Of a stretch of DNA of 64,000 bases, positions 1 through 64,000 are shown one piece after another. Source of the stretch: Thauera aromatica K172 (GTDB lineage: Bacteria > Pseudomonadota > Gammaproteobacteria > Burkholderiales > Rhodocyclaceae); contig NZ_CP028339.1 in assembly GCF_003030465.1 (NCBI RefSeq), positions 2,480,001 to 2,544,000 on the forward strand. Reading direction: 5' to 3'. A model generated the notes under the pieces. It saw only the letters and a list, made by a program, of their open reading frames with translations. It was not told the DNA's origin and made no database searches. Positions within the stretch are counted from its first letter, which is position 1, and every line of letters begins with the position of its first letter. Made by a program: the position numbers and the translations under genes.

Positions 1-88
1 GTTTCAGCTTTTCGACCAGTTCGGCCTCGACCAGCAGGGCATCGGTGCCGCGCTTGATCAGTTCGATCGCAGCCTGAACATCACTCAT
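1..88 (-). CDS. tyrS: Tyrosyl-tRNA synthetase, N-terminal fragment (cut by window edge)
   Basis: Only the first 29 codons are in the window. The translation begins MSDVQAAIELIKRGTDALL and continues with VEAELVEKLK, which matches the amino-terminal helix typical of betaproteobacterial TyrRS, the class I enzyme that charges tRNA-Tyr. The ATG at 88 is preceded by a TTTGGAGAA ribosome-binding site. It is divergent from the M23 peptidase gene, an arrangement common in Rhodocyclales. The catalytic HIGH/KMSKS region lies outside the window, so the identification rests on the N-terminus and the neighbour. Confidence 0.8.
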   Translation of the reverse strand, partial: MSDVQAAIELIKRGTDALLVEAELVEKLK

Positions 89-170
89 TGAATTTCTCCA
101 AAAATACCTTCCCGAACAAGTCGATTACTTTGCTACACTCGCGGAAATTTTTTGCCTATCCAAGCCTACC

Positions 171-1499
171 GTGTCCATGAAGGCCAGAAAGACCCGAATT
201 CTAGCCGATCTACCGGCCCGACTCCTCACCCGCCCGCGCAACTGGCTCTTCGGCGGCGTGGCCGGTGCTTCCTTGCTCGGTGTCGTCGCCGCCACCGCGG
301 TCGCTCCCGGGACGAGCATCGCAGACATCCCGTTTGCGCGCGTCGTCGAAACCTTGCCGGTGCCGGCGCTCGTTCCCGAGCCGGCGCATGACTTGCCGTT
401 CGTGCATAGCGATCGGATTCAGCCGGGCGACACCTTGCAGTCGATTTCCCGCCGTGTCGGCATCCACGATGCCGAAGCGCTCGACATGCTGTCAGGCTCG
501 GAGCAGGGCCGCCAGGCCCTCCGCCAGCTGCGCGCAGGACGCTCGGTGACTGCCGTTGTTCATGCCGACGGGCGCATCGCATCGTTCAGCCTGCCGCTCG
601 GCAACACCGGCCGGCAACTGATCGTCGAACGTGGCGAGAACGGCCTGGCGTTGCGCGAGGGGGACGACGGCACGCAGCTGACGATGATCGAAATGCGCTC
701 CGGCACGATCTCGAACTCCCTGTTCGGCGCCACCGACGCGGCCGGCGTGCCCGACAGCGTCGCCAATCAGCTGGTCGATCTGTTCGGCACCACGATCGAT
801 TTCCATACCGATCTGCGCAGTGAAGATCGCTTCAACGTGATCTACGAGTCGATCCACGCGGACGGCAATCCGGTTCGTGCCGGCCGCATTCTCGCCGCCG
901 AGTTCATCAACAACGGGACACGCCATGCGGTCGTGCTCTACCGCGGCCCCAGCGGCAAGGACCAATACTACACGGATGACGGCCGCAGCCTGCGCCAGGG
1001 CTTCCTGCGCTCTCCGCTGGAGTTTTCCCGGGTCAGCTCGAGCTTCGGGCGACGCCTGCACCCCATCCACCGGAGCTGGCGCAAGCACAACGGCACCGAT
1101 TTTGCCGCACCGCGCGGAACGCCCGTAAAAGCCACTTCCGACGGCACAGTGGACTTTGTCGGAACGCAGAACGGCTACGGCAAGATCGTCATCCTCAAGC
1201 ACCGCAACAACGTCGCTACCGCTTACGCCCACCTCAACGGATTCGTCGGCGGCCTGCGCAATGGGCAGGCCATCAGCCAGGGAGATCCCATCGGTTACGT
1301 GGGTTCGACCGGCTGGGCCACCGGCCCGCATCTCCACTACGAGGTCCGCATCAACAACGTACCCAAGGACCCGATGACCGTCGCCCTGCCAATGGCCGAC
1401 GCGCTGAGCCCTCGGGAACTCATCGCGTTTCGCCAGGAGACCGCTCCGCTGCGCGAACGCTTCGCACTGCTCAATTACGAGCTCGCCAGCGCGGACTGA
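171..1499 (+). CDS. M23-family murein DD-endopeptidase (MepM-like)
   Basis: A 442-residue envelope protein that probably cuts peptidoglycan cross-links. A single membrane segment (about residues 25-48, around LFGGVAGASLLGVV) anchors a periplasmic part. An OapA/LysM-like region near residue 75 (IQPGDTLQSISRRVG) is followed by a Csd3-type middle domain and a C-terminal LytM/M23 domain. The zinc motifs are intact: HNGTD near residue 305 and PHLHYEV near 386, so it should be catalytically active, unlike EnvC further along. GTG at 171 or the in-frame ATG at 177 can start; neither has a strong ribosome site. Escherichia coli MepM is of similar length. Confidence 0.85.
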   Translation: MSMKARKTRILADLPARLLTRPRNWLFGGVAGASLLGVVAATAVAPGTSIADIPFARVVETLPVPALVPEPAHDLPFVHSDRIQPGDTLQSISRRVGIHDAEALDMLSGSEQGRQALRQLRAGRSVTAVVHADGRIASFSLPLGNTGRQLIVERGENGLALREGDDGTQLTMIEMRSGTISNSLFGATDAAGVPDSVANQLVDLFGTTIDFHTDLRSEDRFNVIYESIHADGNPVRAGRILAAEFINNGTRHAVVLYRGPSGKDQYYTDDGRSLRQGFLRSPLEFSRVSSSFGRRLHPIHRSWRKHNGTDFAAPRGTPVKATSDGTVDFVGTQNGYGKIVILKHRNNVATAYAHLNGFVGGLRNGQAISQGDPIGYVGSTGWATGPHLHYEVRINNVPKDPMTVALPMADALSPRELIAFRQETAPLRERFALLNYELASAD

Positions 1500-1538
1500 C
1501 CCCGGGCAGTGCCCGCGTGCAGAGAGCCAGGCGGATGT

Positions 1539-1578
1539 AGTCAAGGCAACGGGCGCTGCAGCGCCCGTTGCCTTGACT
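1539..1578. terminator. 40-bp perfect palindrome between convergent genes (likely bidirectional terminator)
   Basis: The two 20-nt halves (1539-1558 and 1559-1578) are exact reverse complements with no spacer. The arms contain CAAGGCAACGGGCGCTG and its complement. It lies between the stop of the M23 peptidase (1499) and the stop of erpA (1626), which face each other, so a bidirectional transcription stop is the obvious reading. There is no T-run on either side, so termination would rest on the very stable hairpin alone. Confidence 0.55.
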
Positions 1579-1625
1579 GCTGTTGAAGCTCCGGTGCAGG
1601 ACGAGCCGACACCGACGACAGGGAT

Positions 1626-1976
1626 TCAGACCGAAAAGGACGAGCCGCAGCCGCAGGTGCTGGTCGCATTCGGATTGCGGATCACGAACTGGGAGCCTTC
1701 CAGACCTTCCGTATAGTCGATTTCAGCACCGAGAAGATACTGGTAGCTCATCGAGTCGATCAGCAGCATCACGCCGTTCTTCTCGTAAGTCGTGTCGTCC
1801 TCGTTGACCTCCTCGTCGAAGGTGAAGCCGTACTGGAAGCCCGAGCACCCGCCCCCCGAGACGAAGACACGTAGCTTGAGATCGGGATTGCCTTCTTCCT
1901 CGATCAGCTCGCGAACCTTGTTCGCCGCACTGTCGGTGAAGACCAGGATGTCGGGGGTTTCAACTTCTGCGCTCAT
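1626..1976 (-). CDS. erpA: Iron-sulfur cluster insertion protein ErpA
   Basis: A 116-residue A-type carrier that hands [4Fe-4S] or [2Fe-2S] clusters to target enzymes, notably in isoprenoid synthesis and respiration. The three cluster-binding cysteines are visible: one in [12 protein letters not shown] (middle) and two in [10 protein letters not shown] (C-terminus). The ATG at 1976 ([11 protein letters not shown]) is preceded by GAGGAGAAAAC, a strong ribosome site; an upstream in-frame start would add a non-conserved leader. argC lies 92 nt upstream on the same strand with a candidate promoter in the gap. Confidence 0.95.
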
Positions 1977-2006
1977 GTTTTCTCCTCTGTTGGGGCAGCG
2001 GTGCGA

Positions 2007-2036
2007 ATGATGCGCCCTTTGCCGCCCCGCCGTCAA
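2007..2036 (-). promoter_or_regulatory. Candidate sigma-70 promoter of erpA
   Basis: On the minus strand TTGACG (2036-2031) and CATCAT (2012-2007) are 18 nt apart, ending about 30 nt before the erpA start. The -35 is good and the -10 is weak, so this is tentative. Confidence 0.35.
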
Positions 2037-2068
2037 AATCAGATCGACACCGATCGCCCGAGTTCCCT

Positions 2069-3106
2069 TCAGGGACTGACGGGGACGATATCCAGTCCGG
2101 CCTCTTCATCCAACCCGAACATGATGTTGAGGTTCTGCACGGCCTGGCCCGCCGCCCCCTTGACCAGGTTGTCGATCACCGACAACACGACCACGGTATC
2201 CCCGCCCTGGGGGCGGTGAACGGCGATTCGGCATATGTTCGATGCGCGCACCGAGCGAGTTTCGGGGTGGCTGCCGGCCGGCATCACGTCGACGAAAGCC
2301 TCCCCCGCATAGCGCTCCTCATACAACGCCTGCAGGTCGAGCTCGCCCGCACCGGGCAGCAGGCGGCCATACAGGGTGGCATGAATGCCGCGGATCAGCG
2401 GCGTAAGATGCGGCACGAAAGTAAGCTCGACCGGCTTGCCCGCAACCCGTGACAGCCCCTGCCGGATCTCGGGTAGATGGCGGTGCCCCGCCACCCCGTA
2501 AGCCTTGAAGCTGTCAGCCGCCTCGGGCAGCAGGGTATGGATCTCGGCCTTCCGGCCGGCGCCGGAAACACCCGACTTGGCATCCGCGATCAGATGCCCG
2601 CAATCGATCAGGCCGGCCTCGATCAAGGGCAGGAAACCGAGTTGAACGGCGGTCGGGTAGCAGCCCGGGTTGGCCAGCACGCGCGCAGAGCGAATCTGCT
2701 CGCGATTGAGCTCGGGCAGACCATACACCGCCTCGGCGACCAACGCCGGAGCCGCATGCTCCATTCCGTACCACTTTTCCCATTCGGCGATGTCGCGAAT
2801 GCGAAAATCCGCTGCCAGATCAATCACGCGAACGCCGGCCGCGACCAGTTCCGCCGCCTGCTTCATCGCAATCCCGTTCGGGGTCGCAAAGAACACGGCA
2901 TCGCATTTTTCCAGTTCGGCATCCTGAGGGGCGACGAACTTCAGATTCACCCGGTGGCGCAGGCTGGGGAAGATGTCGGAAACCGCCATACCTGCTTCGC
3001 CGCGAGAGGTGATTGCAACCAGATCGACGTCCGGGTGACGGCACAGCAGACGCAACAACTCGACGCCGGTATATCCGGTCCCGCCGACCACTCCAACCTT
3101 GATCAT
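2069..3106 (-). CDS. argC: N-acetyl-gamma-glutamyl-phosphate reductase ArgC
   Basis: A 345-residue cytoplasmic enzyme of arginine synthesis that reduces N-acetylglutamyl phosphate to the semialdehyde with NADPH. The Rossmann motif [15 protein letters not shown] is at the N-terminus. The active-site cysteine lies in [13 protein letters not shown] near residue 150, and the substrate-binding [11 protein letters not shown] segment is near residue 215. Length matches the long ArgC type. The start is placed at ATG 3106 ([11 protein letters not shown]) because a longer frame upstream lacks family similarity. erpA follows on the same strand. Confidence 0.96.
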
Positions 3107-3247
3107 GCTCTTTCCTCGCAGCAAAACTCCCGGATCGGGATTATCGCACTCCCGCAGCGAAACGCGGCACGGAGAAAAGCGCCCGCATACCGGCAAGAGC
3201 TGAAAACCCAACACTCCGGACCGCCCCGCCCGGCCGTGTCCAAAAGC

Positions 3248-3277
3248 GCAAAAGCCGCCAGAAAAGGCGGCTTTTGC
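3248..3277 (-). terminator. Intrinsic terminator of the rplM-rpsI operon
   Basis: Twelve-base arms GCAAAAGCCGCC (3248-3259) and GGCGGCTTTTGC (3266-3277) flank a six-base loop. Read on the minus strand, the GC stem is followed by TTTT and a further T-rich stretch. It lies 20 nt beyond the rpsI stop codon. Confidence 0.75.
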
Positions 3278-3297
3278 GAATTCCTTCCCTGCGCCGA

Positions 3298-3690
3298 TCA
3301 GCGCTTGGAGAACTGCTTGCGACGGCGCGCCTTGCGCAGGCCGACTTTCTTCCGTTCGACTTCGCGGGCATCGCGGGTCACGAAACCCGCGGTGCGCAGC
3401 TCGGATTTCAGCTCGGCGCTAAAGTCGATCAGGGCACGCGTGATGCCATGGCGGACCGCACCGGCCTGACCGGATTCGCCGCCACCGGTAACGTTCACCA
3501 TGATGTCGAACTTGTCCTGATTGCCGGTGAGCACCAGCGGCTGACGCACGATCATGCGGCCGGTTTCACGCGAGAAGAACTCGTCCACCGGCTTGCCGTT
3601 GACGACGATGTTGCCGGAGCCCGGCTTGATGAACACACGGGCGACCGCGGTCTTGCGGCGACCGGTACCGTAGTTGTAAGTCACAGCCAT
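3298..3690 (-). CDS. rpsI: 30S ribosomal protein S9
   Basis: A 130-residue protein of the small-subunit head whose C-terminal tail reaches the P-site tRNA. The sequence starts [19 protein letters not shown] and ends in the diagnostic basic tail [12 protein letters not shown]. Conserved [15 protein letters not shown] is near residue 68. It lies 12 nt downstream of rplM on the same strand, the usual two-gene ribosomal operon, and is closed by the hairpin at 3248-3277. Confidence 0.98.
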
Positions 3691-3702
3691 TTATCGGCTC
3701 CT

Positions 3703-4131
3703 TCAGATCTCGAGAACTTGCGGCTGCTGGGCGCTGTGCGGATGGGACGGCCCCGCATAGCACTTCAGCTTCTTCAGCATGGCGTAGCCCAGCGGGCCCT
3801 TCGGCAGCATGCCCTTCACCGCCTTCTCGAGCACGCGCTCGGGGAAGCGCTGCTGGAGCTTGGTGAAGTTGGTTTCGTAGATGCCGCCCGGGTAGCCGGA
3901 GTGGCGGTAGTATTTCTTGTCCTGGGCCTTGTTGCCGGTCACGCGCAGCTTATCGACATTGACCACGACGATGAAATCGCCGGTATCGACGTGAGGGGTG
4001 TAAATGGCCTTGTGCTTGCCGCGCAGACGGCGAGCCACTTCGGCGGCAAGACGGCCAAGCACCTTGTCCGTGCCGTCGACAACGAACCAGTCGCGCTTGA
4101 CCTCGTGCGGCTTGGCAGAAAACGTCTTCAT
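3703..4131 (-). CDS. rplM: 50S ribosomal protein L13
   Basis: A 142-residue primary binding protein of 23S rRNA. The N-terminus [19 protein letters not shown] and the internal [28 protein letters not shown] segments are typical. A near-consensus promoter lies 56-85 nt upstream, with an inverted repeat centred on its -10 box. It is the first gene of rplM-rpsI. Confidence 0.98.
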
Positions 4132-4186
4132 GTGGATCCTCGATCTTGTCAGGCCTGCGAACCGGCCGTCAAACGGAAAGCTCGCA

Positions 4187-4216
4187 ATTCTAATGCGAGC
4201 ACCGGCTCGATGTCAA
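4187..4216 (-). promoter_or_regulatory. Sigma-70 promoter of rplM-rpsI with dyad over the -10 box
   Basis: On the minus strand TTGACA (4216-4211) and TAGAAT (4192-4187) are separated by 18 nt, close to consensus. An inverted repeat CTCGCA (4181-4186) / TGCGAG (4194-4199) is centred exactly on the -10 element. The predicted leader to the rplM ATG is about 50 nt. Confidence 0.7.
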
Positions 4217-4246
4217 TTATTCCGTGCGTCGGCGCCATGTCAGGCG

Positions 4247-4276
4247 AAAAAAAACGCAGTCCGCGAGGACTGCGTT
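4247..4276 (-). terminator. Intrinsic terminator of the candidate small RNA
   Basis: Ten-base perfect arms AACGCAGTCC (4253-4262) and GGACTGCGTT (4267-4276) with a GCGA loop. On the minus strand the stem runs into eight consecutive T (4254-4247). No protein gene on this strand ends here, which is why a non-coding transcript is proposed. Confidence 0.85.
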
Positions 4277-4356
4277 AAATCCACACCAAAGGAGGAGGGT
4301 GGAGGAGACACCGCTTGGATCGGCGCGTCTTTGTTCCCGCGTCAGCGATCCGACTG
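4247..4356 (-). ncRNA. Candidate small RNA with CU-rich anti-Shine-Dalgarno loops
   Basis: A transcript of about 110 nt is predicted from a good promoter (4363-4391) and a strong intrinsic terminator (4247-4276), with no open frame of note. On the minus strand it would fold as a 5' stem GGATCG/CGATCC (4351-4346 with 4322-4317), then a hairpin with CCACC-type arms (4302-4281) whose loop is UCCUCCUUU. An alternative overlapping hairpin GGUG/CACC (4312-4298) has loop UCUCCUC. Both loops are complementary to ribosome-binding sites (GGAGGA). This recalls the CCUCC-loop small RNAs of alphaproteobacteria (cuckoo RNAs), but homology is not claimed. The function is unknown; a role in translation control or in binding a regulator protein is inference. 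Confidence 0.55.
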
Positions 4357-4741
4357 AGACGAATTATGCGCAAGCCGCAAAATATTGGCAAGATTTTTTT
4401 GTGCAATGCACGATAAATGTTTTGATTTTTTCATAAGCAGGATTTATTCAGGCTCAACTGCTTGTTTTATCTCGATTTGCGCTCTTATCCGGGACCCATG
4501 GACCTTCCCCGGCCCCACTACCAGAAAGCGATTTAACGCTGGTTTTGTGCGCTGCATGAATACGCTCCCGTATTGTATCTGCAGCCCCCCTCCCAAACCT
4601 GCGCTCCCCTCATTGACGACGCGACTTGCGGCCCGCCCGACAGGCACGAGCGCAAGCTTGCGGCACTGCGGTAACATGCGGCCCGGCACCCCGCCGGCAA
4701 CCGCAGACAAGGGCCGTTTCGCCCTGCAGGAGTTCACGACA
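4357..4741. other. Non-coding gap: small-RNA promoter and leader of the OsmC gene
   Basis: No supported gene here. The left part is AT-rich, unlike the rest of the window, and holds the minus-strand promoter described above. The right part is the untranslated region of the OsmC-family gene. An in-frame extension of that gene upstream of 4742 is open but has no family similarity and unlike composition. Confidence 0.6.
4363..4391 (-). promoter_or_regulatory. Promoter of the candidate small RNA
   Basis: On the minus strand TTGCCA (4391-4386) and CATAAT (4368-4363) are 17 nt apart. A second overlapping pair, TTGCAC (4406-4401) and TATTTT (4384-4379) at 16 nt, lies just upstream. The first would start transcription near 4356. 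Confidence 0.5.
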
Positions 4742-5161
4742 ATGGAATGCACCATCAAATGGCTCGACGGCATGAGCTTCATCGCCGAAACCGGGACCGG
4801 TCACCTCGTTGCCATGGATGGCGCGCCCGAAGCAGGAGGGCGCAACCTGGCACCGCGGCCGATGGAATTGATGCTTGCCGGGGCGGGCGGCTGCACAGCC
4901 TTCGACGTCGTTCTGATCCTCAAGCGCGGCCGCCACGACGTGCGCGGCTGCAGCGTACGCCTGGAGGCCGAACGCGCGGAAAGCGACCCCAAAGTGTTCA
5001 CCCGGATCTGCTTCATCTACACGATCACCGGCCGCAAGCTCAAACCCGAAGCGGTCGAGCGCGCCATCCATCTCTCGGCCGAAAAATACTGCTCGGCTTC
5101 AATCATGCTGGCCAAGACTGCGGAAATCACCCACGACTTCGAGATCGTCGAGGCCGATTGA
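4742..5161 (+). CDS. OsmC/Ohr-family protein (YhfA-like)
   Basis: A 139-residue protein of the OsmC superfamily, whose members are thiol peroxidases or proteins of unknown role. The family's central helix with its cysteine is visible in MLAGAGGCTAFDVVLIL near residue 53, and the second cysteine in SAEKYCSASIMLAKT near residue 118. Start ATG at 4742 (MECTIKWLDGMSF) fits family length. Short YhfA-type members are a distinct branch from Ohr, so peroxide reduction is possible but not proven. coq7 converges on it from the right, a pairing often seen in betaproteobacteria. Confidence 0.85.
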   Translation: MECTIKWLDGMSFIAETGTGHLVAMDGAPEAGGRNLAPRPMELMLAGAGGCTAFDVVLILKRGRHDVRGCSVRLEAERAESDPKVFTRICFIYTITGRKLKPEAVERAIHLSAEKYCSASIMLAKTAEITHDFEIVEAD

Positions 5162-5174
5162 AGGGGCGCCGGCA

Positions 5175-5214
5175 CCGCCCGCCTCGATCGCCGGCGGCGG
5201 ATGAGGCGGGGCGG
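5175..5214. terminator. Possible bidirectional terminator hairpin
   Basis: CCGCCCGCCTC (5175-5185) and GAGGCGGGGCGG (5203-5214) form a stable imperfect stem between the convergent OsmC and coq7 stops. There is no T-run. Confidence 0.35.
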
Positions 5215-5216
5215 GG

Positions 5217-5837
5217 TCAGATACGGTAGGCCAGCGTCGTCATCAGCTTCGCCCCCAGCCTCATCGCCGCCTTCACAGGGGCAGGAAGCTCGTGCGCCCC
5301 AAGCCCGACTGCCGTATCGGCATGCCCGGCCTCGTCCTCCTTCATCTGCTCGACGATCGCGCGCGAGCGCAGATCGGCGGCAGGCAACGCCTCCAGATGG
5401 CCCTTCAGGTGCTGCTCGACCTGACGCTCGGTTTCGGCCAGAAAACCCAGATTCTGACGTTCGCCGAAGCGCCCGGCCAGCATTCCCAGGCACAGCGAAC
5501 CGCCGTACCACAAGGGATTGAGCAGGCTCTTGCGCCCTCCCAGATCCGCAATCCGGCGCTCGGTCCACGCCAGGTGCTCGGTTTCTTCCTGTGAAGCGTG
5601 GCGCAACGCGTCGCGGATGGTGGGGTCGCGCGACATCATCGCCTGCCCTTGGTAGAGGGCCTGGGCACAGATCTCGCCGGCATGATCGACCCGCATCAGC
5701 GCTGCGGCATGGCGACGCTCGGCATCGCTGAGTACGGTCTCGTCGATGCCCTCTCCCGGTACCGGGCGCACACTGGAGGCCGGCGCGAAGACGGTACGCA
5801 GCGCCCGGTCGAATTCGATGATGGCACGATCGATCAT
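5217..5837 (-). CDS. coq7: Demethoxyubiquinone hydroxylase Coq7
   Basis: A 206-residue di-iron monooxygenase that adds the last ring hydroxyl in ubiquinone synthesis, acting at the membrane surface. Di-iron ligands are visible in MRVDHAGEICAQALYQGQ, in EETEHLAWTERR and in the C-terminal EQMKEDEAGHADTA. Its length agrees with the bacterial family. Its ATG overlaps the stop of the CNP1-like gene by one base (TGATG), so the two are translationally coupled at the end of a leftward operon. Confidence 0.95.
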   Translation of the reverse strand: MIDRAIIEFDRALRTVFAPASSVRPVPGEGIDETVLSDAERRHAAALMRVDHAGEICAQALYQGQAMMSRDPTIRDALRHASQEETEHLAWTERRIADLGGRKSLLNPLWYGGSLCLGMLAGRFGERQNLGFLAETERQVEQHLKGHLEALPAADLRSRAIVEQMKEDEAGHADTAVGLGAHELPAPVKAAMRLGAKLMTTLAYRI

Positions 5838-6349
5838 CAGCGCACCTCCGACGGATAGTGGCTACGGCGCTGCTTGAGCAGTTGCAGTGCATGATCGCGG
5901 TTACGTGGCGCGGCAAGACCGTCACACAGGTAGTCCCAGGCGAGTGCCGCTCGTGGCCGGTTATAGGCATTGCCCCCGATGGCCTGCCATTCGCTCTTTT
6001 TCATCGCCACCCAGCTGCCGTCAGGACGCCCGCTGGCATAGATGCGCCGCTCTCCGGTCGCGCAGCGAATCCCCTCGAAGGTCACGTTTTCCGCACCGCC
6101 CGCCGCACGCGCGACCAGGGTGTAGCGCACCACGCCATCTTCGCCGATGCTGACGCTGCCTTCGTCGACGAAAAACAGGTTGGGCGAAGGCGTGCCGGTA
6201 TCGAAGGCGCGCAGTCGGGCTTCCTCGACCGCCGGCGGCAGCGCCACTTCGCCTTCCTTCCAGTCGGAATCGGTGTCCACCAACAGGCCTGCCAGCGCAG
6301 GCCCGCAAGCCAGGGCCAGGGCCAGGGCCAGCAGCCCCCCGCGAGTCAT
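5837..6349 (-). CDS. CNP1-like family exported protein
   Basis: A 170-residue protein with an N-terminal signal peptide (MTRGGLLALALALACGPALA, cleavage after ALA). The body resembles the CNP1 family, a group of neisserial and betaproteobacterial envelope proteins of unknown role; typical are DWKEGEVALP near the mature start, ATGERRIYA in the middle and WDYLCDGLA near the end. ATG 6349 is preferred because the longer TTG start at 6388 would run into the DUF3501 gene and spoil the signal peptide. It lies between DUF3501 and coq7 in one transcription unit. Confidence 0.75.
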   Translation of the reverse strand: MTRGGLLALALALACGPALAGLLVDTDSDWKEGEVALPPAVEEARLRAFDTGTPSPNLFFVDEGSVSIGEDGVVRYTLVARAAGGAENVTFEGIRCATGERRIYASGRPDGSWVAMKKSEWQAIGGNAYNRPRAALAWDYLCDGLAAPRNRDHALQLLKQRRSHYPSEVR

Positions 6350-6366
6350 ACGGGATTCGATCGATT

Positions 6367-6951
6367 TCAAGCGTGCAATTCTCCACAAAGCGAAAGCCGA
6401 ACCGCCTCCGGCACCGGATCGACCAGCGCCGCATAGGAGGGATGGTCGATGCCGACAGCCAGCGCCGCACCGCTCTTCAGCGCCCGGCCCCGCTGCGGGC
6501 CGAGTTCGAAGCGCAGAAAATGCACCGAAGACGTCTTCTCGTCATTTTCGCGTCCGAGATCCTCGTCGGCAATGGCAAATACCGGATCGAACCCTGCCAC
6601 CCGCACCCAGACGCGATCCTCGATACCGATCAAACGCCCCAGCCACCGTCTGCGATCGGCTTCTTCGGAAAACTCGATCAGCATGGTCGCCTTCCAGTTC
6701 TGGCCATCGGGAACGAGCGGGTTGTAGGCCGCGAGCTCATCGGCAATGCCCGCTTCCTCGAAAATGCGCTCGATGCGCAGCATTTCCTGGATCTGGTAAC
6801 GGATCGTCAGTTCATCTTCGAACAGCAAGGTGACATGGGGACCAACCGCGAGCGCGCGATTTTTCTTGTGCGCCATCACTTTCGCGCGAAACTCGGCACG
6901 CTGGCGGGCGTACTCCTCCAGGCTCAGCAGACTGCCGCGCTCGATCGTCAT
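6367..6951 (-). CDS. DUF3501 family protein
   Basis: A 194-residue cytoplasmic protein of unknown function. The family is known almost only from neighbourhoods with rubrerythrin and an HdrB-like Fe-S protein, as here. The sequence is rich in charged helices ([18 protein letters not shown]) and has a conserved-looking core ([18 protein letters not shown], then [10 protein letters not shown]). The ATG overlaps the stop of the Fe-S protein gene by four bases (ATGA), so the products are probably made in fixed ratio. Its job within the rubrerythrin system is not established. Confidence 0.85.
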
Positions 6952-8303
6952 CGCAATTTCTCCTCCAGACCGTAGGCCATGCGCAACAGGGTCAGCGGGT
7001 GGGCTTTCGTTGCTTCGAGCTTCGTTCCGCTGTCGCGGATTCCCTGCTGGATGTGGCGCCCGGCAATCGGACAGTCGGAGCTGATGAAATCGGGGGCCGC
7101 CTGCGCCATCTGACGAAAAACCGGCTTGCCGATCTTCATCGACTGCTCGAAATATTCCGTCTTCACTCCCCAGGTGCCGTCATGGCCGGCGCAGCGCTCG
7201 ATCGTCACCACTTCCGTCCCCGGAATCAGCTGCAGGGTCTCGCGCGTCTTCTGGCCCACGTTCTGCACCCGGCCATGGCAGGGAATGTGGTACGCGACCT
7301 TGCCCAGCCGCCGCGTGAAGTCGGTCTTCAACAGCCCGTCGCGGTGGCGCAGGACGAAGTACTCGAAGGGATCGAACATCGCTTCGGCCACTGCTGCGAC
7401 GTCCTCGTCCTCCGGATAGAGCAAAGGCAACTCCTGCTTGAACATCAGCGCACACGAAGGGACCGGGGCGAGCACCGCATATCCCTCGCGGGCGAGCTTG
7501 GCCAGCACCGGAATGTTGCGCCGCTTCAGCCGATCGACGCCCTCGAGGTCGCCCAGTTCGAGCTTCGGCATCCCGCAGCACGCCTCCTGCGGCACCAGCA
7601 GCGACGGAATCTCGTTGTGCGCCAGCACCGCGACCAGGTCATGGCCGATGCCGGGTTCGTTGTAGTTGATGTAGCAGGTCGAGAAGATCGCCACCTTGCC
7701 CGGAGTGCGCTCGCCATCGCGCACCGGCCAATCCGCGGCGACTTCGGCCCTGGCGCGGAATTTCGCCGCGGCGTAAGGAGGCAATTCGCGCCGCTTGTCC
7801 ACGCCCAGCACCGACTGCAGCACGCTGCGCGCCGCGCCGTTGCGGTTGGCCGCATTGACTGCCTGCGCCACCACCGGGATCGCCGCCAGCTTGCCGAGGG
7901 CGTCGGTGCTGGTGAGCAGCTTGTCGCGGAACCTGACTTCGCCCTTGCGAAACTTCACCGCCTTCGCGCGCAGCATCAGGTGGGGAAAATCGATGTTCCA
8001 CTCATGCGGCGGCACGTAGGGGCATTTGGTCATGAAGCAGATGTCGCACAGGTAACACTGATCGACGACTTTCCAGTAATCCTTTTTCTCCACTCCGTCG
8101 ATTTCCATGCTGCGGCTCGCATCGACGAGATCGAACAGGGTCGGAAAGGCGTTGCACAGATTCACGCAGCGCCGGCACCCATGACAGATGCCGAACACCC
8201 GCTCCATTTCCGCGAGCACCTCGCCTTCGTCGTAGTAGCAGTCTTCGCGCCAGGCGATCGGATGCCGCCTGGGCGCCTCGAGACTTCCCTCGCGCTGATT
8301 CAT
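6948..8303 (-). CDS. HdrB/GlpC-like iron-sulfur protein of the rubrerythrin cluster
   Basis: A 451-residue protein probably passing electrons to a partner. Two ferredoxin-type clusters are seen near the N-terminus: [11 protein letters not shown] (about residue 40) and [13 protein letters not shown] (about 80). Two CCG-type modules follow, as in heterodisulfide reductase subunit B. The first has an intact CCGMP; in the second the usual CCG reads CAG ([10 protein letters not shown]), so its cluster may differ. Start [11 protein letters not shown] at 8303 follows a GGAGGAGCT-like site. The gene sits 83 nt after rubrerythrin and overlaps DUF3501. Known family context, but the electron donor and acceptor are not known from sequence. 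Confidence 0.88.
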
Positions 8304-8368
8304 GACAGCTCCTCCCTTCCCTCGATCCGGCGCCAGGCGGGGCGCACCGCAAGCCGGGCGAAGAGTTC

Positions 8369-8385
8369 TCCGCCGGGGCGGCGGA
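8369..8385 (-). other. Small hairpin after the rubrerythrin stop
   Basis: TCCGCC (8369-8374) and GGCGGA (8380-8385) form a short GC stem two bases past the rubrerythrin stop codon. Without a T-run it may act as an attenuator or mRNA-stability element that favours rubrerythrin over the downstream genes. Confidence 0.3.
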
Positions 8386-8386
8386 C

Positions 8387-8806
8387 TCAATCCACCAGGG
8401 CGTCCAGCGCCTTCTGGAAGCGGTTGGCGTGCGAACGCTCGGCCTTGGCGAGGGTTTCGAACCAGTCGGCGATTTCCTCGAAACCTTCGTCGCGCGCTGC
8501 TTTCGCCATTCCAGGGTACATGTCGGTGTACTCGTGCGTCTCACCGGCGATGGCCGCGCCGAGGTTTTGCCGCGTCGCCCCGAACGGCAACCCGGTCGCG
8601 GGGTCGCCACAGGCCTCGAGATACTCGAGATGGCCATGGGCATGCCCCGTCTCACCTTCGGCCGTGGAGCGGAACACCGCGGCAACGTCGTTCTGCCCCT
8701 CGACGTCGGCTTTGGCGGCGAAATAGAGATAGCGCCTGTTGGCCTGGGACTCGCCCGCGAAAGCGGCCTTCAGGTTCTCTTCGGTACGGGATCCTTTCAG
8801 TTCCAT
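8387..8806 (-). CDS. Rubrerythrin, short form without rubredoxin domain
   Basis: A 139-residue ferritin-like di-iron protein, expected to reduce hydrogen peroxide in the cytoplasm. Ligand motifs are in order: [10 protein letters not shown] (residue 18), [11 protein letters not shown] (about 50), [12 protein letters not shown] (about 88) and [11 protein letters not shown] (about 120). The C-terminal rubredoxin domain of classical rubrerythrin is absent, so electrons must come from another protein; the Fe-S protein encoded next is the natural candidate. ATG 8806 is preceded by GAAGGAGAGG. It heads a leftward operon and has an inverted repeat in its leader. Confidence 0.93.
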
Positions 8807-8831
8807 CTTCCTCTCCTTCTCGTCCACGATC

Positions 8832-8859
8832 GAATGCACCGTTTTTCCACGGTGCATTC
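8832..8859 (-). promoter_or_regulatory. Inverted repeat upstream of rubrerythrin
   Basis: Perfect 10-bp arms GAATGCACCG (8832-8841) and CGGTGCATTC (8850-8859) with an eight-base loop, 26-53 nt before the rubrerythrin start. It may be a protein-binding site or a leader hairpin. It does not match FNR, IscR or OxyR sites as I know them. Confidence 0.45.
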
Positions 8860-8932
8860 CAAACCTAGACAATCAGGAGGCGAATCCCAAATTGAAACCG
8901 GCTATGCCTGCGATCGCGCGGCGCTATTTCCG

Positions 8933-9496
8933 CTACGCTCCGCGCACCGACGCGCCCAGCACGACGCGCACCGGCTCGACCGGTTCGCGCAGGCGGTAGC
9001 TCTCCGGCATTTCGAACGCGCGCGTGCGAAAGAGGATGCGGGCAAGCTCGATCAACGCCAGCTGATAGACCTGGCGCTTGAATTCGATCACCGCTTCAAG
9101 CGGCACCCAGTAGTCGCTCCACCGCCAGGCATCGAATTCTGGGTGCGAGCTGGCACGCAACGACACGTCCGAGTCGCGCCCCACCAGCCGCAGCAGAAAC
9201 CAGATCTGTTTCTGCCCGCGGTACGTGTTGCGCCACTCGCGCCGGATCCAGTGCCGGGGTACCTCGTAGCGCAACCACCCGCGGGTGCGCCCGAGGATCT
9301 TCACATGCTCCGGACGCAATCCGACTTCCTCGTGGAGTTCCCGGTACATGGCCTGCTCGGGAGACTCGCCGTGCTTGATGCCGCCTTGGGGAAACTGCCA
9401 GGAATGCTCGCGAATGCGCTTGCCCCAGAACACCTCGTTGCGCGCATTGACCAGAATGATGCCGACGTTCGGGCGAAAGCCTTCACGATCAAGCAT
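8933..9496 (-). CDS. rppH: RNA pyrophosphohydrolase RppH
   Basis: A 187-residue Nudix hydrolase that removes pyrophosphate from the 5' end of mRNA and so starts decay. The N-terminus [17 protein letters not shown] and the downstream [10 protein letters not shown] are diagnostic. The Nudix box is [20 protein letters not shown] (positions about 38-57). Residues after about 160 are less conserved. ATG 9496 is chosen by homology; the frame is open further upstream without similarity. Divergent from proS. Confidence 0.95.
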
Positions 9497-9623
9497 GATG
9501 AACCTTCGAATTCGGTTGATTGGTGCCGATTTTTCCACACTTGCGCACGCTTTGAAAGCGCACCCACGGCACACACCACCGCGATCCGGCTGCCCACGCA
9601 CGGCGAACGACCACGCCATGAGC

Positions 9624-9629
9624 TAGAAT
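9624..9629 (+). promoter_or_regulatory. -10 element of proS
   Basis: AGCTAGAAT, 60 nt before the proS start. No clear -35. The same GCTAGAAT-like element recurs upstream of other genes in this window. Confidence 0.4.
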
Positions 9630-9688
9630 CCCGCCCTCAATCACGCCTTTAACGCCACGCTTTTAACGCCTTTACGCCGAAGACTCTC

Positions 9689-11437
9689 ATGCGCGCCAGC
9701 CAGTTCCACCTGTTCACCCTCAAGGAAGCCCCCTCCGACGCCGAAGTCGTCAGCCAGAAGCTGATGCTGCGCGCCGGCATGATCCGCAAGACCGCCGCCG
9801 GCATCTACAGCTACCTGCCGCTGGGCCTGCGTGCGATCCGCAAGGTCGAAACGATCATCCGCGAGGAGATGGACCGCGCCGGCGCGATGGAGCTCGCCAT
9901 GCCGCTGGTGCAGCCGGCCGAACTGTGGCAGGAGACCGGGCGCTGGGACAAGATGGGCCCGGAAATGCTGCGCCTGAAGGACCGCCACGAGCGCGATTTC
10001 GCCCTCCAGCCCACCTCCGAGGAAGTCGTCACCGACATCGCGCGCCAGGAGCTGAAGAGCTACCGCCAGCTGCCGAAGAACTTCTACCAGATCCAGACCA
10101 AGTTCCGCGACGAGCGCCGGCCGCGCTTCGGCGTCATGCGCGGGCGCGAGTTCACCATGAAGGACGCCTACTCCTTCGACCGCAGCGCGGAAGCCGCGGG
10201 GCGCAGCTACGACATCATGTTCGCCGCCTACAAGCGCATCTTCGACCGCCTCGGCCTCGAGTACCGCGCGGTGGCGGCCGACACCGGCGCCATCGGCGGC
10301 GACCGCTCGCACGAATTCCAGGTCATCGCCGACACCGGCGAAGACGCCATCGTCTACAGCCCGGACTCCGACTACGCCGCCAACATCGAGCTCGCCGAAG
10401 CGGTATCGCTGCTCGCCCGCCGCGCCGAGCCCGCCAGGGCACTGGAGAAGACCCCCACTCCGGGCAAGGCCACCTGCGAGGATGTCGCCGAACTGCTCGG
10501 CGTGCCGCTCGCCACCACGGTGAAGTCGCTGGTGCTCGCCACCGACGACGTCGACGAGAAGGGCAATCCCGCCGGCGTCACCGTATGGCTGCTGCTGGTG
10601 CGCGGCGACCACGCCTTGAACGAGGTCAAGGCGGGCAAGCTGCCGGGCCTCAAAGCCGGCTTCCGCTTCGCCACCGAAGCCGAGATCCTCGAACACTTCG
10701 GCTGCAAACCGGGCTACCTCGGCCCGATCGGGCTCCAGAAACCGGTCAGGGTCATCGCCGACCGCACGGTCGCCCACATGGCCGACTTCATCTGCGGCGC
10801 CAACGACGAGGACTTCCACTTCACCGGCGCGAACTGGGGCCGCGACCTGCCCGAGCCCGAGCTCGTCGCCGACATCCGCAACGTCATCGAGGGCGACCCG
10901 AGCCCGGACGGCCGCGGCGTGCTCGCGATCCAGCGCGGGATCGAGGTCGGCCACGTGTTCTACCTCGGCACCAAGTATTCGAAGGCGATGAATGCCACCT
11001 TCCTCGACGAGGACGGCAAGCCCAAGCACTTCGAGATGGGCTGCTACGGCATCGGCGTCACCCGCATCCTCGGCGCCGCGATCGAGCAGAACCACGACGG
11101 CCGCGGCATCATCTGGCCGACGGCGATCGCGCCGTTCGAAGTGGTGATCTGCCCGGTCGGCTGGGGCAAGTCGCAGGCGGTGCGCGATGAGGCGCAGAAG
11201 CTCTACGATGCACTCAGCGCTACCGGCGTCGACGCCATCCTCGACGACCGCGACGAGCGCCCGGGGGTGATGTTCGCCGACTGGGAACTCATCGGCGTGC
11301 CGCACCGCATCACCATCGGCGATCGCGGCCTCAAGGAAGGCGTGGCCGAATACCAGGGCCGGCGCGACGTCGAAGCCGCCAGGCTGCCCGTGGGCGAAGT
11401 CCTCGGCCACGTCCTCGACCGCCTGCGCCAGAGCTGA
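9689..11437 (+). CDS. proS: Prolyl-tRNA synthetase
   Basis: A 582-residue class II synthetase of the bacterial type. The N-terminal catalytic core starts [15 protein letters not shown] and has motif 2 around [19 protein letters not shown] near residue 140. An editing (INS) domain occupies roughly residues 220-405, ending near the conserved [13 protein letters not shown]. The catalytic core resumes with [12 protein letters not shown] and the anticodon-binding domain closes the protein ([17 protein letters not shown]). ATG 9689 fits all known members. A lytic transglycosylase follows 7 nt later and is probably co-transcribed. Confidence 0.98.
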
Positions 11438-11444
11438 ACCCGCG

Positions 11445-12107
11445 ATGCCCGGCCCGCGCGCCTACCTGGGCCGGATCGCCGCAACGCTCTGCCTGGCGGC
11501 CGCCAGTGGCAACGCAGTCGCAGGGGCACAGCAGTACGAGCCGATGGCCGCGAGCGTGCGCGCGTCCCTGCACGCTGCGGTCAGCGACGCCGCCGCGCCG
11601 GTGCTGCCGATTCCGGATGCGGAAGAACGCGCGCGATGGCTCGTCGAAATGTCGCGCAGGCTGGAAAAGCGCATCCCGGACGAGGCCTACCGCACCGAGC
11701 TGCTGACTTCCATCCATTACGAAGCCACCCGCGCCGGTCTCGACCCGCAGCTGGTGCTCGGCCTGATCCAGGTCGAGAGCGGCTTTCGTAAGTACGCCAT
11801 CTCATCGGCCGGCGCCCGCGGCTACATGCAGATCATGCCGTTCTGGGTGAAGCTCATCGGCCGCGAGGACGACAACCTCTTCCACCTGCGCACCAACCTG
11901 CGCTACGGCTGCACCATCCTGCGCCACTACCTCGATATCGAGAAAGGCGACCTCTTCCGCGCGCTCGGCCGCTACAACGGCAGCCTGGGCAAGGCGCACT
12001 ATCCCGGTCAGGTGCGCACGGCCTGGGAAAAGCACTGGCACTGGGAACCGGAGCGGCTCGCCGCCGCCCCCCAGGCCCGGGGCACACCCGCGGCGAGCGC
12101 GCGCTGA
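11445..12107 (+). CDS. Lytic transglycosylase, SLT domain
   Basis: A 220-residue exported protein with signal peptide (RIAATLCLAAASGNAVAGA). The SLT domain occupies about residues 85-190. The catalytic glutamate is in IQVESGFRKYAISSAGARG and the fold continues with YMQIMPFWVKLIG and LGRYNGSLG. It cleaves the glycan strand of peptidoglycan between MurNAc and GlcNAc. Pairing with proS seven bases upstream is common in betaproteobacteria. The last 20 residues are proline/alanine-rich and probably disordered. Confidence 0.9.
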   Translation: MPGPRAYLGRIAATLCLAAASGNAVAGAQQYEPMAASVRASLHAAVSDAAAPVLPIPDAEERARWLVEMSRRLEKRIPDEAYRTELLTSIHYEATRAGLDPQLVLGLIQVESGFRKYAISSAGARGYMQIMPFWVKLIGREDDNLFHLRTNLRYGCTILRHYLDIEKGDLFRALGRYNGSLGKAHYPGQVRTAWEKHWHWEPERLAAAPQARGTPAASAR

Positions 12108-12113
12108 ACACCG

Positions 12114-12130
12114 CCCCCGTGTCGCGGGGG
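12114..12130. terminator. Weak terminator-like hairpin
   Basis: CCCCCG (12114-12119) and CGGGGG (12125-12130) between the convergent transglycosylase and bactofilin genes. No T-run, so weakly supported. Confidence 0.3.
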
Positions 12131-12205
12131 ACAGCACACAGGCGGCAGCCACCGCCCCCGACCGTGTGCCCCCGTGCCGGCGGGTTCCCGCCCGCAGCGC
12201 CGGCC

Positions 12206-12811
12206 TCAGCCGGCGACCGCGGCGAGCGGACGCGGCTCAGATGCCCTGGCGTCGACCGCGCGCAGACCTTCCTTGCCCGCCGAAGCCAGCGATTGCACGT
12301 CGCCGGAAAGCTCCCCCCCTTCCTCGATCAGGATCTTGCCGTAACGGATCTTGCCGCTGACACGGCCAGTCGAATGGACCAGCAGCTGCTGGCGCGCGGT
12401 CAGTTCACCCTCGAAGTGGCCATGGATTTCGGCGATGTCGATGCCCACGGAGCCCTTGTAGGCGCCGTTCTCGGCGATGCGCAGGACGCGGCTGTCCATC
12501 GTCGCCTCGACCCGCCCTTCCACTACCAGGGTGTCGCAGTCGAGAATCTCCGCCCCCTTGAGCTTGACGTCCGGACCGACGATCAGCCGGCTCCCTCCCG
12601 ACGAGCCCTCGGCCCGGGCAGCGACGTCGGCAGCCAACGCCCTCGCCTTCACCGCAGCATCCCCGGTAGCGGCCGGCGCCGGGTTCGTGGCACCCCCTCC
12701 GGCGGCGACCGCCGCAGCGCTCGCCGACACCGTACTTCCCAACGGCTGCGAGCTCGTGCGGGAAAGGGGGTTTTTTGCGGCTTTATGGAACAGGTTGGGC
12801 TTGTTGAACAT
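12206..12811 (-). CDS. Bactofilin family protein
   Basis: A 201-residue cytoskeletal protein. Residues 1-75 are a low-complexity Ala/Ser linker after a basic start (MFNKPNLFHKAAKN). Residues 78-180 form the right-handed beta-helix with short hydrophobic repeats: SRLIVGPDVKLKG, CDTLVVEGRVEA, HGHFEGELTARQQLLVHST. Bactofilins polymerise without nucleotide and organise cell-wall enzymes at the membrane, which suits the lytic transglycosylase next door. ATG 12811 has an AAGGAGATC site; the frame is open further upstream but without family similarity. Confidence 0.9.
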   Translation of the reverse strand: MFNKPNLFHKAAKNPLSRTSSQPLGSTVSASAAAVAAGGGATNPAPAATGDAAVKARALAADVAARAEGSSGGSRLIVGPDVKLKGAEILDCDTLVVEGRVEATMDSRVLRIAENGAYKGSVGIDIAEIHGHFEGELTARQQLLVHSTGRVSGKIRYGKILIEEGGELSGDVQSLASAGKEGLRAVDARASEPRPLAAVAG

Positions 12812-13259
12812 GCGATCTCCTTGAAGGTGGTGCAGACCCTGTGCTGCAGTCCGGCAGTCCAAAGAGCAATTGCCATGCCCAGAGATGAATAAGCTTACCG
12901 GATCAATCACCTGCCGGCCGCCGCCGATGCCTGGCGCAGCCGTGGGGGGCGACGCTGCGGGGCATTCTGTCGCTGCTGCCCGACGGCACTTTGCGCCGCA
13001 CCTCCAATCGCCCGCCGGGCAAAGCGTTTCCGGTGTCGCCTGCAGGCGACGGGTAGGCCCATGCTTACTTCGATTTGCATTTTCCTCGCCTCGAGAGCGC
13101 GCGCACTGACCTAGACTCCGGAGCTTGTCGCCGCTGCGCCACGCAGCGTGCATCGGAACATGCCCCTTTTTTCCGGCCCCTCATGTTTCGTCCCTCCTGT
13201 CGCCCTCCCCTGCCATCGAGCGTTCCGCCGGCCTGCGCTGCACCGGCGGGCCGTGCCGG
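12812..13259. other. Intergenic stretch between bactofilin and response regulator
   Basis: About 450 nt between divergent genes. It holds the bactofilin ribosome site, a 16-bp palindrome (13035-13050) and a -10-like TAGACT (13112-13117) ahead of the response-regulator gene. Frames that cross it lack any family similarity. I see no sigma-54 site. Confidence 0.5.
13035..13050. repeat. 16-bp perfect palindrome
   Basis: GTCGCCTGCAGGCGAC, an uninterrupted palindrome in the divergent bactofilin/response-regulator gap. It could be an operator, or chance in GC-rich DNA. Confidence 0.4.
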
Positions 13260-14654
<1,395 letters not shown>

Positions 14655-14676
14655 CCCACCCGCACAGGAGTCGACC

Positions 14677-14862
14677 ATGATCAAGCGCCAGACCATTGCT
14701 GTAATCATCGCCACCACCGCTATGGCCTATTCCATTTACACCCCGGCCCAGGCGGCGAGTCTGCTCTCCGCCGCGCAGATCAACCTGCCGAGCAACTGCG
14801 CCGGCGACAGTCACGATCCCCGCGACGGCAAGGACAAGGCCGCCAAGCCCGTGCGCAGCTGA
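14677..14862 (+). CDS. Small exported protein of unknown function
   Basis: A 61-residue protein I do not recognise. Residues 1-26 form a clear signal peptide (KRQTIAVIIATTAMAYS then cleavage after AQA). The mature part is about 35 residues, polar, with one cysteine (LPSNCAGDSHDPRDG) and a lysine-rich end. ATG 14677 has an AGGAG site nine bases upstream. It starts 22 nt after the response-regulator stop on the same strand, so co-transcription is likely. A role as a secreted signal, adaptor or envelope peptide is speculation. Confidence 0.6.
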   Translation: MIKRQTIAVIIATTAMAYSIYTPAQAASLLSAAQINLPSNCAGDSHDPRDGKDKAAKPVRS

Positions 14863-14950
14863 ACACGGCGCACACGCCGTCCCCCGCCACAGCCTCGTCC
14901 GCACCGGGCGGCGCAGCCGAGCGGGGAGCGGCCGGCGCGCCTTCGATCGA

Positions 14951-16396
14951 TCAGGCGGTGCCGCCCACCGTCAACCCGTCGATGCGCAGCGTCGGCTGGC
15001 CGACGCCGACCGGCACGCTCTGGCCGTCCTTGCCGCAGGTGCCGACGCCGGGGTCGAGCGCCATGTCGTTGCCGACCATCTTCACCTTGGTCAGCACGTC
15101 CGGGCCATTACCGATCAGGGTCGCCCCCTTCACCGGGCGGGTGACCTTGCCGTCCTCGATCAAGTAGGCTTCGGCGGTCGAGAACACGAACTTGCCCGAC
15201 GTGATATCGACCTGTCCGCCGCCGAAATTGGCCGCATACAAGCCCTTCTTCACCGAGCGGATGATTTCTTCCGGGGCCTTGTCGCCGTTCAGCATGTAGG
15301 TGTTGGTCATGCGCGGCAGCGGCAGGTGGGCGAAGGACTCACGCCGGCCGTTGCCGGTCGGCGCCATCCCCATCAGGCGAGCGTTCATCATGTCCTGGAG
15401 GTAGCCGGTGAGGATGCCGTCCTCGATCAGCACGGTGCGCTCGGTGGGATTGCCTTCGTCGTCGATCGACAGCGAGCCGCGGCGGTCGGGCAGAGTGCCA
15501 TCATCGACCACGGTGACTCCTTTCGCCGCCACCTGCTGGCCGATGCGCCCGGAAAACGCCGAACTGCCCTTGCGGTTGAAGTCGCCTTCGAGGCCGTGGC
15601 CGATCGCCTCGTGGAGCAGGATTCCCGGCCATCCCGGACCGAGCACGACCGGCATGCTGCCGGCCGGCGCCGGATCCGCGCCCAGGTTCACCCGTGCCTG
15701 ATGGACTGCCGCGCGCGCGTAGGTGCGCAGCCGCTCGTCGTCGAAATAACCGTAATCGTAGCGCCCGCCGCCGCCGCCGCTGCCCTGCTCGCGGCGACCG
15801 TTCTCTTCCATGATCACGGTCAGCGACACCCGCACCAGCGGGCGCACGTCGGCCGCCAGATGGCCGTCGCTGCGTGCCACCATCACCACCTCCCACGAAC
15901 CGGCGATATGCGCCATGACCTGGGTCACGCGCGAATCCTCGGCGCGGGCGAGGCTTTCCAGGCGTTCGAGCAGCTTCACCTTGGCGGTGTCGTCGAGCGA
16001 ATCGAGCGGGTCGTCGGCGCGGTAAAGGCGGCTCTCGCGCCCTTGCCGGCGGATGCCGACCTGGCGCCGCTCGCCGGCGACGGCAATCGCGCGCGTCGTC
16101 GTCGCAGCCCCCAGCAGCGCATCGAGCGAAATATCGTCCGAGTAGGCGAAGGCGGTCTTCTCGCCGCTGATCGCGCGCACGCCGACCCCCTGCTCGATCT
16201 CGAAGCTGCCCGATTTGACGATGCCTTCTTCCAGGCTCCAGGCTTCGGAGCGCTGGTACTGGAAGTACAGGTCGGCGAAGTCGATATCGTGGCGCATCAG
16301 CGCGCGGAAGGTTTTTTCCAGTTCCGCCTCGCCGAGCCCATAGGGCGACAGCAGATGACGATCGGCGATATCCAGCAGGGAGGTGTTGTTGCTCAT
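14951..16396 (-). CDS. tldD: Metalloprotease TldD
   Basis: A 481-residue zinc protease subunit that with TldE/PmbA degrades unfolded peptides and processes peptide natural products. The metal motif HEAIGHGLEGD (HExxxH) is near residue 262. The N-terminus (SLLDIADRHLLSPYGL) and C-terminal Gly-rich domain (VGTCGKDGQSVPVGVGQPTLRI) are typical. The partner gene pmbA lies 30 kb away at 46441. The nitrilase and YhdP genes upstream on the same strand form a neighbourhood also known from enterobacteria. Confidence 0.96.
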   Translation of the reverse strand: MSNNTSLLDIADRHLLSPYGLGEAELEKTFRALMRHDIDFADLYFQYQRSEAWSLEEGIVKSGSFEIEQGVGVRAISGEKTAFAYSDDISLDALLGAATTTRAIAVAGERRQVGIRRQGRESRLYRADDPLDSLDDTAKVKLLERLESLARAEDSRVTQVMAHIAGSWEVVMVARSDGHLAADVRPLVRVSLTVIMEENGRREQGSGGGGGRYDYGYFDDERLRTYARAAVHQARVNLGADPAPAGSMPVVLGPGWPGILLHEAIGHGLEGDFNRKGSSAFSGRIGQQVAAKGVTVVDDGTLPDRRGSLSIDDEGNPTERTVLIEDGILTGYLQDMMNARLMGMAPTGNGRRESFAHLPLPRMTNTYMLNGDKAPEEIIRSVKKGLYAANFGGGQVDITSGKFVFSTAEAYLIEDGKVTRPVKGATLIGNGPDVLTKVKMVGNDMALDPGVGTCGKDGQSVPVGVGQPTLRIDGLTVGGTA

Positions 16397-16480
16397 TGAA
16401 AATCCTCGGTACGGTGCCGGGTTGGACCGGCCCCGAGTGAAAACGATCGGCCGACGCGGCCGCTGCGGTAGAGTTCCGCT

Positions 16481-17326
16481 TCAGCCCAGACAACGGTGGC
16501 GCAGCGCCGGCAGGCTTTCGCGCACCTCGGCGATGCGCCCCGGATCGAGCTCGGCAAGCACCACGCCCGGTCCTTCCTCACGGCAGGCGAGTACCTCGCC
16601 CCAGGGGTCAATAATCATCGTGTGCCCCCAGGTGCGGCGCCCGCCCGGATGGCGCCCGCCCTGCGCCGGCGCCATCACGTAGCACTGGTTCTCGATCGCG
16701 CGTGCGCGCAGCAACACTTCCCAGTGTGCCCGCCCGGTGGTGAAGGTGAATGCTGCCGGCAGCACGATCAGGTCGACTTCGCCCATCGCCCGGAACAGCT
16801 CCGGAAAGCGCAGGTCGTAGCACACCGACAGTCCGGTGCGCCCGACCGGCGAATCGAAGCAGCACACTTCGCCGCCCCGCTCGATGGTCGCCGCTTCGTC
16901 GTAGCGCTCCTCGCCGCGGCAAAAGCCGAACAGGTGGATCTTGTCATAGCGCGCGACACGGCGCCCCTGGTCGTCGAACACCAGGGTGCTGTTGCGCACC
17001 CTGTCGTCGACGCTGGCGCACAATGGAATCGTGCCGCCGACCAGCCACACGCCGTGACGGCGCGCGGTGGCGGCGAGAAAGTCCTGCAGCGGACCGTCGC
17101 CTTCGGCTTCGCGGATGCGTACCTTGGCCGACTCGTCGGTGCTGATCAGCGGAAAATACTCGGGCAGGGCCACCAGGACGGCCCCGGCGGCGGCGGCCTC
17201 GGCCACCAGCGCCGCAGCCGCGTCGAGGTTGGCGTCGACGTCCGGTCCGGAGACGGTCTGGATCGCGGCGATGCGGACCGGGCCGGGCGGTCGGTGGAAA
17301 GCTTGGGGGGCGGGGCTGGAGTTCAT
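16481..17326 (-). CDS. Carbon-nitrogen hydrolase (Nit1-type omega-amidase/deaminated-glutathione amidase family)
   Basis: A 281-residue cytoplasmic amidase of the nitrilase superfamily. The Glu-Lys-Cys triad is visible: ALPEYFPL near residue 60, YDKIHLFGF near 130 and SVCYDLRFPELFR near 168. NitFhit/Nit1-like members cleave deaminated glutathione, a repair role; that substrate is inferred from similarity. It lies 84 nt upstream of tldD and 85 nt after yhdP on the same strand, so a three-gene transcript is likely. Confidence 0.88.
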   Translation of the reverse strand: MNSSPAPQAFHRPPGPVRIAAIQTVSGPDVDANLDAAAALVAEAAAAGAVLVALPEYFPLISTDESAKVRIREAEGDGPLQDFLAATARRHGVWLVGGTIPLCASVDDRVRNSTLVFDDQGRRVARYDKIHLFGFCRGEERYDEAATIERGGEVCCFDSPVGRTGLSVCYDLRFPELFRAMGEVDLIVLPAAFTFTTGRAHWEVLLRARAIENQCYVMAPAQGGRHPGGRRTWGHTMIIDPWGEVLACREEGPGVVLAELDPGRIAEVRESLPALRHRCLG

Positions 17327-17411
17327 CTGTCGTGTCGCTTGGGGTCGGAAGAGAGGCAGGCGCGGAACCGGGGCCCGGCCCGCAGATGCGGCCCCGGCAG
17401 CGCCGAGCGCG

Positions 17412-20400
17412 CTATTGGGCCGGCGGCAATTGGGCCGGCGGCAGCTCGACGCTGCCGCGCTTGACGACCTGCGGGTCGGTCCAGGTGCCGGTAACTGCGT
17501 ATTCGAAGGCGAAGAGTTTTTCGATCGGGTCGCTGAGCACCTTCTGCGCCAGATAGGCCGCGACGCCGACCGCGGGATTCAGCAGCCCGGCCGCGGCGCC
17601 GATCGCGACCGACTCCGACAGGGTCGGCTGCACGAACACCCGCAGATCCTGGGTTTCCGCCACCAGATCGGCCGCGCCGCTCATCCTGATCCGCGCGGCC
17701 GGCCCGCGGATTTCAAGATCCTCGGTGCGCAACACCCCGGAAGCCATGTCGATGCTACCGGAAATGCGGTCGAAGGCGAATCCTTCCGAAAACACATCGC
17801 GAAAATCGAGCGTGATGCGGCGCGGCAGCGACTGCAGGCTGAGGATGCCGAGCAGGCGGCCGACACCGGGCTCGAGCTTGTTGAACTGGCCGGCGCCCGC
17901 CTCCAGAGTCAACCGGCCAGCCAGCGACGGATAGTCGATACGCGTCGGCGCCCCCCCCCAGCCGATGTCGCCGGCGAGCGTCGCCGATCCGCCGCGCACC
18001 ACATCGGGATAGCCCAGGCGGCGCGAAAAACGCCCGACATCGGCCGTTTCCAGGCTGAACGTCAGCTGCGTGCGCTGGCGCCCGGCCGCCTGCCACTGTC
18101 CCTTGCCCGCCAGCCGGCCATCGGGGTTGTCGAGCGCGAAGCGTTCGAGCTGCCACAGTCCGCCCCGGTTGCGGGCGAACACTTCGAGCCGCCCCAGTTC
18201 CAACCCACGCAGCCGGAAGCGCTCGGCGACCACATCCAGCGCCGGCAGCCGGCGCGGCGGAGTGTGGATTTCTCCGTCGCTATCGCGCTCTCCCACCGCC
18301 GGTTCACCCGGCTCGTCTTCGCTCCCTACGGACAAGTGCCGGAAGCGGGCGGACAAGGCGCCACCGCCCGCCCTGCGCCAGTCGAAATCGCCTTCGGCCA
18401 GGTCGCTGTCGAGCCGGGCCTTCCAGCCACCGGGATCAGCCACCGCACGCAGATCCACCGCCTTCAGACCGTGACCGAAGGCGAGAACCTCGTCGGCCGC
18501 CAAAGTGATGCCGGCCAGGGGCAGGCCACCCGCCGCTTCGACGGCGCCCCCGGCCTCCTCCGCACCCGCCTCGTCGGCGGCATCCTCTCCGTTTTCGAGC
18601 ACACGCCGCCAGGCATCGAAATCGAGCCGGTCGAGGACGGCGGCGATGCGCACCCCACGGGTCGAGGCCGGCACGGCATCGGCTGTCGCGCGGCCAAGCG
18701 CCACCCCTCCGGAGAGCGAGGCCCATGCTGCCGAGCTGCGCTGCAGCTCGGCCCGGGCGAGGGTGCCGAGCTGCAGCGTGACCGTGGTCGACGCCTGTCC
18801 TGCCGGATGATCGAACGTCAGCTGCAGCGGCCAGTTTTCCGTCCCCGACTTGTTCAGCGGCGCAGGCAGGCTGGAGGCCAGCCCCGCCAGATCGGAGCTG
18901 AACTCTCCCCGCGTGCCGCTCTTGCCGATGCGGATCACCGTCTTCCAGTCGAGGGTGCCGGAGAGGTTGTCGAGCACCGGCTGCACATAAGCGGCGCGCA
19001 ACGCCGAAACCGCCGCCTTGCCCTCGGCCTCGAAGCGCACCGTACCGTCGGCAACGGTGCGCGCGCCCACCCGCAGCGGATGGCCGAACAGTTGCGCGCG
19101 CGCTTCGGGTATCGACAGCGAATCGGCGGTAAAGCGCAGTCGTCCGCCGGCACCCTCCAGTGCCGGCAACCCGTCGATGAGCGAGATCCGATTGTCGGCA
19201 AAGCGGAATTCGCCTTCGATTCCGCTCGCGTCGATGTTGCGCAACGGCATCACCAGCTTCAGCGCCAGCTCCCCGCGCCCTTCGGCCTGCATGCCGTCGG
19301 TGAACCCGCCAATGCGCGCCGAGACCGGGCTCGCCGACACGAAGCGCAGGAATTCCGCGGTCGGACCTTGCGCCCGCCCGGTGATGGTCATGACCTCGCT
19401 GGGGCGCTGATCGAGCTCGGGGACGTCGACCCGCACATCGAGCAGATTCACCCCCAGGATGCGTCCCCGCTCGGCGTCGATCCGCATTCCCGGCCCTTCG
19501 AAGCGCAATTCGCCGTGGATGCCGTCGATCCGCGGCCACCCCGGGGCATAGTCCAGCACCCCGTCGGCCACCCGGACCGACACCAAGAACTGGCCCTCGC
19601 CGTTGCGGAAAGGGAAGTCCTCCAGGCGGCCGCGCAAGCGCAGCCGCGCCTCGGGCACCGCGGCCGCGAGAATCGCGTTGCGCACCCAGTCATGGGTATT
19701 GCGGTTGACCACGCGCGGCAGGTAGCGCCACACCGCAGTCCCGGCCGCACGGTCGAGGCGGGCCTGCAGGTCGATTTCCCCCGCGCCCCCGGCCTGCGGC
19801 CAGTAGCGTCCGGAGGCGCTGCCGGCGGCATCGGCGTTGTCGAATTCGGCGCGGTCGAGTGCGATCTCAAGCCGCCCCTCGCGTTCGAGCCAGCCTCCTT
19901 CGGCGCGCAGACGGTCGAACGCCAGACGCCCGCTTTCGAACACTTCAGGCAACTCCACATGGGCGCCCTGGCCGTCGACCCGGAAACGGCCACGACTCTG
20001 ATTCCCTTCGATCGTCCCCGCCAGCCCCCCCAAGCCCGGCAGGCCGTCGCGGGCGAACAAGCCGATGCCGGCGAAGCCAGTGGACAGGGTCCAGGCCTGC
20101 GGCGCAGCGGTCGTGCCCCGCCAGCTCAGGCGCAGGTCGCTCAAACGGCCCCGCGGCGCAAAGCCGGCGAGCCGCTCGCGCAGCGCCGCATCGAGCGGCA
20201 GATACGCGGCCAGCCCGGCCAGCGCGGCAAAATCCAGCTCCCCGGCAACCAGGCTTCCGCCCGCGGCAGCACCGTCGGGGGTGTGCTCCAGGCGCAGCTC
20301 GACATCCCCGGGCTCGAGCACCAGTCCGGCCTCGGCCTGCAGCGCCAGCCGGCGCGCGCGCAGCACGACCCCACGGGGCGCACGCTCGAAGGCGAGGCGG

Positions 20401-21296
20401 CCGTCGAGGCGGGCGACCGCGAGTTCGGGCAGATCCCCGGCAAGACGGGTACGGACATCGTCGAGGGCGAAATCGGCGGTCAGCGCGGTTTCGCCCTTGC
20501 CGTCGGAGTCGAGCCAGGCCCGCACGCTGCCGCGCCCGCTCACCGGCAGCGGGTAATCGACCCAGGGCCGCCAGCCGCCGAGCTCGGCCCGATCCAGGGC
20601 AAGATACAGCCGCCCGGCCGACGCCTGCAGTACCTCGGGATCGAAGCGCGCGAGCTCGCCGCGCAGCTCCAGCATCGATGCAAGCGCTTGCGGCGGCTGT
20701 GCGCGCAGAGCGAAACGGGCGGGGGCGGAACGCTGGTCGAGGCGGAACTCGACCTGTTCGAGTTCGAGTTCGGGCGCCGCCCGCATTTCGTCCGACCACC
20801 GCAGCCGGGCGCCATGAATGACGATCTGGCGCTGCGCCAGCAGCCACTGCAGACCGCCCCCCCGGTCCTCTCCCCCCTGCAGCGGCAGACCGGCAACGAA
20901 CAAGGCGCCGTCCCCGGCGCGTCGCGCGACCAGTTCCGGTGCGTCGATCTCGAGGCGATGGAAATAAGGCCGCAGGCGAAGCAGCGACGACCACGCCAGC
21001 GTGGCGTCGACCCTGGGCAAGGACAATGCCGGACGGCCTTCGGCGTCCGCGATGCGCAACCCGCTGAGTTGCAGCCGGGGGCGCCACCCCGCCCAATCCC
21101 CCTCGATCGCCGCGATCGACACCGGCAGGCCGAGCCCCGCGCTCGCCGCGGCCGCGATCCGTTCGCGAAACTCGCCCACCGCCGGCAGCAGCAGATGCCG
21201 GGTGACGAGCACCAGCACCGCGAATGCGAACCACAGCGTCACCGCTGCGCGCAGCCCCCACTTGCCCAGCAGGCGGACGCGCGCGCGCCACGGCAC
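17412..21296 (-). CDS. yhdP: AsmA-like membrane protein YhdP (TIGR02099)
   Basis: About 1294 residues. One N-terminal membrane helix (TLWFAFAVLVLVTRHLLLP) is followed by a long periplasmic beta-rich body and an AsmA-like C-terminal region, ending with VAAYLAQKVLSDPIEKLFAFEY. In enterobacteria YhdP forms a bridge that carries phospholipid to the outer membrane. The frame stays open to a GTG at 21488, but the extra N-terminus only translates the two 30-bp repeats there, so I place the start at GTG 21296. No good ribosome site is visible at either, and the start remains uncertain. Long frames on the opposite strand are composition artefacts. Confidence 0.88.
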   Translation of the reverse strand: MPWRARVRLLGKWGLRAAVTLWFAFAVLVLVTRHLLLPAVGEFRERIAAAASAGLGLPVSIAAIEGDWAGWRPRLQLSGLRIADAEGRPALSLPRVDATLAWSSLLRLRPYFHRLEIDAPELVARRAGDGALFVAGLPLQGGEDRGGGLQWLLAQRQIVIHGARLRWSDEMRAAPELELEQVEFRLDQRSAPARFALRAQPPQALASMLELRGELARFDPEVLQASAGRLYLALDRAELGGWRPWVDYPLPVSGRGSVRAWLDSDGKGETALTADFALDDVRTRLAGDLPELAVARLDGRLAFERAPRGVVLRARRLALQAEAGLVLEPGDVELRLEHTPDGAAAGGSLVAGELDFAALAGLAAYLPLDAALRERLAGFAPRGRLSDLRLSWRGTTAAPQAWTLSTGFAGIGLFARDGLPGLGGLAGTIEGNQSRGRFRVDGQGAHVELPEVFESGRLAFDRLRAEGGWLEREGRLEIALDRAEFDNADAAGSASGRYWPQAGGAGEIDLQARLDRAAGTAVWRYLPRVVNRNTHDWVRNAILAAAVPEARLRLRGRLEDFPFRNGEGQFLVSVRVADGVLDYAPGWPRIDGIHGELRFEGPGMRIDAERGRILGVNLLDVRVDVPELDQRPSEVMTITGRAQGPTAEFLRFVSASPVSARIGGFTDGMQAEGRGELALKLVMPLRNIDASGIEGEFRFADNRISLIDGLPALEGAGGRLRFTADSLSIPEARAQLFGHPLRVGARTVADGTVRFEAEGKAAVSALRAAYVQPVLDNLSGTLDWKTVIRIGKSGTRGEFSSDLAGLASSLPAPLNKSGTENWPLQLTFDHPAGQASTTVTLQLGTLARAELQRSSAAWASLSGGVALGRATADAVPASTRGVRIAAVLDRLDFDAWRRVLENGEDAADEAGAEEAGGAVEAAGGLPLAGITLAADEVLAFGHGLKAVDLRAVADPGGWKARLDSDLAEGDFDWRRAGGGALSARFRHLSVGSEDEPGEPAVGERDSDGEIHTPPRRLPALDVVAERFRLRGLELGRLEVFARNRGGLWQLERFALDNPDGRLAGKGQWQAAGRQRTQLTFSLETADVGRFSRRLGYPDVVRGGSATLAGDIGWGGAPTRIDYPSLAGRLTLEAGAGQFNKLEPGVGRLLGILSLQSLPRRITLDFRDVFSEGFAFDRISGSIDMASGVLRTEDLEIRGPAARIRMSGAADLVAETQDLRVFVQPTLSESVAIGAAAGLLNPAVGVAAYLAQKVLSDPIEKLFAFEYAVTGTWTDPQVVKRGSVELPPAQLPPAQ

Positions 21297-21360
21297 CCGC
21301 AGTGCGGATTCACGGCCTGAAGGGGCGGGACGGGGCGGGGCCAGAAGTTCGCTCGCAATC

Positions 21361-21420
21361 GGGTTCCCGGCCGAACCGGCCGGGACTCGGGGGTTTCCAG
21401 CCGAACCGGCCGGGACTCGG
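21361..21420. repeat. Two tandem 30-bp units, each a hairpin
   Basis: Units 21361-21390 and 21391-21420 match at 28 of 30 positions. Each carries the core CCGAACCGGCCGGGACTCGG; the left unit forms CCCGGCCG/CGGCCGGG with a three-base loop. In the yhdP frame they would read as a repeated ten-residue peptide rich in Ala, Gly and Pro. Confidence 0.8.
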
Positions 21421-21510
21421 GCCGGCGGGTGACGCGCGGTGCTCACTGCGGCACGCCAGGCTCCCCCACCGGGACATTCGATCGCCACGCCGACGGGCGG
21501 CGGGCACGGC

Positions 21511-21516
21511 TAGAAT
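21511..21516 (+). promoter_or_regulatory. -10 element of glnE
   Basis: GGCTAGAAT about 90 nt upstream of the glnE start. No clear -35 element. Confidence 0.4.
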
Positions 21517-21602
21517 GTGCTTTCTGCCCACGCGCGGCCGGATCATGGTCGATTCGGTCTGCATTCTACCAACGATCGCCACGCCCGCACCGGAGCCCGG
21601 CC

Positions 21603-24305
21603 ATGTCTTCCCCCTCCAGCGCACCCGACGAGGGCCTGCAGGCCATCTCCTGCGCGCGCCGCTTCTCGCGCTACCTCGCCCGCATGCTCGACAGCCAGCC
21701 CTGGCTGGCCGCGGCGCTCGCCGCCAGCATCGACGGCCCGCTCGCCGCAGAGCAGATGCAGCGCTTCGTCGCCGCCCGCGAAGCGGCGTCCGGCAGCGCC
21801 GAGGCCGCATTGCGCCCGGTGCTGCGGCAGTTGCGGATCTGGGTGCTGTGCCATCTGGTCGTGCGCGATCTCGTCCGGGGAGCGTCCCTCGACGAAGTCA
21901 CCGAGACCATGACCGTGCTCGCCGAAGTCGCGGTGCGCCATGCCCACCAGGTGCTGCGCACCGCACTCGTGCAGCGCTACGGCCAGCCGCTGTCGCCCAC
22001 CGGCTGGGAACAGGAACTGCTGGTGATCGGCATGGGCAAGCTCGGCGGGCGCGAGCTCAACGTCTCCTCCGACATCGACCTGATCTTCGTCTACCCCGAA
22101 GACGGCGACACCGGCGGCGCCAAGGTCATCAGCAACTTCGAATTCTTCGAGCGCCTGGGCAAGCAGCTGATCCAGGCCCTGGCCGAAATCACCGAACACG
22201 GCCAGGTCTTCCGCGTCGACATGCGCCTGCGCCCGAACGGCGACTCCGGCCCGCTGGTGTGCAGCTTCGACATGCTCGAGAACTACTTCATGACCCAGGG
22301 CCGCGAATGGGAGCGTTACGCCTGGATCAAGGCCCGGGTGCTGCAGGGCGAGCGCTGGACCGAACTGCAGAACATCGCCCGCCCCTTCGTGTTCCGCAAA
22401 TACCTCGACTTCGGCGCGATCAACGCGATGCGCAGCCTGCACGCACAGATCCGCCGCGAAGTCACGCGCCGCGACCGCATCAACAACATCAAGCTCGGCC
22501 CGGGGGGCATCCGCGAGATCGAGTTCCTCGCCCAGGTCTTCCAGCTCATCCGCGGCGGCCGCGACACCGCCTTGCAGGTGCGGCCGACGCTGAAGGCGCT
22601 CGCCCTGCTGCCCGAACGCAGCATCCTGGACGCCGAAACCGTGGCCGAATTGTCCGCCGCCTACGAATTCCTGCGCCGGCTGGAACACCGCCTGCAATAT
22701 CTCGACGACGCCCAGACCCACGACCTGCCCGCCAGCGACCACGACCAGGCGCTGATCGCCGAAGCGATGGGCTTTGCCGACTACCCCGCGCTGCTCGCCA
22801 CGCTCGAAGCCCATCGCACGCGGGTGAGCCATCATTTCGACTGCGTCTTCGGCGACCCTTCGGAGGAGGACCACAGCCTGGACGCCACCTGGGCACATGC
22901 CGAAGATCTCGACAGCGTCGTCCCCGCGCTCGGCGAACTGGGCTACCGCCACCCCCGGGCCGGCGCCGAGCGCCTCGCCGCGATCCACGCCAGCCCGCGC
23001 TACCGCCAGCTGCCGAACAACATCAAGAGCCGCTTCGATGCGCTGATGCCGCGCCTGATCGAGGCCGCTGCCGGCACTCCGGGACCAGACGACACCCTGG
23101 CGCGCTGCCTCGACCTGATGGAGGCGATCGGCCGTCGCGGCGCCTACCTCGCCCTCCTCCAGCAATATCCGCAGGCCTTGCGCCGGGTCGCCGACCTGAT
23201 GGGCGCATCGCGCTGGGGGGCACAGTTCCTTGCCCGCCATCCGATCCTGCTCGACGAGATGCTCGATGCCCGCAACCTCGAGGCCCCCCCCGACTGGCCG
23301 GCCTTCCGCGCCAGCCTGGGAGCGGAAATGGATGCGCTCGAACCCGACATGGAACGCCAGATGGACCTGATGCGCGAACGCCACCACGCCCAGGTGTTCC
23401 GCCTGCTGACCCAGGACCTCGCCGGCCTGCTGACGGTGGAAAAGCTCGCCGACCACCTCTCGGAGCTGGCCGACCTGATGCTCGACCTGACCGTGCCGCT
23501 GTGCTGGCGCAAAATCAAGATCCGCCATCGCGACACGCCACGCTTCGCCGTGATCAGCTACGGCAAGCTCGGCGGCAAGGAGCTGGGCTACGCTTCGGAT
23601 CTCGACATCGTCTTCCTCTACGACGACGACGCGCCCGAAGCGCCCGAGGTCTATACCCGCCTGGCACAGCGCACCAACACCTGGCTCTCCAGCCAGACCG
23701 CCGCTGGGCAGCTGTTCGAGACCGACCTGCGCCTGCGCCCCAACGGCGAATCGGGGCTGATCGCCACCTCGCTCGAGTCCTTCCGCAAATACCAGCTCGA
23801 ATCGGCCTGGGTGTGGGAACATCAGGCCCTCACCCGGGCGCGCTTTTCCGCCGGCGAGCGCGCGATCGGCGAGGCCTTCGAGCGCATCCGCGACGAAGTC
23901 CTGCGCCTGCCGCGCGAGCTCGACGCCCTGCGCGCCGAAGTGCTGGCGATGCGCCAGAAGATGCGCGACGCCCACGGCGGCAAGAGCGCCCTGTTCGATC
24001 TCAAACACGACCCCGGCGGCCTCATCGACGTCGAGTTTCTGATCCAGTACCTGGTGCTCGGCCACGCCCACGCCCATCCCCAACTCACCGGCAACCTCGG
24101 CAACATCGCCTTGCTGCGCATCGCCGGCGAGCTCGGCCTGATCCCCCCCGCGCTCGCCGCCGCCTGCGCCGACAGCTATCGCGAGCTGCGCCGCCTGCAG
24201 CACCGCCAGCGTCTCAACGACCGCCCCTCGCGCGTCGATCCGGACGAAGCCGGACGCGCCCGGCAGCCGGTGCTGGCCTTGTGGGAGAGCGTATTCGGAA
24301 CCTGA
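21603..24305 (+). CDS. glnE: Glutamine synthetase adenylyltransferase/adenylyl-removing enzyme
   Basis: A 900-residue bifunctional enzyme that switches glutamine synthetase by adding or removing AMP in response to PII. Two nucleotidyltransferase domains are seen: the first with GMGKLGGRELNVSSDIDLIF near residue 145, the second with SYGKLGGKELGYASDLDIVF near residue 655. Each is followed by a helical GlnD-PII uridylylase-like region. ATG 21603 (MSSPSSAPDEGLQ) fits the family. Transcription likely starts near the TAGAAT at 21511. A long second open frame overlapping it is a GC artefact. Confidence 0.97.
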   Translation: MSSPSSAPDEGLQAISCARRFSRYLARMLDSQPWLAAALAASIDGPLAAEQMQRFVAAREAASGSAEAALRPVLRQLRIWVLCHLVVRDLVRGASLDEVTETMTVLAEVAVRHAHQVLRTALVQRYGQPLSPTGWEQELLVIGMGKLGGRELNVSSDIDLIFVYPEDGDTGGAKVISNFEFFERLGKQLIQALAEITEHGQVFRVDMRLRPNGDSGPLVCSFDMLENYFMTQGREWERYAWIKARVLQGERWTELQNIARPFVFRKYLDFGAINAMRSLHAQIRREVTRRDRINNIKLGPGGIREIEFLAQVFQLIRGGRDTALQVRPTLKALALLPERSILDAETVAELSAAYEFLRRLEHRLQYLDDAQTHDLPASDHDQALIAEAMGFADYPALLATLEAHRTRVSHHFDCVFGDPSEEDHSLDATWAHAEDLDSVVPALGELGYRHPRAGAERLAAIHASPRYRQLPNNIKSRFDALMPRLIEAAAGTPGPDDTLARCLDLMEAIGRRGAYLALLQQYPQALRRVADLMGASRWGAQFLARHPILLDEMLDARNLEAPPDWPAFRASLGAEMDALEPDMERQMDLMRERHHAQVFRLLTQDLAGLLTVEKLADHLSELADLMLDLTVPLCWRKIKIRHRDTPRFAVISYGKLGGKELGYASDLDIVFLYDDDAPEAPEVYTRLAQRTNTWLSSQTAAGQLFETDLRLRPNGESGLIATSLESFRKYQLESAWVWEHQALTRARFSAGERAIGEAFERIRDEVLRLPRELDALRAEVLAMRQKMRDAHGGKSALFDLKHDPGGLIDVEFLIQYLVLGHAHAHPQLTGNLGNIALLRIAGELGLIPPALAAACADSYRELRRLQHRQRLNDRPSRVDPDEAGRARQPVLALWESVFGT

Positions 24306-24363
24306 GCGCCCGGCGGCATCCCCCTGCCACGGCGGCGACCATGACGGTCGGCTTCGCAGCAAC

Positions 24364-24369
24364 TAGAAT
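24364..24369 (+). promoter_or_regulatory. -10 element of the CYTH-CHAD gene
   Basis: ACTAGAATT 41 nt before the start codon; no clear -35. Confidence 0.35.
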
Positions 24370-24409
24370 TCAGCGGCCTTCCCCGTCACGGTCCGCCATC
24401 CAGGTTCCC

Positions 24410-25942
24410 ATGAGCTGCGAAATCGAACTCAAGCTTGCCCTGCCGCACGACGCCTTGCCGGCATTGCGCCGCCATCTTCGGGCAGCGCCGGCAACCCGCC
24501 TCGGCAACGCCGTCACCCTCGACAACACCTACTACGACACCCCGGCGCTGCAGCTCAAGGCACACAAGGTCGCCGTACGCATCCGCCGCCAAGGTCGGCG
24601 CACCTTGCAGACCGTCAAATGCGCGACACTCTCCAGCGGCGGCTTGTCGCAGCGCCCGGAATGGGAGCAGGACCATGACGGAGCGTTCGATTTTTCCGCC
24701 GTCGACGATCCCGCGACACGCCGCCTGCTCGAGCGTCACCGCGACGCCCTGGTGCCGGTCTTCACCACCCGCTTCCGCCGCGAAACCTGGCGCCATTCCC
24801 CCCGCGAAGGGCTCGCCATCCTGCTGATGATCGACACCGGGGAAGTCGTCCTGAGCACCCCCGAAGGGGTCGAGCGCCGGGCGCCGATCTGCGAGCTGGA
24901 ACTGGAACTCGAACAGGGCCAGCCTGCCGATCTGCTCGAACTCGCCTGCGCGCTGGCACAGGATCTGCCGCTGATGCCGGCCGACCTTTCCAAAGCCGAG
25001 CGCGGCTACCGCCTGTTTCGCGATGCACCACCGCCCGCCCCCTGCCGCAGCGAGCCTTCCACCATCGCCGCCGGCGACAGCCTGATCGGCGCCTTCCGCA
25101 ACCTGGCGCTGGCCTGCGTGCGCCAGTGGCAGGCCAACGCCACGGCAGCGTCCGCCCACACTTCCCCGGATGAGATCCTCTCCGAGTGCATCCATCAATT
25201 GCGGGTCTCGCAGCGCCGCCTGCGTGCCCTGCTCAAAATCTTTGCTCCCGCCCTGCCGGCCGGCTTCGTCGCCACCTGGAACGCCCGCCTCCGTGACAAT
25301 GCCAACCGCTTCGGCGATGCCCGCGACCTCGACGTGTTCTGCGCCGAACTGCTCGCAACGGTCCGCACCGAAGGGCTGGCCGACGCCGACGCCATGGCGC
25401 TGCTGACGAGGACCGCGGAAAACGCACGGATCGATGCACGGCACCGCAGCGCCCACGCGCTCGACATCGCCGCCCAGGGCCGGCTGCTGCTCGAATTCAC
25501 CCTTGCCCTGGAGCGGCTGGCAAGCAACAGCCTGCTCGAGGCGGCCGATCTGCGCACCTTCGCCCGCCTGCGCCTGGAGCGCCTGCGCAAACGCGGACGA
25601 CGGCAGCTCGACGCCGCCGCCACCCGCGAGCCCGCCGCCCTTCACGCGCTGCGGATCGGTTTCAAGCAGTTGCGCTACGGCGTCGAATTCTTCGCCCCGC
25701 TGTTTCCGGCCAAGGTGGTCAAGCGCTACCAGGAGCGACTTGCGTGCGCCCAGACCACGCTCGGTTTCTTGCAAGACGTCGATACCGCCCGCGCCCGGCT
25801 CGCGCAATGGACCGCAGCCCAGCCGGCGATCGCCCCCGCCGCCGCGTTCGTGCTCGGCTGGCATGCCCCGCGCTACACTCGCCTGCGCGAGCGGGTGATC
25901 CGCAACTGCCACCCTCTGGTGCATGGGCGCAGGCCATGGTGA
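24410..25942 (+). CDS. CYTH and CHAD domain protein (YgiF-like, inorganic triphosphatase)
   Basis: A 510-residue protein with two domains. The N-terminal CYTH domain (residues 1-200) begins with the ExExK signature (CEIELKLAL) and probably hydrolyses tripolyphosphate. The C-terminal CHAD domain (about 225-500) has paired histidine-containing helices, such as CIHQLRVSQRRLRALLK and ALHALRIGFKQLRYGVEFF, and is known to bind polyphosphate. The start ATG 24410 gives the conserved N-terminus. sixA follows 106 nt later, a pairing often seen with CHAD proteins. Confidence 0.92.
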   Translation: MSCEIELKLALPHDALPALRRHLRAAPATRLGNAVTLDNTYYDTPALQLKAHKVAVRIRRQGRRTLQTVKCATLSSGGLSQRPEWEQDHDGAFDFSAVDDPATRRLLERHRDALVPVFTTRFRRETWRHSPREGLAILLMIDTGEVVLSTPEGVERRAPICELELELEQGQPADLLELACALAQDLPLMPADLSKAERGYRLFRDAPPPAPCRSEPSTIAAGDSLIGAFRNLALACVRQWQANATAASAHTSPDEILSECIHQLRVSQRRLRALLKIFAPALPAGFVATWNARLRDNANRFGDARDLDVFCAELLATVRTEGLADADAMALLTRTAENARIDARHRSAHALDIAAQGRLLLEFTLALERLASNSLLEAADLRTFARLRLERLRKRGRRQLDAAATREPAALHALRIGFKQLRYGVEFFAPLFPAKVVKRYQERLACAQTTLGFLQDVDTARARLAQWTAAQPAIAPAAAFVLGWHAPRYTRLRERVIRNCHPLVHGRRPW

Positions 25943-26048
25943 AGCCGTCCGGCACCTGCGTACAGCGGCCGTCATCCCCTGGCAACACGAAGCGCCGATA
26001 ATCCTGGCCCCGATGATGCCGGCCCTTGCCCCCGGGGAGAACTGCGAC

Positions 26049-26501
26049 ATGAACCTGCTGCTCTGGCGCCACGCGGAAGCCGCCGATGGCCTCCCCGACC
26101 ACACCCGCCCACTCACCGCCCGCGGCCTCGAGCAGGCCCGGCGCATGGCACACTGGATCGAAGCCCACCGCCCCAAGGATCTACGGGTGCTGGCGAGCCC
26201 GAGCCTGCGCACGCGCCAGACCGCGTCGGCGCTCACCGACGATTTCCGCATCGTGGCCGGACTCGGCCCGGACGGCAGCGTCGCCGACCTGCTCGCGGCC
26301 AGCGGCTGGCCCGATGCCAGCGGCGCCACCCTGGTCATCGGTCATCAGCCCGCACTCGGCCGCCTCGCCGCGCTGCTGCTGTCCGGCACCGAAGCCGACT
26401 GGACGATCAAGAAGGGAGCCTTGTGGTGGTTCACCAACCGCGTCCGGGAAGGCGAAACCCAGACCGTGCTGCGCGCGGCGATCCCTTCCGACCTTCTGTA
26501 G
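26049..26501 (+). CDS. sixA: Phosphohistidine phosphatase SixA
   Basis: A 150-residue histidine phosphatase. The N-terminal LLLWRHAEAADG holds the catalytic RHG-type histidine (here RHA) and the second histidine is in VIGHQPALGRLAA. SixA removes phosphate from histidine in phosphorelay or nitrogen-PTS proteins; the actual substrate here is not known. The ATG at 26049 fits the family start; longer frames upstream add non-conserved residues. Confidence 0.9.
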   Translation: MNLLLWRHAEAADGLPDHTRPLTARGLEQARRMAHWIEAHRPKDLRVLASPSLRTRQTASALTDDFRIVAGLGPDGSVADLLAASGWPDASGATLVIGHQPALGRLAALLLSGTEADWTIKKGALWWFTNRVREGETQTVLRAAIPSDLL

Positions 26502-26624
26502 CGCGCGCCTCCCCCGCAGGCGCGGAGCGGGTGAATTCCTGCCCCCGCAATTGGTCTCATGGCCCGGAGGTGGCTTCCGGAACCTCTCGTCCGAGCCCCC
26601 GCGAAGCCCCCCCGAAGCTGCCGC

Positions 26625-26652
26625 TTGTGCTTTCCAGTGCAATGCGTAAGAT
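26625..26652 (+). promoter_or_regulatory. Candidate promoter of the DUF2062 gene
   Basis: TTGTGC (26625-26630) and TAAGAT (26647-26652) with a 16-nt spacer, 25 nt before the start codon. Confidence 0.45.
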
Positions 26653-26676
26653 GCCCTCTTCGGTCCGGAACGGAAC

Positions 26677-27252
26677 ATGCTCGAACGCTTCTTGCCCTCC
26701 CACGACGCCATCAAGCGCAGCCGCCTGCTGCGTTGGCTCGGGCCACGCATTCACGACCCGCTGCTGTGGCACATCAATCGCCGCACAGTCGCACGCGGCG
26801 TTGCCATGGGGGTGTTCTTCGGGCTGATGATCCCAATCGCGCAGATCCCCGCAGCCGCCATGGCTTCACTGCTGCTGCGCGGCAACCTGTGGATCGCCGC
26901 CGTCTCCACCCTGATCAGCAATCCCCTGACCTACGGCCCCCTTTATTACTTGGCCTATCGGCTCGGAGCCGGCGTGATCGGCACGCGCACACCGCCCGAC
27001 CTCACTCCCAGCGACATCGAGGCGCCGGTCCGCATGATCGACTCGCTCGCCCAAGCCTGGGTCTGGGTCACCGGGATCGGCCAGCCCCTGCTCGTCGGAA
27101 TGCTGATCATGGCCGTCACCGGTGCGACCCTCGGTTACTGGGGCACTCAGCTGTTCTGGCGCATCAAGGTGGCGAACAAGCGGCGCCACGCCCGCCGTAA
27201 CCGGCAATCGCGGCCCAAGGTCATTCCCCCCGGGCCGCTCGGCAGCCGCTGA
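26677..27252 (+). CDS. DUF2062 membrane protein
   Basis: A 191-residue inner-membrane protein. After a basic N-terminus, hydrophobic stretches at about residues 45-65 (GVAMGVFFGLMIPIAQIP), 70-100 (LLRGNLWIAAVSTLISNPL) and 125-165 fit the DUF2062 family (YcjF-unrelated). The family-typical NPLTYGPLYYLAYRLG is present. The C-terminus is strongly basic (NKRRHARRNRQSRPK), probably cytoplasmic. Function is unknown. A promoter-like pair lies just upstream, so it may be expressed separately from sixA. Confidence 0.85.
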   Translation: MLERFLPSHDAIKRSRLLRWLGPRIHDPLLWHINRRTVARGVAMGVFFGLMIPIAQIPAAAMASLLLRGNLWIAAVSTLISNPLTYGPLYYLAYRLGAGVIGTRTPPDLTPSDIEAPVRMIDSLAQAWVWVTGIGQPLLVGMLIMAVTGATLGYWGTQLFWRIKVANKRRHARRNRQSRPKVIPPGPLGSR

Positions 27253-27363
27253 TCCGCCACCCGGCGGGCACGGGACGGGCAGCGCGACGGATCGATTCAC
27301 ACAAGCGCGGAACGCAGGCGTATCCTTCGTCCCCTGCCCATTCCGACTGAAGCAAGCACGGTA

Positions 27364-28305
27364 ATGAACGCCCCTATTCCCGACGGCACCCAGGCCGTCA
27401 TCGACGGCGTCCGTCGGGTCCATTACGACGGTTACTGGATCAAGGTCTACGATCCGCCCGCCGACTCCCTGACCGCCAAGAAACAGTTGATCCAGGCCCT
27501 CACCCGGCGCCTGTTCAACCATGTCGAGCACGGTATCAACATCCCCGGAAAACGGCTCGACGACGCCCGCAGGACCTACGAAGCAGAACAGGATCCGGCG
27601 CGCAAGCGGGTCAAGGGCGCGATGTTCGCCGGCGCCCTGTTCAACCGCGCCACCGACATCTTCACCAAGCTCGTCGAACTGCAGGAACTGGGCATCGAGA
27701 TCGACTCGGACAACGCCCTGATGCGCGAATGCGGTCTGTGCCTGCGCGAGGCGCTGACCCTCGGCCGCCTCGTGCTGCACCGCAGCGGGGACGAAGGCAT
27801 CGACGAGCTGTGGGGCGAGCCGTTCCGCGCCTTCTCGATTCCGGTCGAGGCGTTCTATGAAAGCCGCTACATCAAGATCGCCCAGGCCCTTCGCGACCTC
27901 GACCGCATCGCCGCGGTAATGGCGGGCGCGTTCGGCTCCACTCCGCTTTTTCGCGGCATCGAACCCCTCATCGCCGACTTCGTCCGCCTCGCCAAGATCA
28001 AGTGCGAGACCTTGCGTACCGACTCCGAGATCTTCGACGTGTGGGCGGATTTCGTCGTCGCCTCCGAACGGCTCGCCGCGATCGCGCCCGGCCTGTCCCC
28101 GGCCTCGAGTGCGCACGAGCGCCAACTCGCCAGCGATGGCATGCGCCTGATCCTGCAGGGGCGCGACCTGCTCACCGATATCACCCGCGCCCGCGTCACC
28201 ATGCCCAAGAGCGCGCGCGAATACATCGCGCGCTGCGAAACCTTCGCCGCCCTCACGCAGGGCACCACCTACGCGCCGTTCACCGCGATCGGCGAACGGC
28301 GCTGA
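27364..28305 (+). CDS. Conserved-looking helical protein of unknown function
   Basis: A 313-residue soluble protein I cannot assign. It looks almost entirely alpha-helical, with amphipathic segments (KKQLIQALTRRLFNHVEHG, KIAQALRDLDRIAAVMAG) and no signal peptide or membrane segment. Cysteines are few and scattered. Codon use and GC match neighbours, so it is probably a long-resident gene. It converges on mnmA with 20 nt between stops. Its place downstream of DUF2062 on the same strand (111 nt gap) gives no firm clue. Confidence 0.7.
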   Translation: MNAPIPDGTQAVIDGVRRVHYDGYWIKVYDPPADSLTAKKQLIQALTRRLFNHVEHGINIPGKRLDDARRTYEAEQDPARKRVKGAMFAGALFNRATDIFTKLVELQELGIEIDSDNALMRECGLCLREALTLGRLVLHRSGDEGIDELWGEPFRAFSIPVEAFYESRYIKIAQALRDLDRIAAVMAGAFGSTPLFRGIEPLIADFVRLAKIKCETLRTDSEIFDVWADFVVASERLAAIAPGLSPASSAHERQLASDGMRLILQGRDLLTDITRARVTMPKSAREYIARCETFAALTQGTTYAPFTAIGERR

Positions 28306-28325
28306 AAGCACGCCGGCTCAGGCGC

Positions 28326-29447
28326 TCAGGCAATGACGCCGCCCCCCAGGCACACGTTCGATTCGTACACCACCACGCTCTGCCCCGGCGTGAGCGCCCA
28401 CTGCGACTGGGCGAAGGCGATCTCGGCACGGCCGCCGGCGATGCGCTCGATCTCGCACGGCATGTCGGGCGTGCGGTAGCGCGGCTTGGCGGTGTACACC
28501 CAGTGGGTGTGCGGGTCGCGCCCGGCGATCCAGTTGAGGTCGGTGGCCACCAGGCGGTCCTTGAGCAGCGCCGGATGATCGTGGCCCTGGACGACATAGA
28601 GCACATTGGCCTGGACGTCCTTTTTCGCCACGTACCAGGCCTCGTGCTCGCCGGCCTCGTCCTGATTGCCCTTGATGCCACCGATCAGCAGCCCCTTGCG
28701 CTGACCGATGGTGTGATACATCAGCCCCTGGTGTTCGCCGAGCACGCGCTCGTCGTCGAGCGCGCGGATCTCGCCCGGCCGCACCGGCAGGTAGCGCATC
28801 AGGAACTCGCGGAACGGGCGCTCGCCGATGAAGCAGATGCCGGTCGAATCCTTCTTCGCCGCCACATGCAGGCCGGCAGCTTCCGCGATCCTGCGCACCT
28901 CGCGCTTGTACAAAGTGCCGAGCGGGAACAGCGTCTTCGCCAGTTGCGCCTGGGTCAGGCGATAGAGGAAGTAGCTCTGGTCCTTGGTGCCGTCCTCGGC
29001 CTTCAGCAGCTGGTACTCGCTGCGGCCGTCGTTGCTCCATTCCCGCACCCGGGCGTAGTGGCCGGTGGCGATGCGCTCGGCGCCGAGTTGCAGGGCGTGA
29101 TCGAGAAAGCAGCGGAACTTGATTTCGGAATTGCACAGGATATCGGGGTTGGGCGTACGCCCGGCCTCGTACTCGCGCAGGAAGTCGGCGAACACGCGGT
29201 CCTTGTATTCCGCGCTGAAATTGACCACCTCGAGGTCGATGCCGATGACGTCGCACACCGAGGCGACGTCGACCAGGTCCTGCCGCGTCGAGCAATATTC
29301 GGAATCGTCGTCGTCCTCCCAGTTCTTCATGAACAGGCCGGTCACGTGGTAGCCCTGCTGCTTGAGCAGCAGCGCCGTCACCGACGAATCGACCCCGCCG
29401 GACATGCCGACGACCACCTTCATCCCACCCACATCCTTACTGGACAT
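28326..29447 (-). CDS. mnmA: tRNA-specific 2-thiouridylase MnmA
   Basis: A 373-residue enzyme that thiolates U34 of tRNA-Lys, -Glu and -Gln. The PP-loop [15 protein letters not shown] follows the start. Catalytic cysteines are in [13 protein letters not shown] (about residue 105) and [11 protein letters not shown] (about 205). ATG 29447 (MSSKDVGG) is preferred over ATG 29423 because GGAGGTGG lies just ahead of it. The start overlaps the stop of the exported-protein gene by 11 nt. nudJ lies one gene upstream, echoing the E. coli mnmA-nudJ neighbourhood. Confidence 0.96.
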
Positions 29448-30153
29448 TCGGTCCACCTCCATTGAGCCATTCAGCAAGCGGCAACACGACCGCCGGTTCG
29501 CCATTGTCGACGAACCAGCTATCGACCGCATAATGCGTTCCCACCGACGCCGGCATCTCGACCCGCGCTTCCGTCGGGATGTCGTGCACTGCATCGGGGC
29601 AGTCGCACAGGGCGAGCAAAGTCGCCACGTGATCCGGAATTTCCGCCTCCGCAGGCGCCCGCGCGGGAGGAGGTAGCTCCTCGATCACGGCGCTGAAGTG
29701 CTGGAAGATCAGACGACTGCGGCGCGCGCGCGGCAGCACCTGGTGAAAACGCAGCCAGCCACGAGCCTCGAGCAAGCGCAGCATGCGGGTCGTCGAGATG
29801 GAATGGTCGATGCAATCCATGCGCCCGTCGCCCCCGCCATCGAGCAGGTTGCCACGCCGGTCGGAGCCGACCGGCGTCTGCGTTGCCGCCCCCCGGTACA
29901 GCCAGCCCAGCACTTCGGCCAGGGCCGCACGCTCGGCGGAAGCGTCCCCGGCCCGGGCCAGTCTGCGGCGCACCCGCTCGAGCTGGCCGGAGTCGATCAC
30001 GACCGTCTCCTCGTGCCGGCAGCCGTAGTTATAGCAGATCTCGAACCGCGCCCCCGCCGCCGCTTCCGGGCCGGCAGCGCGGGGAGCGGAGAGGACGGCG
30101 CAAAGGAAGACGGACAGGGCCAGGAGCCGCAGCCGGGGCAGCGCCATCCGCAT
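29437..30153 (-). CDS. Exported protein, possibly transglutaminase-like fold
   Basis: A 238-residue protein with signal peptide ([20 protein letters not shown]). I do not recognise a named family. A Cys-His-Asp series in the order and surroundings of transglutaminase-like or papain-like proteins is visible: [13 protein letters not shown] near residue 113, [10 protein letters not shown] near 149, and [11 protein letters not shown] near 212. Other cysteines near the N-terminus ([11 protein letters not shown]) could form a disulfide. If so, it may cleave or cross-link envelope peptides. This is inference from motif spacing. It lies between nudJ and mnmA in one operon. Confidence 0.65.
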
Positions 30154-30163
30154 CGCCCGCGCA

Positions 30164-30616
30164 TCAGTAATGGCGCAGCAGCGACAGCGGGAAACGCTGC
30201 CCGGCGAGCCAGTCGTCGACGCACTGCAGGATCAGCGGACTGCGGTGGCGCTCGGCCGTGGCGCGCAGCTCGTCGGGCGTCAGCCACAGCGCACGGACGA
30301 TGCCCTCGTCGAGGCGCCGCCCGGGCACCTCGCCATCGACCCGCCCGCCGAAAGCGAAGCGCAGGTAGGTGATGTCGCCCTGCGGCCGGGTCCATTGGTA
30401 AACCCCGACCAGGTATTCCGGAGTAAAGCGGTGGGCGGTCTCTTCGAGCGTCTCGCGCACCACCGCTTCGAGCAGCGACTCGCCCTCTTCCAGGTGGCCT
30501 GCCGGCTGATTGAAGCGCAGCCCTTCGGGCGTCTCCTCCTCGACGAGCAGAAAGCGGCCGTCGCGCTCGATCACTGCGGCAACGGTGACGTTGGGTTTCC
30601 AGCTACGCTCGTTCAT
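30164..30616 (-). CDS. nudJ: Nudix hydrolase, NudJ-like phosphatase
   Basis: A 150-residue Nudix protein. The Nudix box starts at GHLEEGESLLEAVVRETLE (about residue 38) and continues EETAHRF. NudJ of E. coli removes phosphate from HMP-PP and nucleoside di- and triphosphates, and lies near mnmA there as here, which supports the name. ATG 30616 (MNERSWKPNVTVAAVIE) fits homologues; a longer upstream frame is not conserved. The gene starts divergently from ilvE. Confidence 0.88.
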   Translation of the reverse strand: MNERSWKPNVTVAAVIERDGRFLLVEEETPEGLRFNQPAGHLEEGESLLEAVVRETLEETAHRFTPEYLVGVYQWTRPQGDITYLRFAFGGRVDGEVPGRRLDEGIVRALWLTPDELRATAERHRSPLILQCVDDWLAGQRFPLSLLRHY

Positions 30617-30720
30617 GTCTCGCCACTCCACCAGGACAGGGGGGGCGCATTTTAACCCGCGGCACGCTCCACACCGCCGCCCGGAGCACACTCGCCACCG
30701 CCCCGGCGACGGCTTTGCGC

Positions 30721-30726
30721 TAGAAT
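30721..30726 (+). promoter_or_regulatory. -10 element of ilvE
   Basis: GCGCTAGAATTGCGC, 66 nt upstream of the ilvE start. The TAGAAT is nested in a small GCGC-flanked dyad. Confidence 0.4.
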
Positions 30727-30791
30727 TGCGCGGCTCGGCGCCCGCACACCGCGGACCCCATTCATTCTTGATACAGGCGGAGATTTTGATC

Positions 30792-31712
30792 ATGTCCATG
30801 GCTGATCGTGACGGTTTCATCTGGCAAGACGGCAAGCTCGTTCCGTGGCGCGAAGCGACCACCCACGTGCTGACCCATTCCCTGCACTACGGGCTGGCCG
30901 TCTTCGAAGGCGTGCGCGCCTACAACACCGTCTCCGGCACCGCCATCTTCCGCCTCGCCGAGCACACCCAGCGCCTGATCAACTCGGGCAAGATTTACAT
31001 GATGGACATTCCGTACTCGAAGGATGAACTCATGGAGGCGCAGAAGGAGGTCGTGCGCGCGAACAAGCTCGAATCCTGCTACCTGCGCCCGATCGCCTTC
31101 TACGGCTCGGAAAAGATGGGCATCTCCACCCGCGGCGCGACCGTGCATGTCGCCATCGCCGCCTGGCCGTGGGGCGCCTACCTGGGCGAGGAAGGCCTGG
31201 AAAAAGGCATCCGCATCAAGACCTCCTCCTACACCCGCCACCACGTCAACTCGACGATGCCGCGTGCCAAGCTCGCCGCAACCTACCCGAACTCGATCCT
31301 CGCCAACCTCGAAGTCACCAAGCAGGGCTACGACGAGGCCCTGCTCCTCGACAACCAGGGCTTCGTCGCCGAAGGCGCCGGCGAGAACCTCTTCGTGGTC
31401 AAGGACGGCAAGATCTTCGAACCGGAAATCGCCTCCGCGCTGACCGGCATCACCCGCGACTCGGTCATCACCATCGCCCGCGAACTCGGCTACGAAGTCC
31501 ACTCCAAGCGCCTCACCCGCGACGACATCTATCTCGCCGACGAAGCCTTCTTCACCGGCACCGCGGCCGAAGTGACGCCGATCCGCGAACTCGACGACCG
31601 CACCATCGGCGCCGGCAGGCGCGGCCCGGTCACCGAGAAGATCCAGAGCCGCTTCTTCGACGTCGTCAATGGCCGCGCGCCCGAGTACGACCACTGGCTG
31701 GCCCACGTCTGA
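30792..31712 (+). CDS. ilvE: Branched-chain amino acid aminotransferase
   Basis: A 306-residue PLP enzyme of fold type IV that makes Val, Leu and Ile from the keto acids. Diagnostic segments are THSLHYGLAVFEGVRAY near residue 30, RHHVNSTMPRAKLAATYPNS with the likely PLP lysine near residue 155, and DEAFFTGTAAEVTPIRELD near residue 250. ATG 30792 or 30798 may start. The zinc-ribbon protein gene follows 26 nt later. Confidence 0.97.
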   Translation: MSMADRDGFIWQDGKLVPWREATTHVLTHSLHYGLAVFEGVRAYNTVSGTAIFRLAEHTQRLINSGKIYMMDIPYSKDELMEAQKEVVRANKLESCYLRPIAFYGSEKMGISTRGATVHVAIAAWPWGAYLGEEGLEKGIRIKTSSYTRHHVNSTMPRAKLAATYPNSILANLEVTKQGYDEALLLDNQGFVAEGAGENLFVVKDGKIFEPEIASALTGITRDSVITIARELGYEVHSKRLTRDDIYLADEAFFTGTAAEVTPIRELDDRTIGAGRRGPVTEKIQSRFFDVVNGRAPEYDHWLAHV

Positions 31713-31738
31713 TACCTTCGTTCTGCGAGAACCATCCC

Positions 31739-31939
31739 ATGGTTGAAAACACCGACAAGACCCAGGCCGTCGCCATTGCCGCGAAGGATCTCCCCCTGCA
31801 CTGCCCGCCCCCGGGAGCGCCGCTGTGGGCGCGCCACCCGCGCGTCTTCCTCGACATCCTGAAGACCGGCGAGGCCGTGTGCCCGTATTGCAGCGCGCAT
31901 TACGTGTTCACCGGCGAGCGCCCGAAGGGGCACCACTGA
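31739..31939 (+). CDS. zf-CHCC zinc-ribbon protein
   Basis: A 66-residue protein with the zinc ligands of the zf-CHCC domain: LHCPPPGAPLW, HPRVFLDI and CPYCSAHYVF. The domain is shared with the small mitochondrial complex I subunit NDUFS6; in bacteria its role is unknown. It follows ilvE in many betaproteobacteria and is closed here by a strong terminator. Confidence 0.9.
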   Translation: MVENTDKTQAVAIAAKDLPLHCPPPGAPLWARHPRVFLDILKTGEAVCPYCSAHYVFTGERPKGHH

Positions 31940-31972
31940 AGCACGCCCCGGCCTCCGGGGCGCTCCGGCACG

Positions 31973-31994
31973 GGGGGCCGCAGGCCCCCTTTTT
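31973..31994 (+). terminator. Intrinsic terminator of ilvE-zf-CHCC
   Basis: GGGGGCC (31973-31979), loop GCA, GGCCCCC (31983-31989) and five T. A second GC hairpin lies just upstream (around 31945-31961). Confidence 0.85.
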
Positions 31995-32023
31995 CGTTGC
32001 GGGTGCAGGCCGCAAGCCGGTGT

Positions 32024-32569
32024 TCAGTCGAAAGTTTCCGCTTCGGCCAGCGCTTTGCCCTGCGCATCCTTCCCCGACAGCTGCGGCTCGCCTTCGAGCG
32101 GCCACCCGACTCCGACCGCGGGGTCGTTCCAGGCCAGGCAGCGCTCGTATTCGGGGGCGTAGTAATCGGTCGTCTTGTACAGGAAGTCGGCGCTGTCGCT
32201 GAGCACAACGAAACCGTGGGCGAAGCCCGGCGGCACCCACAGCTGGCGATGATTGTCCGCCGACAGCTCCACCCCCACCCATTTGCCGAAGGTCGACGAG
32301 CGGCGACGCAGATCGACCGCGACGTCGAACACGCGCCCGTTCACGACACGGACGAGTTTCCCCTGCGGCTGCCGGATCTGGTAGTGCAGGCCGCGCAGCA
32401 CCCCTTTCGCCGAGCGCGAATGGTTGTCCTGGACGAACACCGCATCGACCCCGGTGGCATCGCGAAAAGCGCGCGCATTGAAGCTTTCGAGGAAAAAACC
32501 GCGGCTGTCGCCGAACACCTTCGGCTCCAGCACCAGCACCTCCGCAATCGCCGTTTGCGTGACCTTCAT
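32024..32569 (-). CDS. rfbC: dTDP-4-dehydrorhamnose 3,5-epimerase
   Basis: A 181-residue cupin-fold epimerase of dTDP-L-rhamnose synthesis, used for surface polysaccharide. Typical are VFGDSRGFFLESFN near residue 17, LRGLHYQIRQPQGKLVRVV near 58 and VPPGFAHGFVVLSD near 111. The start overlaps the rfbA stop by one base. rfbB and rfbD are not in the window, so the pathway genes must be split. Confidence 0.96.
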   Translation of the reverse strand: MKVTQTAIAEVLVLEPKVFGDSRGFFLESFNARAFRDATGVDAVFVQDNHSRSAKGVLRGLHYQIRQPQGKLVRVVNGRVFDVAVDLRRRSSTFGKWVGVELSADNHRQLWVPPGFAHGFVVLSDSADFLYKTTDYYAPEYERCLAWNDPAVGVGWPLEGEPQLSGKDAQGKALAEAETFD

Positions 32570-33453
32570 CAGAACACCTTTTCTTCCAGCAGCTGCTGCA
32601 GATATTGCCCGTAGCCGTTCTTGGCCAGCGGCGCCGCCAGCGCCCGCAACTGCGCGGCATCGATCCAGCCCTCCCGCCAGGCGACCTCTTCCGGGCAGGC
32701 GATCTTCAGGCCCTGGCGATGCTCGATGGTCTGGATGAACATCCCGGCCTCGAGCAGGCTTTCATGGGTGCCGGTGTCCAGCCAGGCATGGCCGCGCCCC
32801 ATGACCTGCACGTCGAGCTCGCCCCATTCGAGGTAGCGCCGGTTCACGTCGGTGATCTCCAGCTCCCCGCGTGCGCTCGGGCGCAGGCCTCGCGCTACCT
32901 CGACCACCCTTTCATCGTAGAAATAGAGCCCGGTGACCGCGTAGCGGCTCTTCGGCCGCAGCGGCTTTTCCTCCAGGCTCACCGCACGTCCGTCACGGTC
33001 GAACTCGACCACTCCGTAGCGCTCCGGATCCTGCACCGGATAGGCGAACACCGAGGCGCCCACCGTGCGCAGCGCGGCCCGCTGCAGCGCATCGGCAAGA
33101 TCGTGACCGTAGAACAGGTTGTCCCCCAGCACCAGGGCCGAAGGGCCGCCGGCGAGAAAATCCTCGCCGATCAGGAAGGCCTGGGCAAGGCCGTCCGGGT
33201 TGGGCTGGACGGCGTACTCGAAACACACCCCCCACTGGCTGCCGTCGCCCAGCAACTGCCTGAAGCGCGGCGTATCCTGCGGCGTCGAGATGATCAGGAT
33301 CTCCCGAATTCCGGCCAGCATCAGCGTGGTGAGCGGATAGTAGATCATCGGCTTGTCGTAGACCGGCAGCAGCTGCTTGGAAACGGCGAGCGTCGCCGGA
33401 TGCAGCCGGGTGCCCGAGCCCCCGGCGAGGATGATGCCCTTGCGTGTCGTCAT
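32569..33453 (-). CDS. rfbA: Glucose-1-phosphate thymidylyltransferase
   Basis: A 294-residue enzyme that makes dTDP-glucose, first step towards dTDP-L-rhamnose. The nucleotide-binding [20 protein letters not shown] follows the start; [18 protein letters not shown] and [14 protein letters not shown] are family motifs. ATG 33453 (MTTRKGIIL) fits; a longer frame upstream is not conserved. It precedes rfbC with a one-base overlap. A phosphomannomutase/phosphoglucomutase is divergent and may supply its substrate. Confidence 0.97.
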
Positions 33454-33630
33454 CGGAATCCTGCTCGAAAAAAGGAAAGGGCGGAAAATGCCCGGCGCGG
33501 ATTGTAAACCCTCCCTCCCACCGCGAAAAAAGAACCCGACGTTCAGCTCGCTCCGCTTCCATCCGCCGGCGGCGAGGCGAAGATCGGGCACGGATCCGGA
33601 CACAGGCCTTCATTCCCCGGCCAAGGGGCA

Positions 33631-33636
33631 TAGAAT
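33631..33636 (+). promoter_or_regulatory. -10 element of the phosphomannomutase gene
   Basis: GGCATAGAATGCG, 52 nt before the start codon; no clear -35. Confidence 0.4.
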
Positions 33637-33687
33637 GCGCACCTCCGTCACCGCTTTCGTTTTCGCTTTTTCCTTCCGGACAGCCTC

Positions 33688-35079
33688 ATGACCACTCCTC
33701 GCTACGCCCCTCCCGCTCCCGAAATCTTCAAGGCCTACGACATCCGCGGCATCGTCGACACCGTGCTGACGCCCGACGCGGCACGCGCGATCGGCCACGC
33801 CCTGGGTTCCGAAGCGGTGGCGCGCGGCCAGCGGGCGATCGCCGTCGGCCGCGACGGCCGGCTGTCCGGCCCGGCGCTGGCCGGAGCGCTCGCCGAAGGC
33901 ATCCGCGCCGCAGGCGTCGACGTCATCGACATCGGCTGCGTGCCCACCCCGCTGACCTATTTCGCCGCCCACGCCCTGGGCTGCGACTCCTGCGTCTCGG
34001 TCACCGGCAGCCACAACCCCCCCGACTACAACGGCCTGAAGATGGTGCTCGGCGGGCAGACCCTGTACGGCGAGCTGATCCAGGCCCTGCGCCGGCGCAT
34101 CGTCGACGACGACCTGGCGGCCGGCGAAGGCGCGCTGCGCAGCGCCGACGTCCGCACCGCCTACCTCGACCGCATCGTCGCCGACGTCAGACTCGCGCGC
34201 CCGATGAAGATCGTCGTCGACTGCGGCAACGGCGTCGCCGGCGGCATTGCGCCCGAACTGTTCCGCCGCCTCGGCTGCGAAGTGAACGAGCTGTTCTGCG
34301 ACGTCGACGGCCGCTTCCCCAACCACCACCCCGACCCGTCCAAGCCCGAGAACCTGCAGGACGTGATCCGCGCCCTGCGCGACACCGACGCCGAACTGGG
34401 CCTCGCCTTCGACGGCGACGGCGACCGCCTCGGCGTGGTCACCAAGGACGGCGAGATCATCTTCCCCGACCGCCAGCTGATGCTGTTCGCCGAGGACGTG
34501 CTGACCCGCGTGCCCGGCGGCGAGATCATCTTCGACGTCAAATGCACGCGCAATCTCGCCCCCTGGGTCCGCGCGCGCGGCGGCAAGCCGACGATGTGGA
34601 ACACCGGCCACGCGCTGGTCAAGGCCAAGCTGAAGGAAACCGGCGCTCCGCTCGCCGGCGAGATGAGCGGCCACATGTTCTTCAAGGAACGCTGGTTCGG
34701 CTTCGACGACGGCCTCTATGCCGGCGCCCGCCTGCTCGAGATTCTGTCCGCGCGCCCCGACCCCAACGCCGCACTGAAAGCGCTGCCGAATGCGGTCAAT
34801 ACGCCCGAGCTGAACCTGAAGATGAACGAGGGCGAACCTTTCGAGCTGGTGCGCCGGCTGCAGCAAGGGGCACGCTTCGACGGCGCCGGCGAAGTGATCA
34901 CCCTCGACGGCGTGCGCGCCGAATACGCCGACGGCTTCGGTCTGGCCCGCGCCTCGAACACCACGCCGGTGGTGGTGCTGCGCTTCGAGGCCGACGACGA
35001 GGCGGCGCTGACACGCATCCAGAGCGCCTTCCGCAGCGCGATTGACAGCGTCTGGCCGGGGCTGAAGCTGCCGTTCTGA
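33688..35079 (+). CDS. Phosphomannomutase/phosphoglucomutase (AlgC/ManB type)
   Basis: A 463-residue alpha-D-phosphohexomutase that interconverts 1- and 6-phosphates of mannose or glucose for polysaccharide synthesis. The phosphoserine is in SVTGSHNPPDYNGLKM near residue 110. The magnesium loop AFDGDGDRLGVV is near residue 245 and the sugar-binding GEMSGHMFFKER near residue 325. The dual-substrate AlgC type of Pseudomonas has the same length. It stands divergent from rfbA, which consumes glucose-1-phosphate. Confidence 0.95.
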   Translation: MTTPRYAPPAPEIFKAYDIRGIVDTVLTPDAARAIGHALGSEAVARGQRAIAVGRDGRLSGPALAGALAEGIRAAGVDVIDIGCVPTPLTYFAAHALGCDSCVSVTGSHNPPDYNGLKMVLGGQTLYGELIQALRRRIVDDDLAAGEGALRSADVRTAYLDRIVADVRLARPMKIVVDCGNGVAGGIAPELFRRLGCEVNELFCDVDGRFPNHHPDPSKPENLQDVIRALRDTDAELGLAFDGDGDRLGVVTKDGEIIFPDRQLMLFAEDVLTRVPGGEIIFDVKCTRNLAPWVRARGGKPTMWNTGHALVKAKLKETGAPLAGEMSGHMFFKERWFGFDDGLYAGARLLEILSARPDPNAALKALPNAVNTPELNLKMNEGEPFELVRRLQQGARFDGAGEVITLDGVRAEYADGFGLARASNTTPVVVLRFEADDEAALTRIQSAFRSAIDSVWPGLKLPF

Positions 35080-35153
35080 AGCCTTCGCGCACGCAGGGGA
35101 GATGCATCTCCCCCGTGCATTCCCCCGCACACCGTAGCGCTGCGGGCCATGCC

Positions 35154-35181
35154 TTTCCCAGCATGGACAAAATGCGGGAAA
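35154..35181 (+). promoter_or_regulatory. Inverted repeat overlapping promoter of the small orphan gene
   Basis: TTTCCCAGCAT (35154-35164) and ATGCGGGAAA (35172-35181) are complementary with one bulged base. They cover the -35 and spacer of the promoter at 35164-35191, where a repressor would be expected. Confidence 0.45.
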
Positions 35182-35191
35182 GTACTATCTA
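35164..35191 (+). promoter_or_regulatory. Candidate promoter of the 65-residue gene
   Basis: TGGACA (35164-35169) and TATCTA (35186-35191) with a 16-nt spacer. The extended ACTATCTATAG is AT-rich against a GC-rich background. Confidence 0.5.
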
Positions 35192-35222
35192 TAGAGGAGC
35201 GGGGGTGCTCGAGGAGTAGGCC

Positions 35223-35420
35223 ATGGCGAACCGGAACTACAGCCGTGCGGACTGGCAGACGGCACAGGTCGTCGACGACGTCGTGGCTTACCTCATGCGC
35301 GGCGGGCGGCCCGCGAGCGCCAAATCGTTCATGAACGAGCACCTCGTCCCGCCGATGGTTCAACGTCGCGTACTGGCCAACCAGGCCGCCGTCAGGCACA
35401 GGATTTCGCCCGCGGCCTAG
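35223..35420 (+). CDS. Small protein of unknown function
   Basis: A 65-residue protein I do not recognise. ATG 35223 has a purine-rich GAGGAGTAGG site and a promoter-like pair 32-59 nt upstream. The sequence begins MANRNYSRADWQTAQVVDDVV and is basic overall, with possible helices at residues 8-25 and 33-58 and no signal peptide or cysteine. It might be a small DNA- or protein-binding factor. The gene stands alone between two unrelated genes, with an inverted repeat over its promoter. Confidence 0.6.
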   Translation: MANRNYSRADWQTAQVVDDVVAYLMRGGRPASAKSFMNEHLVPPMVQRRVLANQAAVRHRISPAA

Positions 35421-35485
35421 CGCCTCCGCGCCCCGCGGCATGCCGAGCGTCGAGCCCGGCCGCCCCCTCGCGCGGCTGCGACAGG

Positions 35486-35505
35486 AGGGCGTCCGGGCAC
35501 GCCCT
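35486..35505 (-). terminator. Hairpin beyond alaS
   Basis: AGGGCGT (35486-35492) and ACGCCCT (35499-35505) with a six-base loop, 25 nt past the alaS stop. No T-run, so weak. Confidence 0.35.
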
Positions 35506-35529
35506 TGAAGCTTTGTTTCGGCGGGCGGG

Positions 35530-38163
35530 TTAGCGCTTCGCCTCCACCCAGCCTCGCACCGCGGCCAGTGCCGCCGGCAGGTTTTCCGGCCGGGTGCCGC
35601 CCGCCTGGGCCATGTCGGGACGGCCGCCGCCTTTGCCCCCGACCTGCTGGGCGACAAAGTTGACCAGCTCGCCGGCCTTGAACTTGCTGGTCTGGTCGGC
35701 AGTAACGCCGGCAATCAGGCTGACCTTGCCTTCGCTCGCCGCCGCCAGCACGATCACCGCCGGCTTCAGCTTGTCCTTGAGCTTGTCCAGGGTTTCACGC
35801 AGGGTGGGTACGTCGGCGCCTTCGAGCACCGCCGCCAGCACCTTGACCCCCCCGACCTCCATCGCCTGCCCGGCGAGATCGTCGCCCTGGCTGGCGGCGA
35901 GCTTGCTTTTCAGGCGCGCGACTTCTTTTTCCAGCATGCGGACGCTGTCGAGGATGCCGGCGACACGTTCGGCGGCTTCGTCCGGCTGCACTTTCAGCAG
36001 CGCGGACATGCCCTGCACCCGGCGCTCCTGCTCCTGCAGGTAGCGCAGCGCGTTCTCGCCGGTAATCGCCTCGACGCGGCGGATGCCGGCGGCGACACCG
36101 CCTTCGCTGGTGATCTTGAACAGACCGATGTCGCCGGTGCGCGAGACGTGGGTACCGCCGCACAGCTCCTTCGAGCTGCCGATCGACAGCACCCGCACTT
36201 CGTCGGCGTACTTCTCGCCGAACAGCATCATCGCGCCGGATTTCTGCGCCGCATCGAGCGCCATGAGCTCGGCGCGGGTGTCGGTGTTGGCGAGGATCTC
36301 GCGGTTGACGATCTCTTCGACCTCACGGATTTCCTCGGCGCTCATCGGTGCAGTGTGGGCGAAGTCGAAACGGGTCTTGTCGGGATCGACGAGCGAGCCC
36401 TTCTGCTGCACGTGGGTGCCGAGCACTTCACGCAAAGCCTTGTGCATCAGGTGGGTGACCGAGTGATTGCGCGCAGTCGCGGCACGCGCAGCGACGTCGA
36501 CCCGGGCGCTCACGCCCTGGCCGACGACCAGCTTTCCGGTACGGACCACGCCATGGTGGCCGAACACCGCGGCCTGGATCTTCTGCGTGTCCTCGACGCC
36601 GAAGATCCCGGCCGTAGCGCGCAGTTCGCCGCGATCACCGGCCTGGCCGCCGGACTCGGCGTAGAACGGGGTGTGATCGAGCACGACCACGCCCATCTCG
36701 CCTTCGAGCAGCTCATTGACCGGCGCGCTGTCCTTGTACAGGGCGAGGATGTTGCCCTTCTCTTCCAGCAGCTCGTAGCCGTGGAAAGTAGTCTCGGGGC
36801 CGTCATAATCCAGGTTGGCCGCCATCTTGAACTTGCCCGCGGCGCGTGCCTGCTCCTTCTGCCGCGCCATCGCGGCGTCGAAGGCGACGGCATCCACGAT
36901 CACGCCACGCTCACGGCAGATATCGGCGGTGAGGTCGAGCGGGAAGCCATAGGTGTCGTGCAGCTTGAAGGCGGTGTTGCCGTCGAAGACGGTCTTGCCG
37001 GCGGCTTCCATCGCAGCGAGCTCAGCTTCGACAATCGCCATGCCGTTCTCGAGGGTGGCGAAGAAGCGCTCCTCCTCCTGGCGCAGCACATCGGTGATGC
37101 GGCGCTCGCCGTCCTTGAGCTCGGGATAGGCGCGGCCCATCTCGCCGACCAGATCGGGCACCATCCTGTGGAAGAAGGCGGCGCGCGCACCGAGCTTGTA
37201 GCCGTGGCGGATGGCACGGCGGATGATGCGGCGCAGCACGTAGCCGCGGCCCTCGTTGCCCGGGATCACGCCGTCGGCGACCAGGAAGGAGCAGGCGCGG
37301 ATGTGGTCGGCCAGCACTTTCAGCGAGGGCGAATCCAGGTCGGCGCCGGAATTCTCGCCCCCCACTTCACGATAAGCGGCCTGGATCAGGACCTGGAAGA
37401 GGTCGATCTCGTAGTTGGCGTGCACACCCTGCAGCACCGCCGCAATGCGCTCCAGGCCCATGCCGGTGTCGACCGAGGGCCGGGGCAGCGGGTGCATCAC
37501 GCCCTGCTCGTCGCGGTTGAACTGCATGAACACGTTGTTCCAGATCTCGATGTAGCGGTCGCCATCTTCCTCCGGCGATCCCGGAGGGCCGCCCCAGATG
37601 TGTTCGCCGTGGTCGTAGAAGATTTCCGTGCAGGGCCCGCAAGGTCCCGTATCGCCCATCATCCAGAAGTTATCGGAGGCGTAGCGCGCGCCCTTGTTGT
37701 CACCGATGCGGATCACGCGCTCGGCGGGCACGCCGACTTCCCTGGTCCAGATCTCAAACGCCTCGTCGTCCTCGGCGTACACCGTGACCCAGAGCTTGTC
37801 CTTGGGCAGCTTGAAGACCTCGGTGAGCAGCTCCCAGGCGTAGGCAATCGCGTCGCGCTTGAAGTAGTCGCCGAAGCTGAAGTTGCCCAGCATCTCGAAG
37901 AAGGTATGGTGGCGCGCGGTGTAGCCGACGTTCTCGAGGTCGTTGTGTTTGCCGCCGGCGCGCACGCATTTCTGCGAAGTGGTGGCGCGGCTGTAGGGAC
38001 GCTTGTCGAAGCCGAGGAAGACGTCCTTGAACTGGTTCATGCCGGCGTTGGTGAACAGCAGCGTCGGGTCTTCGTGCGGCACGAGCGAGCTGGAGGCCAC
38101 GATCTGGTGGCCCTTGGATTCGAAGAACTTGAGGAAGGCGTCGCGGATTTCGGCGGATTTCAT
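35530..38163 (-). CDS. alaS: Alanyl-tRNA synthetase
   Basis: An 877-residue class II synthetase. Catalytic motifs occur in [20 protein letters not shown] (about residue 70) and in the [15 protein letters not shown] region (about 225). The editing domain metal motif [17 protein letters not shown] lies near 565 and [13 protein letters not shown] near 665. The C-terminal domain ends [20 protein letters not shown] 38163 ([15 protein letters not shown]) fits all homologues. A toxin-antitoxin pair lies just upstream on the same strand. Confidence 0.98.
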
Positions 38164-38226
38164 GAAGGGTCCAGAGGAGAAAAGAGTTCGAGTCGTGTTC
38201 TTGGGTCGCGCACGCGGGGGCACGGA

Positions 38227-38640
38227 TCAATGCGCATTGTCGCGCAGGGGATTGGCGAGCCAGGCGCCGTCCGGCAGGCGGTAGATGTCGAAGTCGCTAT
38301 CGATCGAGAGCACCTCGCGGGAGCCTGTCTGCACGGCCAGCTGCACAACCGAAGCATCGGCAAGGTCCATCGGACGGTCGCGATACTTGCCGACCAGTCC
38401 GGCGATGGCGCCGATGCAGCCCTGCTCCAGCTCGGCGATCGCCAGCCCGCCGCGATCGATCCAGCTCAACAGGCGCAACTGCGCGTCTACGCTGTAGCGC
38501 AACAGATGCATGACCTCGGTGAGCACCGGCCAGGTCGTCACCAGCGAGACCTCGTTGCCGCGCAGGAAAGACACGCAAGCCTGATGGTGGCGGTCGGCCG
38601 GATTGAACAGCGCCAGCAAGGGCCCGGCGTCAATGATCAT
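38227..38640 (-). CDS. PIN-domain toxin, VapC type
   Basis: A 137-residue probable ribonuclease. Acidic residues of the PIN active site are in place: IIDAGPLLALFN (start), VLTEVMHLL near 40, DLADASVVQLA near 98 and SIDSDFDIYRL near 116. VapC toxins cut tRNA or rRNA when freed from antitoxin. The ATG at 38640 overlaps the antitoxin stop by 11 nt, the classic TA arrangement; GTG 38649 is a possible earlier start. Confidence 0.9.
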   Translation of the reverse strand: MIIDAGPLLALFNPADRHHQACVSFLRGNEVSLVTTWPVLTEVMHLLRYSVDAQLRLLSWIDRGGLAIAELEQGCIGAIAGLVGKYRDRPMDLADASVVQLAVQTGSREVLSIDSDFDIYRLPDGAWLANPLRDNAH

Positions 38641-38881
38641 GCTTCGCACGCAGCGACTCCGTCAGATAGTCCTTGCGGTGCTCGGCGAGATCCGTCGGTC
38701 CGGAATCGGCGCTGCCGAAGAGGTCTTTTCCGAGCTCATAGGGGGTCTTGCGCGGAGCGACGCGGGCAAGGTATTCGCGCAAGCTGGCCTTGACCAGCTC
38801 GCTCTTGCTGCGCCCGGTCTGCGCGGCGGCGCGCGCGAGTTCGGACTCGAGCTCGGGATCGAGGCGGATCGACAAGGTCAT
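38630..38881 (-). CDS. Ribbon-helix-helix antitoxin
   Basis: An 83-residue protein. Residues 1-45 form a ribbon-helix-helix DNA-binding domain (TLSIRLDPELESELARAA, then SKSELVKASLREYLARV). The C-terminal half is charged and should wrap the toxin. It is the first gene of the pair and probably represses its own promoter through the dyad at 38896-38914. Confidence 0.88.
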   Translation of the reverse strand: MTLSIRLDPELESELARAAAQTGRSKSELVKASLREYLARVAPRKTPYELGKDLFGSADSGPTDLAEHRKDYLTESLRAKHDH

Positions 38882-38895
38882 GAGGCCGGTTCTCT

Positions 38896-38914
38896 GTATT
38901 ACACAACGTAATGC
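38896..38914 (-). promoter_or_regulatory. Likely operator of the toxin-antitoxin pair
   Basis: GTATTAC (38896-38902) and GTAATGC (38908-38914) are inverted repeats (six of seven pairs) with a five-base spacer. They sit directly after the -10 box, over the transcription start, where ribbon-helix-helix antitoxins usually bind. Confidence 0.6.
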
Positions 38915-38943
38915 ATCGTATGACGCACTGCGATCGAAGTCAA
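38915..38943 (-). promoter_or_regulatory. Promoter of the toxin-antitoxin pair
   Basis: On the minus strand TTGACT (38943-38938) and TACGAT (38920-38915) are 17 nt apart, a good sigma-70 match. Confidence 0.7.
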
Positions 38944-38973
38944 TTTCGCCCTCCCTGCCTCGTCCGCCCTGCC

Positions 38974-38979
38974 TATAAT
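38974..38979 (+). promoter_or_regulatory. -10 element of the adenosyltransferase gene
   Basis: GCCTATAATTATG, 37 nt before the start codon. No clear -35. Confidence 0.45.
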
Positions 38980-39015
38980 TATGCGTTACGACAACCACCC
39001 CGACTCGAGAACATC

Positions 39016-39567
39016 ATGGGCAACCGCCTCTCCAAGATCTACACCCGCACCGGCGACGCCGGCACCACCGGCCTGGGCGACGGCAAGCGGGTATCGAAGA
39101 ACAGCCTGCGCATCCACGCCCTGGGCGAAGTCGACGAGACCAATGCCGTGGTCGGCCTGCTGCTGTGCGAGGCGTTGCCCGACGAGGTGCGCACGCTGCT
39201 CACCGACGTCCAGCACGACTTGTTCGACCTTGGCGGTGAAGTGTGCATCCCCGGCATGAGCATGATCACCGGCAAGCAGGTGATCCGCCTGGAAGAAGCG
39301 CTCGATGGCTTCAACGAAGCGCTGCCGCCGCTCAAGGATTTCATCCTGCCCGGCGGCACCCGCGCCGCGGCGCTCGCCCACCATGCCCGCACCGTGTGCC
39401 GCCGCGCCGAGCGCGCGCTGGTGGCGCTGGCGCTGGAAGAAGCGGTCGGTGATGGCCCGCGCCAGTACCTCAACCGCCTCTCCGATCTGCTCTTCGTGCT
39501 CGGTCGCGTGCTCAACCGTGCCGGTGGGCGCGACGACGTGCTGTGGCAAAAGCGCAAGAACGCCTGA
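39016..39567 (+). CDS. Cob(I)alamin adenosyltransferase, PduO type
   Basis: A 183-residue ATP:corrinoid adenosyltransferase that makes coenzyme B12. The ATP-binding N-terminus KIYTRTGDAGTTGLGDGKRV and the central GEVDETNAVVGLL are diagnostic. Late motifs FILPGGTRAAALAHHARTVCRRAER and LNRLSDLLFVLGRVLNR complete the helical bundle. Length agrees with PduO-type enzymes. dinB converges on it with adjacent stop codons. Confidence 0.95.
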   Translation: MGNRLSKIYTRTGDAGTTGLGDGKRVSKNSLRIHALGEVDETNAVVGLLLCEALPDEVRTLLTDVQHDLFDLGGEVCIPGMSMITGKQVIRLEEALDGFNEALPPLKDFILPGGTRAAALAHHARTVCRRAERALVALALEEAVGDGPRQYLNRLSDLLFVLGRVLNRAGGRDDVLWQKRKNA

Positions 39568-40641
<1,074 letters not shown>

Positions 40642-40791
40642 GCTCACACCGGGCCTCCCCCGCTATCGCGGCGCGCTCCGGCCCGGCCCGCATCCATCCC
40701 CCGGTAAAACGGCCCGCCCATGACTTCGCTCCGTGCCGCAAACGGAAAGGAGCTGCCGGCGCGGACTGCGCCCCGGCACGCCTTCAACCGT

Positions 40792-41877
40792 TTACTCGAA
40801 CTCGGCCGCGCGCTTGACCCGGCGCTGACGCACCGCCTCGGCGAGGAGGTCGAGTACCTGCACACTGTCTTCCCAGCCGATGCAGGCGTCGGTGATGCTC
40901 TTGCCGTACTCGAGCTCCTTGCCCGGCATCAGGTCCTGGCGCCCTTCCTTGAGGTGGGACTCGACCATCACCCCCATGATCCGCTCATCGCCCGCGGCCA
41001 TCTGGGCAGCAGTATCCTTCGCCACCTCGATCTGCAGCCGGTGCTGCTTGCGGCTGTTGGCGTGGGAAAAATCGATCATCACCTTGGAGCAGACGCTGGC
41101 GGCGGCCAGCTCCTTGCTTGCGACATCGACGCTCGCGGCGTCGTAGTTCGGCTCCTTGCCGCCGCGCAGGATCACGTGGCAGTCCTCGTTGCCGCGGGTG
41201 GACACGATCGCCGAATGGCCGGCCTTGGTCACCGACAGGAAGTGGTGCGGCGCCTGCGCGGCCTTGATCGCATCGACCGCGATGCGCAGATTGCCGTCGG
41301 TGCCGTTCTTGAAGCCGACCGGGCACGACAGCCCGGAAGCGAGTTCGCGGTGCACCTGGCTTTCGGTGGTGCGCGCGCCGATCGCCCCCCAGGCGATCAG
41401 ATCGGCGATGTACTGCGGCGTGATCATGTCGAGGAACTCGGTGCCCGCCGGCAGGCCGAGCTCGTTGATTTCCCACAGCAGCTTGCGCGCGAGGCGCACG
41501 CCCTCGTTGATGCGGAAGCTGTTGTCGAGGTAAGGATCGTTGATCAGCCCCTTCCAGCCCACCGTGGTGCGCGGCTTCTCGAAATACACCCGCATCACCA
41601 CGAGGAGGTCGTCCTTGAGCCGGTCGGCCTCGGCCTTGAGCTTGTTCGCATAATCGATCGCGGCCGCGGCATCGTGGATCGAGCATGGCCCGATCACCAC
41701 CAGCAGGCGGTCGTCGGCGCCATAAAGGATGCGGTGGATGCCCTGGCGCGCCTCGTAGGCGACTCCCGCCGCCTTCGGCGTGGCCGGAAACTCGCGCAAC
41801 ACGTGCACCGGCGGCACGAGTTCCTTGATTTCCTGGATGCGGACGTCGTCGATGTGGATCTTCATGGAGGCGGGCAT
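40792..41877 (-). CDS. aroG: 3-deoxy-7-phosphoheptulonate synthase, class I
   Basis: A 361-residue enzyme that joins PEP and erythrose-4-phosphate in the first step of aromatic amino acid synthesis. Typical are IQEIKELVPPVHVLREFP near the N-terminus, LVVIGPCSIHD near 65, RVYFEKPRTTVGWKGLIND near 95 and DFSHANSRKQHRLQ near 273. Starts at 41895 (TTG), 41877 and 41865 are possible; 41877 leaves a short leader after the -10 box at 41914-41919. Which allosteric inhibitor applies cannot be told. Confidence 0.96.
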   Translation of the reverse strand: MPASMKIHIDDVRIQEIKELVPPVHVLREFPATPKAAGVAYEARQGIHRILYGADDRLLVVIGPCSIHDAAAAIDYANKLKAEADRLKDDLLVVMRVYFEKPRTTVGWKGLINDPYLDNSFRINEGVRLARKLLWEINELGLPAGTEFLDMITPQYIADLIAWGAIGARTTESQVHRELASGLSCPVGFKNGTDGNLRIAVDAIKAAQAPHHFLSVTKAGHSAIVSTRGNEDCHVILRGGKEPNYDAASVDVASKELAAASVCSKVMIDFSHANSRKQHRLQIEVAKDTAAQMAAGDERIMGVMVESHLKEGRQDLMPGKELEYGKSITDACIGWEDSVQVLDLLAEAVRQRRVKRAAEFE

Positions 41878-41913
41878 GCTCGAACTCTGCGTCAAGGCTG
41901 GAAGAAGCTTCCA

Positions 41914-41919
41914 ATTCTA
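41914..41919 (-). promoter_or_regulatory. -10 element of aroG
   Basis: On the minus strand GGGCTAGAATTGG, 37 nt upstream of the aroG start. Confidence 0.4.
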
Positions 41920-42102
41920 GCCCAAAGCATGGCGCGGCTGGGTCTGCGCCAGCGGCCGGAAGCCCCGGCAGTCGCCCTGTTTGCGGCATCTTGCCCCGTT
42001 TGCGGCGTTTTTTCGGGCAGCGGGCATCATCAACGGAATAAGACTCGATAAAAATGGTCCAACCGCTGTAACTTCATTGCGCCTCCACCGAGATTCACCG
42101 CC

Positions 42103-43035
42103 ATGCTGATCAAGCCCCCTCCCGACCTCCCCCCGTCCGAGATCACGCCGCGCAAGCTGTTCGAGGCGCGGCGCAGCTTCCTCGCCCACACCGCCCTCGG
42201 CCTGACCGCGGGCGCCGCCCTGTGGCACGGTCTGCCGGTGCACGCGGCGAGCCGACTGGATGGCCGCCCTTCGCCGCACTCGACGGCCGAGCCGCTCACC
42301 GCACACAAGGCGGTGACGGGCTACAACAACTTCTACGAATTCGGCACCGACAAGGCCGACCCTGCGCGCCACGCCGCCAAGATGCAGGTCCGCCCGTGGA
42401 CGCTGCGCGTCGAAGGCCTCGCCGCCCGCCCGCGCAGCTTCGACATCGACGATGTGCTGAAGCTGGCGCCGTTGGAGGAGCGCATCTACCGCCTGCGCTG
42501 CGTCGAAGGCTGGTCGATGGTGATCCCGTGGCTGGGCTTTCCCCTTGCCGCCGTGCTGAAGGAAGTGGAACCGCTGGGCAGCGCGAAGTACGTCGAGTTC
42601 GTCAGCCATTACGACCCGGCGATCATGCTCCGGCGGCCGGTCCTCGACTGGCCCTACCGCGAAGGCCTGCGTCTGGACGAAGCCCTGCATCCGCTGACGA
42701 TCCTGGCCCTGGGGCTGTACGGCGAACGCCTGCCGAACCAGAACGGCGCCCCGCTGCGCCTGGTCGTACCCTGGAAGTACGGCTTCAAGAGCGCAAAGTC
42801 GATCGTCGCCATCCGCCTCGTCGAACACCAGCCCGCCACCGCATGGAACCTGGCGGCACCGCAGGAGTACGGCTTCTACTCCAACGTCAACCCGCAGGTC
42901 GCCCACCCGCGCTGGAGCCAGGCCAGCGAGCGCCGCATCGGCGAACTGCGCAAGCGCCCCACGCTGATGTTCAACGGCTACGCCGAACAGGTCGCCGGCC
43001 TCTACCGGGGCATGGATCTGGCGAAGGAGTTCTGA
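42103..43035 (+). CDS. msrP: Protein-methionine-sulfoxide reductase, catalytic subunit MsrP
   Basis: A 310-residue periplasmic molybdoenzyme that repairs oxidised methionine in envelope proteins. A Tat-type signal is visible: [19 protein letters not shown] with cleavage after HAA. The molybdenum-cofactor cysteine is in [16 protein letters not shown] near residue 148. [20 protein letters not shown] near 265 is typical. Its membrane partner msrQ follows 90 nt later. Mog, needed for the cofactor, is encoded 2 kb away. Confidence 0.95.
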
Positions 43036-43125
43036 ACCGGAGCGTTTCCCCCGGACCGCCTTCCGCCCTTTGGCCCGCCCTTCCACCTTCACCCTCTCTT
43101 TCTTATTGCTTACCCGCCCGCCGCC

Positions 43126-43815
43126 ATGCCATTTCTTCCACCTTCGCTACGAATGCCTTCCGCACGCCGGATCTCGTCGATCAAGGCGCTGCTTTTCGTG
43201 CTCTGCCTGCTCCCCGCCGCACAGCTCGCCCTGGGCTGGCAGGCCGATACGCTCGGCGCCAACCCGGTCGAGACTCTCACCCGCGACAGCGGCGAGTGGG
43301 CGCTGCGCTTTCTGCTCCTGACCCTCACGGTAACGCCGCTGCGCCGCCTCAGCGGCCTGCACTGGCTGCTGCGCCTGCGCCGCATGCTGGGGCTGTACGC
43401 TTTCGCCTACGCCGTGGCGCACTTCGCCCTCTACCTGTGGCTGGACCAGTTCTTCGACTGGGGCGCGATCGCCCGCGACATCCTCGAGCGCCCGTTCATC
43501 AGCGTCGGTTTCGCCGCTTTCGTGCTGCTGCTGCCGCTCGCCGCCACCTCCAACGCCTTCGCCATCGGCCGTCTCGGCGGCCGCCGCTGGCAAGCGCTGC
43601 ACCGCGCGGTCTACGGCATCGCGATCCTCGCGGTGGTGCATTTCTGGTGGCTGGTGAAAGCCGACCTGCGCGAACCGCTGCTCTACGCTGCGATCCTGGC
43701 CGTGCTGCTGGGCCTGCGCGCGGGGTGGCGCGAGCAGGAGCGCCGCCGCCAGCTGTCGGCGCCGCCGCCGGCGAAACACCTCGAGCGCCCGCTGATCCGC
43801 ATCATGCCGAAGTAG
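43126..43815 (+). CDS. msrQ: MsrQ, heme b membrane subunit of the Met-SO reductase
   Basis: A 229-residue inner-membrane cytochrome of the ferric reductase-like family that feeds electrons from quinones to MsrP. About six hydrophobic spans are seen, e.g. ALLFVLCLLPAAQLALGW, LYAFAYAVAHFALYLWLDQ and IAILAVVHFWWLV. Histidines in the third and fifth spans are likely heme ligands. ATG 43126 or 43153. The C-terminus overlaps the methyltransferase stop by 14 nt, in convergent orientation. Confidence 0.94.
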   Translation: MPFLPPSLRMPSARRISSIKALLFVLCLLPAAQLALGWQADTLGANPVETLTRDSGEWALRFLLLTLTVTPLRRLSGLHWLLRLRRMLGLYAFAYAVAHFALYLWLDQFFDWGAIARDILERPFISVGFAAFVLLLPLAATSNAFAIGRLGGRRWQALHRAVYGIAILAVVHFWWLVKADLREPLLYAAILAVLLGLRAGWREQERRRQLSAPPPAKHLERPLIRIMPK

Positions 43816-45106
43816 CGCGGCACGGGACGGCCAGCCGCCACAGTGAAGTGACTTCGGCGGCGCGCGCGGCGTGCAGCGCATCACCGGCGTCGGCGGCTTT
43901 GCGGTGGCGCGGGCGGATGTCCTCGCGGCCGACCACTTCCAGCCCGGCAGTTTCGATCCAGCCAAGCAGTTCGGCCCGCGTGCGCAGGCCAAGGTGCTCG
44001 GCCAGATCCGACAGGATCAGCCAACCCTCGCCGCCCGCCTCCAGATGCGCCGCCAGCCCGGCGAGAAAGCCGCGCAACATGCGGCTGTCGGGGTCGTACA
44101 CCGCATGCTCGATCGCCGCGCCCGGCCTGGCCGGGACCCAGGGCGGATTGCACACCACCAGCGGCGCGCGGCCGGGGGGAAAGAGATCGGCCTGCAGCAG
44201 CTCGACACCACCGGCCAGCCCCAGACGGTCGAGGTTTTCACGTGCACAGCCCAACGCCCGCGCATCCTGATCGGTGGCCACCACCCGGGCCACCCCGCGC
44301 CGCGCCAGCAGGGCGGCGATCACCCCGGAGCCGGTACCGATGTCGAACGCCAGCCGCGGCGACGGCAGCGGAACGCGTGCGACCAGGTCCAGGTATTCGC
44401 CGCGCAGCGGCGAGAACACCCCGTACCAGGGGTGGATGCGCGCCTCCAGCGCCGGCACCCACACGCCTTTGCGCCGCCACTCGTGCGCCCCGATCAGGCC
44501 GAGCAGCTCGCGCAGGGAAATCACGAACGGCGCCGCGGGCAGGTCCGCATCGGGCGTGCCCGCAATCGCTTCGGCCACGGCTTCGGCGACATCCGGCGCC
44601 CGCCGCAGGGCAATGCGCGCCGCACCCTCGAAGGGGATCAGCAGCATTCCCAGCGCACGGGCGCGCTGGGCCTGGGCCATGCGGTGGAGGTGGAAGGCCT
44701 CGGCCGCCGCAGCCGGTTCGCGGGCGCGCTTGCGCGGACCGCGGTCGGCACGCCGGCCCATGGCCTGGAGCAGCTGGCGGGCGTTGTGGTAGTCGCCCCG
44801 CCACAGCAGGGCGGTGCCTTCGCAGGCGAGCCGCCAGGCGGCGTCGGCCGTCATCGTGTCGTCGGCCACCACCACGCGCTTCGGCGGCGCGTGCCCGCTC
44901 TCGGTGCGCCAGCGCGCACTGCGGGCCTCGCCGTCTTCAATCCACGTCAGACGGGAACTCCGGGCCGCAGAGTCGGCCACCGTGCGCGCCCTTTCTTCGT
45001 CTCTCTCTTCGCCCCGCGCATCGCCCGCGGCCGCAGGCGCGGCATGGCCAGTGCCCGCAGCCGCCGGGCCGGCCGGCGCCGTACCGTCGCTCCGCCGGGG
45101 GTTCAA
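43802..45106 (-). CDS. SAM-dependent methyltransferase (PrmC/RsmC-like)
   Basis: A 434-residue protein. The C-terminal half has the methyltransferase fold: LAFDIGTGSGVIAALLARRG near 235 (motif I), TDQDARALGCARENLDRLG near 262, and the amino-methylating NPPW motif (VVCNPPWVPARPGA) near 306. Residues 1-75 are Ala/Gly/Arg-rich and unconserved. The TTG at 45106 overlaps the mog stop (TTGA) and fits translational coupling, but a later start is possible. NPPW suggests an amino group of an amide or base as target; the substrate is unknown. Confidence 0.82.
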   Translation of the reverse strand: MNPRRSDGTAPAGPAAAGTGHAAPAAAGDARGEERDEERARTVADSAARSSRLTWIEDGEARSARWRTESGHAPPKRVVVADDTMTADAAWRLACEGTALLWRGDYHNARQLLQAMGRRADRGPRKRAREPAAAAEAFHLHRMAQAQRARALGMLLIPFEGAARIALRRAPDVAEAVAEAIAGTPDADLPAAPFVISLRELLGLIGAHEWRRKGVWVPALEARIHPWYGVFSPLRGEYLDLVARVPLPSPRLAFDIGTGSGVIAALLARRGVARVVATDQDARALGCARENLDRLGLAGGVELLQADLFPPGRAPLVVCNPPWVPARPGAAIEHAVYDPDSRMLRGFLAGLAAHLEAGGEGWLILSDLAEHLGLRTRAELLGWIETAGLEVVGREDIRPRHRKAADAGDALHAARAAEVTSLWRLAVPCRATSA

Positions 45107-45693
45107 GCCTGTTTCGTCCGGATCGCATGCTTGGGGCGGAAAGCCTTGATCACCGCTTCGTCGGTTTCGACGTAGGGCCCGCCGATGAGGTCGATGCAGT
45201 AGGGCACGGCAGCGAAGATGCCGACGTGGCGCACCGTGCCGTCGGCATCGCGCACCCCTTCGAGGGTCTCGCGGATCGATTTGGGCTGGCCGGGCAGGTT
45301 GATGATCAGGCAGCGGCCGCGGATCACCGCAACCTGGCGCGACAGGATCGCGGTGGGGACGAAGTTCAGGCTGATGCGGCGCATCTCCTCGCCGAAACCG
45401 GGCATTTCCTTGTCGCTGATCGCGAGCGTGGCCTCGGGAGTCAGGTCGCGCGGCGCCGGGCCGGTGCCGCCGGTGGTCAGCACCAGGTCGCAGCCAGCCT
45501 CATCGACCAGTTCAACCAGGGTGCGCTCGATCACCGGGCGCTCGTCCGGAATCAGCCGCGTTTCGGCGCTCCACGGCGAGGTCAGCGCCCTGCCCAGCCA
45601 GTCCTGCAGCGCGGGGATGCCTTGATCTTCGTAAGTGCCTTCGGAGGCGCGGTCGCTGATCGACACCAGGCCGATGCGGATGGGTTCGCTCAT
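45103..45693 (-). CDS. mog: Molybdopterin adenylyltransferase Mog
   Basis: A 196-residue enzyme that adenylates molybdopterin before molybdate insertion. The GTG motif LTTGGTGPAPRDLTPEA is near residue 73 and NLPGQPKSIRETLEG near residue 139. Length and N-terminus (IRIGLVSISDRASEG) match Mog rather than the shorter MoaB. Its stop is overlapped by the methyltransferase start. MsrP, a molybdoenzyme, is encoded close by. Confidence 0.93.
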   Translation of the reverse strand: MSEPIRIGLVSISDRASEGTYEDQGIPALQDWLGRALTSPWSAETRLIPDERPVIERTLVELVDEAGCDLVLTTGGTGPAPRDLTPEATLAISDKEMPGFGEEMRRISLNFVPTAILSRQVAVIRGRCLIINLPGQPKSIRETLEGVRDADGTVRHVGIFAAVPYCIDLIGGPYVETDEAVIKAFRPKHAIRTKQA

Positions 45694-45778
45694 GGGTTCA
45701 GTCTCATCGTCGGTGGATCACAGGGGGGTGCCGTAGCAGGCATGCGGCAAGCACCGCAGCGGCCGGCGCGCGCCCGCT

Positions 45779-46384
45779 TCATTCGTCCGCAGGCTTGCCC
45801 GGCGCGGGCGCGGCCCCGTCCCCGGTTTCTTCCGCAGCGGCGTCCTGCGCTTCCTGCAGTTCGCGCAGCACGCGGAAGATTTCGCGGAAGGATTTCGGCG
45901 GCTTGCCCGCCTCGCGCTCCTTGAGTGCGTTGCGGCGCAGCGTGCGCAGGTATTGCAGATCGGCGCCGGGCCAGGATTCGGCGATGCTGCCGATGACTTT
46001 TTCGTCCTCGAGCAGATCGCTGCGCAGACGCTCGAGGCGGTGCATCTTCGCCACTTCGGCGGCTGAATTCCCGGCGAAGATCTCGAGCTGGGCCTGGATC
46101 GGCGCCGGGTCGATCTTGCGCATCAGCTTGCCGATGTACTGCATCTGGCGCCGCCGTGCTTCCATCTTGAAACCTTGCGCGGCGCGGACGGCGTCGTACA
46201 GCACATCGGGCAGCGGCACTTTCTTCAGGCGCTCGGCGGACAACGCGACGAGTTGTTCGCCCAGATCCTGGAGCGCGTGCATTTCGCGCTTGCGACTGCT
46301 TTTGCTTGGCGGCTCGACGAAATCGTCCTCGTCCTGCACGGCGGGATGGGGGGAGTGGCGTGAATCGGAGCGCATTGCGTGCAT
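45779..46384 (-). CDS. darP: Ribosome biogenesis factor DarP (YjgA)
   Basis: A 201-residue protein that assists late 50S assembly. Family segments are KSSRKREMHALQDLGEQLV near residue 30 and RRRQMQYIGKLMRKIDP near residue 75. The C-terminal 20 residues are acidic and low-complexity. ATG 46384 or 46375 can start. Divergent from pmbA with only 56 nt between starts, so the two share a promoter region. Confidence 0.92.
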   Translation of the reverse strand: MHAMRSDSRHSPHPAVQDEDDFVEPPSKSSRKREMHALQDLGEQLVALSAERLKKVPLPDVLYDAVRAAQGFKMEARRRQMQYIGKLMRKIDPAPIQAQLEIFAGNSAAEVAKMHRLERLRSDLLEDEKVIGSIAESWPGADLQYLRTLRRNALKEREAGKPPKSFREIFRVLRELQEAQDAAAEETGDGAAPAPGKPADE

Positions 46385-46440
46385 GGGGGGCTGGCGTGAT
46401 CGGAGTAAGATTATAGCCTTTGCACGCACACGACCCCTCC

Positions 46441-47805
46441 ATGTCCGATCAAGGCTTTTCCTTCACCCAGGCGCAGCTCGCCGAAATCGCCACCGACATC
46501 CTGAAGCACGCCAAACAAGGCGGCGCCTCGGCCTGCGAGACCGACGTTTCGGAAGGCTTCGGCCAGTCGGTCGCGGTGCGCCGCAGCGAAGTCGATACCA
46601 TCGAGTACAACCGCGACAAGGGCGTCGGCGTCACCGTCTATCTGGGCCAGCAGCGCGGCTATGCGAGCACCTCCGATTTCTCCGGGAAAGCGCTGAAGGC
46701 CACGGTCGACGCCGCACTGTCGATCGCCCGCTTCACCGCCCCCGACCCCTGCGCCGGACTGGCGGATGCGGCGCTGATGGCGCGCGCGCAGGACATGCCC
46801 GACCTCGACCTCTTCCACCCGTGGAAGATCGACATCGACACGGCGATCGAACTCGCCCGGCGCTGCGAGGACGCCGCCTTCGCGGTGAGCCCGAAGATCC
46901 GCAACTCGGAAGGCGCCAACACCTCGATCCAGCAGTCGCACTTCGTTTCCACCAACAGCCACGGCTTTCTCGGCGGTTACGCGACCACCCGCCACGGCCT
47001 GTCGTGTTCGGTGATCGCCGGCGACAGCGACGACAGCGACGATAGCGACGGCATGCAGCGCGAATTCTGGTACGACTCGCGGCGCGATCCGGCCGAACTG
47101 ATGGCGCCGGAAGACATCGGCCGCATCGCCGGCGAGCGCGCGATCGCCCGGCTGGGGGCGAAGCAGATCCGCACCTGCGAAGTGCCGGTGATCTTCGAAG
47201 CTCCGCTCGCGGTCTCGCTGCTCGGCAACTTCACGCAGGCCGTCAGCGGCGGTTCGCTGTACCGCAAATCGAGCTTCCTGCTCGACAGCCTGGGGCAGTC
47301 CGTGTTCTCCCCCGTGGTCAGCATCTCCGAACGCCCGCACCTGAAAAAAGCCTTCGGCTCCAGCCCCTTCGACAGCGACGGCGTCGCCACCCGCGACCGT
47401 GAAGTAGTCATCGACGGCGTGCTCCAGGGCTACTTCCTGTCCACCTATTCGGCGCGCAAGCTGGGCATGCAGACCACCGCCAACGCCGGCGGCTCGCACA
47501 ACTTGCTGGTGAAGCCGGGCACACAGGATCTCGCCGGGCTGATCCGGCAGATGGAGCGGGGCCTGCTCGTCACCGAACTGCTCGGCCACGGCGTCAATTA
47601 CGTCACCGGCGATTACTCGCGCGGCGCTGCCGGCTTCTGGGTGGAAAAGGGTCGCATCAAGCATGCGGTCGAGGAAGTCACCATCGCCGGCAACCTGCGC
47701 GACATGTTCCGCGGCATCGTCGCGGTCGGCAACGACGCCCTGCCGCGCGGGGCCAAGCTGTGCGGCTCGCTGCTGATCGACAGCATGAAGGTGGCCGGGC
47801 GCTGA
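46441..47805 (+). CDS. pmbA: PmbA/TldE, partner of TldD
   Basis: A 454-residue subunit of the TldD/E protease, without the zinc motif itself. Family segments are VAVRRSEVDTIEYNRDKGVG near residue 38 and GSSPFDSDGVATRDREVVID near 305. An acidic tract GDSDDSDDSDG near residue 195 comes from three repeats of a 9-nt unit at 47023-47049 and looks like a local expansion. tldD is 30 kb away on the other strand. ATG 46441 is chosen by homology. Confidence 0.95.
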   Translation: MSDQGFSFTQAQLAEIATDILKHAKQGGASACETDVSEGFGQSVAVRRSEVDTIEYNRDKGVGVTVYLGQQRGYASTSDFSGKALKATVDAALSIARFTAPDPCAGLADAALMARAQDMPDLDLFHPWKIDIDTAIELARRCEDAAFAVSPKIRNSEGANTSIQQSHFVSTNSHGFLGGYATTRHGLSCSVIAGDSDDSDDSDGMQREFWYDSRRDPAELMAPEDIGRIAGERAIARLGAKQIRTCEVPVIFEAPLAVSLLGNFTQAVSGGSLYRKSSFLLDSLGQSVFSPVVSISERPHLKKAFGSSPFDSDGVATRDREVVIDGVLQGYFLSTYSARKLGMQTTANAGGSHNLLVKPGTQDLAGLIRQMERGLLVTELLGHGVNYVTGDYSRGAAGFWVEKGRIKHAVEEVTIAGNLRDMFRGIVAVGNDALPRGAKLCGSLLIDSMKVAGR

Positions 47806-47874
47806 GCCCGGCGAGGGCGACCGCGCCCCGCCCGAACGGAGCGCGGCGGTCCGATCCTGCCCCTGGACGGAGCC

Positions 47875-47880
47875 TATAAT
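47875..47880 (+). promoter_or_regulatory. -10 element of the first TRAP binding-protein gene
   Basis: CCTATAATCGGCC, 44 nt before the GTG start. The same leader pattern precedes the second binding-protein gene. Confidence 0.5.
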
Positions 47881-47918
47881 CGGCCTCCGATATTCACCCC
47901 AAGACACAAGGAGAAACC

Positions 47919-49025
47919 GTGGAGCGTCGTTCCTTCCTCAAGAAAGCCGGTGCCGGCCTTGCCGCCGGTGCGACTGCAGGCATGGCCTCGACCGCCGTGT
48001 CCGCCGCGCCTGCCGTGCATACCGGCCTGCCCGAAATCAAGTGGCGGATGACCTCGAGCTTCCCGAAGAGCATCGACACCCTGTTCGGCAGCGCCGAAAT
48101 GCTCGCCAACCGCGTGCGCGAGATCACCGGCGGCAAGTTCGACATCCGCATCCACGCCCCGGGCGAGATCGTCCCCGCGCTGATGGCGCTCGACGCGGTG
48201 CAGCAGAACACGGTCGAAATGTGCCACACCTGCTCCTACTACTACGTCGGCAAGGACAAGGCCTTCGGTTTCGGCACCGCCGTGCCCTTCGGCCTCAACG
48301 CGCGCCAGATGGACGCCTGGATCATTGCCGGCAATGGTCAGCAGCTGCTCGACGAGTTCTATGCCAACTACAACCTCTACTCCTTCCTCGGCGGCAACAC
48401 CGGGGTGCAGATGGGCGGCTGGTACCGCAAGCAGATCCACACCGTGGACGACATCAAGGGGCTGAAGATCCGCATCGCCGGCCTCGGTGGCGAAATCCTC
48501 TCACGCATGGGAGCGGTGCCGCAGCAACTCGGCGGCGGCGATATCTACACTTCATTGGAAAAGGGCACGATCGACGCTGCCGAATGGGTCGCCCCCTACG
48601 ACGATGAAAAGCTCGGCCTGTACAAGGTGGCGCCTTACTACTATTCGCCGGGCTGGTGGGAGCCGGGTCCGGTGGTGCATTTCTTCGTCAACCGCGGGGA
48701 ATGGGACAAGCTGCCGAAGGAATACCAGGCGGCCTTCCGCGCCGCCTCGCGCGAAGCTCACATCCTGATGACATCGACTTACGACCACAAGAACCCCCAG
48801 GCCCTCGCCCGCCTGCTCGGTCAGGGCGTGAAGCTGCAGGGCTTCTCCACCGAGATCATGAAGAAGGCCTACGACGTATCGCGCGAGCTGTACGCCGAGG
48901 AAGCGGCGAAGAACCCCGCGTGGGCGAAGATCTACGCCGACTTCGACAAATACCGCAAGTCGCAGAACGCCTGGTTCGGCGTCGCCGAAGCCGGCTTCGA
49001 CCGCTTCATGCAGTCGGTGCGTTAA
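47919..49025 (+). CDS. TRAP transporter substrate-binding protein, TakP/FcbT1 family (copy 1)
   Basis: A 368-residue periplasmic protein. A Tat-like signal starts MERRSFLKKAGAGLAAGA. The mature part shows TakP signatures: MTSSFPKSIDTLFGSAEML near 44, GGNTGVQMGGWYRKQI near 157 and APYDDEKLGLYKVAPYYYSP near 227. TakP of Rhodobacter binds 2-oxo acids with sodium and FcbT1 binds chloroaromatic acids; the ligand here is one of this range by inference. GTG 47919 has AAGGAGAAA. No permease gene is adjacent; the QM genes lie after copy 2. Confidence 0.93.
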   Translation: MERRSFLKKAGAGLAAGATAGMASTAVSAAPAVHTGLPEIKWRMTSSFPKSIDTLFGSAEMLANRVREITGGKFDIRIHAPGEIVPALMALDAVQQNTVEMCHTCSYYYVGKDKAFGFGTAVPFGLNARQMDAWIIAGNGQQLLDEFYANYNLYSFLGGNTGVQMGGWYRKQIHTVDDIKGLKIRIAGLGGEILSRMGAVPQQLGGGDIYTSLEKGTIDAAEWVAPYDDEKLGLYKVAPYYYSPGWWEPGPVVHFFVNRGEWDKLPKEYQAAFRAASREAHILMTSTYDHKNPQALARLLGQGVKLQGFSTEIMKKAYDVSRELYAEEAAKNPAWAKIYADFDKYRKSQNAWFGVAEAGFDRFMQSVR

Positions 49026-49062
49026 CCGCGCGCCCGTCCGCAAGCCACGCCCGCCGTATCGA

Positions 49063-49084
49063 CGAGACCCCTGCGGGGGTCTCG
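49063..49084 (+). terminator. Terminator after the first TRAP binding protein
   Basis: CGAGACCCC (49063-49071), loop TGCG, GGGGTCTCG (49076-49084), followed by CCGTTT. Nine perfect pairs, short T-run. Confidence 0.6.
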
Positions 49085-49148
49085 CCGTTTCCGCGGCGTC
49101 GCCCTCCACGCACGAACGGGCCGACATTCCGCAAGAGGCCACATCGCC

Positions 49149-49799
49149 ATGAACGACAATTCCGCCTGCCGCATCTGCCTGGTCCGCCACGGCGAAACGG
49201 CCTGGAATACCGAACGCCGGCTGCAGGGCCATATCGACGTCCCGCTCAACGGCACCGGCCTCGCCCAAGCCGAAGCCGCCGCACGCCATCTCGCCGGGCA
49301 GGGCTTCGCCGCGCTCTACAGCAGCGATCTGCAGCGCGCGCACCAGACCGCAGCCGCGATCGGGCGCCCCCATGGGCTCGACGCCGAACCCGAGCACAGA
49401 TTGCGGGAACGTCATTACGGGCTCTTCCAGGGGCTCACTTACGAAGAAGCCGAACACCGCCACCCCGAGCTTTATCGCCGCTTCAAGGCACGCGAAACCA
49501 CCCTCGCCTTCCCGGAGGGCGGCGAGAGCCTGCGCGACTTCGCCGACCGGGTGCGGGCGGCACTGACCGACATCGCCCTGCGCCACCGTGGCGAGCAGGT
49601 GCTGGTCGTCACCCATGGCGGCGTGCTCGACATCACCCACCGCCTCGCCACCGGCACGGCGCTCGCCTCACCGCGCAACTTCCCGATTCCGAACGCCGCC
49701 CTGAACTGGATCGAGTACCAGGGCAGCGCCTGGCGCCTGCTCGCGTGGGCGGACGAAAGCCATCTGCAGGAAACACTCGACGAATTGCCGGACGCCTGA
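49149..49799 (+). CDS. Histidine phosphatase family protein (GpmB/CobC-like)
   Basis: A 216-residue phosphatase. The catalytic histidine is in CLVRHGETAWNTERRLQGH near the N-terminus, the second in VVTHGGVLDITHRLA near residue 155, with SSDLQRAHQTAAAI and ERHYGLFQGLTYEEAE between. Members act on phosphoglycerate, alpha-ribazole phosphate or other phosphate esters; the substrate cannot be read off the sequence. It stands between the two TRAP binding-protein genes, a place that may be incidental. Confidence 0.88.
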   Translation: MNDNSACRICLVRHGETAWNTERRLQGHIDVPLNGTGLAQAEAAARHLAGQGFAALYSSDLQRAHQTAAAIGRPHGLDAEPEHRLRERHYGLFQGLTYEEAEHRHPELYRRFKARETTLAFPEGGESLRDFADRVRAALTDIALRHRGEQVLVVTHGGVLDITHRLATGTALASPRNFPIPNAALNWIEYQGSAWRLLAWADESHLQETLDELPDA

Positions 49800-49874
49800 A
49801 AAGCGCCCCGGATCATGACGAACGCAACGAAAATAAGGGTTTTCCGCGGTTTTCGCCACCCACCCCAAGCTCCC

Positions 49875-49880
49875 TATAAT
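49875..49880 (+). promoter_or_regulatory. -10 element of the second TRAP binding-protein gene
   Basis: CCTATAATCGCGCC, 42 nt before the ATG. It matches the leader of copy 1. Confidence 0.5.
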
Positions 49881-49916
49881 CGCGCCGTTCATTCAAACAC
49901 CCCGGAAGGAGACACA

Positions 49917-50999
49917 ATGGAACGCCGCAAATTCCTCCAAGGCGCCGGTATGGCCGGCATTCTCGCCGCAGGCACCGCCCCGGCGATCGTGCATGCCCAG
50001 CAGCAGATCCGCTGGCGCCTGGCTTCGAGCTTTCCGAAATCGCTCGATACCCTGTATGGCGGCGCCGTAACCTTCGCCAAGAACGTCAGTGAGGCCACCG
50101 GCGGCAAGTTCGAAGTCAGCGTGCATGCGGCAGGCGAACTCGTGCCGGCCTTCGGCGTCGTCGATGCGCTGCAGCAGGACACCATCGAGTGCGCCCACAC
50201 TGCGCCGTACTATTTCTTCGGCAAGGACGAATCTTTCGCTCTCGACTGCGCCATCCCGTTCGGCATGAACGCACGCCAGATGCAGGCCTGGATGCACCAC
50301 GGCAACGGCCTGAAGCTGCTGCGCGAGTTCTACGCCCAGTTCAACATCGTCAACTTCGTGATGGGCAACTCCGGCGCCCAGATGGGCGGCTGGTACCGCA
50401 AGGAGATCAACTCGGTCAAGGATCTGGAAGGCCTCAAGATCCGCATCGGCGGCTTTGCCGGCCGCGTCATCACCAAGCTCGGCGCGGTGCCGCAGAACAT
50501 TCCCGCGGGCGAAATCTACCAGGCGCTGGAAAAGGGAACGGTGGATGCGGCGGAGTGGATCGGCCCCTACGACGACCTGCGTCTGGGCCTGCACAAGGTG
50601 GCGAAGAACTACTACTACCCGGCGTGGTGGGAAGGCAGCACGCAGTTCTCGCTGCTGGTCAACGCCAAGGCATTCAACGGTCTGTCGAAAGAATATCAGG
50701 CGATCGTGCGCCAGGCCGCCTCCGACGCTCACATCGACGTCATCGCACGCTACGACGCGCACAACCCGAGCTCGCTCAAGCAACTCATCGCCGAAGGGGC
50801 GAAACTGCAGCGACTGCCCAAGGACGTCATGGACGCTGCGTTCAAGGCCTCGCGCGAGGTCTATGCTGACCTGAACGGCAAGAACCCGAACTGGAAGAAG
50901 ATCTACGGCGACTACTCGCGCTTCCTCGCCGACGCTTACCAGTGGGAAGGCGTCGCCGAAGGCAGCTACAACCAGTACATGTCGGCGCAGAAACTATAA
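49917..50999 (+). CDS. TRAP transporter substrate-binding protein, TakP/FcbT1 family (copy 2)
   Basis: A 360-residue paralogue of copy 1, with signal MERRKFLQGAGMAGILAAG. Parallel motifs are LASSFPKSLDTLYGGA near 38, MGNSGAQMGGWYRKEINSV near 147 and GPYDDLRLGLHKVAKNYYYP near 218. The EKLG/VAPYYY wording of copy 1 is changed, so ligand preference may differ. ATG 49917 has AAGGAGACAC. A terminator lies between it and dctQ, a common way to make more binding protein than permease. Confidence 0.94.
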   Translation: MERRKFLQGAGMAGILAAGTAPAIVHAQQQIRWRLASSFPKSLDTLYGGAVTFAKNVSEATGGKFEVSVHAAGELVPAFGVVDALQQDTIECAHTAPYYFFGKDESFALDCAIPFGMNARQMQAWMHHGNGLKLLREFYAQFNIVNFVMGNSGAQMGGWYRKEINSVKDLEGLKIRIGGFAGRVITKLGAVPQNIPAGEIYQALEKGTVDAAEWIGPYDDLRLGLHKVAKNYYYPAWWEGSTQFSLLVNAKAFNGLSKEYQAIVRQAASDAHIDVIARYDAHNPSSLKQLIAEGAKLQRLPKDVMDAAFKASREVYADLNGKNPNWKKIYGDYSRFLADAYQWEGVAEGSYNQYMSAQKL

Positions 51000-51008
51000 T
51001 CCGCTCAA

Positions 51009-51033
51009 GCGCCCGGCCATTTCGGCCGGGCGC
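51009..51033 (+). other. Strong hairpin after the second binding protein
   Basis: GCGCCCGGCC (51009-51018) and GGCCGGGCGC (51024-51033), ten perfect pairs, no T-run. It may protect the binding-protein mRNA from 3' decay. Confidence 0.5.
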
Positions 51034-51073
51034 CTGCCGACCATTTGCAGACGATTCTGGCATCACCCCCTTG

Positions 51074-51106
51074 CCGAGCGCGCATTCCGATCCGCTCGGC
51101 TTTTTT
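51074..51106 (+). terminator. Intrinsic terminator between binding protein and permease genes
   Basis: CCGAGCG (51074-51080) and CGCTCGG (51093-51099) followed by CTTTTTT. Readthrough would be needed to express dctQM from the upstream promoter. Confidence 0.8.
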
Positions 51107-51133
51107 GTGGCCATTCAGTTCCAGGTAACGTCC

Positions 51134-51727
51134 ATGGGAACACTACTCAACTTCACGCGGCTCATCGATACCATCAGCCGCTTCTTCGGCAAGATGGTCA
51201 TCTGGCTCGTGCTCGCCTCCACCGTCATCAGCGCCGCCAATGCCATCGCGCGCAAGGCCTTCAACGTCGGTTCGAATGCCTTCCTTGAAATCCAGTGGTA
51301 CCTGTTCGCCGCCGTGTTCCTGCTCGGCGCCGGCTACACCTTCCTGAAGAATGCCCATGTGCGCATCGACGTGCTCGCGAGCAAATTGTCGATGCGCACT
51401 CGTACGTACATCGACATCGTCGGCATCGTCGTCTTCCTGCTGCCGATGTGCTGGTTCATGATCCAGTTCTCGTGGCCGGTCGTCGTCGGCGCCTATCAGT
51501 CCGGCGAAGTGTCCTCCAACGCCGGCGGCCTGATCCGCTGGCCGGTCTATGCCCTGGTGCCGGGAGGCTTTGCCCTGCTCGGGCTGCAGGGCCTCTCCGA
51601 GCTCATCAAGCGCTTCGCCTTCCTGCAGGGTGCCGGGCCGAATCCGCTGCTGCAGGGCGGCGATGACGGCGATCAAGCCGAGCAGGACCACCAGCCCGAT
51701 CAATCCGCCGGCGAGACCCAGAAATGA
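51134..51727 (+). CDS. TRAP transporter small permease, DctQ/FcbT2 type
   Basis: A 197-residue inner-membrane protein with four hydrophobic spans (e.g. MVIWLVLASTVISAANAIA, WYLFAAVFLLGAGYTFL, DIVGIVVFLLPMCWFMIQF). The VRIDVL motif (HVRIDVLASKL) after the second span is typical. The C-terminal 30 residues are acidic and polar. ATG 51134; the stop overlaps dctM by ATGA. Confidence 0.94.
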   Translation: MGTLLNFTRLIDTISRFFGKMVIWLVLASTVISAANAIARKAFNVGSNAFLEIQWYLFAAVFLLGAGYTFLKNAHVRIDVLASKLSMRTRTYIDIVGIVVFLLPMCWFMIQFSWPVVVGAYQSGEVSSNAGGLIRWPVYALVPGGFALLGLQGLSELIKRFAFLQGAGPNPLLQGGDDGDQAEQDHQPDQSAGETQK

Positions 51728-53406
51728 TTGAACTTCTCTCCAACAGCATTCCGCAGCTGATGTTCGGCGGGCTGCTGATCTTCCTCCTGACCGGCTTTCC
51801 GGTCGCCTTCTCGCTCGCCGCCACCGGTCTTTTGTTCGGTTTCATCGGCATGGAACTCGGGCTGCTGCCGCCGAGCCTGTTCCAGGCCCTGCCGCTGCGG
51901 GTGTTCGGCATCATCCAGAACGACACCCTGCTGGCGATTCCCTTCTTCACCCTGATGGGCCTGATCCTCGAGCGCAGCGGCATGGCCGAAGACCTGCTCG
52001 ATACCGTCGGCCAGGTGTTCGGTCCGATCCGCGGCGGCCTCGCGCTCGCAGTGATCTTCGTCGGCGCACTGCTCGCCGCCACCACCGGCGTGGTCGCTGC
52101 CTCGGTGATTTCGATGGGCCTGATTTCGCTGCCGATCATGCTGCGCTACGGCTACAGCCGCGCGGTGGCGAGCGGGGCGATCACCGCCTCGGGCACGCTG
52201 GCGCAGATCGTGCCGCCCTCGCTGGTGCTGATCGTGATGGCTGATCAGCTCGGGCGCAGCGTCGGCGATCTGTACAAGGGCGCCTTCATCCCGGCCTTCG
52301 CACTGATCGGACTGTACGCCCTCTTCATCATCGGCCTGGCAATCTTCAAGCCGGCGATGGTCCCCGCACTGCCCCCCGAGGCCCGTACCTACCGCGAGCC
52401 CGACGGCAGCTCGGGGATGCGCTCGCTCGGCGTGTTCGCCCTTGTCATCGTCGCAATCTCGGTGGCCTTCGGCTGGTTCTACGCCGACATCGTCAGCGCG
52501 GCAAAAGGCGAGGCGGTCACCCCGGCACTCGACGAAACCATCGTCGTCACCCTCACCGGCGGCACCCTGCTCGCCTTTGTCGCCGCGCTGCTGAACAAGG
52601 CCCTCGGCCTCGGCCTGCTGTCGCGCATCACCGAGCGCGTCACCTTCGTGCTGATCCCGCCGCTCGTGCTGATCTTCCTCGTGCTCGGCACCATCTTCCT
52701 CGGCATTGCCACCCCCACCGAAGGCGGCGCGATGGGTGCGGTAGGCGGCATGATCATGGCCTTCGCGCGCGGCAAGCTCGACATGAGCCTGCTCACGCAT
52801 GCGCTGGAGTCGACTGCGCGCCTGTCGTGCTTCGTGCTCTTCATCCTGATCGGCTCGACCATCTTCAGCTTCACCTTCACCGCGGTGGACGGCCAGATCT
52901 GGGTCGAGCACCTGTTCGACAAGCTGCCCGGCGGCCAGCTCGGCTTCCTGCTGTTCGTCAACGTGGTGATCTTCTTCCTCGGCTTTTTCATTGACTTCTT
53001 CGAGATCGCCTTCATTCTGGTGCCGCTGCTGGCGCCGGTGGCCGACAAGATGGGGATCGATCTGGTGTGGTTCGGCGTGCTGCTGGCGATGAACCTGCAG
53101 ACCTCCTTCCTGACTCCGCCCTTCGGTTTCGCCCTCTTCTACCTGCGCAGCGTGGCGCCGTCCAAAGCCTACACCGACCGCAGCACCCGCAAGCAGATCG
53201 AAGGCGTGAAGACGATGGACATCTACCGCGGCTCGATCCCCTTCGTGCTCTTGCAGATCGTGATGGTGGTAATGCTGATCGCCTTCCCGCAGCTGGTAAC
53301 CTCGGGCCTGGATGAGAAGGTCGAGGTCGATCTGGAGTCGATCCGGATCGAGATTCCGACCGGTGATGGAGGCTGGGGGAACGAGCAAAAGGACGGTGGC
53401 TGGTAA
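51724..53406 (+). CDS. TRAP transporter large permease, DctM/FcbT3 type
   Basis: A 560-residue sodium-coupled transporter core, longer than the usual 430 because it belongs to the COG4664 (FcbT3) branch with two extra spans around residues 235-320. Conserved motifs include NDTLLAIPFFTLMGLILERSG near 60 and TPTEGGAMGAVGGMIMAFARG near 335. The C-terminus is an acidic tail. It forms the translocation unit with DctQ and takes solute from one or both binding proteins. Confidence 0.94.
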   Translation: MIELLSNSIPQLMFGGLLIFLLTGFPVAFSLAATGLLFGFIGMELGLLPPSLFQALPLRVFGIIQNDTLLAIPFFTLMGLILERSGMAEDLLDTVGQVFGPIRGGLALAVIFVGALLAATTGVVAASVISMGLISLPIMLRYGYSRAVASGAITASGTLAQIVPPSLVLIVMADQLGRSVGDLYKGAFIPAFALIGLYALFIIGLAIFKPAMVPALPPEARTYREPDGSSGMRSLGVFALVIVAISVAFGWFYADIVSAAKGEAVTPALDETIVVTLTGGTLLAFVAALLNKALGLGLLSRITERVTFVLIPPLVLIFLVLGTIFLGIATPTEGGAMGAVGGMIMAFARGKLDMSLLTHALESTARLSCFVLFILIGSTIFSFTFTAVDGQIWVEHLFDKLPGGQLGFLLFVNVVIFFLGFFIDFFEIAFILVPLLAPVADKMGIDLVWFGVLLAMNLQTSFLTPPFGFALFYLRSVAPSKAYTDRSTRKQIEGVKTMDIYRGSIPFVLLQIVMVVMLIAFPQLVTSGLDEKVEVDLESIRIEIPTGDGGWGNEQKDGGW

Positions 53407-53442
53407 GCCCTCGCGTACCCCGAGAGCTCCGTTCCTCCCGAC

Positions 53443-53464
53443 GCGCGCGCCCCCGGGCGCGCGC
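53443..53464. other. GC-rich hairpin between dctM and glyA
   Basis: GCGCGCGCCC (53443-53452) and GGGCGCGCGC (53455-53464) form a ten-pair stem with a two-base loop. No T-run; may be a weak terminator. Confidence 0.4.
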
Positions 53465-53529
53465 TGCCGTTCGAGCCCGTTGCGCGTGATAAACTCCGCG
53501 CTTGAATCAACCCTTCCCGAGTCCGAGCC

Positions 53530-54780
53530 ATGTTCTCCGCGCAAGACACCCTCGCCAAGGTCGATCCCGAACTGTGGTCCGCCGTTCAGGCCGAAAACCG
53601 CCGTCAGGAAGATCACATCGAGCTGATCGCCTCCGAAAACTACGTCTCCCATGCGGTGATGGAAGCCCAGGGCTCCCAGCTCACCAACAAGTATGCCGAG
53701 GGGTATCCGGGCAAGCGCTACTACGGCGGCTGCGAACATGTCGACGTCGCCGAGCAGCTCGCCATCGACCGTCTCAAGGCGCTGTTCGGCGCCGAGGCCG
53801 CCAACGTCCAGCCGAACTCCGGCTCCCAGGCCAACCAGGCGGTGCTGATGGCCTTCGCCAAGCCCGGCGACACGATCATGGGCATGAGCCTGGCCGAAGG
53901 CGGCCACCTCACCCACGGCATGCCGCTGAACATGTCGGGCAAGTGGTTCAACGTCGTCGCCTACGGCCTCGACGACAAGGAAGAGATCGACTACGCGGCG
54001 ATGGAGCGCCTGGCCCACGAGCACAAGCCGAAGATCATCATCGCCGGCGCCTCCGCCTATTCGCTGCGCATCGACTTCGAGCGCTTCGCCAAGGTCGCAA
54101 AAGACGTCGGCGCGATTTTCTGGGTCGACATGGCGCACTACGCCGGCCTCATCGCCGCCGGCTTCTATCCGAACCCGGTGCCGCACGCCGACGTCGTCAC
54201 CTCGACCACCCACAAGACCCTGCGCGGCCCGCGCGGCGGCATCATCCTGATGAAGGCCGAACACGAGAAGGCGCTCAACTCGGCGATCTTCCCCGGCCTG
54301 CAGGGCGGCCCCCTGATGCACGTGATCGCCGGCAAGGCGGTCGCCTTCAAGGAAGCGGCTTCGCCCGAGTTCCGCGACTATCAGGAACAGGTCATCGCCA
54401 ACGCCCGGGTGATGGCGCGCGTGCTGTCCGAGGAGCGCGGCCTGCGCATCGTCTCCGGCCGCACCGAATCCCACGTCTTCCTCGTCGACCTGCGCAACAA
54501 GAAGATCACCGGAAAGGCCGCGGAGGCCGTGCTGGGCAGCGCCCACATCACGGTCAACAAGAACTCGATCCCGAACGACCCGGAAAAGCCCTTCACCACC
54601 TCGGGCATCCGCATCGGCTCGCCGGCGATGACCACCCGCGGCTTCACCGAAATCGAGGCCGAGAAGATCGCCCACCTGATCGCCGACGTGCTCGACGCGC
54701 CGGAAGACCCGGCGGTGATCGAGCGCGTGCGCGGCCAGGTCGCCGAGCTGTGCGCGAAGTTCCCGGTCTACGGCAAGTAA
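53530..54780 (+). CDS. glyA: Serine hydroxymethyltransferase
   Basis: A 416-residue PLP enzyme that converts serine and tetrahydrofolate to glycine and methylene-THF. The N-terminal [19 protein letters not shown], the PLP lysine in [14 protein letters not shown]-like [14 protein letters not shown] near 228 and C-terminal [15 protein letters not shown] near 360 are all present. nrdR and ribD follow, as in most proteobacteria. Confidence 0.98.
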
Positions 54781-54840
54781 GCCGCCCGGCGGAGCGGGCG
54801 CCGCAACCACGCCCACCCCGCCCGCCAACGCCTCCCAGCC

Positions 54841-55353
54841 ATGAAATGCCCCTTCTGTGGCGACCCCAATACCCAGGTCACCGACACCCGCGAGAACGAG
54901 GACGGTGACGTCGTCCGCCGCCGCCGACGATGCGTGAAGTGCGACAAGCGCTTCACCACCTACGAGCGCATCGACCTCAAGATGCCGCACATCGTCAAAC
55001 GTAACGGCAACCGCAGCGAGTTCGACCATGCCAAACTCGCCGGCAGCATGAAGCTGGCGCTGCGCAAGCGCCCGGTGACGATGGAGGCGATCGAGGCCGC
55101 GGTCGATCGCATCGAGGCCAAGCTGCTGGCGCTGGGCGAACAGGAAGTTCCCAGCGAGAAGGTCGGCGAGCTGGTGATGAAGGAGCTGAAGAAGCTCGAC
55201 AAGGTGGCCTATATCCGCTTCGCCTCGGTGTATCGCAACTTCGCCGACGTGGACGAATTCTCCGAAGTGATCCGCGAAGTGCAGGCGCGGCCGCGCCGCA
55301 ACCGCGGCCCGCAGACCTCCCCCCCGTCCGAAGATGACCTTTTCGGCAACTGA
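54841..55353 (+). CDS. nrdR: Transcriptional repressor NrdR
   Basis: A 170-residue repressor of ribonucleotide reductase genes. The N-terminal zinc ribbon has [18 protein letters not shown] with the second pair in [14 protein letters not shown]. An ATP-cone spans about residues 49-139 ([18 protein letters not shown]). It senses the ATP/dATP balance and binds NrdR boxes; I see none inside the window. The C-terminus overlaps ribD by 20 nt. Confidence 0.97.
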
Positions 55354-56431
55354 CCATGGCGCGATGGCGCGCGCGCTCGCCCTGGCAGCGCGCGGGCTGA
55401 ATACCACCGCACCCAACCCGCGGGTCGGCTGCGTGCTGGTGCGGGACGGAGAAGTCGTCGGCGAAGGCTGGCACCGGCGCGCCGGCGAAGCGCACGCCGA
55501 AATCCATGCCCTGGAGCAGGCCGGTGAGCGCGCCCGCGGCGCGACCGCCTACGTCACGCTGGAACCCTGCTCCCACTTCGGCCGCACGCCGCCTTGCGCC
55601 GACGCGCTCATCGCGGCCGGAGTCGCCCGCGTGGTGGCGGCGATGGAAGACCCCAATCCGCTGGTCGCCGGGCGCGGCATGGCGCGCCTGCGCGCCGCCG
55701 GCATCGTCACCGCGCACGGCTTGATGGAAACCGAGGCTCACGAACTCAACATCGGTTTCGTTTCGCGCATGACCCGGGGCCGCCCCTGGCTGCGCCTGAA
55801 AGCAGCCGCCACCCTCGATGGCAAGACCGCACTGAACAACGGCGTCAGCCAGTGGATCACCGGCCCCGATGCGCGGCGTGACGGCCACCGCTGGCGCGCT
55901 CGCGCCTGCGCCGTTCTCACCGGCATCGGCACGGTGCGCGCGGACGACCCCCAGCTCAGCGTGCGCGATGTGCCCTGCGAGCGTCAGCCGCTGCGGGTCC
56001 TGATCGACGCCCGCCTCGAAGTTTCGACGAAGGCGCGCATCGTCAACGGCGAGCCGATCCTGATCGCAACCGCGAGCGAAGACCGCGCACGCAGCACGCC
56101 CCTGCTCGAGCTCGGCCATCAGATCGTGATCCTGCCCGGCGCTGCCGGCAAAGTCGCACTGCCCGCGCTGATGCGCGAACTGGGGCGGCGCGGCCTGAAC
56201 GAAGTCCACGCCGAAGCCGGCTTCAGGCTCAACGGTTCACTGCTGCGCGAAGGCTGTGTGGACGAACTGCTGCTCTACCTCGCACCGATGCTGGCCGGCG
56301 ATGCGGCGCGGGGGCTGTTCAACCTGCCCGAGCTGCACACGCTCCAGGCCGCGACGCGGCTGGAAGTCCGCGATCTGCGCATGATCGGTACCGACCTGCG
56401 CCTGATCGCGCGCCTGCGCCCCTCCCCCTGA
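55334..56431 (+). CDS. ribD: Bifunctional riboflavin biosynthesis protein RibD
   Basis: A 365-residue enzyme with deaminase and reductase domains for two early steps of riboflavin synthesis. The deaminase zinc motifs are [13 protein letters not shown] near residue 55 and [19 protein letters not shown] near 78. The reductase domain begins near 150 ([20 protein letters not shown]). The start overlaps nrdR; ATG 55334 is used. Confidence 0.97.
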
Positions 56432-56439
56432 GGCGGTCT

Positions 56440-57195
56440 TCAGCGCCGGCTGCCGCCGCACACGACGCAGCCCGGGTCGCGCCCGAAGGTGACGTTGCGC
56501 CACTCCATCGAAAAGCCGTCGAGCAGCAGCAGGCGGCCATCGAGCGAAGTGCCGCAGCCCATGATCAGCTTCAGTGCCTCGGCCGCCTGGGTGGTGCCGA
56601 TCATGCCGACGATCGGAGCGAACACCCCCATCACCGCGCAGCGTACCTCCTCGATGTCTTCGGCTTCCGGAAACAGGCAGTGGTAGCAGGCGCTCTCGGG
56701 CCTGCGCAGATCGAACACCGAAACCTGGCCATCGAAGCGGATCGCCGCCCCGGACACGAGCGGCTTGCGGCGATGCACACAGGCGCGATTGACCGCATGC
56801 CGGGTGGCGAAGTTGTCGCTGCAGTCGAGGACGACGTCGGCCGCGGCGACCTGCTCGTCGAGCGCGCGGCCTTCCAGGCGCACTTGCAGCGGCTCGATCC
56901 GGGTCAGCGGGTTCAGGCGATGGAGCGTGGCGCGGGCCGATTCGACCTTGGGCGCACCGATCATCTCGGCCGAATGCATGATCTGGCGCTGCAGGTTGGT
57001 CAGATCCACCGTGTCGTGGTCGGCGATCGCGATCGTGCCCACCCCGCCCGCGGCCAGATACATCGCCGCGGGCGACCCCAGCCCGCCCGCGCCCACGATC
57101 AGGACGCGCGCATCGAGCAGTGCCTGCTGCCCTTCGACGCCGATTTCAGGCAACAGGATATGCCGGCTGTAACGCAGGAGCTGATCGTCGTCCAT
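56440..57195 (-). CDS. MoeB/ThiF-family adenylyltransferase
   Basis: A 251-residue E1-like enzyme that adenylates the C-terminal glycine of a sulfur-carrier protein (MoaD or ThiS). The ATP site VGAGGLGSPAAMYLAAGGVG is near residue 33 and DLTNLQRQIMHS near 62. A zinc-binding pair of CxxC motifs is in ACYHCLFPE and the C-terminal CVVCGGSRR. No rhodanese domain is attached. Length fits MoeB (249 in E. coli) and ThiF alike, so the partner is uncertain. Confidence 0.93.
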   Translation of the reverse strand: MDDDQLLRYSRHILLPEIGVEGQQALLDARVLIVGAGGLGSPAAMYLAAGGVGTIAIADHDTVDLTNLQRQIMHSAEMIGAPKVESARATLHRLNPLTRIEPLQVRLEGRALDEQVAAADVVLDCSDNFATRHAVNRACVHRRKPLVSGAAIRFDGQVSVFDLRRPESACYHCLFPEAEDIEEVRCAVMGVFAPIVGMIGTTQAAEALKLIMGCGTSLDGRLLLLDGFSMEWRNVTFGRDPGCVVCGGSRR

Positions 57196-57201
57196 GGAGT
57201 C

Positions 57202-57654
57202 CTATTTGTATTCGCGCAGATCGGGGGGCGTGTCGTCGTGATCGCCGTGGATATGGTGATCCCAGGCCTGGATGTAGACTTCGTTGGACTGCTTGATCAG
57301 GCGCTCGGGCGAAAGCAGGTTGTGGCGCTGGGTTTCTTCGGAGAAATAAACCAGCGCACGCGCGAGGCGGACATAGAGCGAGTTCTCGAGCACGAACCTC
57401 GCCTCGCGCAGCGCGTCCTCGAGCGCCTCGAGGGAGTATTCGAGCACCGAGTAGCGCACGATCAGGGTCAAGGGGTCGGCGCCACGCTCGACTTCGAGCC
57501 CTTTCAGCAGGCGCAGCGCGATCCACGCCCGCTCGATCTGCCCCGGCGGCGCCGGACTGAACCGGATCTCCCGCTCCTTGATGATGCCGGCGCCATGGAC
57601 AGGATGGTCATGATGCCTGCCAGCCAGCTTGTAGGCGGTTTCCCGACGCATCAT
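57202..57654 (-). CDS. Small His-rich protein, possibly ferredoxin-like (HMA-type) fold
   Basis: A 150-residue cytoplasmic protein I cannot name. Both ends are histidine-rich (GRHHDHPVHG near residue 12 and AWDHHIHGDHDD near 130), suggesting metal binding. The middle (EREIRFSPAPPGQIERAWIA, then VERGADPLTLIVRYS) looks like the beta-alpha-beta of heavy-metal-associated domains but has no CxxC. It lies 6 nt before the MoeB-like gene and after ctpA, all leftward. ATG 57654. Confidence 0.65.
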   Translation of the reverse strand: MMRRETAYKLAGRHHDHPVHGAGIIKEREIRFSPAPPGQIERAWIALRLLKGLEVERGADPLTLIVRYSVLEYSLEALEDALREARFVLENSLYVRLARALVYFSEETQRHNLLSPERLIKQSNEVYIQAWDHHIHGDHDDTPPDLREYK

Positions 57655-57670
57655 GCCCCTCCCTTTGCCG

Positions 57671-59053
57671 TCATTCGGCGGTCTTGCCCTGGACCACCGG
57701 AAGCCCCTTGAGGTGATTGAGCGCCTGGCGCAGCTGATGATCGTCATCACCGGCAAGCTCGAAACGGGCCGGCTCGCCGTCGTCGTCGCCGGCCGCCGGG
57801 CGGGGCTGTGCCGTGGCGGCGGCCTTGCGCTCGGCCTCCGGATCCTTGTCGTTGCCAAGATGGCCCTGCAGGTCGGCCTCGCGCACGCGGCGGCTGGAGC
57901 CGTTGGCGCTTTCCTCGACGACGACGTCGGGCTCGATCCCCTTGGCCTGGATCGAACGCCCGCTGGGCGTGTAGTACCGTGCGGTGGTGAGCTTGATCGC
58001 CGTGCTGTTGTTGAGCGGGAGGATGGTCTGCACCGACCCCTTGCCGAAGGTCTGGGTCCCCATCACCGTCGCCCGCTTGTGATCCTGCAGCGCCCCGGCG
58101 ACGATTTCCGACGCCGAAGCCGAGCCGGCATTGACCAGCACCACCATCGGCACCTCCTTGGCACCGGCAGGCAGGCGGCGGAGGAAGTCGTCGCGCGTCC
58201 CGCGCAGGTAATCGTCAGCGCTCGCGCGGTATTCGCGCTTGGCGTCTTCGGTGCGGCCATCGGTCGACACCACCAGCGTATCGGCAGGCAGGAAGGCCGC
58301 GGCGACACCGACGGCGCCGTGCAGCAGGCCGCCGGGGTCGTTGCGCAAATCGAGCACCAGGCCCTGCAGTGGGCCGTCACCGGCGAGCTTGGTGAAATGG
58401 TCGGCGACCGATGCCGCGGTGTTTTCCTGGAACTGGGCCACGCGCAGGTAGGCGTAGCCGGGTTCGATCATTTTCGAGCGCACGCTCTGCACCTTGATGA
58501 CTTCGCGGGTCAGGGTGATCACGATCGGGCGCGTCTCGCCCTTGCGCATGATCGTCAGCGTGATGTCGGTGCGCGGCTTGCCGCGCATGCGCTTGACCGC
58601 GTCGCTCAGGCTCATGCCCTTGACCGGAGTGTCGTCGAGCTTGACGATCAGGTCTCCCGCCTTCACCCCTGCACGGAAGGCCGGCGTGTCCTCGATCGGC
58701 GAGATCACCTTGACGAAGCCGTCTTCCATGCCGACTTCGATGCCCAGCCCGCCGAATTCGCCCTGGGTCCCCACCTGCAGATCCTTGAACGCCTCGGCGT
58801 CGAGATAGGCCGAATGCGGGTCCAGCCCGGACAACATGCCGCTGATCGAGTCGGTGATCAGCTTCTTGTCTTCCACCGGCTCGACATAGCCCTGCTTGAT
58901 CGCGTTGAACACGTCGGCGTAGGCACGCAATTCCTCCACGGGCAGCGGGACCGGAGCATTGCGGTCCGCATTGGCGGAGAAATTGAGGCTGATCATGATT
59001 CCGGCGAACACGCCGGTCATCACGAGACCGAACTGCTTCAGCTTGCTGCGCAT
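57671..59053 (-). CDS. ctpA: S41 C-terminal processing peptidase
   Basis: A 460-residue periplasmic serine protease. An N-terminal membrane anchor (LVMTGVFAGIMISLNFSA) precedes a PDZ domain (about residues 95-170) and the S41 core. The Ser/Lys dyad is in GSASASEIVAGALQDHKRAT and TFGKGSVQTILP near 320-350. The C-terminal 70 residues are charged and linker-like. CtpA clips proteins with non-polar tails, including cell-wall hydrolases. Adjacent to envC, its common neighbour. Confidence 0.95.
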   Translation of the reverse strand: MRSKLKQFGLVMTGVFAGIMISLNFSANADRNAPVPLPVEELRAYADVFNAIKQGYVEPVEDKKLITDSISGMLSGLDPHSAYLDAEAFKDLQVGTQGEFGGLGIEVGMEDGFVKVISPIEDTPAFRAGVKAGDLIVKLDDTPVKGMSLSDAVKRMRGKPRTDITLTIMRKGETRPIVITLTREVIKVQSVRSKMIEPGYAYLRVAQFQENTAASVADHFTKLAGDGPLQGLVLDLRNDPGGLLHGAVGVAAAFLPADTLVVSTDGRTEDAKREYRASADDYLRGTRDDFLRRLPAGAKEVPMVVLVNAGSASASEIVAGALQDHKRATVMGTQTFGKGSVQTILPLNNSTAIKLTTARYYTPSGRSIQAKGIEPDVVVEESANGSSRRVREADLQGHLGNDKDPEAERKAAATAQPRPAAGDDDGEPARFELAGDDDHQLRQALNHLKGLPVVQGKTAE

Positions 59054-59099
59054 GAGAACTCCATTGATCCACCGGCCGCGTGCCGGCAATGCCCCCGGG

Positions 59100-60422
59100 C
59101 TAGTCGAGGCGCACCCATTTCATCGGGTCCTGCGGCTGTCCCTGATGGCGTATTTCGAAGTATAAACCCGATTCCCCGCTGCCTCCGTCACTGCCCACGC
59201 GGGCAATCGCCTCCCCACCACCGACCTCCTCGCCGACCTCCCCCAGCAAGGCGTCGTTGTTGCCGTAGATCGACAGGTAGTCGCCGCCGTGGTCGATGAT
59301 GATCAGATTTCCATAGCCGCGCAGCCAGTCCGAAAACACGATTTCGCCCCCCGCGACCGCGCGCACATCGGTACCCGTAGCCGCCCGGATGAAGACCCCC
59401 TTCCACGTCGTGCCGCCTTCGGCCCTTGGAGCGCCGAAGCGGCCGACGAGTTCACCGCGCACCGGAAAACGCAACTGGCCGCGCAACTGGGAGAAACGCA
59501 CTCCGGTAGGCGTAGGACCGGCAGCGCTGCGCGCCTCGCCCACCACCGCCTCGCTCCGGCGCGCCGGTGGCGCCGCCCCGCCGGGCGCGCGCGCCCGAGC
59601 GGCCTGCTCCGCGGCGGCACGCTGCTCGGCGGCCTTGCGCGCGGCCAACTGGCGCGCAGCCTCACGTGTTGCCGCCTCGCGGGCGCGTTGCACGAGTGCA
59701 TCGATCACCTTGGCGAGGCGCTGTTCGTCTTGGCGCAGCGTACCCACCTCGCGCTTTTGCGCCTGCAATTCGTCGGCAATCGCCGCCAGCGCCCGTGTGC
59801 GCTCGAGCTGCACCGATTCCAGCTCGGCACGCCGTGCGCGCTGCTCGCCGGCGAGCGCCAGCATGCGGTCGCGATGGGAGCGGAGTTCCTCGCGCTGGCG
59901 CTCAAGCCCGGCCAGATCGGCGCGCAAGGACTCGATCACCGCAAGGCGGGCACGGCCCAGGTGCTCGAGATAACGGGCGTCGCGCGCGAGCTGGTTGGGG
60001 TCGCGGGCGGAAAGCAAGGGGGCAACACCATCGGCCGCCCCGTGCACGTAGTAGCGCCGCAGCCACTGTGCCAGTTCGTCCCGGCGTGCCTCGATGCGCG
60101 CCTCGCTGTCGCGCTGCGCGGCTTCGAGCCGGGTCAGCCGCTGTTCCGCATCCTTGCGCTCGGTTTCGAGCGCAAGGAGCTGACGCGTCACGCGCGACAC
60201 CGCGCGCTCGGCCTCGGCCACGGCGACGGCCGCCGACGAACGCCGGGACTCGGTGCGGACCATATCCTGCTGGAGGCCGTCGATGCGCTTTTTGAGTTCG
60301 TCCAAGCCCTGGCGGCGCTCGGCGATCTCGCCCGCATCCTGGGCGCCGGCCGGCAATGCCGACCCCGCGCCGACCAGCACGAGACCGAACACGAGAAGCC
60401 CCCGCCGCCATCGATCCAGCAT
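59100..60422 (-). CDS. envC: EnvC-type murein hydrolase activator
   Basis: A 440-residue periplasmic protein. Signal peptide (GLLVFGLVLVGAGSALPAGA), long coiled coil (residues 30-260, AERRQGLDELKKRIDGLQQD) and a C-terminal LytM domain from about 315. Catalytic positions of LytM are lost: FIRAATGTDV where HxxxD is expected, and LYFEIRHQ where HLHFE would be. It therefore should activate amidases at the division septum, not cut itself. ATG 60422. Confidence 0.94.
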   Translation of the reverse strand: MLDRWRRGLLVFGLVLVGAGSALPAGAQDAGEIAERRQGLDELKKRIDGLQQDMVRTESRRSSAAVAVAEAERAVSRVTRQLLALETERKDAEQRLTRLEAAQRDSEARIEARRDELAQWLRRYYVHGAADGVAPLLSARDPNQLARDARYLEHLGRARLAVIESLRADLAGLERQREELRSHRDRMLALAGEQRARRAELESVQLERTRALAAIADELQAQKREVGTLRQDEQRLAKVIDALVQRAREAATREAARQLAARKAAEQRAAAEQAARARAPGGAAPPARRSEAVVGEARSAAGPTPTGVRFSQLRGQLRFPVRGELVGRFGAPRAEGGTTWKGVFIRAATGTDVRAVAGGEIVFSDWLRGYGNLIIIDHGGDYLSIYGNNDALLGEVGEEVGGGEAIARVGSDGGSGESGLYFEIRHQGQPQDPMKWVRLD

Positions 60423-60642
60423 GAACCCCACTCCCGGCCGACGGGCGCTCAGACCCTGCCCCGGCGGATCGCCATCGCCTCGCTGAGGCCCCGTCCGGCA
60501 ATCCCGGCGGGATGGGATCCCCGGCGCGCCCGATCCCGGACCGATTCACCGCAACGAAACAGAACGATCTTGTACATGAAGCGCCATTCCAGTCAGAGGG
60601 GCAAAACGCACCGAGCGTATCGGTTCCGAAAGCGTCCGCGGG

Positions 60643-60668
60643 TGCGGATGCGGCCATGCGCATCCGCA
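60643..60668 (+). promoter_or_regulatory. 10-bp inverted repeat over the arsR promoter -35 region
   Basis: TGCGGATGCG (60643-60652) and CGCATCCGCA (60659-60668), perfect, with a six-base spacer. It ends 13 nt before the -10 box of the ArsR gene, where a self-repressor would bind. Confidence 0.55.
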
Positions 60669-60681
60669 GAACGCAATATTT

Positions 60682-60687
60682 TATACT
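60682..60687 (+). promoter_or_regulatory. -10 element of the arsR-rhodanese operon
   Basis: ATTTTATACTATC, 28 nt before the GTG start; the surroundings are AT-rich. Confidence 0.5.
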
Positions 60688-60714
60688 ATCGCCTTTGCCC
60701 GCACCGGCCCCACT

Positions 60715-61038
60715 GTGACCAACGACGACAACTTCGCGCTCATCGGCAAGCACGAGCATATCGAGACCGCCGCGCGCGCGCTCAAAGCGATCGCTCACCC
60801 GCTGCGCCTGAAGATCCTGTGCGTGCTGGGCGAAGGCGAAGTCTGCGTCCAGGACATCGTCGATGCGGTCGGCACTTCGCAGAGCAACATCTCCCAGCAC
60901 CTCGCGATCCTGCGCGACAAGGGCGTACTGCAGACCCGCAAGGACGCCAACCGCGTCTACTATCGGGTCTGCGACCAGCGCACGCTCCAGCTCATCGTGC
61001 TGATGCGCGAAGTGTTCTGCGGCGCCGATGCGGACTGA
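60715..61038 (+). CDS. ArsR-family regulator, BigR/SqrR-like
   Basis: A 107-residue winged-helix repressor. The DNA-binding region is about residues 44-83 (VQDIVDAVGTSQSNISQHLA). Four cysteines are C36, C44, C86 and C102. C36 and C102 are 66 residues apart, the same spacing as the persulfide-sensing pair of BigR (C42/C108) and SqrR (C41/C107), and the first lies in the same RLKILC context. A membrane rhodanese follows, supporting sulfide or persulfide sensing. GTG start, ribosome site weak. Confidence 0.85.
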   Translation: MTNDDNFALIGKHEHIETAARALKAIAHPLRLKILCVLGEGEVCVQDIVDAVGTSQSNISQHLAILRDKGVLQTRKDANRVYYRVCDQRTLQLIVLMREVFCGADAD

Positions 61039-61044
61039 AACCGG

Positions 61045-61083
61045 TTCCAACCCCTGATTCCAACCCCCGATTCCAACCCTTTA
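61045..61083 (+). repeat. Three 13-nt tandem units
   Basis: TTCCAACCCCTGA, TTCCAACCCCCGA and TTCCAACCCTTTA in the gap between arsR and the rhodanese gene. Possibly a leader length variant. Confidence 0.75.
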
Positions 61084-61102
61084 ACCCGGAGCACCTCCTT
61101 TC

Positions 61103-61519
61103 GTGGAATTCCTGCAACAGAACTGGTACTGGGCCGCCCTCGCGAGCGCCAGCGGCGCCTGGCTGGCGGTCGACCTGATCCGCAACCGCGGCGACAAGAG
61201 CCAGCTCTCGCCGGTCGAGGCGACCCTGCTGATCAACCGCGAAGATGCCATCATCATCGACATCCGCGATCCGGCCGAATACGCCCAGGGCCATGTCCCC
61301 AACGCCCGCCACATTCCTGCGGGCGAACTGGCCCGTCGCAGCAGCGAGCTGGAAAAGTGGAAGAACCAGCCGCTGATCCTGTGCTGCGCCACCGGTGCGC
61401 GCTCCAACGCGGCACTCGATACTCTGCGCAAGGCCGGCTTCGACAAGCTCTACAACCTGCGCGGCGGCATGATGGAATGGCAGAAGGCCGGCCAGCCAAT
61501 CAGCCGCAAGAGGAAATGA
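61103..61519 (+). CDS. Membrane-anchored rhodanese
   Basis: A 138-residue sulfurtransferase. An N-terminal hydrophobic stretch (WYWAALASASGAWLAVDLI) anchors a single rhodanese domain. The active-site loop is CATGAR within LILCCATGARSNAALD, near residue 93, preceded by a second cysteine. Substrate is probably a persulfide or thiosulfate. GTG 61103. grxC follows with near overlap. Confidence 0.88.
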   Translation: MEFLQQNWYWAALASASGAWLAVDLIRNRGDKSQLSPVEATLLINREDAIIIDIRDPAEYAQGHVPNARHIPAGELARRSSELEKWKNQPLILCCATGARSNAALDTLRKAGFDKLYNLRGGMMEWQKAGQPISRKRK

Positions 61520-61521
61520 GC

Positions 61522-61791
61522 ATGGCTCCGCAGATCCGCATGTACGTCACCGCAACCTGCCCTTACTGCATCCGCGCCGAGCAACTCCTGCTCGACAAGG
61601 GCGTGGCCGACCTGGACAAGATCCGGGTCGATCTCGAACCGGCCCGCCGCGATGAAATGACCGCCCTCAGCGGGCGGCGGACGGTTCCCCAGATCTTCAT
61701 TGGCGACTACCATGTCGGGGGATGCGACGATCTTTACGCGCTGGAACGCGCCGGCCGGCTCGATCCGCTGCTGCGCGGCGAACCGGCCTGA
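61522..61791 (+). CDS. grxC: Glutaredoxin 3
   Basis: An 89-residue dithiol glutaredoxin with active site TATCPYCIRAEQ near residue 11 and conserved RRTVPQIFIGDYHVGGCDDL near 52. It reduces protein disulfides and glutathione mixed disulfides. The earlier in-frame ATG at 61516 overlaps the rhodanese stop; 61522 has the better ribosome-site spacing. Confidence 0.95.
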   Translation: MAPQIRMYVTATCPYCIRAEQLLLDKGVADLDKIRVDLEPARRDEMTALSGRRTVPQIFIGDYHVGGCDDLYALERAGRLDPLLRGEPA

Positions 61792-61916
61792 ACCAGCCCC
61801 GGCCCGATCGCTCCCGCCCCGTCCCGCGTGCCGGCCGCCGTCACCGTCGCGGGCGGTGCCCGTCCTTCCACCGTTCCATTCCTCCACCGGTTTCCACTCT
61901 CACTGGCGTTTCTTCC

Positions 61917-62381
61917 ATGTCCGAAAACACCCAACCCGTATTCTCGATCGAAAAGCTCTATGTCAAGGATCTCTCGCTGGAAGTGCCGGGAGCACCGCAG
62001 ATCTTCCTCGAACGCGAAGCTCCCCAGATCAACGTCCAGCTGCGCACCGCAGGGCAGGCGGTCGATGAAGGCGTCTACGAAGTCACCCTGACCGTCACCG
62101 TGACCGCGCAGATCGGCGAAGAGCGTACCCTGTTCCTGGTCGAGGTCGCCCAGGCCGGCATTTTCCAGATCCGCAACCTTCCCGAAACCGATCTCGAGCC
62201 GGTGATGATGATCGGCTGCCCGAACATCCTCTTCCCCTACGCCCGCGAAGCCATCTCGGACGCCGTCACCCGCGCCGGCTTCCAGCCGGTACTGCTGTCG
62301 CCGGTGAATTTCGAATCGCTCTACCAGGCCCAAAGCCAGCAGGCGGCGACGCACGCCACCGGCGAAGTGCCGATCCAGTGA
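61917..62381 (+). CDS. secB: Protein-export chaperone SecB
   Basis: A 154-residue tetrameric chaperone that keeps precursors unfolded and hands them to SecA. Typical are FSIEKLYVKDLSLEVPGAP at the N-terminus, FQIRNLPETDLEPVMMIGCP near 82 and LFPYAREAISDAVTRAGFQP near 104. grxC-secB-gpsA order is widely kept in proteobacteria. Confidence 0.97.
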   Translation: MSENTQPVFSIEKLYVKDLSLEVPGAPQIFLEREAPQINVQLRTAGQAVDEGVYEVTLTVTVTAQIGEERTLFLVEVAQAGIFQIRNLPETDLEPVMMIGCPNILFPYAREAISDAVTRAGFQPVLLSPVNFESLYQAQSQQAATHATGEVPIQ

Positions 62382-62391
62382 GCCCACGCTC

Positions 62392-62871
62392 ATGAACAGC
62401 GCCCACCGCTCCCCGATAACGAAGCTGGCCGCCCTCCCGGCGCTCGCCCTCGTCCTGCTGGGCGCCCTCACCGGTCCGCTCTTCGCCCAGGGCATCGAGT
62501 ACCGCTCCGCCGGCACGGCCACCGTGCTGCGGGACGCCCCTTCGCCGCAAGGCCGGGCGCTGTTCATGCTGCGGCCGGGCACGCCGGTCGAAATCGTCGT
62601 CGCCCAGGACGGCTGGCTGCGGGTGCGGGAATCCGGCGGCATGTTGAGTTGGGTCGAACGAAGTGCTCTCAGCACGCGCCGCACCGTGATGATCACAGCG
62701 GAGCGTGCGACCATTCGCCGCGCCCCCCGCGAAGATGCCCCGCCGAGCTTCGAAGCGGTGCGCAACGTCGTCCTCGAACTGCTCGGGTCGCCTGCGCTGG
62801 GCTGGGCCCAGGTACGTCACGCCGATGGCCTCGAAGGCTTCGTGCGCGCCGCCGAGGTCTGGGGCCTGTGA
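62392..62871 (+). CDS. Exported SH3-domain protein
   Basis: A 159-residue protein with a signal peptide (LAALPALALVLLGALTGPLFA) and two bacterial SH3-like repeats (about 35-85 and 95-155; RSAGTATVLRDAPSPQGRAL and RTVMITAERATIRRAP). It may bind cell-wall peptides; a role is not known. It is 10 nt after secB and overlaps gpsA by GTGA. Confidence 0.82.
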   Translation: MNSAHRSPITKLAALPALALVLLGALTGPLFAQGIEYRSAGTATVLRDAPSPQGRALFMLRPGTPVEIVVAQDGWLRVRESGGMLSWVERSALSTRRTVMITAERATIRRAPREDAPPSFEAVRNVVLELLGSPALGWAQVRHADGLEGFVRAAEVWGL

Positions 62872-63857
62872 GCTGCAACATCACGGTATTCGGCGCCGGC
62901 GCCTGGGGGAGCGCCCTCGCCCAGGCCCTGTCCACCGCCCACGCAGTCAGGCTGTGGGCGCGCGACCGCCAGCATCTGGACGAGATCGCACGCACCCGCG
63001 AAAACCGTCGCTATCTCCCCGACATACGCCTGGACGACGCCCTGGCACTCGAGGCCGACTTCGCCGCGGCAGCCCGGGGGGCGGACCTGCACCTCGTCGT
63101 CACTCCGCTTTCCGGCCTGCGCGACACCGCCCGCCGGCTGCGCGAGCAGTCGCCGGGGACGCCGCTGCTCTGGGCATGCAAGGGCTTCGAAGCCGGCAGC
63201 GGCCTCCTGCCGCACGAGGTCGCCGCCGCGGAGCTCGGCAGCGATGCGCCCTGCGGCGTGCTCACTGGGCCGAGCTTCGCCGCCGAAGTCGCGCGCGGCC
63301 TGCCGGCCGCGATCACGCTTGCCGCCCGCGACGCGGCATTCGCCCACCACTGGGTCAACGTGCTGCACCAGCCGCGCCTGCGCCTCTACGCCAATACCGA
63401 TCTGGTCGGCTGCGAAATCGGCGGCGCAGTGAAAAACGTCATGGCGATCGCTGCCGGCGTGTCCGACGGCATGGGCTTTGGCCTCAACGCCCGCGCCGCC
63501 CTGATCACCCGCGGCCTGGCCGAGATCGCCCGGCTCGCCGAAGCGCTCGGCGGGCGCAGCGAAACCCTGATGGGGCTGGCCGGCATGGGCGACCTGCTCC
63601 TGACCTGCACCGGCGACTTGTCGCGCAACCGCCGCGTCGGCCTCGCGCTGGCCGCAGGCAAAAGCCTGGGCGACATTCTGCGCGAACTCGGCCATGTCGC
63701 CGAAGGAGTCTCGACCGCCCGCGAAGTGGTGCGGCAGGCGCGCCGTCACGGCGTCGAAATGCCGATCTGCGAGGCGATCGATGCACTCCTGCACCACGGC
63801 CTGAGTGCACGCAGCGCGGTCGAGCAGTTACTCGCCCGCGACCCCCGCCACGAATGA
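62868..63857 (+). CDS. gpsA: Glycerol-3-phosphate dehydrogenase [NAD(P)+]
   Basis: A 329-residue enzyme that makes sn-glycerol-3-phosphate for phospholipids. The nucleotide motif VFGAGAWGSALAQALS starts the protein; GVLTGPSFAAEVARGLPAA near 132 and the active lysine in GGAVKNVMAIAAGVSDG near 188 follow. The GTG at 62868 overlaps the SH3 gene stop. trmL is convergent. Confidence 0.96.
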   Translation: MSCNITVFGAGAWGSALAQALSTAHAVRLWARDRQHLDEIARTRENRRYLPDIRLDDALALEADFAAAARGADLHLVVTPLSGLRDTARRLREQSPGTPLLWACKGFEAGSGLLPHEVAAAELGSDAPCGVLTGPSFAAEVARGLPAAITLAARDAAFAHHWVNVLHQPRLRLYANTDLVGCEIGGAVKNVMAIAAGVSDGMGFGLNARAALITRGLAEIARLAEALGGRSETLMGLAGMGDLLLTCTGDLSRNRRVGLALAAGKSLGDILRELGHVAEGVSTAREVVRQARRHGVEMPICEAIDALLHHGLSARSAVEQLLARDPRHE

Positions 63858-63862
63858 CCGAT

Positions 63863-63880
63863 GCCGGGCTACAGCCCGGC
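63863..63880. terminator. Hairpin spanning the convergent gpsA/trmL ends
   Basis: GCCGGGCT (63863-63870) and AGCCCGGC (63873-63880), eight perfect pairs around the trmL stop codon. No T-run. Confidence 0.4.
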
Positions 63881-64000
63881 GGCGCCGGCGAAACCGCACT
63901 GGCGCCAGGCTTCGTAGACCACCACCGCCACCGCATTCGACAGGTTCACGCTGCGATTGGTAGGGCGCATCGGAATGCGCACGCACGCATCCGGAGCAAA
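63869..64000 (-). CDS. trmL: tRNA (cytidine(34)-2'-O)-methyltransferase, C-terminal fragment
   Basis: Only the last 43 codons are present. [20 protein letters not shown] is the SPOUT motif 3 of TrmL, which folds into the trefoil knot that binds SAM. The enzyme methylates the wobble base of tRNA-Leu. The SecB-GpsA neighbourhood supports the call. Confidence 0.9.

Follow-up and report, generated by a model that had tools for sequence, protein, structure and literature searches.

The window, a stretch of 64,000 nucleotides of Thauera aromatica K172 DNA, encodes a small RNA (sRNA) of the S17/ncS27 type, and we consider with fair confidence that the best explanation of the locus is an sRNA that is repressed by PhaR, responds to PHB through titration of that repressor, and brakes uptake and aromatic catabolism. 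Sequence comparison gives family membership, covariation, an operator-like motif with a phaR association, and a target signature. The features referred to below are as follows (window coordinates).

3703–4131, minus strand: rplM (L13), downstream neighbour; own promoter TTGACA-18-TAGAAT at 4216–4187
4245–4276, minus strand: intrinsic terminator, 10-bp stem (4276–4253) followed by T8; from the sequence
4246–4310, minus strand: RF02278 sRNA core and expected short form (67 bits); 5' end placed near 4310 by analogy with S17S
4280–4303, minus strand: first hairpin, UCCACCC-UCCUCCUUU-GGUGUGGA, with Site 2 as its loop; predicted fold and consensus structure
4299–4310, minus strand: Site 1, 5' single-stranded anti-Shine-Dalgarno segment UGUCUCCUCCAC; nearly invariant among 48 aligned relatives
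4311–4356, minus strand: leader with stem GGATCG/CGATCC, presumed cut off in the processed form as from S17L to S17S
4363–4368, minus strand: −10 element CATAAT; from the sequence
4386–4391, minus strand: −35 element TTGCCA; from the sequence
4399–4413: PhaR-like operator 1, TTGTGCAATGCACGA, core TGCAATGCA at 4402–4410; directly upstream of the −35 element
4544–4560: PhaR-like operator 2, TTTGTGCGCTGCATGAA, core TGCGCTGCA; 146 bp from operator 1
4742–5161, plus strand: OsmC-like gene, divergent neighbour
5217–5837, minus strand: coq7, synteny marker in common with Bordetella S17

The window RNA belongs to RF02278

An Rfam scan matched the RF02278 model (Betaproteobacteria_toxic_sRNA) over its full length (model 1–64 of 64) to positions 4246–4310 of the minus strand, scoring 67 bits (cut-off 50, E 2.6e-11). 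This was the sole Rfam family matched in the 64-kb window, and the copy is the single one in the 3.7-Mb genome. RF02278 was present in 142 of the 151 same-family genomes and in 128 of the 200 same-order genomes, frequently as several copies per genome; none was found when the RNA was sought on plasmids. These comparisons make the window RNA an ordinary member of an already known family and the Rhodocyclaceae orthologue of the S17/ncS27-type sRNAs. Its sequence, together with its position on the coq7 side, identifies the window locus as the S17 locus. The order rplM-sRNA-osmC-coq7 was kept in 75 of the 114 Rhodocyclaceae copies examined and also in 16 other PhaR+ copies.

The RF02278 match and the retention of the RNA across Rhodocyclaceae thus bear out the original prediction of a separate small RNA whose anti-Shine-Dalgarno segments are exposed. 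Its statement that no counterpart had been described at this locus in Rhodocyclales was wrong, since the family is known and Sim et al. (2024) had already named Aromatoleum aromaticum, which belongs to the Rhodocyclaceae, as having a homologue (PMC11722255). The likeness that it saw to the CCUCC-loop RNAs of alphaproteobacteria did not hold either, as alpha-r14 (RF02344) scored 17.8 bits against a curated cut-off of 58.8. Membership of NmsR (RF02877) was likewise rejected (29.1 bits, curated cut-off 52). The sub-threshold match to the Neisseria NmsRb RNA lies at 4248–4348 (minus strand), overlapping the RF02278 span, and may mean that these two sRNA families share a distant ancestor. NmsRA/NmsRB (RcoF, NgncR_162/163) resemble the Thauera RNA in being CU-rich and in pairing with the ribosome-binding sites of metabolic genes, and the model match along this stretch is weak; unlike it, they are arranged in tandem.

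RF02278 RNAs occur in hundreds of species and have been called 'toxic' or 'growth-attenuating'. The reference given for the family is Kimelman 2012. Growth inhibition on expression, in E. coli or in the native host, has been published for other members (PMC5688073), and S17S was without toxicity in exponential phase (PMC11722255). The family includes the double-hairpin RNAs ncS03, ncS05, ncS27 and ncS62 of Burkholderia cenocepacia, among which ncS27 was studied by experiment (PMC5688073), and the Herbaspirillum tsRNAs Hsnc059, Hsnc063, Hsnc086 and Hsnc107 (PMC7011215). The Thauera RNA shares with RF02278 members its sequence, two hairpins and CU-rich single-stranded sites, and differs from others in being a single copy adjoining rplM/osmC/coq7. 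S17 of Bordetella pertussis, an experimentally studied RF02278-type sRNA that adjoins coq7 (PMC11722255), is like it in the coq7-side locus, the core, the combination of a leader with a short core, and the transporter and catabolic targets, which are predicted in Thauera. The leader is about 46 nt in the Thauera RNA as against 123 nt in S17, and the Bvg dependence of S17 is inapplicable to Thauera. The long form of S17 is processed by RNase E to a form of ~67 nt, with Hfq dependence; for Thauera, the long leader suggests similar processing.

Fold and covariation

The 65-nt core folded with −25.6 kcal/mol (z −5.9), and 0 of 200 shuffles were as good; the fold of the whole 111-nt RNA was moderately better than that of shuffles (z −2.2). 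A stem formed by the 5' end itself had been proposed, and of this the arms GGATCG/CGATCC stood, being kept at 12 loci of close relatives, whereas the folding energy did not support it: the leader stem by itself was no better than shuffles (z −0.5).

Covariation was evaluated in an alignment of 48 relatives with 500 shuffles as the null. In the consensus structure, 96% of the cells were paired, both-sided changes numbered 112 cells against 36 in shuffles, and the covariation score was 0.443 against 0.163, a value reached by none of the 500 shuffles. Both sides had changed in two of the five consensus pairs of the first hairpin, where 100% of the cells were paired, and in six of the eight pairs of the terminator stem. 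The CU-rich core was nearly invariant while the terminator stem varied pairwise. The RNA thus has the two hairpins and the unpaired CU-rich segments of RF02278, backed by covariation, and the paired stem changes and constant loops that the original prediction had called for in relatives were both found.

The predicted loop UCCUCCUUU is present and is conserved in relatives. The proposal that it alternates with a second, mutually exclusive hairpin fared worse: the alternative (loop UCUCCUC, arms GGUG/CACC) can form in the window sequence and in just 41 of 195 relatives, so there is no conserved switch. In processed or short forms known from relatives, this segment is the single-stranded 5' end.

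Promoter and terminator

The 10-bp terminator stem with its eight T and the sigma-70-like promoter were both located on the minus strand as described beforehand, the latter as TTGCCA-17-CATAAT at 4391–4363. Three promoter-like sites were found in a 3-kb stretch, with 0.6 expected. The predicted transcription start lies ~7 nt past the −10 element. The promoter-like site of rplM (4187–4216, minus strand) is strong and lies between the sRNA terminator and rplM; a small terminator-like hairpin at 4200–4180 overlaps it.

A PhaR-like operator accompanies most sRNA copies where phaR is present

PhaR is a sensor of PHB granules that quits DNA to bind them. The window genome encodes phaR (PF07879, E 3.4e-31), and a perfect palindrome, TTGTGCATTGCACAA, lies ~120 nt ahead of its main phasin gene. 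The published PhaR consensus is YTKNTGCRNYGCANMAR in R. eutropha (PMC12849132) and TGCRNYGCASMA in B. diazoefficiens (PMC6201568). Compared with this consensus, which comes from other species, the window operator was exact in the core and had two mismatches by eye in the full 17-mer; the published operator search in R. eutropha tolerated three mismatches (PMC12849132). A further near-perfect PhaR-like palindrome was seen at L060 (G000:C1:2651638), with a UvrD-like helicase gene on one side and a small gene of unknown function on the other, and is possibly another PhaR target.

The core pattern TGCRNYGCA was sought within 160 nt upstream of 204 sRNA copies (175 PhaR+, 29 PhaR−). It was found in 135/175 copies of PhaR+ genomes and in 2/29 copies of PhaR− genomes, and both exceptions were in incomplete genomes (90% and 85% complete) with PhaR+ congeners. 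Reversed or permuted motifs occurred upstream of 0–3 of the 175 PhaR+ copies, and the region downstream of the sRNA core had the motif in 13/175. The association held between families (19/22 against 2/12, p 1e-4). The motif was also present at 62 of 79 loci in a set of named genomes that overlaps the 204 copies and includes Cupriavidus, Herbaspirillum, Pandoraea, Achromobacter and Bordetella. Families f21, f22 and f26 are PhaR+ without the exact core motif. As a positive control, the phasin genes of relatives carried the motif upstream in 27 of 30 cases, mainly as pairs 56–59 bp apart. In two genomes, the sRNA lies ~1 kb from phaR (L187 in G217 and L188 in G260).

PhaR− promoters have another dyad, TATTAGA-NAAT-NCTAATA, in 21/29 copies compared with 1/175 PhaR+ copies; G236 is PhaR+ and yet carries it. 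At L046, L057 and L163–L186, all in PhaR− genomes, this dyad stands ~45–59 nt upstream of the sRNA core. It looks like the operator of another regulator, and the exchange suggests that the RNA was retained while its regulator was replaced. Since PhaR− lineages may form few clades and mostly share this dyad, the correlation with PhaR may reflect few events.

These data bear on the possibility that the RNA is a plain RF02278 sRNA repressing metabolic mRNAs, with its TGCA dyad bound by a regulator other than PhaR. S17 responds to Bvg, and the different dyad of PhaR− lineages means that the regulator of RF02278 does vary. Nevertheless, we regard this alternative as unlikely, because the motif fits the published PhaR consensus even in flanks that had not been part of the search (agreement with YTKNTGCRNYGCANMAR: T at −3 in 84%, A/C at +10 in 93%, A at +11 in 97%), because it also marks the phasin genes of that clade, and because genomes lacking phaR hardly ever have it.

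Operator spacing and promoter classes

Two promoter classes were distinguished among RF02278 copies. Among the short sibling copies, it is at exactly −33/−34 that the operator begins, covering the −35 element, and the transcript is expected to start with the sRNA core itself. In long-leader copies, the window copy among them, the operator lies over or directly upstream of −35, as it does at R. eutropha phaP1 (PMC12849132). The Thauera RNA accordingly differs from the short copies in its longer leader and in an operator that is just upstream of −35, not over it. Sibling clusters (four copies within 3.3 kb, or pairs) were seen at L111 (G044:C1:3303000–3311500), L330 and L301, each copy having a PhaR-like operator over −35. 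S17-related genomes combine promoter elements of the PS17 type with a PhaR-like operator over −35. In the Achromobacter RTa promoter, TTGCAT-17-TACTAT, the −35 element is inside TTGCATCGCACAA; these are the elements mapped for B. pertussis PS17 (PMC11722255).

Where operators are paired, the spacings cluster at approximately 123, 134, 146, 156, 167 and 177 bp, i.e. in steps of ~10.5–11 bp. For 27 distinct spacings, the Rayleigh test gave p ~1e-4 at periods of 10.75–11 bp, eight periods having been tried. Such helical phasing suggests binding on the same face and possibly looping.

Operator 2 lies ~180 nt before the start codon of the osmC-like gene, and the PhaR-like sites could in principle serve that divergent gene and be close to the sRNA by chance. 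We find this very improbable, since sibling copies at unrelated loci have the operator at the fixed −33/−34 position and since copies away from rplM/osmC/coq7 show the motif in 20/32 PhaR+ as against 1/21 PhaR− cases. A reading of the RNA as a 5' leader or attenuator belonging to the rplM-rpsI operon, and not as a separate sRNA, is scarcely credible and was rejected: in most Rhodocyclaceae rplM does come next in the same orientation, but a strong intrinsic terminator ends the sRNA, rplM has its own promoter past that terminator, many RF02278 copies are away from rplM, and the relatives are trans-acting sRNAs (PMC11722255, PMC5688073).

Target signature

Targets were sought in 1.2 Mb of the genome plus the window, comprising 976 crudely called genes. 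Complements of 8 nt to Site 1 were found at the ribosome-binding sites of 19 genes, compared with 1–5 for control sets. Among the matches are solute-binding and DctQ proteins of TRAP transporters. Judged by sequence, an AMP-binding enzyme in the set resembles a benzoate-CoA ligase, and an enoyl-CoA-hydratase-like protein resembles BoxC.

With 7-nt complements, Site 1 matched 15 of 22 TRAP/ABC solute-binding-protein genes, compared with 34 of 920 genes in the background, which was taken with a crude ORF caller from one third of one genome. By family, the whole-genome counts were 9/12 for DctP and 6/10 for Peripla_BP_6. Control Shine-Dalgarno-like 7-mers matched 0–3 of the 22 genes, and when only strong-SD genes were considered the ratio was 15/21 to 34/303 (p 2e-9), which rules out Shine-Dalgarno strength as the source of the signal. 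Site 2 was rejected as the main target determinant in the window genome (5/22 against 32/920, weaker than Site 1), as was phasin mRNA as the main target in the manner of MmgR, the phasin ribosome-binding sites being only partly complementary by eye. The signature agrees with the S17 deletion data (transporters, paa genes) and with the effects of ncS27 on carbon use (amino-acid and carbohydrate uptake).

Discussion

In the mechanism that we propose, the sigma-70 promoter would give a transcript of ~110 nt ending at the intrinsic terminator, which is probably processed to a stable form of ~65 nt. Translation would be blocked by Site 1 at the 5' end and Site 2 in the hairpin loop, which would base-pair with ribosome-binding sites. 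PhaR most likely represses the sRNA promoter through the operator adjoining −35, with operator 2, predicted to lie on the same helix face, assisting. As PHB stores fill, PhaR would be titrated and the sRNA would rise, lowering the amounts of TRAP/ABC solute-binding proteins and of some aromatic-catabolism enzymes, so that carbon uptake would be braked when storage is full.

MmgR (alpha-r8) belongs to an RNA family different from RF02278. In the published description of this Sinorhizobium meliloti sRNA, PhaR (AniA) represses it, its promoter contains a PhaR site, and it is connected with PHB (PMC12542648). Control of an sRNA by PhaR thus has a precedent, from another bacterial class than Thauera (alphaproteobacterial). 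MmgR is thought to tune phasins, whereas the Thauera signature is in solute-binding-protein genes. As counterpoints to this mechanism, PhaR can also activate, as with phaP3 in R. eutropha (PMC12849132), and S17 is raised in the Bvg+ mode and is not known to depend on PHB.

Two elements appear to be new here: the PhaR operator-like site at an RF02278 promoter, and the match of Site 1 to solute-binding-protein ribosome-binding sites in the Thauera genome. A literature search, with subscription journals mostly outside its reach, found no PhaR link to RF02278 RNAs. Sass et al. (2017) noted an upstream motif shared by the Burkholderia RNAs and named no regulator, and Sim et al. (2024) found PS17 active in vitro without BvgA and postulated an unnamed repressor (PMC11722255), for which PhaR is a candidate. 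We think it probable, if somewhat less so than for the Thauera locus, that RF02278 sRNAs across Betaproteobacteria are a conserved PhaR output braking high-affinity carbon uptake and aromatic catabolism, and that the missing S17 repressor and the regulator of the Burkholderia double-hairpin RNAs are both PhaR, or a regulator that has taken its place where lineages have no PHB.

If the PhaR link is true, it bears on both the Sass 2017 motif and the repressor of Sim 2024, and it also matters to bioplastic production, in which PhaR and uptake are targets for engineering. It would also tie RF02278 RNAs to carbon storage, and their 'toxicity' would gain a physiological meaning as a brake on uptake.
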